Below are positions 1-37,104 of a stretch of DNA of 37,104 bases, piece by piece (position 1 is the first letter of the stretch; the number at the start of each line of letters is the position of its first letter). Source of the DNA: Candidatus Cloacimonadota bacterium (GTDB lineage: Bacteria; Cloacimonadota; Cloacimonadia; Cloacimonadales; Cloacimonadaceae); the NCBI GenBank assembly GCA_012522935.1, contig JAAYJN010000080.1, forward strand, positions 1-37,104, in the 5' to 3' direction. The position numbers and the translations under genes are program-made. Below the pieces are notes generated by a model. That model made no database searches, had not been told where the DNA came from, and saw nothing but the letters and a program-made list of their open reading frames with translations.

Positions 1-457
1 GTCTTTCGCCCATCGGTGCCTTCACCAATGCCACTTCGGATTGCCCCTTGCCCAAAAGCGCACTGCCTATGGGAGAAACAGCCGAAACAGCCTGGTAGGA
101 TTCTTCAGTAAAAAAGTTCAATTCATCGGCGCCCACCACCCGGAAGGTCACCTTCTCTCCGGTGGATATATCCTCGGTGTGGCAAGTGCTCCCAAAGCGA
201 ACCTTATCCTTGGGAAAGGTGCTGGTATCCACCACCTTGAGGATGGCTGCACGCCGGCGCAGATGGTCTATTTCACCATCCACCGCGCGCTGCCTCTCAC
301 GGGCTGCCTTGTATTCTGCATTTTCAGACAGATCCCCAAATTCCCGGGCGGTTGCCACAGCTTTGATAATCTCCGGGCGTTCGTCATTCATCAGATGGGC
401 TATGCGCCGCTGTATCTTTTCCATGCCTTCCAGAGTGATAAATATGCTGAGATCCAT
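1..457 (-). CDS. greA: Transcription elongation factor GreA (3' end missing)
   Basis: GreA binds the RNA polymerase secondary channel and stimulates cleavage of backtracked transcripts. The visible 152 codons begin MDLSIFITLEGMEKIQRRIA and show the N-terminal coiled coil, including the typical SENAEYKAARERQ stretch. The C-terminal FKBP-like domain follows, with SAVSPIGSALLGKG near the window edge. The family is about 158 residues, so only a few codons should be missing. The ATG at 457 shares one base with the stop of the upstream gene (TGATG), so the two are probably translationally coupled. No start lies further upstream in this frame without entering that gene. The family call is firm; GreA and not GreB is inferred from the ending motif. 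Confidence 0.93.
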   Translation of the reverse strand, partial: MDLSIFITLEGMEKIQRRIAHLMNDERPEIIKAVATAREFGDLSENAEYKAARERQRAVDGEIDHLRRRAAILKVVDTSTFPKDKVRFGSTCHTEDISTGEKVTFRVVGADELNFFTEESYQAVSAVSPIGSALLGKGQSEVALVKAPMGER

Positions 458-1275
458 CAGCTTTTAACCTTCTTTTTTCTTTTTTGCAATGTGCGCTGTG
501 CAGTCATGGCGGCTTTTTTCACGCGGGCATTGCCGCTCAGCGTCCAGGTTTGCACAAATTCCTCTATCTGCGGGTCCCAATCAATCACGGATGCACAGAG
601 GATCTCCACCGTTTCCGGATCACGCAGATGACCGTGCTCCTTCCACACTTGCATATATTTATCCAAGTCTATTTTATAAAGTGCCCTCATCAGGGTGATG
701 TGGTTTAACTGGCTCTCTTCCAAAGGCTTCAACCATTGGTTTACATAGTGCGCCACGATGCCATCGATGCTATCCGCCTCACGCCTCATCAGCTTGATCA
801 AAAGGTTCACCGTGGCTTTGGGAATCTCCGGGTTGGGGTTTGCATCCCATTTATATACGACGGGCAGATATTCATTCGGCTTTTTGCGCAAAAGCGGCAG
901 GAACACCCTTTCCAATAGTGGAGACAAATCCGACGGCGTTCCGCTTTCCATCGCCTCTTCAAATAGTGGCATATACAGTTCCGGCTTTTTGGGCAATAGC
1001 CTGCTCATCATAGTGATAAAACCGTTTCGTCCCACCTCTCCTTTCTTAAACCACAGATGACGGTAAAAAGGCAGATATTTCACATGGGTTTTGCCCATTT
1101 TGGAGACAAGGGTTCGGCTCACATAGGTGATCACTTCGGAAGGGATTTTCCCATTCACCCGCTCTGGATAGGCATTAAAAATTATATCAAAGTCATAATC
1201 CTTGTTGGGCAGCTTGTTTTCCAAGTAGTCCAGTGTGTCTTTATCCAGCCGTTCCTTCCAGTCGATGGTGATCAT
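457..1275 (-). CDS. Hypothetical helical-repeat protein coupled to greA
   Basis: This 272-residue protein was not assigned to a family. It has no signal peptide or membrane segment. It is rich in Leu, Lys and Glu with short amphipathic helices and recurring LLxxxFxPLLxKKPxEYLP-like segments, which suggests a HEAT-like alpha solenoid. The C-terminus is strongly basic (AQRTLQKRKKKVKS), suggesting nucleic acid or ribosome contact. An AGGAGAG ribosome site precedes the ATG. The stop overlaps the start of greA by one base, so a role linked to transcription is possible but only by association. The reading frame is continuous and codon use resembles its neighbours, so it is very likely a real gene. 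Confidence 0.8.
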   Translation of the reverse strand: MITIDWKERLDKDTLDYLENKLPNKDYDFDIIFNAYPERVNGKIPSEVITYVSRTLVSKMGKTHVKYLPFYRHLWFKKGEVGRNGFITMMSRLLPKKPELYMPLFEEAMESGTPSDLSPLLERVFLPLLRKKPNEYLPVVYKWDANPNPEIPKATVNLLIKLMRREADSIDGIVAHYVNQWLKPLEESQLNHITLMRALYKIDLDKYMQVWKEHGHLRDPETVEILCASVIDWDPQIEEFVQTWTLSGNARVKKAAMTAQRTLQKRKKKVKS

Positions 1276-1585
1276 TATCTCTCCTTCCTTATATTTTTTC
1301 TCAATAGTGCCATGAGTGATTTTTGCCGTATACTGTCAAGATAAATTATCAAATCCAGCCCCATAGCCAAATTTCTCTGTTCCCACACCACCCTCTATAA
1401 TACATAGGGATACGCGGTTCAAAATGCGATAATGCCATTCATGATGCCCAGATAACATAATGAGCAGTATGCCGATGCAAAAAGTATATAACATTTGATA
1501 GAACGCAGATATTGTGGCAGCGCAAAGATGCAGTATTGCCAGCCTTTGCCTTTGCCCAGATTTGCCCCCTAAGCACAGGCCTTAA
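1276..1585. other. Intergenic gap with no gene seen
   Basis: The 310 bases between the SNF2 gene stop and the start of the greA-linked gene hold the upstream region of the latter and no credible ORF. The quasi-palindrome at 1323-1339 is listed separately. I see no convincing hairpin plus T-run terminator for the SNF2 gene here. Confidence 0.6.
1323..1339 (-). promoter_or_regulatory. 17-bp quasi-palindrome, possible -35/operator
   Basis: Read on the minus strand this is TTGACAGTATACGGCAA, ending 47 bases upstream of the gene at 1275. It starts with a perfect -35 hexamer and is roughly palindromic (TTGAC...GGCAA). The site upstream of the SNF2 gene (4816-4832) matches it at 15 of 17 positions, and a related site lies at 35024-35040. 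No convincing -10 hexamer sits at the standard spacing, so this may be a protein-binding site and not simply a promoter. Confidence 0.35.
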
Positions 1586-4500
1586 TCAATAGGTAAACAG
1601 TTCTTTTAGCTGTTCTCCCGTCAGGTTGCTCAAGAGCTGCTGTCCCCCTGAAACCACTGCATCAAACATCGCCAGTTTGTTCTGTTGCAAAGCCAGTATC
1701 TTTTCCTCCACCGTACCTTTGGAAATGAGGCGGAATACCTGCACCTTCTTCGTTTGACCAATGCGGTGCACGCGGTCTATGGCCTGGTTTTCGCCCATGG
1801 GGTTCCACCAGGGGTCATACAGGATCACGGTATCTGCGCTGGTAAGGTTGAGGCCGGTGCCGCCTGTTTTGAGGCTGATCAAAAACACGCGCTTCTCCGG
1901 ATTGGTCTCAAATTCCTGCACCACAGCCATCCTATTTTTGGTCTTGCCATCCAGATAGGAGTAATCCAAGCCTATCTGGTCAAAGCTCTTACGGATGATC
2001 TCCAGCATTGTCACAAACTGGGAGAAGACCAAGATTTTATGACCACTGGCAAGGGAATCCTGCACCAATTCCAAGAGCTGTTCCAGCTTGGTACTGGTTT
2101 CGGGCACCGCCTTGATATCGGGATTCACCAGATGGGGATGATTGCAGATTTGACGCAGCTTGGTGAGTGCTGAAAGGATGTGTATATAATTGATGGCACC
2201 GGATTTGCCGGCGGGGAAGAGCTGTTTGTTCACCATCTCCAACACCTGCAGATATGCCTTTTCCTGAACGGTGCCCAATTTGCACCAGGAGATTTGTTCC
2301 TGCTTATCCGGCAGCTCCAAAAGCACGTCTTTCTTGATGCGGCGCAGCATAAAGGGCGCCACCATCCGATGCAGGCGCTGCTGGGCTTGTGCCTCGTCCT
2401 CTGCCAACATAAAGATATTCCTAAATTTCTTCAAACTATACAGATAGCCGGGCATCAAAAAGTCGTATATACTCCACAGCTCCGTGAGGTTATTCTCCAC
2501 CGGAGTTCCGGAAAGCGCCATGCGATGCTCGCTCTTCAGCTTTTTGATGGCTGCCGTGCGCTGGGCGGAAACATTCTTGATATTTTGCGCCTCATCCAAC
2601 ACGATATAATGAAACTGGATATGGCTCAGGAGAGCCAGATCGTTCAAAACCAGGCTATACGGCACCAAGAGCAGCTTCACATTTGGCTGTTTCAGCATCT
2701 GGGTCCTGATATCCTTGCCACCCTCCAATACCAGATAGGAGATATTGGTATGAAATTTGGCTATCTCCGCCACCCAGTTGTAGAGCAGGGTTTTGGGGCA
2801 GATCAAGAGCGAGGTCTTCCCCTCCGGCGTATTCATCAGCACGCTGAGCGCCTGAATGGTCTTGCCCAGCCCCATCTCATCCGCCAGGATGCCATTCAGC
2901 CCATAATGTTGCAGCATCTGCAGCCATGCCACGCCTGCTTTCTGATAGCCGCGCAACACGCTTTGCAGGTTTATCGGTAGCGGTGTGACCACCTCCAGGC
3001 TGCGTCTTTGCAAATCTATCGCCATCTGATTCAGCCAGCTATCCTGCATCATGCGGATGGCAGGACGGTCTTTTAACAGCTTGTGCAGATATGGCAGTTC
3101 GCTCATCCTGGCCCGATACACGGAATCCTTGTATGCCTCGCTGCGGGAGATGATGTGCTCCATCTCATGGAAGATTTCCGGATTGCTGATAAACAGTGTG
3201 CGCCCCTCCTGCGTGTGCAGATAATCCTGACCGGATTGGAAAAACTTCCTTAGTTCCTCATGCGTAAAGCTGAAATCTCGATAGCTATAGCGTACGTCGT
3301 ATGTAAACCAATCTATCTCTTCGTTGCGGGTGGCGCTTATCTCCACATTCAACACTATCTTTTGGATAAAGAGCTCGCTCAGCTCCTCTGATACCAACAC
3401 ATCCCAATCCGCATCATCCATCTTTACCAGTTTTTGCCGCAGGTCCATGATTGCCGTATCACCCTCAAAAGCGATCTGTGAAAATTCCTCCACCCGGCTT
3501 CTATCTGCCTGGGGAAATCTGGACATCAATTCCTGGGTGCGCTCAAAAACAGCGGGGGCAAGATAAAACCAGCCGTTGCCACTTTCGTCATCTTTCTGAA
3601 AATCGCTGCGCACCAGGGAGCTATTGAAGCGCGTCACAGAGAGCGGCACCTCTTCACCTGCAGGATAGCGCAGCCACCCCTCCATGATCACCATCTCTCC
3701 CATTTTCTTCAGTTCCAGGCTGATTCTGGGCTCCTCATCCACGATGTAGGGCAGTTGTATCTGCTCGTCAAAATCCAGATAGATATCATGACGCCGCAAT
3801 TCGTGATACACCACAGTGCGATAGTAAACCAGGTCTTTGAGGCTCAGGATCAGTTGGTTATCCATCAGTTGCCGGATTTTCTCATCGGTCAGAGGCAGCC
3901 ACACAGGATATGCCTGGTTTTGCAGCAGCAGCCACGTGGGATAGCCCACCGCCCAAGTGGAAATCTCATCCACAATCACCGGCCTCATCACATAGCTGTT
4001 TTTGCCCACTGGCTCGATGCGCAGGCTGAGCGGATATGGCTTGTGATGTATCTGCAAAGGATCGCCGGTTTCTTTGATGCGCACAAAATCCCCACACAAT
4101 CCCAAACGATCAAACACCAGGCTCAGAAAGCTTTTATTGAGGGAGATATAGCCATACTTTGTGCTTTGTGCCGCCCTGTTTGCATACAGCCATTCCAAAA
4201 AGCTCAGGCGCGGATTGCTGAAAGCCTGTATATTACGCTGATACACATCTTTGTCATATTCCACCTCCTGTCCACTGCCCTGTATATGCTTTATCAATTG
4301 TGGAATATCTATCTGTGCAAAGCGGGAATAATAAAACCTCACGGTGGGCATTTTGGGATTGTACAGCCCCTCTATTTCCAGGGAAGCTTCTGCCAAAATG
4401 GCTGCCCAATCCTCGCTCATGCGCAGATCTTCCTTTAGGTTGGTTTCCACCGCCGGAGTATCCAGGATATCAGTGCTGAGATGATGATAGGCATAGCGCA

Positions 4501-4774
4501 ATACAGAGAGGTAATGGCGGCAACTTGGCGAATCCCCACATTCAGAACAGTTATGCGCCACAATCTGCTCTTGGGATGGATCATACACCACATCCACGTG
4601 CTCGCTAAAGTGACGTTTTACCTCCGGCGTGGGAAAGAATCTGAGGTGAGACAATCCGTTTTCATCCACAGAGCGCCAGTATTCCAAATCCCCATCGCTC
4701 AACACGATGATGGCCTGATTGAAATACCAGGTGGCTGATTGCACGTGATAGTCTTTGCTAAAAAGACGCGCCAT
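1586..4774 (-). CDS. SWIM zinc-finger SNF2-family helicase
   Basis: This 1062-residue protein is a superfamily 2 Swi2/Snf2 ATPase. Near residues 75-85 there is a SWIM-type zinc finger (HNCSECGDSPSCRH). The C-terminal half is a full SNF2 motor: Walker A LADEMGLGKT at about 630, the DEAQ box LDEAQNIKN at about 725, SGTPVENNLTELWSI, FSQFVTML, and the late motifs GGTGLNLTSADTVILYDPWWNP and QAIDRVHRIGQ at about 970-1000. Bacterial members (RapA/HepA-like and SWIM-SNF2 proteins) remodel protein-DNA or polymerase complexes; the target here is unknown. It appears monocistronic, with an AGAGGA ribosome site before the ATG. The length is normal for the SWIM-SNF2 group and all motor motifs appear intact. 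The domain call is firm and the function is inferred. Confidence 0.92.
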   Translation of the reverse strand: MARLFSKDYHVQSATWYFNQAIIVLSDGDLEYWRSVDENGLSHLRFFPTPEVKRHFSEHVDVVYDPSQEQIVAHNCSECGDSPSCRHYLSVLRYAYHHLSTDILDTPAVETNLKEDLRMSEDWAAILAEASLEIEGLYNPKMPTVRFYYSRFAQIDIPQLIKHIQGSGQEVEYDKDVYQRNIQAFSNPRLSFLEWLYANRAAQSTKYGYISLNKSFLSLVFDRLGLCGDFVRIKETGDPLQIHHKPYPLSLRIEPVGKNSYVMRPVIVDEISTWAVGYPTWLLLQNQAYPVWLPLTDEKIRQLMDNQLILSLKDLVYYRTVVYHELRRHDIYLDFDEQIQLPYIVDEEPRISLELKKMGEMVIMEGWLRYPAGEEVPLSVTRFNSSLVRSDFQKDDESGNGWFYLAPAVFERTQELMSRFPQADRSRVEEFSQIAFEGDTAIMDLRQKLVKMDDADWDVLVSEELSELFIQKIVLNVEISATRNEEIDWFTYDVRYSYRDFSFTHEELRKFFQSGQDYLHTQEGRTLFISNPEIFHEMEHIISRSEAYKDSVYRARMSELPYLHKLLKDRPAIRMMQDSWLNQMAIDLQRRSLEVVTPLPINLQSVLRGYQKAGVAWLQMLQHYGLNGILADEMGLGKTIQALSVLMNTPEGKTSLLICPKTLLYNWVAEIAKFHTNISYLVLEGGKDIRTQMLKQPNVKLLLVPYSLVLNDLALLSHIQFHYIVLDEAQNIKNVSAQRTAAIKKLKSEHRMALSGTPVENNLTELWSIYDFLMPGYLYSLKKFRNIFMLAEDEAQAQQRLHRMVAPFMLRRIKKDVLLELPDKQEQISWCKLGTVQEKAYLQVLEMVNKQLFPAGKSGAINYIHILSALTKLRQICNHPHLVNPDIKAVPETSTKLEQLLELVQDSLASGHKILVFSQFVTMLEIIRKSFDQIGLDYSYLDGKTKNRMAVVQEFETNPEKRVFLISLKTGGTGLNLTSADTVILYDPWWNPMGENQAIDRVHRIGQTKKVQVFRLISKGTVEEKILALQQNKLAMFDAVVSGGQQLLSNLTGEQLKELFTY

Positions 4775-4815
4775 TATTCCTCTTTTATTTTCTATTTCAT
4801 TCCACCCCCGTCATA

Positions 4816-4832
4816 TTGCCATATTCTGTCAA
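4816..4832 (-). promoter_or_regulatory. 17-bp quasi-palindrome upstream of SNF2 gene
   Basis: On the minus strand this reads TTGACAGAATATGGCAA and lies 41 bases upstream of the SNF2 start. It matches the site at 1323-1339 in 15 of 17 bases at nearly the same distance from the start codon. The first hexamer equals a consensus -35 box. The shared length and symmetry suggest a common regulator, but this is inference. Confidence 0.35.
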
Positions 4833-4887
4833 CCTATTTCTCACCCAAAAAGCATTGTTCCCTGCATTTTTGGATAATTTTCAAGGC

Positions 4888-4922
4888 AAAAAAAAGCCCG
4901 GTTTTTGAACTCCGGGCTTTTT
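4888..4922 (-). terminator. Rho-independent terminator
   Basis: The arms AAAAAGCCCGG (4891-4901) and CCGGGCTTTTT (4912-4922) pair perfectly over 11 bp around a 10-base loop. On the minus strand the stem is followed by eight Ts (4888-4895). It lies about 25 bases past the stop of the T9SS-type gene and ends transcription on that strand. Confidence 0.85.
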
Positions 4923-4946
4923 ATCAATATCAAGTAAAATTGATTG

Positions 4947-5578
4947 TTATTTAAGCAAGACTGCCTTGCTCTGATAGGCTTTGTTTTGGGTGGTCATCAT
5001 GATTGTATACACACCATTGGCAAGGGTCTTGCCGTTATAGCCAGTTCCATCCCAGCTGATGCGATGTTGTCCAGCGGTTTTCACGCCCAAGTCAAATTGT
5101 TTCACCATCTGACCACGGTTGTTATAGATCTTAAAGCTCACGGCGCCAGCTTCTGCCAGACTGAAGGGGATGAACACCGTCGGGTTGAAGGGGTTGGGAT
5201 AGGCGCTATTAAGCTGGGTGATCAAAGGAATATCCGGAGTGGGCTGATCTCCTGAGCTGCCGTAAAGCACACTCACGGGACCGTGGAAGCTGAAACTGCC
5301 GTCCAGATCGTTAGCCTGCAGCCAGTAGTAATAAAGTCCGGATTCGAAGAGCTCGGTGTCTTCAAAGACATAGGTCTGCTGCTGTGAGCTGTTTGTAGAT
5401 TGAATCAAGGGGCTCACCATCTGTGCATCGGTACCATCAATAACTGTTGCGCGATAGACGTAGTAGCCTAACATGTCGGTCTCGGATTGGGTGATCCAAG
5501 TGAGCAAAACATTATTTCGAGCCGAAATGGTGGCGGTAAAGCTGCTGAGCTCTACAGGAACAGTGGGTTCTTCAGGAG
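4947..5578 (-). pseudogene. C-terminal part of a T9SS-sorted secreted protein, frameshifted from its start
   Basis: This frame has no start of its own near its 5' end. The first in-frame Met (codon at 5507) lies inside a fibronectin-III-like domain whose beginning, PTVPVELSSFTATISA, is read from upstream of it. The order is a linker (APEEP), the Fn3-like domain with LTWITQSETDMLGYYVYRA, then a T9SS type A sorting domain: NSAYPNPFNPTVFIPFSLAE, FKIYNNRGQMVKQF, SWDGTGYNGKTLANGVYTI and a final KAVLLK. Such tails direct outer-membrane export and surface attachment in T9SS organisms. The preceding frame (5552-5917) supplies a signal peptide. One extra G in the GGG run at 5579-5581 would join them into a 323-residue protein reading FNAG-APEEP. 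Confidence 0.75.
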
Positions 5579-5917
5579 CCCTGCATTGAAACCCATCACT
5601 AAGAGATAATCACCCTCACTATATTCCATAAAATTCGAGCTTGAATTAATTGTAAAACTTTCCGGTTGCCATTCCCAATCCAATAAACCCACTGGACCAA
5701 GTGTCCAAACTCCATAATGATCCGATTTTGTTGGTTTACTGATTTCCAAGTAAGGGAATACTGTTTTTAATTCGGTACCGTTTTCAAGTATTGGGTTACC
5801 ATCGATATATATTGAAGTTGACACAGGACCGTTGATAGACAGTCTCACAATATAAGCACCGAACAAGCCGCCGCAAGCCAAAACCGTAATTACTGCTAAA
5901 AATACAAATTTTTTCAT
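5552..5917 (-). CDS. Signal peptide and N-terminal domain of the frameshifted T9SS protein
   Basis: These 121 codons begin with a clear Sec signal peptide (MKKFVFLAVITVLACGGLFG) preceded by an AAGGAG ribosome site. The following domain is beta-rich (GPVSTSIYIDGNPI, YGVWTLGPVGLLDWEW) and was not recognised. The last 8 codons (LLKNPLFL) overlap the next frame and end at TAG, just past the likely frameshift at 5579-5581. The base composition looks noticeably more AT-rich than the sorting-domain part, so the two halves may have been joined by recombination and not merely separated by a point deletion. It could make a short exported protein without an anchor, or be the start of a gene broken by a sequencing error. 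Confidence 0.6.
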   Translation of the reverse strand: MKKFVFLAVITVLACGGLFGAYIVRLSINGPVSTSIYIDGNPILENGTELKTVFPYLEISKPTKSDHYGVWTLGPVGLLDWEWQPESFTINSSSNFMEYSEGDYLLVMGFNAGLLKNPLFL

Positions 5918-6226
5918 TCCTATTCTCCTTATTTAGAATGTTAAAATTTCTTCCAAGAGCAAGGTGCAACCTCTTTTCTTTATTCGGTACTCACCTGAAC
6001 AAAACAAGCTGTTAAGCACGCACGCTCCCGCTAAACACAATATAATATAGCCACACTTTTTAATGAAGCAATCTAAATCTGACTCAAACAAATCATAAGG
6101 CTTTTTTTTGTCAAGCCTTTTTTATTATTATTTTTACACATAACATCCCTTCGTTTTTTAAACAAGGTGTAACCAGTTATTGACTTTCCCCACCACCCTC
6201 TTACATCGGAGTTATTTTACTCCAGT

Positions 6227-6259
6227 TTGTATCCCCTGGCTAAAGTTCAGGGGATACAA
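6227..6259. repeat. 12-bp perfect hairpin abutting 80-bp element A
   Basis: TTGTATCCCCTG (6227-6238) and CAGGGGATACAA (6248-6259) are perfect inverted repeats around a 9-base loop. The right arm (CAGGGGATACAAG) runs directly into the CCTTGC end of 80-bp element A. The same junction, CCAGGGGGTACAAG then CCTTGCCC, occurs on the minus strand next to element D. Confidence 0.75.
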
Positions 6260-6260
6260 G

Positions 6261-6340
6261 CCTTGCTCATTAACCACCCTTGTCTCTCCCTTGTCTCGAC
6301 AAGGGTGAGACAAGGGAGAGACAAGGGTGGTTAACAGGGA
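6261..6340 (+). repeat. 80-bp palindromic element, copy A
   Basis: The element consists of a 13-base end (CCTTGCTCATTAA), two 11-base units in reverse orientation (CCACCCTTGTC, TCTCCCTTGTC), a TC spacer, three forward units (GACAAGGGTGA, GACAAGGGAGA, GACAAGGGTGG) and a 10-base end TTAACAGGGA. The arms 6270-6295 and 6309-6334 are a perfect 26-bp inverted repeat. Three other copies in the window are also exactly 80 bp. Relative to them, the central 13 bp is inverted here (2+3 units against 3+2). No coding potential is seen. Confidence 0.92.
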
Positions 6341-6405
6341 ACAGTGGACTGGGGCGTGACATTCTGCCGCAGGGGTCAGGGTTAGGCGCAGGGGTAAGGA
6401 AAATC

Positions 6406-6666
6406 GTAACCATTTGGGAACATGGGCTTTAGCCGGTTGGTTCGCCGGTTCTAACCGGTTTTTAAATCAAAGAATTACTCTTTATTTAGCATAAAATACA
6501 AAAACATAATAAATATTTGTCCTCTGAGCCTAATTTAAGAGTACGCGTAAAATACTGATGATTAAGGAATTAAAACCGACTGAAGTCGGTGAAACACCCG
6601 GCTAAAAGCCAGGGGATACGAGGCGAGCGAACCAACCGGCTAAAGCCCATGTTCCCAAATGGTTAC
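6406..6666. repeat. 261-bp element bounded by 39-bp perfect inverted repeats
   Basis: Positions 6406-6444 are the exact reverse complement of 6628-6666 (39 of 39). The arm begins GTAACCATTTGGGAACATGG and contains GGCTTTAGCCGG. The 183-base interior contains CCGGTT...AACCGG and most of a second dispersed repeat (6487-6623). There is no transposase and no obvious target duplication. The left part (6406-6470) is similar to 34434-34484. This suggests REP/BIME-like palindromes or a MITE. Confidence 0.8.
6487..6623 (+). repeat. About 140-bp dispersed repeat, copy 1
   Basis: This aligns along its length with the reverse complement of 34711-34849. The first 20 bases (TAGCATAAAATACAAAAACA) are identical. 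Other shared blocks are AATATTTGTC, CGCGTAA, CCGACTGAAGTCGG and GCCAGGGG-TAC. CCGACTGAAGTCGG is itself a palindrome of the kind found in REP sequences. No ORF is present. Confidence 0.75.
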
Positions 6667-6963
6667 ATATTTTTATCTGCAGCAATTTCCCTAATGAGTG
6701 TGCACAAAGAAGGAGATTTCAGGTTTCAGGTTTCAGGGTGGAGCTTACCCTCCCAAATCCAATGAGAATTCACCTGCAGGCATCACCCATTTATATTATT
6801 TATAACCCACTCACCCATAACAGATTACAATACCAATAAGGTCTATTTTACAGCATGGAAAAATCCAAAACCAAAAAAATAGCTTGCCCAATATGCTTAT
6901 TTATTTTATGTGGATTTCAAAATAATTATAAAGGCTTGCCCAAGGTGAGTCACAGGAGCGTTG

Positions 6964-8289
6964 ATGAGCTATAAATCGTTTCCTGGAGGGGTACATCCTC
7001 GAGACCACAAACAGTTTTCCGCAGCAGCCCCCGTGGAAGAAATACCACACCCGGCGCGTGTGGTCATTCATTTATCTCAACATATTGGATCACCTTCCAC
7101 CCCCATCGTCAAGGTGGGAGACGAAGTAAAAACAGGTCAGCTAATCGCCGAAGCTTCCGGCTTTGTTTCCATCCCCCAACACGCCTCCATCAGCGGCAAA
7201 ATCTCCAAAATAGATCGCTTTTACCACCCCACCGGCATCAAACAAGTGGCAATCGAAATCACCTCCGATGATAAAGACGAATGGGTGCAGCTGGTGGATG
7301 AAGCCGATTTTATGAATCTTTCCCCATCTGAAATGAAAGAGCGCGTGGCAGCCGCCGGCATCTGCGGCATGGGAGGTGCGGGATTTCCCACAGTGGTAAA
7401 GCTTTCCCCGCCAGAGGATAAGCCCATTGATACGGTGATCTTGAACGGCGTGGAATGCGAACCTTATCTCACTGCAGATTACCGTCTGATGCTGGAGCGC
7501 GGCGAGGATATCATCCAAGGGCTAAAGCTGATTATGAAGATGGTGAATGCCCGGCGTGGCGTGATTGGCATCGAAGCCAACAAACCTGACGCCATCGAGC
7601 TTATGCAAGGGCTTTGTGCCAATGACCCCGCTCTGGAAGTGGTGCCGCTAAAGCTCAAATACCCTCAGGGCGCAGAAAAGCAGCTGATCTATGCCGCCAC
7701 CAAGCGCAAGGTGCCCAATGCCGGCGGACTTCCCAGTGCCGTGGGAGTGGTGGTGCAAAACGTAGCCACCGCCGTGGCTATCTACGAAGCCATCCGCTAT
7801 CGCAAACCCCTGATTGAGCGTGTGATATCCGTTACCGGACGCATCGTGAAAAATCCCAAAAACCTCAAAGCTCGCATCGGCACCCCTTACAGTGAATTGG
7901 TGGATTTTTGTGGTGGGCTCACCGAGCCTGCCGGCAAATACATCTCCGGCGGACCCATGATGGGCTTTGCCATCCCCAATCTGGAAGCTCCCGTTGCCAA
8001 AGGCAGCTCCGGCCTGGTGGTTTTCGACACACGCGAAGCGCATGATTTGGAAGAAAAGGATTGCCTCCGCTGTGCCCGCTGTGTGGATGTGTGTCCCATG
8101 GACCTCATGCCCAGCCTGTTGGCAATGAATGTAAAGGCAAAGAAACTGGAAATGGCAGCCAGGCTGGGGCTGAATGATTGCATCAAATGCGGCAGTTGTG
8201 CCTACGTGTGCCCCGCCCATATTCGTTTGGTGCAATGGATAGAAACCGGCAAAGTGCGTTGGGCAGAGGCCCAGCGTAATCCAAAATAG
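6964..8289 (+). CDS. rnfC: Rnf complex subunit RnfC (NADH/FMN and Fe-S subunit)
   Basis: RnfC is the peripheral subunit that passes electrons between ferredoxin-derived clusters and NAD+. The N-terminal GGVHPRDHK and the HISGKISKI-like barrel-sandwich region are followed by the nucleotide/FMN-binding stretch (GICGMGGAGFPT, NGVECEPYLTADYRLM) and an SLBB domain. Two [4Fe-4S] motifs follow, CLRCARCVDVCP (C367, C370, C373, C377) and CIKCGSCAYVCP (C406, C409, C412, C416). The 441-residue length is normal. I chose the ATG at 6964 because AGGAG lies 5 bases upstream; the adjacent TTG at 6961 would leave only 2. It is the first gene of rnfCDGEAB, the order usual in Clostridia and Thermotogae. Confidence 0.95.
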   Translation: MSYKSFPGGVHPRDHKQFSAAAPVEEIPHPARVVIHLSQHIGSPSTPIVKVGDEVKTGQLIAEASGFVSIPQHASISGKISKIDRFYHPTGIKQVAIEITSDDKDEWVQLVDEADFMNLSPSEMKERVAAAGICGMGGAGFPTVVKLSPPEDKPIDTVILNGVECEPYLTADYRLMLERGEDIIQGLKLIMKMVNARRGVIGIEANKPDAIELMQGLCANDPALEVVPLKLKYPQGAEKQLIYAATKRKVPNAGGLPSAVGVVVQNVATAVAIYEAIRYRKPLIERVISVTGRIVKNPKNLKARIGTPYSELVDFCGGLTEPAGKYISGGPMMGFAIPNLEAPVAKGSSGLVVFDTREAHDLEEKDCLRCARCVDVCPMDLMPSLLAMNVKAKKLEMAARLGLNDCIKCGSCAYVCPAHIRLVQWIETGKVRWAEAQRNPK

Positions 8290-8303
8290 GACAGGCAAGA
8301 AAT

Positions 8304-9407
8304 ATGAAAGATAAAGTATTAGTATCGCCGGCACCCCACCTCCACGATAGCGGCAGTATCCCCAAGGTGATGTGGAATGTAGTGTTGGCTTTGGTTCCCG
8401 CGCTCATCGCAGCGGTCTATTTTTGGGGATTTAATGCGCTGCTACTCACCCTCTTGGGAGGCGTCTCCGCGGTCTTCACCGAGGCGTTGATCCAAAAGCT
8501 GCGCAAGGTGCCCATCTCCGTATCCGATGGCAGCGCCTTCCTCACCGGTATTTTGTTATCCTACAATATCCATGCCAATGCCCCTTGGTGGCTGCCCGTG
8601 GTGGGTGCCGCCTTTGCCATCGCCATTGGCAAACAGGTGTTTGGCGGCTTGGGCAACAACCCCGTCAACCCCGCTCTCTTGGGACGCGCCTTCCTCTTGG
8701 CATCCTGGCCCACCCTGATGACGGATGGCTGGATTGCCCCCAAAGGTGGAGCTTTAAGCGGCATCACCAATCTCAACCTCATCCACAGCAACCTGCAGGC
8801 GGTATCCAGCAAAGCCCACGCTCTGGTTACCGGCGCCACTCCGCTCAATATAGCCCAAAGCCTGCGGGATAGCACCTTCGTGAATAGCCTCACAGCGGAT
8901 GCCGGCACCAATATGGACCTCGCCAACCGCATCTTCACCGGCATCACCGATGGCAGCACCCTCCAAAACCTTTTCTGGGGCAATATCGGCGGCTGTATCG
9001 GCGAAGTGTCTGTATTTGCCCTGCTGATTGGCGCTGCCTGGCTCTTGTGGAAGAATATCATCGAATGGCGCATCCCCCTCTTTTACTTGGGCACCGTGGC
9101 AGTGCTCACCTTCTTTTTTGGAGCCATCCCCGGCAGCGGATTTTCCCTTTCCATCCCCATCTTCCACCTCTTTTCCGGAGGTCTCATGTTAGGTGCCTTC
9201 TTTATGGCAACGGATTATAGCACCACACCCATGACCCGCAAGGGGCGCATAATCTTTGGCATTGGCTGTGGCGTGCTCACCGTGGTAATCAGATTTGTGG
9301 GCGGCTACCCCGAGGGGGTCAGCTATTCCATCCTCCTCATGAACGTCTTCACGCCCCTCATAGACGCTCTCACCATACCAAAAGCATTCGGGAAGGTGAA
9401 AAAATGA
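8304..9407 (+). CDS. rnfD: Rnf complex subunit RnfD
   Basis: RnfD (367 residues) is the membrane subunit related to NqrB that carries covalently bound FMN and takes part in cation transport. Hydrophobic segments recur along its length, beginning VMWNVVLALVPALIAAVYFWG. The motif SDGSAFLTGILL and the flavinylation motif TGATPLN are present, with Thr179 the expected FMN attachment site. FGGLGNNPVNPALLGRAFLLASWP is highly typical of the family (shown here only as part of the call). It begins 14 bases after rnfC and its stop overlaps the rnfG start by 4 bases (ATGA), indicating tight coupling. Confidence 0.95.
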   Translation: MKDKVLVSPAPHLHDSGSIPKVMWNVVLALVPALIAAVYFWGFNALLLTLLGGVSAVFTEALIQKLRKVPISVSDGSAFLTGILLSYNIHANAPWWLPVVGAAFAIAIGKQVFGGLGNNPVNPALLGRAFLLASWPTLMTDGWIAPKGGALSGITNLNLIHSNLQAVSSKAHALVTGATPLNIAQSLRDSTFVNSLTADAGTNMDLANRIFTGITDGSTLQNLFWGNIGGCIGEVSVFALLIGAAWLLWKNIIEWRIPLFYLGTVAVLTFFFGAIPGSGFSLSIPIFHLFSGGLMLGAFFMATDYSTTPMTRKGRIIFGIGCGVLTVVIRFVGGYPEGVSYSILLMNVFTPLIDALTIPKAFGKVKK

Positions 9408-9958
9408 AGTTATATCTCAAACTTGGCTTTATCCTGCTGGTGGTCAGCGTGATTGCCACAGGCATCCTGGCTTATGTCAATTCCATCACCGCTCCCCAAA
9501 TAGAGGCTCTCAAACAAGAGGAAGCCATCAAAAGCCGTGAAGAATTGATACCCGATTCCATCTTTGAAGAGGTGGAGGTCTCCCCGGATTTCAGCTATTT
9601 TATAGCCCGCAACAAAGACACAGAGGAAATACAGGGTTATACCTTCATCGCCTCCCAAAAGGGATACAGCAACAACGTGAAGACGATGGCTGGCGTGAGT
9701 CCCGATTTCAAACTGCTTGGCATCAAAGTGGTGGAGCAATCCGAAACCCCCGGCTTGGGGGCAAATTGTACCGCCTCCACATTTACAGATCAATTCCAAG
9801 GCAAAATCTCGGAAGACCTGATGGCGGATAAGGATGGCGGCAAGATCAAAAGCCTCTCCGGCGCCACCATCACCACCCGTGCCATTGCCTCTTCCCTCAA
9901 ACAAGCCATCCAAGCCTTAGAGCAAGATGTGGTGGCAAAACAGGAGGTGCAACAATGA
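9404..9958 (+). CDS. rnfG: Rnf complex subunit RnfG (covalent FMN)
   Basis: RnfG (184 residues) has one N-terminal membrane anchor (LKLGFILLVVSVIATGILAYV) and an extracytoplasmic FMN_bind domain. The SGAT motif (SLSGATITTRAI) places the FMN-accepting threonine at Thr155. EQSETPGLGANC is also typical of NqrC/RnfG. It overlaps both neighbours by ATGA, at 9404-9407 and 9955-9958. The length and motifs are intact. Maturation should need a flavin transferase (ApbE), which is not encoded in this window. Confidence 0.95.
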   Translation: MKLYLKLGFILLVVSVIATGILAYVNSITAPQIEALKQEEAIKSREELIPDSIFEEVEVSPDFSYFIARNKDTEEIQGYTFIASQKGYSNNVKTMAGVSPDFKLLGIKVVEQSETPGLGANCTASTFTDQFQGKISEDLMADKDGGKIKSLSGATITTRAIASSLKQAIQALEQDVVAKQEVQQ

Positions 9959-10545
9959 AATTCTTTTCCGAACTCACCAAAGGCATCATCAAAGAAAACC
10001 CCATCTTTGTGATTGTCTTGGGGATGTGCCCCACGCTGGCTGTTTCCACCTCCGTGGATAACGCCCTGGGTATGGGGCTGGCAGCCACCTTTGTGCTGAT
10101 ATGTTCCAATATGATGATTTCGCTCATCAAGGGCATCGTCCCCGCCCAAATCCGCATTCCCATCTATGTGGTGGTGATTGCCGCCTTCGTCAGCATCATC
10201 GATATGGCGATGGAGGCGTATCTGCCAGACCTGCACAAAGCCCTGGGCATCTTCATCCCACTCATCGTGGTCAATTGCATCATCTTGGGGCGCGCCGAGG
10301 CTTTTGCCAGCAAAAACAACGTGCTCAATTCCATGGCAGACGGCCTGGGCATGGGCTTGGGCTTTACCCTGTCTCTCACGGTGGTAGCCACCATCCGTGA
10401 AATACTGGGCAATGGCACCTGGCTCAAAATGCAGGTGTTGCCCTCCACCTATGATCCCATGTTAGTGGCGATCCTGGCACCCGGTGCCTTCATCACCCTG
10501 GGGCTTCTGATGGCGGTCATGAATATCATCAAGGAGAAGAACTAA
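9955..10545 (+). CDS. rnfE: Rnf complex subunit RnfE
   Basis: RnfE (196 residues) is an integral membrane subunit of the RnfA/RnfE/NqrD/NqrE family with several transmembrane helices. In solved Rnf and Nqr complexes, the paired A/E subunits hold an intramembrane [2Fe-2S] cluster. The expected cysteines are present here as GMCPTLAVSTS (C25) and VVNCIILGRAEAFASKNN (C108). Its stop shares one base with the start of rnfA (TAATG). The match to the family is complete, and the subunit is distinguished from RnfA by the GRAEAFASKN segment. Confidence 0.95.
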   Translation: MKFFSELTKGIIKENPIFVIVLGMCPTLAVSTSVDNALGMGLAATFVLICSNMMISLIKGIVPAQIRIPIYVVVIAAFVSIIDMAMEAYLPDLHKALGIFIPLIVVNCIILGRAEAFASKNNVLNSMADGLGMGLGFTLSLTVVATIREILGNGTWLKMQVLPSTYDPMLVAILAPGAFITLGLLMAVMNIIKEKN

Positions 10546-11147
10546 TGGGATACCTTGGTGAAATCTTTGTGATGGCGATTACTGCCATCTTTATCCAAAA
10601 CTTCGTCCTCTCCCGCTTTTTGGGGCTTTGCCCCTATCTGGGAGTATCCAAAAAGATAGATTCCGCTTTTGGCATGGGGATGGCGGTGATCTTTGTGATG
10701 ACGCTTACCTCATCCATCACCTACCTCATCAACCGCTATCTGCTCACCGGCATGATGTATCTGCAAACCATTGCCTTTATCCTCACCATCGCCGCTCTCG
10801 TCCAATTTGTGGAGATGGTGATTCAAAAGAAGGCACCCGCCCTCTACAAATCCCTGGGCGTATATCTGCCCCTGATTACTACCAACTGTGCCGTGTTGGG
10901 TGTGGCAATCCTCAATACCACCGCCTTGCGTCAGGATGGAATCACCCCCTATAACTTCCTGGATAGCACGCTCAACGGCTTCTTCTCCGGTGTGGGTTTC
11001 ACCGTGGTGCTCTTGGCAATGGCTGGCATCAGGATGAGGCTGGAGCTGGTGAACCTGCCCAAGAGCATGAAGGGAATGCCCATTGCCCTCATCTTGGCTG
11101 GCATCATGGCGCTGGCTTTTTATGGCTTTATGGGCTTCAAAATTTAA
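10545..11147 (+). CDS. rnfA: Rnf complex subunit RnfA
   Basis: RnfA (200 residues) is the partner of RnfE in the membrane core. The conserved cluster cysteines occur in FLGLCPYLGVSKK (C29) and TTNCAVLGVAIL (C115). Hydrophobic segments span the whole length, and the VLSRFLGLCP segment is diagnostic. It is translationally coupled to rnfE by a one-base overlap and is followed by rnfB 16 bases later. Confidence 0.95.
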   Translation: MGYLGEIFVMAITAIFIQNFVLSRFLGLCPYLGVSKKIDSAFGMGMAVIFVMTLTSSITYLINRYLLTGMMYLQTIAFILTIAALVQFVEMVIQKKAPALYKSLGVYLPLITTNCAVLGVAILNTTALRQDGITPYNFLDSTLNGFFSGVGFTVVLLAMAGIRMRLELVNLPKSMKGMPIALILAGIMALAFYGFMGFKI

Positions 11148-11163
11148 GGGAGGAAACTTAATC

Positions 11164-12273
11164 ATGAATATCACATCCCTCATCCTCCTCTCCGCTTCCG
11201 GCTCTCTCATCTCCACCATCGGCACGCCTGTCCTCATTCTGGGTTGCATGGGGCTTGCCTTTGGGCTGATTTTGGCATTTGCCTCCAAAGTATTTGAAGT
11301 GGAGACAGACCCCCGCGTGCAGGAAATCACCGAAGCCCTGCCCGGTGCCAATTGCGGTGCCTGCGGCTTGCCCGGCTGTGCCGCCTATGCGGAAGCAGTT
11401 GCTCAAGGCATTGAACCCCCAAACCGCTGCGCCCCCGGCGGCGCCATCGTGGCAGTGATGGTGGCGAAATTGATGGGCATCGAAAGTGAAGCCATGCAAC
11501 AAAAAGTGGCGGTTATCCATTGCAGCTCCGGCGGTTACAACAATACCAACTGGAGATACTCCTACGAGGGAATCGAAAGCTGCAAATCCGCCGTCAATGT
11601 CTCCGGCGGACCCAATACTTGCGATTGGGGCTGCGTGGGCTTCAACGATTGTCTGCGCTCCTGCCCCTTCGACGCCATCTATCTGGATGAAAACGGCTTG
11701 CGCATCATCGATTTTGACAAATGCACCGGCTGTGGAAACTGTGTGAAAGCCTGCCCCAAAGGCATCATAGAGCTGGTGCCCATCAATCGCAACGTGTATG
11801 TGAAATGCTCCTCCAAAGCCAAGGGACCGGAAGCCAGACAGCTTTGCGGCAGCCTGCGCCCCTGCATCGGCTGTGGACTTTGTGCCAAAAAATGCCCCGT
11901 GGGCGCCATTACGATTGCCAACAACCTCGCCAGCATCGATTATGAAAAGTGTATCAATTGCGGGCTTTGCGCCACCGTGTGCCCCACCAAAGCCATTCTG
12001 GATCTGCTCAAGGATATCCGCAAAACATCCAAAATCAATCCCGAGCTCTGCATCGGCTGCACCATCTGTGCCAAACACTGCCCGGTGCACGCCATCAGCG
12101 GGGAATTGAAACATATCCACGTGGTGGATCCCAAAATCTGCGTGGGCTGTGAGGTGTGCGTGAGCAAATGCCCCACCAAAGCCATCACCATGATGGACGA
12201 TTATGAGCTGGATGGTCCCATCAAGCTGGTGCCCGTCACGCCCAAGACTCCTGCCACCAAGGCTGCAACCTAA
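11164..12273 (+). CDS. rnfB: Rnf complex subunit RnfB with extended ferredoxin array
   Basis: RnfB accepts electrons from reduced ferredoxin. I chose the ATG at 11164 (369 residues) because it has a GGGAGGAAA ribosome site and starts with a membrane anchor; an upstream in-frame ATG at 11083 lies inside rnfA. After the anchor comes the Fe-S domain PGANCGACGLPGC (C64, C67, C72, with C89). Six ferredoxin-type motifs follow: CDWGCVGFNDCLRSCP, CTGCGNCVKACP, CIGCGLCAKKCP, CINCGLCATVCP, CIGCTICAKHCP and CVGCEVCVSKCP. E. coli RsxB has far fewer, so this is a long-array form. The gene is last in the operon and a terminator follows. Confidence 0.95.
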   Translation: MNITSLILLSASGSLISTIGTPVLILGCMGLAFGLILAFASKVFEVETDPRVQEITEALPGANCGACGLPGCAAYAEAVAQGIEPPNRCAPGGAIVAVMVAKLMGIESEAMQQKVAVIHCSSGGYNNTNWRYSYEGIESCKSAVNVSGGPNTCDWGCVGFNDCLRSCPFDAIYLDENGLRIIDFDKCTGCGNCVKACPKGIIELVPINRNVYVKCSSKAKGPEARQLCGSLRPCIGCGLCAKKCPVGAITIANNLASIDYEKCINCGLCATVCPTKAILDLLKDIRKTSKINPELCIGCTICAKHCPVHAISGELKHIHVVDPKICVGCEVCVSKCPTKAITMMDDYELDGPIKLVPVTPKTPATKAAT

Positions 12274-12295
12274 GTAACTGACAACACACAATATA

Positions 12296-12323
12296 AGTGC
12301 CTTCCACCCGGAGGGCGCTTTTT
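12296..12323 (+). terminator. Terminator of the rnf operon
   Basis: AGTGCCTTC (12296-12304) pairs with GAGGGCGCT (12311-12319), using two G-U pairs, around a 6-base loop and is followed by a run of Ts. It begins 23 bases after the rnfB stop and directly precedes 80-bp element B. Confidence 0.7.
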
Positions 12324-12336
12324 GGCGCTTGCCGCT

Positions 12337-12416
12337 CCTTGCCCATTAGCCTCCCTTGTCTCACCCTTGTCTCACCCTTGTCTGGACAAAGGAGAGACAA
12401 GGGTGGTTAACAGGGA
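12337..12416 (+). repeat. 80-bp palindromic element, copy B
   Basis: The element reads end 1 (CCTTGCCCATTAG), three reverse units (CCTCCCTTGTC, TCACCCTTGTC, TCACCCTTGTC), TG, two forward units (GACAAAGGAGA, GACAAGGGTGG) and end 2 (TTAACAGGGA). It has the same orientation as copy A, but the switch in unit direction lies one unit later. It sits between the rnf terminator and the promoter of the lipoprotein gene. Confidence 0.92.
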
Positions 12417-12464
12417 TGAATGAGGAATGATGAAAAATAGTGACTGCTTTTTTTGTAAAATCTC

Positions 12465-12493
12465 TTGACTGCAAGGGTGCTTGTTTTTATTTT
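12465..12493 (+). promoter_or_regulatory. Probable promoter of the lipoprotein gene
   Basis: TTGACT (12465-12470) and TATTTT (12488-12493) are separated by 17 bases. Two direct repeats of GGGTGCTTGT (12475-12484 and 12507-12516), 32 bases apart, flank the -10 region and could be regulator half-sites. The start codon lies about 70 bases downstream. Confidence 0.45.
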
Positions 12494-12564
12494 GTCTTTT
12501 AACAGGGGGTGCTTGTGTGTAAGGCTTTGTAAGTCCAAGACATTATATTTACAAGGAGATACCA

Positions 12565-12951
12565 ATGAGACGCATAGCATTATTTGGCTTGCTCGGCATT
12601 CTGTTGTTTGCGCTTTTTGCCTGTGGGGCAAAGGCAGACGGCACGGCAAAATCCTTTTTCAAGGCTTTGGAAAGCAATGATTATGAAACTGCCAGAAGCC
12701 TTTCCACTCCCAGCTCTGCCCGCACACTGGATTGGATGGAGAGCAATTATAAGATGCTTCCCGAATCCAGCACCGAGAGCGTTGCCAAAGTGAGGTATTT
12801 GGTCAAAAAGACTGAGGTTCAGGGCGATGCAGCCACTGTGAACTATGATAGTTGGGTGGTGGGCAGAGGAGAATCCAAGGAGAGCAAGACCTTGGAAATG
12901 GTGAAAGAAGACGGCAAATGGTATGTGGTTTTTAGGGAAGAGGAGCTGTAA
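12565..12951 (+). CDS. Small DUF4878-like lipoprotein
   Basis: This 128-residue protein starts with a lipoprotein signal peptide (MRRIALFGLLGILLFALFAC); the LFAC-G lipobox places the lipidated Cys at residue 20. The mature part resembles the NTF2-like, DUF4878-type fold: an N-terminal helix (AKSFFKALESNDYETARSLS), then strands VRYLVKKTEVQGDAATVNY and a final SKTLEMVKEDGKWYVVF. Proteins of this group are small periplasmic or surface lipoproteins of unknown role. AAGGAG precedes the ATG at good spacing. It is monocistronic, facing a convergent gene. The family call rests on pattern only. Confidence 0.8.
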   Translation: MRRIALFGLLGILLFALFACGAKADGTAKSFFKALESNDYETARSLSTPSSARTLDWMESNYKMLPESSTESVAKVRYLVKKTEVQGDAATVNYDSWVVGRGESKESKTLEMVKEDGKWYVVFREEEL

Positions 12952-12994
12952 AGGCTCTCTTTTCGTATTTGCCTTATATTATTGATTGGAAACC

Positions 12995-13028
12995 AAAAAG
13001 GGCTGCATCCCAAAAAGCGGTGCAGCCC
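12995..13028 (-). terminator. Terminator between convergent genes
   Basis: GGGCTGCA (13000-13007) and TGCAGCCC (13021-13028) form a perfect 8-bp stem. On the minus strand it is followed by five Ts (12995-12999), suiting the DUF3078-like gene that ends at 13070. The hairpin may also serve the plus-strand lipoprotein gene. Confidence 0.75.
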
Positions 13029-13069
13029 ATATTTTATGTTAAGGCTCAAAAGGCTGAGCCGGGGGTGAA

Positions 13070-13942
13070 TTAGAACAAGTTGTAGGAGACTCCCAGCCCC
13101 AGAATCTGTTTCCACTGGACGTTCTTGTGCTGCTCCTTGTCGTAACGCAGTTCCACGGTGAGGTTGGCATTGATCATTTTCCAGATCTTTGCAGTGAGCA
13201 CGTTTTCCCATATCCAATCCACTTCTTTCCAGTCGTCGTTGGGCAGTTCATCACTCTTGGAATTGAATAGCGCTTTATAAGCCCAGAGCTTGGATTTGAA
13301 ATTGGCATCCATCAAGTGGAAGAGGTGTTTGTATTCGCTCACAAATTCCAGACCGCCATCCACTGTGGTTTGCATTTCACGTTTGTCGTTGATGGCATCC
13401 ACCAATACGTCTCTATCCAGCTTTTCACGGAAGGCAGCGCCCAGGCGAGTGCTGAGCTCGTCGCTGGAGGTTTTCATCCAAGTGCGCATCACACCGGCGG
13501 TTTCTGTGAAGAGGATGGGGTTTACATAGCGGGTGAGGGCGGCATCGCTCTGATCCAGAAATTGGGATTCCGCACGCAGGCCGATGAAGGGATCCACCCA
13601 GCTTTGCAAAGTGAATTGGAAGAGGGATTCCAGATCAATCTTGTCTGTGCTCTTGCTGGGGTCTTCCCAGGTGATTTTGTCGTTTTCTTTCTTTTGCTGA
13701 TAAGTTTGGCCAAAGGCGAGCTTGAGGGTGGTTCTGTTTTTTAACCATTCTTTCATTTGCTTTTCAGCGCTGCTGTTGGATGATGCCACCCAGGTGATGT
13801 TACTCAATTCATCGCCAGACCAGTTGTCGCTATATTGGCTTTGGGTAAGGGTGAGGTTGAGGTCGGATTCCACTTTCCAGCCCTTTGCAAAGGCAAAGCT
13901 GACGAGGGTGAGTAGCATTGTGAAGATTACGAGTCTTTTCAT
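13070..13942 (-). CDS. DUF3078-like outer-membrane barrel protein
   Basis: This 290-residue protein has a Sec signal peptide (MKRLVIFTMLLTLVSFAFAK) and a beta-rich mature part with alternating hydrophobic residues, ending in an aromatic residue (LGLGVSYNLF) as outer-membrane barrels do. The opening LNLTLTQSQYSDNWSGDELSNITW and the NRTTLKLAFGQTYQ segment resemble DUF3078 proteins of Bacteroidota-type genomes. The function is unknown. AGGAG precedes the start. It lies 36 bases downstream of the mscS gene on the same strand and is probably co-transcribed with it, so an envelope-stress role is conceivable but not shown. Confidence 0.8.
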   Translation of the reverse strand: MKRLVIFTMLLTLVSFAFAKGWKVESDLNLTLTQSQYSDNWSGDELSNITWVASSNSSAEKQMKEWLKNRTTLKLAFGQTYQQKKENDKITWEDPSKSTDKIDLESLFQFTLQSWVDPFIGLRAESQFLDQSDAALTRYVNPILFTETAGVMRTWMKTSSDELSTRLGAAFREKLDRDVLVDAINDKREMQTTVDGGLEFVSEYKHLFHLMDANFKSKLWAYKALFNSKSDELPNDDWKEVDWIWENVLTAKIWKMINANLTVELRYDKEQHKNVQWKQILGLGVSYNLF

Positions 13943-13978
13943 TGTTATTTTGTTCTCCTGTTTTAATATATGTGGTTT

Positions 13979-14755
13979 TTAACTCCAGATACCTTGTTCT
14001 GTGAGTTTCAATTTGATGGTTTCGGTCAAAGATGCCTGCACAGCGCCCATGTCGGCGTTTTTCACGTGGGGATATATTCCAAATTTGATTCCATCGGGGT
14101 TTGCGTCTTCAATCACGATGGCAGGGGCGGGGTCTTTGAGGATACGCTCGTCTGCATCAATGATGCTTTGCAAGAGCTGGCGCACCTTGGCTATCTCTGA
14201 ACTGGCGGGCACGCCTATGCTGAGCTCGATGCGGCGTGTGGGCATGGCGCTGAAATTGGTGATGGCTCCACCTGCGATGGGGGTGTTTGGGATGATCACC
14301 TTCTTGTTGTCTGAAGTGAGGATAATGGTGTTGAAGATACCCACTTCTTCCACTTTGCCTTCCGTTCCGGCGGCGATGACCACATCACCCACCTTGAAAG
14401 GACGGAAGAGAATCAGCATCACTCCGGAGGCGAAGTTGCTGAGCGAACCTTGCAGAGCCAAGCCAACAGCCAAGCCTGCGGCACCAATGATGGCTACCAG
14501 GGAGGTTGTCTGCACTCCCAGCTTGCCAATGGCGGCGATGATCACAAAGATAAGCAGAATGGCATAAACGATATTAGCCAAGAAAGTGACGAGGGTTTGA
14601 TCCATCTTGCTCTTGTTCAACATCTTGCGCATCATGTTTGTGATAATGCGCACCACCCATTTTCCGATAATATAAATTAAGATTGCGGCGATGAGATTGA
14701 TACCGTTTGTTTTCACATACGGCAGTGCCTTGGTGAGGATATTACTCCAATCCAT
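13979..14755 (-). CDS. mscS: Small-conductance mechanosensitive channel (MscS family)
   Basis: MscS channels open under membrane tension to release solutes during osmotic downshock. I chose the ATG at 14755 (258 residues, MDWSNILTKALPYV) because AAGGAG lies 7 bases upstream; an earlier in-frame start at 14791 has no such site. There are three membrane segments: LIAAILIYIIGKWVVRIITN, an LANIVYAILLIFVIIAAIG segment, and the pore helix GAAGLAVGLALQGSLSNFAS. The beta domain follows (RPFKVGDVVIAAGTEGKVEEVG). The short length fits E. coli MscS-type channels (about 286). The downstream DUF3078-like gene is probably in the same transcript. Confidence 0.92.
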   Translation of the reverse strand: MDWSNILTKALPYVKTNGINLIAAILIYIIGKWVVRIITNMMRKMLNKSKMDQTLVTFLANIVYAILLIFVIIAAIGKLGVQTTSLVAIIGAAGLAVGLALQGSLSNFASGVMLILFRPFKVGDVVIAAGTEGKVEEVGIFNTIILTSDNKKVIIPNTPIAGGAITNFSAMPTRRIELSIGVPASSEIAKVRQLLQSIIDADERILKDPAPAIVIEDANPDGIKFGIYPHVKNADMGAVQASLTETIKLKLTEQGIWS

Positions 14756-15025
14756 GTTGTGTCTCCTTAAAATGATAATGTTTTTTTGCAAATCAGACTT
14801 TTTGATTTTGATTTCTATAAACAGAGTAATCAGAATTTTGTTTCATGCAAGTAATTTTGGCATCATATGTTATTATAATGGTTTCAGGCACCTAAGTTTA
14901 ATCTTGGCGAGCCCGTCTGGGCAGGCACTAATTGAATGCATCCAAATAAGATGTATCTGCTGAATCTGCTGCCTTTACTGGCTTCAGTGGTGCTTTGCGG
15001 CGTGGGGTTATGATTTTGATTGACG

Positions 15026-15042
15026 TTTACAAGCATTGTAAA
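15026..15042. promoter_or_regulatory. 17-bp perfect palindrome upstream of the EIIA gene
   Basis: TTTACAA and TTGTAAA flank the 3-base centre GCA. A TTGACG (15020-15025) abuts it on the left, so the palindrome occupies the -35 to -10 spacer of a possible promoter, although no good -10 follows. It lies 28 bases upstream of the ATG at 15071 and is a candidate operator. The rest of the 14756-15070 gap shows no supported gene. Confidence 0.35.
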
Positions 15043-15070
15043 AAAGTGTCCTTTACTACTTTGGTAACTA

Positions 15071-15550
15071 ATGAATAAGATGAATCCTTTGTTTACAGCG
15101 GATTTGCTCCGCATAGTCCAGCGTTTCGAAAGCAAGGGGCAGTGCCTTGAATATATGGCACAGCTCTTGGCACAGAGCGGCTGTTTGATGATGGTGGATC
15201 GCTATCTGGCATCCATCAAAAGCCGTGAAGACGTGATGAGCACCGGCATCGGGCACGGCATTGCCATCCCCCATGCGCGGGATGAATCCGTCACCTGTCT
15301 GCGGATAGCCGTGTGTTTGATACGCGAAGGAATGGATTTTTTGGCGTTGGATGACCAGCCAGTGAGCTTGGTCTTTATGTTAGCGGTGCCAGAAGACAAA
15401 AACAAGGAATACATGAAGATACTGCGCAGCCTGTCTGAATATCTGAGGCAGGAAGGCCTGCGGCAGCGTCTTTTAGATGCAAAAGATGAAAGGGAACTTT
15501 TTGAATATGTTCAAGAAATCGAAAGAGATTATCTGGCTCGCGCTCTTTAG
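15071..15550 (+). CDS. PTS EIIA type-2 (PtsN-like) domain protein
   Basis: This 159-residue protein matches the mannitol/fructose-type EIIA fold. The phosphorylated histidine is expected at His68 in the GIGHGIAIPHAR motif. Other typical segments are LAVPEDKNKEYMKILRSLSEYL and the C-terminal LLDAKDERELFEYVQEIE. As a stand-alone single domain it resembles PtsN (EIIA-Ntr), which regulates metabolism instead of transporting sugar. No other PTS gene is in the window. The ribosome site is weak, and an alternative ATG at 15080 is possible. The 3' end overlaps the start of the next gene by 44 bases. Confidence 0.85.
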   Translation: MNKMNPLFTADLLRIVQRFESKGQCLEYMAQLLAQSGCLMMVDRYLASIKSREDVMSTGIGHGIAIPHARDESVTCLRIAVCLIREGMDFLALDDQPVSLVFMLAVPEDKNKEYMKILRSLSEYLRQEGLRQRLLDAKDERELFEYVQEIERDYLARAL

Positions 15551-16463
15551 CCTGCTTGCCTTTGGGCTGTGGGGCGTGAATGAGAATGCGGGCAGCACCG
15601 GCTTCAATACCCTGAAGACGGTATATTCCGCGCGTGCTTTGGCATTGGGGCAATCGCTTACCGGCGAGGCAAAGAATCCGGATGGCATCTTCTTCAACCC
15701 CGCCGCCATCCTCAACGTGCCCGGCACAGAGATCAGCAGCACCTACTGCAATTACTTTCTGGATGCCCAGGGCGGGCAATTGCAGCTCCTTTTGCCCAAG
15801 AACAAGTTTTCCGCGTGGGGATTTGCCCTGCGTTATATGGATTTTGGCAAGATGGAGCGCACCGAAGTGGATCAATTCGGCAACCTGGTGGACGATCTGG
15901 GCACCTTTGGTGCATACAATATCAGCGGCTCCGTCACCATGTCTCAATTCCTGAGCAAGGCGCTGGATGCGGGCGGCAGCGTCAAATTTGTCTATGACCA
16001 ATTGGACGATGCCTCTGCTGCGGCTGTGGTCTTGGATTTAGGCGTGATTCATCACCCTGTGAACGAGAGGGTGAAGGTGGGCGTATCTGTGCGCAATCTC
16101 GGCTTTCAGATCAGCCACTATAGCGATACCAAATACAAGGAGAGCATGCCCTTCACCTTTGCCGCGGGAGGCAGCTATGATTTTACAGACAGACATTATG
16201 CCTCTTTTGAATTCAACAAAGCCAACGGTGAAAACTTTAACCTGCGCGTGGGCTATGAACATACCTTCTCACCCTTCTTCCAGCTGAGGGCGGGCTTTCG
16301 CTCCAATGCCGGGGATTATTACAGCGGCGGAACGCTGGGCTATCTCTCCGGGCTGTCCCTGGGCGCCGGCTGGAATTGGAAAAACTATCGTGTGGATTAT
16401 GCCGTTTCCTCCTATGGAGACCTGGGCTTGGTAAATCAGCTCACCTTGGGCTACGACTTTTAA
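15507..16463 (+). CDS. PorV/PorQ (UPF0164-like) outer-membrane protein
   Basis: The 318-residue protein has a signal peptide (MFKKSKEIIWLALFSLLAFG) and a barrel-like mature domain. The NAGSTGFNTLKTVYSARALALGQ opening and FFNPAAILNVPGTEIS segment are typical of PorV/PorQ proteins, which support T9SS export or surface attachment. It ends in LTLGYDF with a terminal aromatic residue. I prefer the ATG at 15507, which has AGGGAA upstream and starts the signal peptide directly; an earlier in-frame ATG at 15477 would lengthen the N-terminus. It overlaps the EIIA gene by 44 bases and ends 19 bases before the chosen glyS start. The family call is good; PorQ versus PorV is uncertain. Confidence 0.8.
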   Translation: MFKKSKEIIWLALFSLLAFGLWGVNENAGSTGFNTLKTVYSARALALGQSLTGEAKNPDGIFFNPAAILNVPGTEISSTYCNYFLDAQGGQLQLLLPKNKFSAWGFALRYMDFGKMERTEVDQFGNLVDDLGTFGAYNISGSVTMSQFLSKALDAGGSVKFVYDQLDDASAAAVVLDLGVIHHPVNERVKVGVSVRNLGFQISHYSDTKYKESMPFTFAAGGSYDFTDRHYASFEFNKANGENFNLRVGYEHTFSPFFQLRAGFRSNAGDYYSGGTLGYLSGLSLGAGWNWKNYRVDYAVSSYGDLGLVNQLTLGYDF

Positions 16464-16482
16464 GGTGGGAGGTGTGAAGAAG

Positions 16483-18573
16483 GTGGAGAAACGTGACTTC
16501 TTATTGGAACTGGGCATGGAGGAGATTCCTGCAGGGCATTTCGGAGCGGCTTGTGAATGGTTGAAAGAGAGTTTTATCAGTTTTATACAGGCATCCCGCC
16601 TGGGCTATGAAGACCTGCTGGTGAGCGGCACCCCACGGCGCTTTTTCATCCGCGCCACCCAGGTGCCCATGGCTCAGACAGATCTGCGCCTGGAGCGCAG
16701 CGGCCCTGCCCTCAAGATATCCTACAAAGAAGATGGAGAGCTCACCCCCGCTGCCCTTGGTTTTTTGAAAAAGAACAACGCCAGCCCCTCCGATATCTAT
16801 ATCCAAAAGACGGATAAGGGGGATGTGATAGCCGTGAGCATCCGGCAAAAGGGCAAGAGCTTCAGCCAGCTGCTGCAGCCCTGGCTGGAAGAGCTGTTAC
16901 CCAAGTTTCCCTTTCCCAAAAAGATGATCTGGAAGAACAAGGAACTGGCGTTTTCCCGTCCCTTGCGCTGGATCTGCCTGCTGTTTGGTGATGAACCCCT
17001 GCCCCTGCAGGTGTATGGCATCAGCAGCGGCAACGTCACCTTTGGCAATCGCTATCTGGGCTTGGAGCGTCCTTTGCAGGTAACCTCAGTGGATGCATAC
17101 CTGCCAATCCTCAATGAGAATAGCGTGATTGCCGATAGGGAAGAGCGGCTGGCATTGATCCAGAAGGGTCTGGAAGCCGCCCCCCTTGAGGAAGGCCATC
17201 AGGTGGCTCCGGATGAACGCCTGGCACAGACCGTGTGTGACCTTGTGGAATATCCTTCCGCCGTGGTGAGCAGCTTTGACGAGCGCTTCCTGCGCCTGCC
17301 GGAAAAGATCATCATCTCCACCATCAGCCAAAACCAAAAGTATTTCTGCGTGAAAGACGCCTCCGGCAAGCTGGCAAGCCAGTTTGTCTTTATCTCCAAT
17401 GGCGATGTGGCAAAGGCGGAGATCATCAAAAAAGGCAATGAAAAGGTGGTGAATGCCCGCCTGGAAGATGCCCTGTGGTATTTTGAAGAGGACACCCGCC
17501 AACCCTTGGAGAGCTATCTGCCTGCTTTGGAGGATGTGGTGTTTCATGCGAAATTAGGCACTTTGGCAGACAAGGTGCGCCGCATCACTGCCCTCTGTGA
17601 ATGGATGTGCAGCCAGCTGAACCTCCCGGAGGCTGTTGCACAGAAGGTACTGCGCACCGCCCGGCTGGCAAAGGCAGACCTCGTTACCAGCATGTTGGGT
17701 GAGAAGGAATTTACCAAGCTGCAGGGCTATATCGGCAAACAGTATGCCCTGGTGTCACAGGAAGATGAGGAGGTGGCAGAGGGGATATGGGAGCATTATG
17801 CCCCGCGCGGTTCCAACGATGCCCTGCCCCAGAGCCTCACCGGTGCCGTGGTAGCCATTGCAGATAAGCTGGATACCATCTGCGGCATGATAGGCGTTGG
17901 CTTGATTCCCACCGGCTCGGCTGATCCCTTTGCCTTGCGCAGATTGGCTTTGGGCTTGTGTCAGATACTTTTGGAACGGGGTTGGGAGCTATCCTTGCAG
18001 GAACTGGTGGCAAAGAGCTTTGCCATCTTAGCCGATAAACTTACAATGGAAGAAGGTACAGAGGCCAAGAGCCTTGCCTTCATCCGTCAGCGCGTGGAAT
18101 GGCTCCTCAAACAAGAAGGCATAGCCTACGACGTAATAGACAGCCTGGAGCATCTGCCCATCAGCTCTTTGGCGTCCTTCGAAAGCCAAGCCTTGGCATT
18201 GGGCAAGGTGAGGGAAACCGACGACTTTATGCGCCTCGTGATAGGCTTCAAGCGGGTGGCAAATATCTTGGACAAAGCCATGAGGGAGGGCCACTGCAAT
18301 CCCCAGCTCTTTGCCCAGGAGGAAGAACGCACCCTGTATGAGGCATTGCAAGGCCTGCAAGGCAAGCTGGATGACACCCTTGCCCACTCCGATTATGACG
18401 CCGCCCTGCACGCTTTGATTGATATGGGACAGCCCATCGACCAATTCTTTGATGCCGTATTGGTGAATACTGATGATGAAGCCCTCAAGAACAACCGCCT
18501 GGCGCTTTTGAGCCAGATCCACAAAGAGTTCCTGAAAGTGGCTGATATCTCCAAGATAGTGGTGGAGGGTTAG
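16483..18573 (+). CDS. glyS: Glycyl-tRNA synthetase beta subunit
   Basis: GlyS is the beta chain of the alpha2beta2 bacterial glycyl-tRNA synthetase, responsible for tRNA recognition. The protein opens with DFLLELGMEEIPAGHF, the family signature. It continues with GTPRRFFIRAT, FPKKMIWKNKELAFSRPLRW, VFHAKLGTLADKVRRI and an HD-like central region, followed by a C-terminal DALR-type anticodon domain (NRLALLSQIHKEFLKVADIS). Length (about 696 residues) is normal. I chose the GTG at 16483, giving the usual short lead before DFLLE with GGGAGG upstream; GTG at 16465 or 16474 is possible. No glyQ (alpha subunit) lies in the window. Confidence 0.93.
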   Translation: MEKRDFLLELGMEEIPAGHFGAACEWLKESFISFIQASRLGYEDLLVSGTPRRFFIRATQVPMAQTDLRLERSGPALKISYKEDGELTPAALGFLKKNNASPSDIYIQKTDKGDVIAVSIRQKGKSFSQLLQPWLEELLPKFPFPKKMIWKNKELAFSRPLRWICLLFGDEPLPLQVYGISSGNVTFGNRYLGLERPLQVTSVDAYLPILNENSVIADREERLALIQKGLEAAPLEEGHQVAPDERLAQTVCDLVEYPSAVVSSFDERFLRLPEKIIISTISQNQKYFCVKDASGKLASQFVFISNGDVAKAEIIKKGNEKVVNARLEDALWYFEEDTRQPLESYLPALEDVVFHAKLGTLADKVRRITALCEWMCSQLNLPEAVAQKVLRTARLAKADLVTSMLGEKEFTKLQGYIGKQYALVSQEDEEVAEGIWEHYAPRGSNDALPQSLTGAVVAIADKLDTICGMIGVGLIPTGSADPFALRRLALGLCQILLERGWELSLQELVAKSFAILADKLTMEEGTEAKSLAFIRQRVEWLLKQEGIAYDVIDSLEHLPISSLASFESQALALGKVRETDDFMRLVIGFKRVANILDKAMREGHCNPQLFAQEEERTLYEALQGLQGKLDDTLAHSDYDAALHALIDMGQPIDQFFDAVLVNTDDEALKNNRLALLSQIHKEFLKVADISKIVVEG

Positions 18574-18622
18574 CCCCGCCACGGCATCATGATAATGCAA
18601 ATAAATAACTTAAGGATATAAA

Positions 18623-19618
18623 ATGATTGATTTAATGAACAAACTGAAAGCCCGTGCAAAGGAGAAAAACGGCACGGTGGTTCTGCCGGAGAGCTCTGAT
18701 ATCCGCGTCCTTTTGGGTGCCGCCGATATCTGTGGCCAGGGTCTGGCAAAGGTGATCCTTTTGGGAGAGCCCGAAAAAGTGAAGGAAAAAGCCAAAGGCG
18801 CCGGCATCGATATCGAGTGTGAAGGCATCAGCATTATTGATCCCTATTACCACGAACGCAGCGCCGAATTTGCCCAATGGTTCTATGAAAAGCGTCGCGA
18901 GAAAGGCCTCACCTTGGAGGGCGCCACCCAGATCGTGCGCGAAAAGCTGTATTTTGGTGCCTTGATGGTAAAATTTGGCATGGCAGATGGAATGGTGGCT
19001 GGTGCCGCTCATACCACTGGAGACGTGCTGAAGGCAGCCCTCCAGGTGGTGGGCGTGAAGGCAGGATTGAAGACGGTATCCAGCAGCTTCATCATGGTGA
19101 TGCCCAATTCCTGCGCCAACACCCGTCTTTATAGCTTTGCGGATTGCGCCGTGGTGATAGATCCCACCAGTGAACAACTGGCAGATATCGCCATCAGCAC
19201 CGCCTCCACCCATAAGGCGCTGTTGGATGAAGAGCCCCGCGTGGCATTGCTTTCCTTTTCCACCCACGGCAGTGGCAAACACGAGCTGGTGGATAAGGTG
19301 ACCACCGCCCGCGACCTCATCAAAGAGCGCAATGTGGATTTTGTATTTGATGGCGAGCTGCAGCTGGATGCGGCGATAGTGCCCCGCATTGCCCAGTCCA
19401 AGGCTCCCTCCAGCGTTTTGGCAGGAGAAGCCAACGTGCTGGTTTTCCCCGATCTGCAATCCGGCAATATCGGCTACAAGCTCACCCAACGCCTGGCAAA
19501 TGCCGAAGCCATCGGCCCCGTCATCCAGGGCTTGGCAGCACCGGTTTGTGATCTCTCCCGCGGCTGTTCCGCAGAGGATGTCACAAACACCGCCGTGCTG
19601 GTTTTACTGATGAAATAA
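18623..19618 (+). CDS. pta: Phosphate acetyltransferase, short form
   Basis: Pta converts acetyl-CoA and phosphate to acetyl phosphate, the step before ATP formation by acetate kinase. The 331 residues match the short Pta without the N-terminal DRTGG domain. Recognisable segments are KNGTVVLPESSDIRVL, KFGMADGMVAGAAHTTGDVL, VMPNSCANTRLYSFADCAVV, DGELQLDAAIVP and the C-terminal ANVLVFPDLQSGNIGYKL. It follows glyS by 49 bases with AAGGA before the ATG. No ackA is nearby. A phosphate butyryltransferase is less likely because of the Pta-type GMVAGAAHTT motif. Together with Rnf, this fits fermentative energy conservation. Confidence 0.92.
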   Translation: MIDLMNKLKARAKEKNGTVVLPESSDIRVLLGAADICGQGLAKVILLGEPEKVKEKAKGAGIDIECEGISIIDPYYHERSAEFAQWFYEKRREKGLTLEGATQIVREKLYFGALMVKFGMADGMVAGAAHTTGDVLKAALQVVGVKAGLKTVSSSFIMVMPNSCANTRLYSFADCAVVIDPTSEQLADIAISTASTHKALLDEEPRVALLSFSTHGSGKHELVDKVTTARDLIKERNVDFVFDGELQLDAAIVPRIAQSKAPSSVLAGEANVLVFPDLQSGNIGYKLTQRLANAEAIGPVIQGLAAPVCDLSRGCSAEDVTNTAVLVLLMK

Positions 19619-19645
19619 TAAAAAAATAGATTAAGGAGCAGCATC

Positions 19646-20848
19646 ATGACGATCAAGCTTTCCAACCGCATCAAACTGGTGAAACCCTCTCCCACCCTTG
19701 CGCTTTCCGCAAAGGCAAAACAGATGGGTGATGCCGGTATCGACGTAATCAATTTTGGCGTGGGAGAACCCGATTTTAATACTCCGGAGTATATCAAACA
19801 ATCTGCCCATGCCGCCCTGGATGCCAATTTTACCCGCTATACAGCCAATCCTGGCATCATCGAACTGCGCCAAGCCATCTGTGCCAAATTCGAGCGCGAA
19901 AACGGCCTTAAATACCAGCCCAATCAGATATTGGTATCAGCAGGCGCCAAAGCCTCCATCATCATAGTATTGATGGCTGTGTGTGACGCCATGGACCAGG
20001 TGCTCATCCCCACCCCCTACTGGGTGAGCTATCCCTACCAGGCCATCTTGGCAGGTGCAGAGCCCGTGCTACTACATACCATGGAAAAAGACGAGTACAA
20101 GGTTACCCCCCAGACTCTGAATGCAGCCTGCGATGCCAACCCCACTGCCAAAGTGTTGTTGTTAAACTCTCCTAACAACCCCACAGGAACCGTTTATAAT
20201 AAAGAGGAGCTGACCGCCCTTGCCAAGGTGTGCATCGAGCGCAACCTCCTGGTGATCAGCGATGAGATATACGAACGCCTGGTATATGAAGGCACACAGC
20301 ATGTATCCATCGCCTCCGTATTGCCGGAGATGATGGAGCGCACCGTGGTGGTCAACGGTGTATCCAAAGCCTACGCCATGACCGGCTGGAGATTGGGCTA
20401 TGCCGCGGGTCCTGCCGAGATCATCGCCGCTGCCGGCAGAGTGCAGGCACACGCCACCTCCTGCGTCAATTCCATCACCCAAAAGGCATGCGTGACTGCC
20501 CTCAACGAAGAAGACGATTCCATCGAAAATATGAGACAGGAATTTGAACAGCGCCGCGACTTCCTTTGCAATGAACTGGCAAAGATCCCCCACATCACAT
20601 TCTTCAAACCCAAAGGCGCCTTTTATGTATTCCCCGATATCTCCTGGTATCTGGAAAACAACACCAAGGGAATAGAGAATTGCGACCAGCTGTGCAACAC
20701 CCTCTTGGAAAAATATCATGTGGCATTGGTATCCGGAGGCTCCTTCGGCGTGGAAACCGCTGTCAGATTCTCCTATGCCAACAGCATGGACAACCTGCGG
20801 AGTGGCGTGCAACGCTTTGCAGACTTTTTGGCTGAATTGCGCGCATAA
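19646..20848 (+). CDS. Aspartate-type aminotransferase (class I, PLP)
   Basis: This 400-residue fold-type I aminotransferase belongs to the AspC subgroup found in Thermus and Bacillus. The PLP lysine is Lys241 in NGVSKAYAMTGWRLGY. Other signatures are GVGEPDFNTPEYIK, the substrate-contact stretch YTANPGIIELRQAI, SPNNPTGTVYNKEEL, the SDEIYERLVYEG strand carrying the PLP aspartate, and a C-terminal VRFSYANSMDNL with the carboxylate-binding Arg. It probably interconverts aspartate and oxaloacetate with glutamate, though related enzymes accept other amino acids. AAGGAG precedes the ATG and the gene lies 27 bases past pta. It fits an amino-acid-using lifestyle. Confidence 0.9.
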   Translation: MTIKLSNRIKLVKPSPTLALSAKAKQMGDAGIDVINFGVGEPDFNTPEYIKQSAHAALDANFTRYTANPGIIELRQAICAKFERENGLKYQPNQILVSAGAKASIIIVLMAVCDAMDQVLIPTPYWVSYPYQAILAGAEPVLLHTMEKDEYKVTPQTLNAACDANPTAKVLLLNSPNNPTGTVYNKEELTALAKVCIERNLLVISDEIYERLVYEGTQHVSIASVLPEMMERTVVVNGVSKAYAMTGWRLGYAAGPAEIIAAAGRVQAHATSCVNSITQKACVTALNEEDDSIENMRQEFEQRRDFLCNELAKIPHITFFKPKGAFYVFPDISWYLENNTKGIENCDQLCNTLLEKYHVALVSGGSFGVETAVRFSYANSMDNLRSGVQRFADFLAELRA

Positions 20849-20863
20849 TACAAGGAAATATCA

Positions 20864-21109
20864 ATGGATGATATGCAGGAAAGGATGAAAGAACGCTGGG
20901 AAGAGCGTCGCAAGAAAGGTCAGAACTGGCCGCGTTTGGTGATTATGCTGATAATACTGATTGCCCTGATCGTGGCAATGAATATGCTCAGCAAAAAAAC
21001 TGCCCAGATGAAAAGCATCCAAGGCATCGAGTATATTGATTCCACCGCCGTGGAGCTGGAACCGGATGCTCCCCGGGCCACCACTCCCGAGGGAGAATCT
21101 CTGCCGTGA
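20864..21109 (+). CDS. Small single-span membrane protein
   Basis: This 81-residue protein was not recognised. It starts with a highly charged segment (MDDMQERMKERWEERRKKG), has one membrane helix (PRLVIMLIILIALIVAMNML, about residues 23-42) and a short polar, Pro-rich tail. The positive cluster before the helix predicts a cytoplasmic N-terminus. AAGGAAA precedes the ATG, 15 bases after the aminotransferase stop, so it should be co-transcribed with it. The tidy position and start support a real gene, though it might be lineage-specific. Confidence 0.7.
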   Translation: MDDMQERMKERWEERRKKGQNWPRLVIMLIILIALIVAMNMLSKKTAQMKSIQGIEYIDSTAVELEPDAPRATTPEGESLP

Positions 21110-21197
21110 GGATGGTTTTGGCAATATCCCTCGATGGCATCATCAACCTCGATGCATCCCAAAATACAATGATTACACAATTGGAGGTGTGGACATA

Positions 21198-22217
21198 ATG
21201 AACTATGCACAATCCGGCGTGGATGTGGAAGCGGGCGAAAAAGCAGTCCGCAACATCAAGACACTCGTAAGCCGCAGCTACAACCCCAATGTGTTGAGCC
21301 AATTAGGCAGCTTTGGTGGCCTCTTTAGGCTGGATTTGAAACAGCACCCACGCCCCGTGTTGGTCTCCAGCACAGACGGCGTGGGCACCAAGCTGATGGT
21401 GGCTATCATGGCACAAAAGTATGACACCATCGGGCAAGACCTGGTAAATCACTGTGTGAACGACATCTTAGTGCAAGGCGCAGAGCCTCTATTCTTTTTG
21501 GATTATATTGGCATCAACAGGATGGACGGCGAGATGATAAGCGGCCTCATAGAAGGCATGACCAACGCTTGCGTAGCCAATGGCTGTGCCCTGATAGGCG
21601 GTGAAATGGCAGAAATGCCCGCCATCTATCAGCCGGGTGATTTTGACCTGGTGGGCACAATCGTGGGCGTGGTGGATGAAACCAAGGTGATTACCGGCGA
21701 CAAGGTGAGCCAGCGCGATATCTTGATTGGCATTCCCTCCAGCGGTTTGCACACCAACGGCTATTCCTTGGCACGTGCCATCGTCTTTGACAAGCTGGGA
21801 TTAACCGTGGATAGCTATGTTTCAGAGCTGGAAGCCACAGTGGGGGAACTGCTTTTGAGCGTTCACCTCAGCTATCTGCCGCTGTTCAAACCAGTGCTGT
21901 CCCATCCCGGTTTGCACGGCTTGGCTCATATCACAGGTGGCGGCATAGCAGGAAACCTGAAACGCATCATTCCCCAAGGACTTTCCGCCTACGTAACTTA
22001 CCCCATCAGCGAGATCAGCCCCCTCTTCCAATGGCTGCAATCCGGCGGCGGCATCTCCGATGATGAAATGCGCAAAGCCTTCAACCTGGGCATCGGAATG
22101 ATTGCCGTGGTGGATGAAAATAGCGCCCAAGAGATGCTGAACGTAACCGGCGGAGTGATGATTGGCGAAATAGTGGACGCTCGGGATGGAGACGACCTCG
22201 TTCGTTTTATTGATTAA
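21198..22217 (+). CDS. purM: Phosphoribosylformylglycinamidine cyclo-ligase (AIR synthetase)
   Basis: PurM closes the imidazole ring of aminoimidazole ribotide in purine synthesis. I chose the ATG at 21198 (339 residues, MNYAQSGVDVEAGEKAVRNI), which has GGAGGT upstream and is the standard family start; the frame is open further upstream but there overlaps the previous gene. Motifs include GVGTKLMVA, DTIGQDLVNHCVNDILVQGA, GGEMAEMPAIYQPGDFDLVG, PSSGLHTNGYSLAR and HITGGGIAGNLKRI, all intact. No other purine gene is adjacent. 80-bp element C begins 23 bases after the stop. Confidence 0.95.
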   Translation: MNYAQSGVDVEAGEKAVRNIKTLVSRSYNPNVLSQLGSFGGLFRLDLKQHPRPVLVSSTDGVGTKLMVAIMAQKYDTIGQDLVNHCVNDILVQGAEPLFFLDYIGINRMDGEMISGLIEGMTNACVANGCALIGGEMAEMPAIYQPGDFDLVGTIVGVVDETKVITGDKVSQRDILIGIPSSGLHTNGYSLARAIVFDKLGLTVDSYVSELEATVGELLLSVHLSYLPLFKPVLSHPGLHGLAHITGGGIAGNLKRIIPQGLSAYVTYPISEISPLFQWLQSGGGISDDEMRKAFNLGIGMIAVVDENSAQEMLNVTGGVMIGEIVDARDGDDLVRFID

Positions 22218-22240
22218 AATATGCTTACACACCTCCTTCC

Positions 22241-22320
22241 TGCCTGTTACCCTCCTTTGTGCCTCCTTTGTCCAGACAAGGGTGAGACAAGGGAGAGACA
22301 AGGGTGGTTAATAAGGAAGC
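22241..22320 (-). repeat. 80-bp palindromic element, copy C
   Basis: Read on the plus strand: end 2 (TGCCTGTTAC), two reverse units (CCTCCTTTGTG, CCTCCTTTGTC), CA, three forward units (GACAAGGGTGA, GACAAGGGAGA, GACAAGGGTGG) and end 1 (TTAATAAGGAAGC). It is therefore inverted relative to copies A and B. This is the most diverged copy, yet it is still exactly 80 bp. It follows purM and no separate terminator is visible, so it may help end that transcript. Confidence 0.88.
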
Positions 22321-22322
22321 TA

Positions 22323-22409
22323 CCAGTTACAAGCAACTGGAGTGCCTTTTGATTTTGCCATCAATATCCCTAATTGATTCAAAAATCAATTTATACATTG
22401 ACGGCAAAA
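22323..22409. repeat. Nested inverted repeats after element C
   Basis: CCAGTT/AACTGG (22323-22328, 22335-22340) makes a 6-bp hairpin. TTTTGCCATCAAT (22353-22365) and ATTGACGGCAAAA (22397-22409) pair at 12 of 13 positions. Inside this pair, ATTGATT/AATCAAT (22373-22379, 22384-22390) is a perfect 7-bp hairpin with a 4-base loop. No ORF or T-run terminator is evident and the function is unknown. Confidence 0.55.
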
Positions 22410-22486
22410 TGGCATTGATATCAAGAATCATTGCAGCTTGGACAGCCATGAATTGGTGTAATAAGAGTTTAAAACAAAAAAACTGC

Positions 22487-22522
22487 TTGACGATTTCACA
22501 TAGATCAGATTATCGTGATCTA
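22487..22522 (+). promoter_or_regulatory. Possible promoter and operator of the TonB receptor operon
   Basis: TTGACG (22487-22492) and TATCGT (22511-22516) are 18 bases apart. The perfect dyad TAGATCA (22501-22507) / TGATCTA (22516-22522) covers the -10 region, where a repressor would block polymerase. It lies about 90 bases upstream of the receptor start. Confidence 0.4.
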
Positions 22523-22613
22523 ACCCCAAAAGAGTATCGGGTGCGTGCATTCGACTTTTTTGGATAAGTGATTGTAATTAAATTAAATGCTTAAAAACAA
22601 GGGAGGTTTATCG

Positions 22614-25600
22614 ATGCGTAAATATGCATTGATCCTGCTCATTTTGATCGGCAGTATCGCCTTACTGAACGCCGCCACTACTGGCAAACTTGCCGTACGT
22701 GTGAGAGACGGCTCCGGCCGAGCAATCGAATTTGTGAACGTTTCTGTGATGCAGAACAACAGAACACTCACCGGTGGCCGAACCAACAACAAAGGAACGG
22801 CAATTATTATCAACATCCCCCCGGGGTTTTACACTGTCAAATTCACCCTCGTTGGATATGACGATTATATTGTAAATCAAGTTCGTATCCAAGTAGACCA
22901 AACCACATCGCTTTCTCCTGTGATGAATAAAAAAGGCGTAATCCTTACTACCGTTACGGGGACCGCCGAACCGGATAGAGTGGAGCGCGACAGGGTGGGT
23001 TCTGCCACACAAATTGATATGACCAACATGGCAGACGTTGCCGTGACAGACGTAGCTGGCGTGGTAGCCATGCAGGCGGGTGTTACCAATATCGGCGGCG
23101 AATTGCACGTGCGCGGTGGCAGATCAAACGAAGTCAACTTCACCGTTGACGGCATGAGCGTTTCCGACCCCGTTGACGGCGGGTCTGCACTGGGTGTGGA
23201 CTTGGATGCCATCAAGGATATGAAGGTGATGACGGGTGGCTTCCCTGCAGAATACGGCAATGCCCAATCCGGCGTGATCAATATCGTTACCAAAGACGGT
23301 GATCCCTTCTATTCCGGAAAAGTGGAATATAACACAGACCATATCATTGGTTCCGGCAGAAACATGGATGTCATCAAGTTTGCCATTGGTGGTCCGGTGA
23401 TACCCTTTGGATCTGAGGACCTGAAGGAAAGGTTTACATTTTACCTCAATGCTGGTGGAGAGTGGCAGGATGGCCGCCTGAAAGATTATTGGATAGGCGA
23501 TCCCATGAAAGATTATCTTTTTGGCAACACCCAGCTTTTGGAATATGAATACGATGCCTACAATCCTTATGACAAGCGCAAAAGCTTTGCCGGCATAGAT
23601 TTTGGCAACCGCAACTATAACGGCTACAATGCAAACCTGAAAGCCAAGTATGTATTTAGCCCCACCCAAAACATGACCTTTGCCGTGCGTGGAGACCGTA
23701 ACTATAACTATGGCTACAGCTATGGTTGGCGTTACGCTTTGCATCATTACTGGGTGCAGGAAATCAACCAAAGACAATATATTGGTACCTACGACCATGT
23801 GCTGAACAACCAAATGAACTTCAAGCTGAAAGCCAGCTACTATCAGAAGACCAGTAATTCCGGCCCTCGCGGCATTGATCGTGGAAACTATCTGTTCCAA
23901 CAGCCTTATCAGGATTCCCAATATGTGGATAACGCATTGATGGGAGAATATGGCTATGATAGCGTGGATAACGATGGCGACGGTGTGTTTGACTTTGGCT
24001 TTTTGCCCTCTTATTTCTGGACTTACCGCATCGCCGGCTTGGAAGCCCCCCGCTCCATTTCCGGATTTATGGCTCCCGGCTCCATCTTTGATAACTTTGT
24101 GGACGACGTTACCTCCACCGTTAACCTCAGAGGTGATTTTGAGTATCAGATCAATGAGACTCACCTTGCCAAAACCGGTTTGGAACTCATCAAACACAAC
24201 ATCAAAAAAGACCAGATGCAAAACTTCCTCACCGTTTATGAAGACCGCCGTCAAGCCAGCCTGAACCGCGTATTTAACGAAGCTGATTTGGCAAACTGGA
24301 CTCCTCAATATGAATATATAACAGACGAAAACGGAGACCAGGTGATCAAACTGCGTGAACTGGACGGACACCCGGTAATCCTGAACATCCCCGATGGCCT
24401 ATACTATGTATATATCACGGAAGATGAGAAGATGATTCCGATTTATCATTCGGATGATTATTTCCGTGCCGCCAAAGAAGCCTCCGGAAAGCGTGATGGA
24501 TATCAGGCGGACCCCTGGCAGATTGCATACTATATTCAAGACAAGATGGAATGGGAAGGTATGATCGTGAATGCCGGCTTGCGCCTGGACTTCTGGTATC
24601 TGGGAACTTCCTATAAGGTGTTGGAAGACAATGGCGTTTATCGCTCGGTGGATTTTGATTCCAAAGATCGCTTCCAAGCCATGATCTCCCCCCGTTTGGG
24701 AGTGTCTCACCCCATCACAGAGCGCGACGTGCTGAGATTTGCCTATAACTATCAGAACCAATTGCCCCAGATGCAATATATCTTTACCAGCAAGACTCCG
24801 GAAGATGCCAATATCTCTGATACCGTGATTACCGTGGGCAACCCCACCCTGGAGCCCCAAATCACCGTTACCTACGAAGTGGGACTTTCTCACCAGCTTT
24901 CAGACGACTATGTGTTGGATGCCACTGCATATTACAAAAACCTGTATAACTATGTGAGCACCGTGAAAGAGAAGAAACCTGGTGAAGAACAGATCAGCTG
25001 GTACAAATTCATTTCTGAAGACTACGGCTCCACCCGTGGGATAGACCTGCAGCTGGAAAAACTGCTCTCCAACTTCTACACCTGGAACGTTGCCTACTCC
25101 CTGGCATGGGCAAATGGCAACAACTCCAGCACCGTGATCCAAGACGAAATGACGAACCTGCGTGAATTCCCTCTGGATTGGGATATTCGTCACAACCTCA
25201 ATACCAGCTTTACCTTCCGTATTGGCAGAGGCGAAGAGTTCTTTGTGCCCTTCACGGATTTCATCCTGCCATTGGATGATTTTAGTGCCAACCTGAACTG
25301 GAGCTTTGCCTCCGGCGCACCCTATACCCCTCAATCAATCGACGGCAACAACATGCTGGATACAAACTCCATGCGCATGAGATGGACAAACCAGGCAAAC
25401 CTGCGCCTCACCAAAGGCTTTGTGCTGCCCGGCAATATGAGTGTCAGAGCGTTTATGGACGTTGAAAATATCTTTAAGAAGACAAACATCCTGTCTGTGT
25501 ATCCCAAAACCGGCTCTCCCTATGAAACCGGCGAAGATATTTCTGACACAGTTACTGGATTTACATACCCTGAGGTTGCTTATGTATACAACAAGGCAAT

Positions 25601-25664
25601 CAGTAACCCCTCAATGGTTAATAACCACCGTGGCGTCACATTTGGCGTTTCATTCAACTTCTAA
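22614..25664 (+). CDS. TonB-dependent outer-membrane receptor with N-terminal carboxypeptidase-regulatory-like domain
   Basis: I chose the ATG at 22614 (1016 residues), which has GGGAGG 8 bases upstream and starts a signal peptide (MRKYALILLILIGSIALLNA). Residues 25-110 form a CarboxypepD_reg-like beta domain (GKLAVRVRDGSGRAIEFVNV, PPGFYTVKFTLVGYDDY). A plug follows at about 130-240 (LHVRGGRSNEVNFTVDGMSV, GFPAEYGNAQSGVINIVTK) and then a large barrel ending in GVTFGVSFNF. An extracellular-loop motif DNDGDGVFD lies at residues 452-460. The substrate is unknown. The gene heads a same-strand run containing exbB, two exbD genes and tonB, so its energy source is probably encoded with it. Confidence 0.92.
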   Translation: MRKYALILLILIGSIALLNAATTGKLAVRVRDGSGRAIEFVNVSVMQNNRTLTGGRTNNKGTAIIINIPPGFYTVKFTLVGYDDYIVNQVRIQVDQTTSLSPVMNKKGVILTTVTGTAEPDRVERDRVGSATQIDMTNMADVAVTDVAGVVAMQAGVTNIGGELHVRGGRSNEVNFTVDGMSVSDPVDGGSALGVDLDAIKDMKVMTGGFPAEYGNAQSGVINIVTKDGDPFYSGKVEYNTDHIIGSGRNMDVIKFAIGGPVIPFGSEDLKERFTFYLNAGGEWQDGRLKDYWIGDPMKDYLFGNTQLLEYEYDAYNPYDKRKSFAGIDFGNRNYNGYNANLKAKYVFSPTQNMTFAVRGDRNYNYGYSYGWRYALHHYWVQEINQRQYIGTYDHVLNNQMNFKLKASYYQKTSNSGPRGIDRGNYLFQQPYQDSQYVDNALMGEYGYDSVDNDGDGVFDFGFLPSYFWTYRIAGLEAPRSISGFMAPGSIFDNFVDDVTSTVNLRGDFEYQINETHLAKTGLELIKHNIKKDQMQNFLTVYEDRRQASLNRVFNEADLANWTPQYEYITDENGDQVIKLRELDGHPVILNIPDGLYYVYITEDEKMIPIYHSDDYFRAAKEASGKRDGYQADPWQIAYYIQDKMEWEGMIVNAGLRLDFWYLGTSYKVLEDNGVYRSVDFDSKDRFQAMISPRLGVSHPITERDVLRFAYNYQNQLPQMQYIFTSKTPEDANISDTVITVGNPTLEPQITVTYEVGLSHQLSDDYVLDATAYYKNLYNYVSTVKEKKPGEEQISWYKFISEDYGSTRGIDLQLEKLLSNFYTWNVAYSLAWANGNNSSTVIQDEMTNLREFPLDWDIRHNLNTSFTFRIGRGEEFFVPFTDFILPLDDFSANLNWSFASGAPYTPQSIDGNNMLDTNSMRMRWTNQANLRLTKGFVLPGNMSVRAFMDVENIFKKTNILSVYPKTGSPYETGEDISDTVTGFTYPEVAYVYNKAISNPSMVNNHRGVTFGVSFNF

Positions 25665-25693
25665 ATTTTAGTTCCCTAAGGAGGAATATTATA

Positions 25694-26458
25694 ATGAACA
25701 AGAAAACTGCATGGATACTGCTGACTGTCATGGCAATCATGATGCTTTGTTCAGCATTGGGCGCTCAGGAAGCTGCCGAAGCAGTGGCAGAGGAAGCCGC
25801 TGCCTCCGCCGGTGGCTCAAAGAATATAGCTGAGTTTGTGTTTGGAAGCGGTATGGTAAAATGGTTTAAAGACGGTGGCTGGGCGATGTGGCCCATCCTC
25901 TTGGTCACCATTTACGGCCTTGCCTATATCATCTGGAAATTCATAACCTTGATTCATGCCAAGATCAACCTGAACAACTTTTTGGGACGCATCGTTCCTC
26001 TGGTGCAGGAAGGTAAATACAAGGAAGCTGTAGATATCGCAGCCAAGACCCGTGGCCCTGTGGCAGCTATTGTTCATGCTGGATTGGTGAAGGCAAATAT
26101 GGGTATGGACGCAGTGGAAAAATCTATGGAAAACGCTGCCATGATCGAGATGAGCTATCTGGAGAAAGGCTTTATCGAGCTTTCCACCACCATCACCCTT
26201 GCTCCCATGCTGGGCTTTTTGGGAACCGTTGCTGGTATGATCTCTGCTTTTGATGCCATCGCAGCAGCCCGCGCAGTGGACGCCACCATCGTGGCATCCG
26301 GTATCAAAATCGCTCTTATCACCACGGAAGCCGGACTTATCGTGGCCATTCCCGTGCAATTCTTTAATAACATCTTCACGACCATGGTGGACGGCCTGGT
26401 TATAGATATGCAACGTGCCTCCGAGAAAGTCATTGAAGCCCTTATAGAGAAAAAATAA
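25694..26458 (+). CDS. exbB: ExbB/MotA/TolQ-type proton channel subunit
   Basis: ExbB (254 residues) forms the pentameric inner-membrane channel scaffold that powers TonB. It has an extra N-terminal signal-like segment (MNKKTAWILLTVMAIMMLCS) and an Ala-rich stretch, as in longer ExbB forms. The first core helix is WPILLVTIYGLAYIIWKFIT; the conserved paired helices follow (TLAPMLGFLGTVAGMISAFD and ITTEAGLIVAIPVQFFNNIF). A cytoplasmic loop joins them. CTAAGGAGG precedes the start, 29 bases after the receptor stop. The downstream exbD genes confirm ExbB over MotA or TolQ, although TolQ/R-like use cannot be excluded from sequence alone. Confidence 0.92.
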   Translation: MNKKTAWILLTVMAIMMLCSALGAQEAAEAVAEEAAASAGGSKNIAEFVFGSGMVKWFKDGGWAMWPILLVTIYGLAYIIWKFITLIHAKINLNNFLGRIVPLVQEGKYKEAVDIAAKTRGPVAAIVHAGLVKANMGMDAVEKSMENAAMIEMSYLEKGFIELSTTITLAPMLGFLGTVAGMISAFDAIAAARAVDATIVASGIKIALITTEAGLIVAIPVQFFNNIFTTMVDGLVIDMQRASEKVIEALIEKK

Positions 26459-26468
26459 GGGGGATATG

Positions 26469-26894
26469 ATGAAAGTCGGCCGCAAGAGGAAAGGTAAAGC
26501 TGAGATACCGACAGCGTCGATGTCCGACATTGCCTTTTTGCTCATTGTCTTCTTCATGGCAACCACCAAGTTTGACGTGAAAGAAGGTATCAAAATAGTC
26601 CTGCCGGCGACGGCCCCTGAAGGATCCCAGCAAGCTGAAACCATCCAACTGGGCGAAGACAAGATGACCCGCCTCCAGATAGAAGCAGATGGAACTATTG
26701 CAGTGAATAAAGAGGCACCACGTGAGATCGAAAATCACGAGCTGGACAACATTATTATGAAGAAACTGCAAGAAAATAATGATATGATCTTCAAAGTGAT
26801 CACCGATCGTGATGCCGAATACAGCCAAATGATCCGCGTGGTGGACAGGCTAAAATCCCAGAGAGCCGAAAAGATCTCTCTATCCACAAACTAA
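26469..26894 (+). CDS. exbD: ExbD-type biopolymer transport protein, first copy
   Basis: ExbD (141 residues from this start) has a short basic cytoplasmic N-terminus, one membrane helix and a periplasmic domain. The helix contains the essential protonatable aspartate, Asp20 in SMSDIAFLLIVFFMATT. The periplasmic part (QLGEDKMTRLQIEADGTIAV, KVITDRDAEYSQMIRVVDRL) matches the ExbD/TolR fold. Two ATGs are adjacent; 26469 sits 5 bases from a GGGGG ribosome site and 26466 only 2. It lies 10 bases after exbB and 10 before the second exbD. Confidence 0.92.
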   Translation: MKVGRKRKGKAEIPTASMSDIAFLLIVFFMATTKFDVKEGIKIVLPATAPEGSQQAETIQLGEDKMTRLQIEADGTIAVNKEAPREIENHELDNIIMKKLQENNDMIFKVITDRDAEYSQMIRVVDRLKSQRAEKISLSTN

Positions 26895-26904
26895 AGGAGA
26901 TGCC

Positions 26905-27339
26905 ATGGCAAAGATACAAAAAGGTAAACAAAACCGCGAAGCCTTCATCCCCACAAGCTCGATGTCAGACATTGCTTTCCTGCTGCTACTGTTTTTCATG
27001 GTATCCACCGTGTTTGTGCAGGAAAAGAAATTCTGGGTGGAAAGAGATCGCTGGCCAAGAGCGGATACCATTGAACGCATCCCGCGCAATAACACCACCA
27101 CCATCTACGTAATGAAAGATGAAACCATCCTTATAGATGACGTACCCACCAAAATTGAAAGCGAAGAAGACGTCATGATTGCAAACGCCCTCATCGCCAA
27201 AAAAGAAGAGAATCCAGAAATCGTTGTCTGTTTTCGCACCGATAGGGAAACCAAATATGGTGCCATGTCAGACGTAATGCGCCAATTGCAGGATGCAGAA
27301 ACCCTGGTAGTGGCTTTTGAAGCCCAAAAGCAACATTAA
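26905..27339 (+). CDS. exbD: ExbD-type biopolymer transport protein, second copy
   Basis: This second ExbD (144 residues) shares the helix motif SMSDIAFLLLLFFMVST, with Asp22 as the proton-carrying residue. It diverges from the first copy in the periplasm, where VFVQEKKFWVERDRWPRADT replaces the usual start of the domain. The tail (CFRTDRETKYGAMSDVMRQL) keeps the ExbD/TolR pattern. ExbD works as a dimer, so the tandem genes may make a heterodimer or two alternative motors. AAAGGAG precedes the ATG, and tonB begins 11 bases after the stop. Tandem exbD genes are common in Bacteroidota-like genomes. Confidence 0.9.
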   Translation: MAKIQKGKQNREAFIPTSSMSDIAFLLLLFFMVSTVFVQEKKFWVERDRWPRADTIERIPRNNTTTIYVMKDETILIDDVPTKIESEEDVMIANALIAKKEENPEIVVCFRTDRETKYGAMSDVMRQLQDAETLVVAFEAQKQH

Positions 27340-27349
27340 GAGGTGTATT

Positions 27350-27982
27350 ATGGAAAACAAAATGTATGACTGGAAAGACGTGGCAAATGCCCAATTTGCC
27401 AAAGCTGTCTCACTATCCCTGGTGCTGCTTATGTTTGTGCTGATGGTGACGCCCAACATCGAGGTTCGTAAGCAAAAATTCACCACCACACAAACCGAGC
27501 TGGTGGATATCCCCATGGAAGAGCGTGAAAAACTGGAGCCACCTCCCACTGAGATTCAAATCGATATCCCGATTGTGATTAGTGACGACCTCTCAGAGGG
27601 GCAAACAGACCCGGAACTACTGGCAAAGCATGAACAGTTTTTGACGGAGTTTGGAACCCCACGCCCCACCACATCTTTATTTGATGGTGAGGGTGAGATG
27701 GTGGAATTTGTGGCTTACGACGATCCTCCTGTCATGATAGGAGAATTGAGAGTAATATATCCAGAATCCGCAAAACGAACCAATACGCAGGGAACCGTGG
27801 TTTTGGAAGTAGAAGTGTATAGAGATGGCAGAATCGGCAATATCCACGTCAGAAGAAGCATTATTGGCTTGGATCAGGCAGCCATCGATGCTGTGCGTAA
27901 AGTGAAGTTTCAACCCGGAAAAAGCGGTGGACATCCTGTGGATACCATGGTTATTATCCCCGTTGATTTCCAATTAAATTAG
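27350..27982 (+). CDS. tonB: TonB energy-transducing protein
   Basis: TonB (210 residues from the ATG at 27350, preceded by AAGAGGTG) couples the ExbBD motor to outer-membrane receptors. It has a short cytoplasmic start, one membrane anchor (AVSLSLVLLMFVLMVTPNIE) and a Pro- and acid-containing periplasmic linker (MEEREKLEPPPTEIQIDIPI). The C-terminal domain follows (LRVIYPESAKRTNTQGTVVL, GLDQAAIDAVRKVKFQPGKS) and ends in VDTMVIIPVDFQLN. The domain motifs are intact. The linker is short, so the complex may span a narrow periplasm or sit close to its receptor. Further in-frame codons upstream of 27350 lie within exbD and are not used. Confidence 0.93.
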   Translation: MENKMYDWKDVANAQFAKAVSLSLVLLMFVLMVTPNIEVRKQKFTTTQTELVDIPMEEREKLEPPPTEIQIDIPIVISDDLSEGQTDPELLAKHEQFLTEFGTPRPTTSLFDGEGEMVEFVAYDDPPVMIGELRVIYPESAKRTNTQGTVVLEVEVYRDGRIGNIHVRRSIIGLDQAAIDAVRKVKFQPGKSGGHPVDTMVIIPVDFQLN

Positions 27983-27999
27983 TCTTTGGGAGTAAAATA

Positions 28000-30900
28000 A
28001 TGAAGTTTAACAAAATCGTATTATGCCTGCTTTTGCTGGGCTTGATACCAATCACTGTGTTTGCCGCCAGTGCTGTACCAAATACTGGTGGCGGAACCAA
28101 GAGGCTGGACCTTACCAAAGTGCACAAAGTGGGTAACATTTGGTTGCGCGTAAGTAACTATGGCTTCTTTGGTTCTGGAGATGATATCGTACCCCAATAC
28201 CCCTCCTTGGAGTATCCTGGTGGTAGCGGTATAGATTACCTCTATCAAGGTGCACTCTGGTTTGGAGCCAAGAAATACCGCAGAGATAGTGCCGGACGTA
28301 AGCTCTATTGGGTGCACGACAACTATCAGGAAAACTCTGAAACCGTAGCTGAGGGAGCCGCAGCTTGGCATGCCGGCCTCAAGCCTGTGGTCGATACACT
28401 CGTCACCGTGGGATTTGATGGAGACAAAGACCTCTACGAATTCTTGCCTGCCTATAACCCCTTGGTGAGTGCGAATACCGGCGCCATGGATCTGTATGAC
28501 ACATACAACGCCATGGACGAAATCGCCACCGCCAGTACCCGTAGACAAAAACGTGGTGTGGACGACGATGGTGACGGTGTGATAGATGAAGACTTTGTGG
28601 GTTATACCTTCCCCTTGCGCAAAGCGGATGAATTGCCCACCCAGTTCGAATCTTTTGGCAGTCAGTATATCCATAATACAAATAACTATGCCATCATCAA
28701 TGAAGGGTATAATTCGGAGATATGGTTCCCCCTTGGGTTTATGGATTTATCCGACGAGAGCTTCACATCCTTTGCATTTACTGCTCCCTATGATGACGAT
28801 GGAGATGGCCGCGTGGATGAAGACGGTGCCCCTGTTTCCGAGCAAGACTTTATATCGTATTATTACGACTACTGTCCGTTGGGAACCACAGGAGACCGTG
28901 ATCTGGGGCGTTCCGCCAGCTCGAACAAACACTTACCGCTCAATCTGCGCGTACGTCAGATGTCCTATCAATGGAGCTATGACTATATCAAAAACCTTGT
29001 ATACGTCGAGTTTAATATCACCAACATGAATACCGCCACGCAGGACACATTATTTGACTGCGCCATGGGTATTTATATGGATTGTGACTGCGGACCCCAA
29101 GTATGGAGTTCCGAAAAGGCTGCCGATGATAAATCCGGCTACGTCAAAGGTACCGGTTATGAATTTGCCTATACCTATGACGCAGACGGTGATGGTGGAC
29201 AAACCACCGGTATCGTGGGCGCCCGTGTGTGTACCCCAGACCCCGAAGAGCTTCAATTCCACTGCTGGTATTGGAAGGTGGGAGACGGACCGGACGACGG
29301 TAACCCCAGAAACCTGAACCCACACCCACAACGAACGGCGAACGAGAAGTATTGGCTATTAACAGGGCGTAACCCCAACGACCAAAAGTTCCAGCCCTTG
29401 AGGCCGGATCAAGATGACGTGATGGAATACGAACAACCCTCACCCAACGACACCCGTTTCCTCTTTGCTTTCTACGGCGATATGCAAGGAATGACCAACC
29501 CCTCCGCCGCCTCCTGGAACCTGGAACCCGGCCGCACCATGAAAATTGTGGTGGCAGTATTCCCCGGTGATAACAAGGAAGACTTGAAGCGTACCGCCCG
29601 CTGGGCAAAAGAAATCTACGGCCAAGCTCAGCACTTGGTAAACGTGGTATTGCCCGATACCTTCCCCCACTACACTCCTCCCGAACCTCCCGAAATCCCC
29701 AAGATGTATGCCGAAATGATGCATGATGGAGACCAGATAGACGTTTTTTGGGACAACCGTTCTGAATTCTCAGAAGACTCAATGACCGTCTCTGCCGCTG
29801 TGATCGGCTGGCAAAACCCTGATTTCGTAGCCAGCGATTCCTACAAACATGATCTTGATAGCGATCCCACATTCATCGATTGGAGCGACTATCCGGACGA
29901 ATTCAAACCGGGAGCCACTGAATGGAACATGAATGCCTCGGTAAACCCATTTACCGGGTATAGGCTAAGGCACGACTTCCAGGGCTACACTATCTGGGGA
30001 CGCAGCGGAAGCGGTTCTCAGGAAGATTGGTCAATGTTGGACCGTTGGGATAAAAAGGAAACAGCTCAAGATTATCTGGACTATTCCGTGAATATAAACA
30101 GCCCTCATGCCGATTCCCTCTTCCTGGATTATGGCGGATACCTGGGCATCGATAAAGGGCTGCCCAATCCCAACCAATGGCCAAACAGAAGCCAATATAA
30201 AGACTTCTACAGATTCAACGAACTCTATCAGCTGGTGCCATATCCTGCTTACACTACTGATGCCGAGATCGAAAACGATCCCTTCTATGGCTTCCCCATC
30301 TACAATCCCACAGTAAATTATACCCCTGCTCTCCAGGAGGAAGCCGATAGAATCAGAACAGAAAACCAAGGCAAACCTGGCGAATATATAATGCAATTGC
30401 AGGCCCGTCTCTTCAAACATCCCGAAATCAGAGACGAAATCTTTGACGAACTGCTGGATACAAAGCTCATCCCGCTCAGCGGTCATGGTGGCCAAGTGGC
30501 AATCGACAATGACGATGCACTGATAAAGCTGCATAAAGAGCGTCTTGCACGCCGTTACTACCAGTCCACCATCATGTATCCCCGCAAAGGTGTGGAATAT
30601 TATGTTGCCGTAACAGCCTATGACAGAGGTATTCCCTCAAACGATCTGAACTTCTTGGAAACCGGACGTGACGCGGATGCCAATATGCAGGTATTCTTCC
30701 CCGGAACCAGTGCCAAGGAAAACATGGACAATATCTATGTCATCCCCAATCCCTATATCGGCCGCAGCAAGTTTGACGGACGTCGTGAGGGTGATGACAA
30801 GGGTGACAAGAGCCGTCGCCTCTGGTTTGTGAACCTGCCCAAACAATGCACCATCCGCATCTATACTCTTGCCGGAGACTTGGTGCAGGAGCTGGAACAC

Positions 30901-31092
30901 GACGGAGTTCACAGCGTGGATATCCTCACGGTTTCCAAAGCCACCACCCACGGCATGTCTCCGGATGGAATGCATGAATGGGATCTCTTGTCCAAACACC
31001 GCCAGATTATCGCCCCCGGAGTCTATCTATTCTCCGTGGAAAATAAAGCCGATAAGAAAATCAAAGTCGGCAAATTTGTGGTTATAAAATAG
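28000..31092 (+). CDS. Large secreted surface protein with acidic DxDGDG loops and a T9SS-like tail
   Basis: This 1030-residue protein has a Sec signal peptide (MKFNKIVLCLLLLGLIPITV) and no recognised enzymatic domain. It carries DDDGDGVIDED at 188-198, DDDGDGRVDED at 265-275 and DADGDGG at 394-400; such loops bind calcium in EF-hand and thrombospondin-3-like repeats. A Fn3-like region follows at about 570-960. The final 80 residues look like a sorting domain (PKQCTIRIYTLAGDLVQELE, APGVYLFSVENKADKK, GKFVVIK). A similar large surface protein next to a PorV-like barrel is known in several FCB-type genomes from general experience. It is 17 bases after tonB, so it is probably an exported partner of the receptor system. 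Function unknown. Confidence 0.85.
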   Translation: MKFNKIVLCLLLLGLIPITVFAASAVPNTGGGTKRLDLTKVHKVGNIWLRVSNYGFFGSGDDIVPQYPSLEYPGGSGIDYLYQGALWFGAKKYRRDSAGRKLYWVHDNYQENSETVAEGAAAWHAGLKPVVDTLVTVGFDGDKDLYEFLPAYNPLVSANTGAMDLYDTYNAMDEIATASTRRQKRGVDDDGDGVIDEDFVGYTFPLRKADELPTQFESFGSQYIHNTNNYAIINEGYNSEIWFPLGFMDLSDESFTSFAFTAPYDDDGDGRVDEDGAPVSEQDFISYYYDYCPLGTTGDRDLGRSASSNKHLPLNLRVRQMSYQWSYDYIKNLVYVEFNITNMNTATQDTLFDCAMGIYMDCDCGPQVWSSEKAADDKSGYVKGTGYEFAYTYDADGDGGQTTGIVGARVCTPDPEELQFHCWYWKVGDGPDDGNPRNLNPHPQRTANEKYWLLTGRNPNDQKFQPLRPDQDDVMEYEQPSPNDTRFLFAFYGDMQGMTNPSAASWNLEPGRTMKIVVAVFPGDNKEDLKRTARWAKEIYGQAQHLVNVVLPDTFPHYTPPEPPEIPKMYAEMMHDGDQIDVFWDNRSEFSEDSMTVSAAVIGWQNPDFVASDSYKHDLDSDPTFIDWSDYPDEFKPGATEWNMNASVNPFTGYRLRHDFQGYTIWGRSGSGSQEDWSMLDRWDKKETAQDYLDYSVNINSPHADSLFLDYGGYLGIDKGLPNPNQWPNRSQYKDFYRFNELYQLVPYPAYTTDAEIENDPFYGFPIYNPTVNYTPALQEEADRIRTENQGKPGEYIMQLQARLFKHPEIRDEIFDELLDTKLIPLSGHGGQVAIDNDDALIKLHKERLARRYYQSTIMYPRKGVEYYVAVTAYDRGIPSNDLNFLETGRDADANMQVFFPGTSAKENMDNIYVIPNPYIGRSKFDGRREGDDKGDKSRRLWFVNLPKQCTIRIYTLAGDLVQELEHDGVHSVDILTVSKATTHGMSPDGMHEWDLLSKHRQIIAPGVYLFSVENKADKKIKVGKFVVIK

Positions 31093-31102
31093 AGGAGAAA
31101 CA

Positions 31103-32131
31103 ATGAAAAAGATAAGTATAATTATCCTTGCCCTTATATTATTGCTTCCCCTCACCCTGGCAGCAAAACCGTTTGGCAAGACCGGAACGGCAGCTCTCCA
31201 ATTCCTAAAACTGGGTGTGGATGCACGTGCCATCGGTATGGCAGAAGCATACACTGCCGTCACTGATGATATTTCTTCCACATATTGGAACCCCGCCGGC
31301 TTGGCTCCTGCCAAAGAAAACCAAGCCTTCTTTTCCCACACAAATTGGATCGCAAATATCTATCATGAATATGCAGCCGCATCTTATACAAATGGTGTCA
31401 CCACCTTCGCAGCCTATGGCTCCGTGCTCCACATGGATAAGATGGATATCACCGAAGAAGATACCTTTGGTCCCACGGGTGAGCAATTTACAAACAGCAG
31501 CATGGCTTTTGGCGTGAATTATGCCCAGGTCTTCACTCAAAAATTCTCCGCCGGTGTGGGCGTGAAATATCTGCGTGAAAACCTCTACGAATTCGCCGTC
31601 AATAGCTACGCATTCGACGTGGGTTCCATATACAACACTGGTTGGCAAAACATCAAAATTGGTATGGCTCTGCGCAACTTTGGCCCAGACATCCGCTATC
31701 GTGTGGATGACGATGAGGATGGAAGTTATGATGAAGACCCCTTTGATCTGTTTGACAACGATGGTGATGGCCTCGTAGATGAAGACGGTCCCGAGCTTGA
31801 GAGCAAGATCCCAATGAGTTTCTCCTTGGGTATCAGTGGAGACCTCATGCGCAATGACACAGATCATTGGATTGCATCCCTGCAATTGGATAACGTGATA
31901 GACCGCAAGGAAACCTGGAACCTGGGTACGGAATACAAGCTCAGAAACCTTTTCCTCAGAGGCGGATACCAATTTGGTTATGATACAAATGGCTTTAGCG
32001 CCGGCTTGGGATACCAGATTGCCACCAGCTTTGCCATCTTGAATATAGATTATGCATACACGGACATGGGTTTGCTAAAGGAAAACTTCCTCAAAACTGC
32101 CCACCGTGTATCTATTAAAATGAGATACTAA
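31103..32131 (+). CDS. PorV-like outer-membrane barrel with acidic calcium-loop insertion
   Basis: The 342-residue protein has a signal peptide (MKKISIIILALILLLPLTLA) and the PorV signature GTAALQFLKLGVDARAIGMAEA, TDDISSTYWNPAGLA. PorV-type barrels help deliver T9SS cargo to the cell surface. Unusually, residues 202-228 insert DDDEDGSYDED and DNDGDGLVDED into a loop, the same type of motif as in the neighbouring large surface protein and the receptor. It ends in VSIKMRY with a terminal aromatic residue. It starts 10 bases after the preceding gene with GAGGAG before the ATG. The barrel call is good; its specific T9SS role is inferred from the family. Confidence 0.88.
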   Translation: MKKISIIILALILLLPLTLAAKPFGKTGTAALQFLKLGVDARAIGMAEAYTAVTDDISSTYWNPAGLAPAKENQAFFSHTNWIANIYHEYAAASYTNGVTTFAAYGSVLHMDKMDITEEDTFGPTGEQFTNSSMAFGVNYAQVFTQKFSAGVGVKYLRENLYEFAVNSYAFDVGSIYNTGWQNIKIGMALRNFGPDIRYRVDDDEDGSYDEDPFDLFDNDGDGLVDEDGPELESKIPMSFSLGISGDLMRNDTDHWIASLQLDNVIDRKETWNLGTEYKLRNLFLRGGYQFGYDTNGFSAGLGYQIATSFAILNIDYAYTDMGLLKENFLKTAHRVSIKMRY

Positions 32132-32158
32132 GGTTAATTAGACTACATGGAGGAACCA

Positions 32159-34321
32159 ATGAAAAAACTGTTAATTGTCCTGCTGACAATTGGTCTCTTG
32201 CTTAGCGTGGCGTATGCCAAGGAAATGCAAGTAAGCACAAATCGGAAGCCTCTTGAATCCCCACAGGGTTTCAGGATGCCTCAGACCCGTAACACCCCCG
32301 AATATACATTCAGCAAACAACCCGTTGCGATCATGACCAGCTATTATGACTACATGATCGGTTCATACAACGGCTTGCCTCTCAGAGTGATCCCCTCTTC
32401 TGAAGGTGGCGGATACTTTATGACCTACCACGGCCGTCGTCAGGCTACTGGCGTAAGACGTGTGTTTTATTCCTATTTGGATGCCAATGGCAACGTGGTA
32501 TCAAACAACGAAATCACAAACGTCCAAAACAACGAAGGTTATCCTTCCGTATCCGTTGACCCCGTATCGGGCAAACCCATGTATGCCTGGCACGCCAATA
32601 CAGACACTGATGCCGAGCTGGAAGTCCAGTTTGTTACAGACGCCTTCTTGGGCGGATTCTCCGGATTGTGGAACGATATCCAAGTGATTATCGATAACCC
32701 CACAGAAGTGACCCACCCTGATGGCACAGTCACCACCCACAGCGAATTCATCTGGCCCACAGTGCAGATCGGACCCTCTCCCATCGCCGGCAAACGCAGA
32801 GTGTATGTGATTGCCCGTAACGCTGAAACTGCCACTTATGGTCCCTCCGAAAACCCCCTTATCGCCTTTGCCGATTTTGACGGTGACGATATTGAGGGCG
32901 GAATCCCCTTCGTTTGGAGCTATACCAGCATCCCGGAAATGGACCAATGGAACGTGGACGCAGAATGGCGCAGACCCTTCCACGCTCTTACCACAGATAA
33001 TGCAGGCAACCTCTACTATGCTGGCTATCACTTTGCCACCGAAGCAGATGGTGATACCTCAATCGATGAGGAAGACCTCGATATCTTTATGTGCCCAAAC
33101 TATGGTGAAGGCACCTGGACACGTCTCAGCTTCTGGGACAAACTGCCCGCTTGGAACCCTCCCACAGGGCCGAACAACCCCGTCGGCTATTTTGAAGACA
33201 GCGATACCGGTCAACCCTATCTGGACAGTCAGCTTACCTTCAATATTGCCAATAGCTCTCACCTCAATGCCTCTGTAGACCAATATGGCAGAGTCCACGT
33301 ACTGGCTGTCTATGCCCTTTCCACATACAACGGATACTACTATCCCAATATCCAGTTTGTGAAAGAATTTGTATTTGACCCTGCCACCCAGGAAATCACC
33401 GTAAACGAAATCTATCCCCAGAAGCCTGAAGATGATAACTACAACGAATACTTCATGCCTTGGGATTTTGAAGCTCCCTACGGTGAAGTGGACGACTTTT
33501 ATGTCTCTGGAGATCAAACAGCTCCCATGATGGTCACAGACTTCCCCTTCCCTCACTGGGATCAGAGCGCACACTCAGACGCCATGTTGTTCCACTACAA
33601 CAACGTCAAAATCAGTGATGCAAACGAAGAGGGAATGATGGTTGCCGTGTGGCAAAACTCCTACCGTGCACGTAGTTACAACGAATACAACGACGAAGAT
33701 TTCGCAGCTTTTGCAAACACTCCCGAAATCTGGATGTCCGTATCCTCAAACAACGGTAACGAATGGAGCGAGCCCATCGTGCTGAACAATGTGGAAACCC
33801 CCGAATTTGCCGACATCAAACCCATGTGGGTCTATCCTGCAGACCAGGTGCTCTTTACCGGAATGCAAGGACAAAACAAGGTTGGTAAAGTGGGAATCAT
33901 GTTCTACAACGATTTCACCTGGGGCTCAAACGCCATCGATCCCCCATACCACGTCAACCCTGACGGCGGTGATGTGATGTTTATGGAGCTGCAAGTGGTA
34001 TTCCCCTACCACCCCAATGCCGACGAAACTGCTGTAACCCCCAGCATCAGCCTGCTCAACCAGAACTTCCCCAACCCCTTCAACCCCAGCACCACCATTA
34101 GCTACACAATGAACAAGGCTGCACACGCAAACGTATCCATCTACAACGTAAAAGGTCAGCTCATCAATACCCTCGTGAACGAAAACAAGGGCTTTGGAAC
34201 TCACAGCGTTGTCTGGAACGGAACCGACACCAAGGGCAACACCGTGCCCAGCGGTATCTATTTCTACCGTTTCACCACAGACAACCACACTGAAACCAAG
34301 AAAATGATGCTGATGAAATAA
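32159..34321 (+). CDS. T9SS-sorted secreted protein
   Basis: I chose the ATG at 32159 (720 residues), which has GGAGG upstream and starts a signal peptide (MKKLLIVLLTIGLLLSVAYA); a further in-frame ATG at 32147 lacks a site. The mature part is beta-rich, without a recognised catalytic motif, and has repeated aromatic, acidic stretches as in beta-propeller or sialidase-like surface proteins (EPIVLNNVETPEFADIKPMW). An acidic loop DGDTSIDEED occurs at 297-306. The tail is a classic T9SS type A domain: NQNFPNPFNPSTTISYTMNK, VSIYNVKGQLINTLV, VPSGIYFYRF and final KKMMLMK. It closes the operon and is followed by a strong terminator. Function unknown. Confidence 0.88.
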   Translation: MKKLLIVLLTIGLLLSVAYAKEMQVSTNRKPLESPQGFRMPQTRNTPEYTFSKQPVAIMTSYYDYMIGSYNGLPLRVIPSSEGGGYFMTYHGRRQATGVRRVFYSYLDANGNVVSNNEITNVQNNEGYPSVSVDPVSGKPMYAWHANTDTDAELEVQFVTDAFLGGFSGLWNDIQVIIDNPTEVTHPDGTVTTHSEFIWPTVQIGPSPIAGKRRVYVIARNAETATYGPSENPLIAFADFDGDDIEGGIPFVWSYTSIPEMDQWNVDAEWRRPFHALTTDNAGNLYYAGYHFATEADGDTSIDEEDLDIFMCPNYGEGTWTRLSFWDKLPAWNPPTGPNNPVGYFEDSDTGQPYLDSQLTFNIANSSHLNASVDQYGRVHVLAVYALSTYNGYYYPNIQFVKEFVFDPATQEITVNEIYPQKPEDDNYNEYFMPWDFEAPYGEVDDFYVSGDQTAPMMVTDFPFPHWDQSAHSDAMLFHYNNVKISDANEEGMMVAVWQNSYRARSYNEYNDEDFAAFANTPEIWMSVSSNNGNEWSEPIVLNNVETPEFADIKPMWVYPADQVLFTGMQGQNKVGKVGIMFYNDFTWGSNAIDPPYHVNPDGGDVMFMELQVVFPYHPNADETAVTPSISLLNQNFPNPFNPSTTISYTMNKAAHANVSIYNVKGQLINTLVNENKGFGTHSVVWNGTDTKGNTVPSGIYFYRFTTDNHTETKKMMLMK

Positions 34322-34342
34322 ATTATATCTACTGCGATATAG

Positions 34343-34376
34343 AAAAAGCCCCCGACACTCCGTTGGGGGCTTTTTT
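34343..34376 (+). terminator. Strong Rho-independent terminator of the TonB/T9SS operon
   Basis: AAAAAGCCCCC (34343-34353) and GGGGGCTTTTT (34365-34375) pair perfectly over 11 bp around an 11-base loop, followed by a T run. It lies 22 bases after the stop at 34321. Confidence 0.92.
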
Positions 34377-34418
34377 AGAGGCCAGAGGTTAGAGGCCAGA
34401 GGTTAGAGGTTAGGGGGA

Positions 34419-34485
34419 GCTCGCTGCGCGAGCAGTAACACTGGCTTTCAGCCGGTGGTTCCACCGGTTTTAACCGGTTGTTAAA
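34419..34485. repeat. REP-like palindromic cluster
   Basis: Three perfect hairpins follow one another: GCTCGC/GCGAGC (34419-34433), CCGGTGG/CCACCGG (34452-34467) and CCGGTT/AACCGG (from 34464). The stretch GTAAC...TGGCTTTCAGCCGGTGGTT...CCGGTTTTAACCGG from 34434 is similar to 6406-6470. This pattern resembles REP sequences associated with RAYT transposases; none is encoded here. Confidence 0.65.
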
Positions 34486-34629
34486 AAAGGACTTATAGGA
34501 TTTAGGGATCAGGTTCCAGGGGTCAGGGAACAGAGATTAGAGGCCAGAGGTTAGAGGAGCGGCGTCTCGCCGCTTGTGCTGAAACCTGAAACCTGGCACC
34601 TGAACCCTGCGCCACCTCCGGCTGGCGCT

Positions 34630-34709
34630 TCCCTGTTAACCACCCTTGTCTCTCCTTTGTCTCGACAAGGGTGAGACAAGGGTGGTACAAGGGTGGCTAA
34701 TGGGCAAGG
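34630..34709 (-). repeat. 80-bp palindromic element, copy D
   Basis: Read on the plus strand: end 2 (TCCCTGTTAA), two reverse units (CCACCCTTGTC, TCTCCTTTGTC), TC, three forward units (GACAAGGGTGA, GACAAGGGTGG, TACAAGGGTGG) and end 1 (CTAATGGGCAAGG). It is inverted relative to A and B. Its end 1 is one base from the second dispersed repeat at 34711. Confidence 0.92.
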
Positions 34710-34710
34710 C

Positions 34711-34849
34711 GTCTTGTACCCCCTGGCTTCAGACGGGAGTTTCGCCGACTTCAGTCGGCTTTATGTCCCTATATTATCAATGCCTTACGCGCATTCATGA
34801 CTTGAGCTGATATGACAAATATTGATTGCTGTTTTTGTATTTTATGCTA
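34711..34849 (-). repeat. About 140-bp dispersed repeat, copy 2
   Basis: This aligns with the reverse complement of 6487-6623, sharing TAGCATAAAATACAAAAACA exactly and the blocks CCGACTGAAGTCGG and GCCAGGGG-TAC. It adjoins element D. The stretch at 34819-34840 also resembles 12437-12458 next to element B (18 of 22), perhaps an AT-rich promoter-like segment. Confidence 0.75.
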
Positions 34850-35023
34850 TGTTAATGAAGTAATATAAAACCTGTAAGTTTGGGGACAGGTATTTGTTTT
34901 CGGAAAGCAAGGTATCCGCAGATGCAATCATCCGTTTGTCATCATTCATCGCGGGCGAGGCGAGCCCCCTTCCCCGCTTTTGTTTTTTCCTTGAGATTCA
35001 GGCATGGAAATTGCAAGTTTCTC

Positions 35024-35040
35024 TTGACATATATTGCCAA
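35024..35040 (+). promoter_or_regulatory. 17-bp quasi-palindrome upstream of the adhesin gene
   Basis: TTGACATATATTGCCAA has the same length and outer bases (TTGACA...G.CAA) as the sites at 1323-1339 and 4816-4832. It begins with a consensus -35 hexamer, reads toward the gene at 35136 and lies about 95 bases from it. A convincing -10 is not evident. Confidence 0.3.
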
Positions 35041-35135
35041 TGCCGAATTGATGACCAAACTGAGGTACGAACTCTATTTAGAGTGATAGGCCTTACATTT
35101 TTTAATAGTATTATAACAAAAGAAAAGGAGTACTT

Positions 35136-37104
35136 ATGCGCATCACCATGCCAAAACTCTTGCTCCTCATAGTCTTTGTGGCTGTTGCCATGACCATGTG
35201 GGCAGACGTTGATGAATATACATTCACCAGCGCTCTGGGCACATACACAGAGATTAGTGGGGGCACGCTCTTGGGAGATAACACGAATACAAACGTAAGT
35301 TTTGACAATATCCCCCTGGGCTTCACCTTCAATTTTAACGGAGAAGATCACACTGCCATCAGTGTGGCAACCAAAGGCTACATTGCTTTTGGACCCTCTG
35401 TTGTCAACAACAATACCGCAATCAGTGCCGCCACTGGCACAAACAACCTTGCGGTAGCTCTCAATAGGGACATCAAGAGCCGTGATGACGGGTCTTTGAT
35501 GTATCTGCTCAGTGGCACTGCGCCCAACCGCGTTTTTACCATTCAATGGAAAAACTACCGTCGCAGCCCCACTTCCACCCAAAACGATGTCTTAAATTTC
35601 CAGATTCAACTTCACGAACAAGACAACGTCATCAAATTCGTCTATGGTGATTTTAACACCCTCACGGTTGCTACTGCAAGAACCGTACAGGTTGGTTTGA
35701 GAGGAGAATCCAACGCAGATTTTAACAATCGCACCACCACCACGGATTGGGCTGCCACCACTGCTGGTACAGCCGCCAATGCCGCTTGCGATTTGACTGC
35801 TGATGTATTCCCTGCCTCAGGGCTCACCTTCACCTTTGCTCCCATGCAGCAGGGCTCCGTGCCTGGCGCTGCCCAAACACCCAACCCCGTGAACAATGCC
35901 ACCAACGTTGCCATCAACGCAGTCCTTGGCTGGCTCAGTGGCGGCGGTGAAGTGGATGGATACAAGGTATTCTTGGGAACAAACAACCCTCCCAACAACC
36001 TTGTAAATGGTACCACAGTAACTGGCAATAGCTACACACATACTGCAAACTATAACTATTCCACCATCTACTATTGGCAAATCGTGCCCTTCAACGCTTC
36101 TGGTGATGCCACAGATTGTCCTGTCTGGCAGTTTACCACCCTTGCTGACCCCACTGTCAGCACCTTCCCCTACAACCAGGATTTTGACACCGTCACCCCT
36201 CCCGCTCTGCCTCTGGGATGGACCACCCTCAACCTCAATGGTGACAACTACACTTGGGAAACCTTTGCTGATCCCAATGCACACAGCACCCCCAATTCCA
36301 TGCGCATTCGCTACAACCAAACAGAAGACATGGATGACTGGCTGATTTCCCCTCCTCTGGCTCTTGGCACAGAGTATCCCTATCAGCTCAAATTCTGGTA
36401 TCGTGCAAACAGCGCCGCTTTCCCCGAAGCTCTTTCAGTGTATTGGGGCACAGCACCCACTGCTGCCGCTCTTACCAATCAGCTTTTCAGCAATACCGAT
36501 ATCACCAATGATGCCTATCAACAGGCTTCCGCAGTCTTTGAGGTGCCCACCAATGGAACCTATTACATTGGCTTCAAGGGCCACAGCCCCGCCAATATGT
36601 TCTATCTGTACCTGGATGATATCTCCATTGCCGAAGCTATCGACAACATAATTCCCCCCGTCAATCTCACCGCCACAGTTAGCGGTAGTGACGTTCATCT
36701 CAGCTGGCTGGCACCCGGAACCACCCCTCCTCCGCCAGATGCTTTTGAAGATGGCTTTGAGACTTATACTGATTTTGCTCTCACCTTCGATCCCTGGGTA
36801 ACCGTGGACGTGGATCAGAGCACTACCTATGGTATGACCGGCACAGATTGGCCCAATGCCTATGCAGCTCAGGCTTATATCATCTTCAACCCCAGCACCA
36901 CCACTCCTCCTCTTGCCACGCTTGATGCACACGGCGGCAGCAAGATGGCAGCCTGCTTTGCAGCCACAGCCTCTGTCAATAACGACTGGCTGATCAGCCC
37001 CATTTTGGAGCCTCAAGCCGGACAATCCTTCAACTTCTGGGCTCGCAGCTATACCGCTCAGTATGGATTGGAGAGATTTAAGGTTGGTGTATCCAATGGC
37101 GGCA
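35136..37104 (+). CDS. Large secreted adhesin-like protein, 3' end missing
   Basis: The 656 visible residues start with a signal peptide (MRITMPKLLLLIVFVAVAMT), preceded by AAAAGGAG. A lectin/Calx-like beta domain comes first (LGFTFNFNGEDHTAISVATK). A Fn3-like region follows (AQTPNPVNNATNVAINAVLG), then two choice-of-anchor J (cleaved adhesin) domains: one at about 345-500 (FDTVTPPALPLGWTTLN, DMDDWLISPPLAL, FYLYLDDISIA) and a second from about 530 that runs off the window (FEDGFETYTDFALTFDPWVT, NNDWLISPIL). Such domains are typical of T9SS-exported surface proteins, so a sorting domain is likely beyond the edge. It is not part of the preceding operon, being about 800 bases past its terminator. 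Ligand unknown. Confidence 0.88.
   Translation, partial: MRITMPKLLLLIVFVAVAMTMWADVDEYTFTSALGTYTEISGGTLLGDNTNTNVSFDNIPLGFTFNFNGEDHTAISVATKGYIAFGPSVVNNNTAISAATGTNNLAVALNRDIKSRDDGSLMYLLSGTAPNRVFTIQWKNYRRSPTSTQNDVLNFQIQLHEQDNVIKFVYGDFNTLTVATARTVQVGLRGESNADFNNRTTTTDWAATTAGTAANAACDLTADVFPASGLTFTFAPMQQGSVPGAAQTPNPVNNATNVAINAVLGWLSGGGEVDGYKVFLGTNNPPNNLVNGTTVTGNSYTHTANYNYSTIYYWQIVPFNASGDATDCPVWQFTTLADPTVSTFPYNQDFDTVTPPALPLGWTTLNLNGDNYTWETFADPNAHSTPNSMRIRYNQTEDMDDWLISPPLALGTEYPYQLKFWYRANSAAFPEALSVYWGTAPTAAALTNQLFSNTDITNDAYQQASAVFEVPTNGTYYIGFKGHSPANMFYLYLDDISIAEAIDNIIPPVNLTATVSGSDVHLSWLAPGTTPPPPDAFEDGFETYTDFALTFDPWVTVDVDQSTTYGMTGTDWPNAYAAQAYIIFNPSTTTPPLATLDAHGGSKMAACFAATASVNNDWLISPILEPQAGQSFNFWARSYTAQYGLERFKVGVSNGG

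What the first reader, a model, noticed from the sequence alone, without database searches (positions are those of the whole stretch)
6261..6340. Four-copy, exactly 80-bp dispersed palindromic element built from 11-bp units
Copies at 6261-6340, 12337-12416 (one orientation) and 22241-22320, 34630-34709 (the other) are all 80 bp without indels. Each has five 11-base units of the GACAAGGGTGA type, some in direct and some in reverse orientation, around a 2-base spacer. They lie between two different ends (about CCTTGCCCATTAG and TTAACAGGGA) that fix the orientation. All copies are intergenic, and three follow the 3' end of a gene or operon. The fixed length despite sequence drift suggests selection on structure. 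An 11-bp period is close to one helical turn, so an array of protein sites is as plausible as an RNA hairpin. I know of no named family that fits.
Basis: seen in the sequence. Interest (0 to 1): 0.75.

Follow-up and report, generated by a model that had tools for sequence, protein, structure and literature searches.

The report
Lineage-specific 81-bp palindromic mobile repeat
A short, hairpin-shaped piece of DNA with no gene of its own has spread to well over a hundred places between the genes of two sister species of uncultured Cloacimonadota bacteria; it behaves like a parasitic mobile repeat, but it has an unusually rigid design of five 11-letter units inside matching ends.

Summary
In detail: four 80-bp copies, each with five 11-bp units (3|2 or 2|3) around a 2-bp spacer. 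Extended, the conserved unit is 81 bp (CTTGCCCATTAG…TTAACAGGGAAG). Its two "different" ends are variants of one terminal inverted repeat, and the core can be inverted relative to them. The source genome holds about 125 copies and a 94%-identical sister species about 80. The signature is absent from the other 123 Cloacimonadota genomes tested. End-to-end length is quantised: 100 copies of 81 bp, 2 of 70 and 1 of 92. A second subfamily (91 bp; about 20 copies) shares the ends and the exact 11-bp register of TTG/CAA but has otherwise different units. Pairing shows no covariation, orthologous copies diverge as fast as their flanks, orientation to genes is random, and convergent gaps are modestly enriched. 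So the fixed length reflects recent amplification from a founder, not demonstrable selection on an RNA. Best reading: a MITE-like, non-autonomous palindromic element amplified just before the two species split and mobilised by an unidentified enzyme. No target duplication, empty site or autonomous partner was found, and REP/RAYT membership fails. New variant of a known kind; moderate interest.

The parts
6262..6342 (+). copy 1 of the 81-bp palindromic element; oriented by its ends its core is 2|3 (units 6274-6284, 6285-6295 | spacer 6296-6297 | 6298-6308, 6309-6319, 6320-6330), i.e. core flipped relative to copies 2-4
   Evidence: sequence; E=1e-28 to 1e-31 matches to other copies in the genome
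12338..12418 (+). copy 2; core 3|2 (three units 12350-12382, spacer 12383-12384, two units 12385-12406); 64 bp after the stop of ORF 11083-12273
   Evidence: sequence
22239..22319 (-). copy 3; core 3|2 read on the - strand (+ strand: two units 22251-22272, spacer 22273-22274, three units 22275-22307); just after the stop of ORF 21036-22217; orthologous copy in the sister species (L131:4180) with 3 of 80 differences
34628..34708 (-). copy 4; core 3|2 read on the - strand (+ strand: two units 34640-34661, spacer 34662-34663, three units 34664-34696); after the stop of ORF 32147-34321
6262..6275 (+). left terminal inverted repeat of copy 1 (CTTGCTCATTAACC; consensus CTTSCYYRTTARCC)
   Evidence: profile of 79 copies and shared by the second subfamily
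6329..6342 (-). right terminal inverted repeat of copy 1 (GGTTAACAGGGAAC; consensus GGYTAAYRGGSAAG, reverse complement of the left one)
   Evidence: profile, end tabulation

Best explanation
A non-autonomous, MITE-like palindromic mobile element. Shown: about 125 dispersed intergenic copies that share 12-14-bp terminal inverted repeats and a core of inverted 11-bp units; restriction to two sister species; a second subfamily with the same ends and the same 11-bp register; copies at orthologous sites in both species; core inversion at one orthologous site. Inferred: the ends (perhaps with the 11-bp-phased TTG/CAA units) were recognised by an enzyme supplied in trans, which copied the element into intergenic DNA in the ancestor of the two species after it separated from the rest of the genus. 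Most copies then became fixed and have since decayed neutrally, with occasional inversion of the core or the whole element by recombination or replication switching between its arms, and rare gain or loss of one 11-bp unit. Any effect on neighbouring genes (3'-end hairpin, transcription roadblock) is incidental. The mobilising enzyme is unknown.
For: Copy number: 378 pattern hits in the genome and 245 in the sister, control 0-1 per strand; at 3.0 hits per copy this is about 125 and 81. Distribution: none in the other congeners or family/order relatives; a unit-sequence-free signature occurs only in these two of 125 phylum genomes; in the named genome collection only in JAAYQD01, a Cloacimonadota MAG. 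Anatomy: conservation begins and ends sharply at CTT...AAG with arbitrary DNA outside; lengths 70/81/92 bp, subfamily 2 91 bp. Two subfamilies with common ends but different units is what a shared trans-acting enzyme predicts. 53 of 58 copies intergenic although gaps make up only about 7.5% of the sequence; convergent gaps hold 16/50 copies against 16% of gap length, p=0.005; the same bias is read as the mark of mobile parasitic repeats in pneumococcus (PMC3049150). Main-subfamily paralogues differ by 5.0% in the core, orthologues by 5.1%, dating the burst near the species split. No covariation; strand relative to tandem genes 11:11. Core flipped at one orthologous site, L174:14646 vs L226:1166.
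Against: No clean empty site was found: every orthologous site resolved is occupied in both species. No target-site duplication stands out for any boundary and length tested. No free-standing ends or longer element with the same ends in the roughly 1 Mb of sequence held, and only one DDE (PF01609) hit in each genome, no IS256-type, and one IS200-type transposase that is flanked by another repeat. Transposition itself is therefore inferred, not observed.
Confidence: 0.74

Rival explanations
1. A host-selected element: an RNA hairpin at gene ends (mRNA stabiliser, terminator or roadblock) or an 11-bp-phased binding array for a nucleoid or regulatory protein, kept by selection.
For: Three of four window copies follow gene 3' ends; convergent gaps are enriched; the 11-bp register of TTG/CAA is the same in two subfamilies; some copies fold with about -40 to -60 kcal/mol.
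Against: Paired columns show no excess complementarity or compensation and several are mismatched in most copies (A-A 98 of 117, G-G 57 of 117); orthologous copies diverge like their flanks; strand relative to genes 11:11 and nearest gene end 28 three-prime vs 17 five-prime, p=0.14; absent from every relative.
Confidence: 0.12
2. A REP-type repeat dispersed by a Y1 (IS200/IS605-like) tyrosine transposase, which would explain the absence of target duplications.
For: One IS200/IS605-family Y1 gene lies about 0.6 kb from a copy (L220); no target duplication found.
Against: That gene is flanked in inverted orientation by another repeat (GAGTCTCGGAGAGACG...TTCAGGTCAAA), not by this element; the sister species has about 80 copies but no Y1 match; no GTAG-like tetranucleotide and no conserved 5' target; 81 bp instead of 20-40 bp.
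Confidence: 0.1
3. An intrastrand-triplex motif like the E. coli TM element (one pyrimidine and two purine segments), which the odd 3|2 unit number resembles.
For: E. coli TM consensus is CCCTCNCCCN3-6GGGNGAGGGN3GGGNGAGGG, intergenic, with unstable surroundings (PMC4666352); here too a hairpin has one spare unit and flanks are rearranged between species.
Against: Units contain C and T in the purine strand and are direct, not mirror, repeats (GACAAGGGTGA reversed matches itself at 1 of 11 positions), so a third strand cannot align; subfamily 2 has 2|2 units.
Confidence: 0.02
4. Assembly artefact or chance.
For: The source is a 170-contig MAG and some contigs end in the element.
Against: Independent sister MAG with orthologous copies embedded in colinear flanks; reversed-pattern controls near zero.
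Confidence: 0.01

Closest known systems
Prokaryotic MITEs in general (review PMC10969869), e.g. QMITE, Chunjie, Correia elements
   Same: Short, non-coding, terminal inverted repeats, intergenic, over 100 copies, hairpin-forming; Correia elements are also reported to invert (PMC10969869)
   Different: No target duplications, no parental IS found; nearly fixed length whereas QMITE and Chunjie copies vary widely; core is a phased array of 11-bp inverted units; only MITE-like, not filed as a member
BOX / RUP / SPRITE repeats of Streptococcus pneumoniae (PMC3049150)
   Same: About 100 dispersed copies, unit-built (BOX), over-represented between convergent genes, old bursts with little present activity; empty sites also missing for SPRITE
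   Different: Unrelated sequence; BOX modules repeat a variable number of times, here the unit number is almost invariant and units are 11 bp in inverted orientation
REP/BIME with RAYT transposases (PMC2817692)
   Same: High-copy extragenic palindromes
   Different: 81 bp instead of 20-40, no GTAG tetranucleotide, not flanking a Y1 gene
E. coli TM intrastrand-triplex repeat (PMC4666352)
   Same: Intergenic palindrome with an odd extra unit; unstable surroundings
   Different: Units not homopurine nor mirror-symmetric; 11-bp spacing; inverted terminal ends

Membership tests
MITE | under 500 bp and no coding capacity | tested here: met
   81 bp, palindromic
MITE | terminal inverted repeats of about 4-30 bp | tested here: met
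   12-14 bp CTTSCYYRTTARCC at both ends, shared by two subfamilies
MITE | flanking target-site duplication, at least in young copies | tested here: not met
   26x26 boundary offsets and lengths 2-10 on 79 copies; best 5 matches vs 0.4 expected among about 6,000 tests. Copies are about 5% diverged, so decay is possible
MITE | related autonomous element with the same ends | tested here: inconclusive
   none in the roughly 1 Mb held; whole genome searched only for end pairs 45-75 bp apart and for two DDE families
MITE | mobility shown by empty sites | tested here: inconclusive
   orthologous sites resolved in the sister species are all filled; mobility is inferred from dispersal and lineage restriction
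REP/BIME | 20-40 bp unit with GTAG-like 5' tetranucleotide | tested here: not met
   81 bp; no conserved tetranucleotide outside the ends
REP/BIME | RAYT gene flanked by the repeat in inverted orientation | tested here: not met
   the only Y1 gene (L220) is flanked by another repeat
E. coli TM / intrastrand triplex | homopurine/homopyrimidine segments able to form a mirror-symmetric third strand | tested here: not met
   unit GACAAGGGTGA has C and T and is not mirror-symmetric (sequence; for the consensus)
Known RNA families (Rfam 15) | match at the gathering score | tested here: not met
   0 matches in the window

The most novel reading that the evidence does not exclude
The core is not filler but a multimerised recognition array: 11-bp (about one helical turn) phased TTG/CAA half-sites in inverted orientation, read together with the ends by a mobilising enzyme or DNA-binding protein. 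That requirement would explain why two subfamilies with otherwise different units keep the same register, and why length changes only in whole 11-bp steps. It would be a class of miniature element whose internal sequence is a helically phased binding array.
Probability: 0.22. Interest if true: 0.6.

Novelty: new variant of a known kind. Interest (0 to 1): 0.42.

Why it matters
In the papers searched here no description of a dispersed repeat family in Cloacimonadota turned up. If mobile, this is a lineage marker that amplified between two closely related species, a natural experiment in how short palindromes spread and decay. The rigid 11-bp design, the shared ends of two subfamilies and the core inversion at an orthologous site give concrete handles for finding the mobilising enzyme. 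It also warns that assemblies and operon-end annotation in these genomes are affected by over a hundred hairpins.

Tried and rejected
Rfam search of the window: nothing. Viral contigs, phages and plasmids: no match. Target-site-duplication scan: no credible signal. Search for free-standing ends: only chance hits in coding DNA, except the second subfamily. Transposase searches (Y1, DDE_Tnp_1, Transposase_mut): no gene bracketed by the element. Concatenated-flank search for empty sites in the sister genome: resolved sites filled, others broken across contigs. Core 'flip' as an explanation of all 2|3 copies: partly an orientation artefact of my first scoring; after orienting by the core, the genuine excess of reversed ends is 12 against 76. 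My automatic 3|3 class was inflated by a loose regular expression; the true 3|3 copy is G000:C6:7627 and 2|2 copies include L126, L163, L166 and G000:C152:47257. Literature searches for Cloacimonas palindromic repeats: none.

Full report
OBSERVATION. All four copies are present at the stated coordinates, 80 bp each, 61-75 of 80 positions identical pairwise, with five 11-bp units and a 2-bp spacer. They lie between ORFs; three follow a gene's 3' end (stops at 12273, 22217, 34321) and 6261 lies between divergent ORFs. Rfam has no match.

WHERE IT OCCURS. The window is one contig of a 2.13-Mb, 170-contig draft genome. A two-unit pattern hits it 378 times and a congener, G004, 245 times, with reversed-pattern controls of 0-1 per strand. 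At 3.0 hits per copy this is about 125 and 81 copies. Four other congeners and 35 family and order relatives have none. G004 shares about 94% DNA identity with the source genome, the others 72-75%. A pattern that fixes only the inner ends and the spacing of TTG/CAA, not the unit sequence, occurs in these two genomes and in none of the other 123 in the phylum. Phage, plasmid and viral collections have none.

ANATOMY. In 79 copies, conservation starts abruptly at CTT and stops at AAG, 81 bp, with weak CCCACTN / NAGTGGG outside and arbitrary DNA beyond. Left CTTGCCCATTAGCC and right GGTTAACAGGGAAG are two versions of one terminal inverted repeat; some copies carry the same version at both ends. 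Oriented by the core, 76 copies have the AG version left and the TTAA version right, 12 have the reverse, and 20 have matching ends. End-to-end lengths in all held sequence are 70 (2), 81 (100) and 92 (1) bp for this core and 91 (7) for the second subfamily; a genome-wide end-pair search allowing any spacing from 45 to 75 bp found only these lengths.

SECOND SUBFAMILY. Beside a DDE transposase in G004, a palindrome with the same ends (ATTAG...CTAACAGGGAAGGAG) but a core of GTTGYGATRCC-type 11-mers appeared. A palindrome scan and a genus search show roughly 20 copies in each of the same two genomes; the few hits in other congeners are single one-mismatch matches. Aligned without gaps from the ends, the TTG (left) and CAA (right) of every unit fall at exactly the same positions in the two subfamilies, although most other unit positions differ. 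It has two units per arm and a central stem-loop.

HOW OLD, AND UNDER WHAT CONSTRAINT. Of 27 matched pairs between the two genomes, 21 same-orientation pairs differ by 7.0% over 80 bp and 5.1% over the inner 58 bp; flanks are typically 92-97% identical. Main-subfamily paralogues in one genome differ by 5.0% over the same inner 58 bp, so the last burst was about as old as the species split. No site was cleanly filled in one species and empty in the other. Across 117 distinct copies the palindromic pairing is complementary in 77.2% of cells against 78.4% after shuffling partners: no compensatory evolution. Orientation relative to tandem neighbours is 11:11; convergent gaps hold 16 of 50 copies against 16% of gap length, p=0.005; gene calls here were a longest-ORF proxy.

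REARRANGEMENT. At one orthologous site (L174:14646 vs L226:1166) both ends keep their orientation but the core is reversed, 3|2 against 2|3. At L128:644 vs L141:3776 the whole element is reversed next to an identical right flank, though other flank DNA also changed, so an independent insertion cannot be excluded. One G004 contig joins the neighbour of one copy (L175) to the neighbour of window copy 34630: recombination between copies, or misassembly.

MECHANISM. The inverted ends, the dispersal, the lineage restriction and the sharing of ends by two different cores are what a non-autonomous element mobilised in trans predicts. The transposition step is inferred: there is no empty site, no target duplication, and no element with these ends that carries a gene in the sequence held. 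The single IS200-type gene is bracketed by another repeat. Fixed length needs no selection: descent from one founder plus a low indel rate suffices, and the exceptions are whole-unit changes. The maintained 11-bp register across two subfamilies is the one feature that founder effect alone explains poorly, unless the subfamilies are simply homologous throughout; it is the basis of the novel case.

COMPARISON. It works like a MITE and shows the convergent-gap bias reported for pneumococcal BOX, RUP and SPRITE repeats (PMC3049150); inversion is also reported for Correia elements (PMC10969869). Target duplications were looked for and not found, so it is called MITE-like and not filed as a MITE. 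REP and triplex (TM) membership fail on tested features.

VERDICT. A real, high-copy, previously unnamed palindromic repeat; a new variant of a known kind; its function is most likely selfish.

Noticed in passing
L220 (source genome contig C77), Y1 gene at about 1425-1872, repeats at about 1070-1345 and 2025-2200: An IS200/IS605-family Y1 transposase gene flanked on both sides, in inverted orientation, by several copies of GAGTCTCGGAGAGACG...TTCAGGTCAAA; at least 19 such repeats in 674 kb of this genome and none in the small congener loci checked. Looks like a REP/RAYT-type arrangement of its own.
   Followed up: partly
window about 6428-6670 and 34710-34849: A different dispersed repeat of about 100-200 bp (ACCGACTGAAGTCGG...CCGGCTAAAGCCAGGGGATACAAG type) lies next to copies 1 and 4; similar stretches match elsewhere in both genomes and seemingly in other congeners.
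   Followed up: no
window 34375-34413 and many intergenic flanks: Degenerate tandem repeats of TTAGAGGCCAGAGG and CCTGTCCCCTGACCCCTG type and small GC-rich hairpins (GGGCGCTTCGCGCCC, GCGCAGCGTGCG) fill intergenic DNA and often abut the element.
   Followed up: no
L144:3863 (sister genome C72) versus window 34630 and L175:8073: Synteny break exactly at a copy: one side matches L175, the other the window; recombination between copies or misassembly.
   Followed up: partly
L245 about 1470-2540: Complete DDE (PF01609) transposase gene in the sister genome, close to one copy of each palindrome subfamily but not bracketed by their ends.
   Followed up: partly
window 6961-11147: Rnf electron-transport operon (RnfC, RnfD-type, Rnf-Nqr subunits) followed directly by copy 2.
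   Followed up: no
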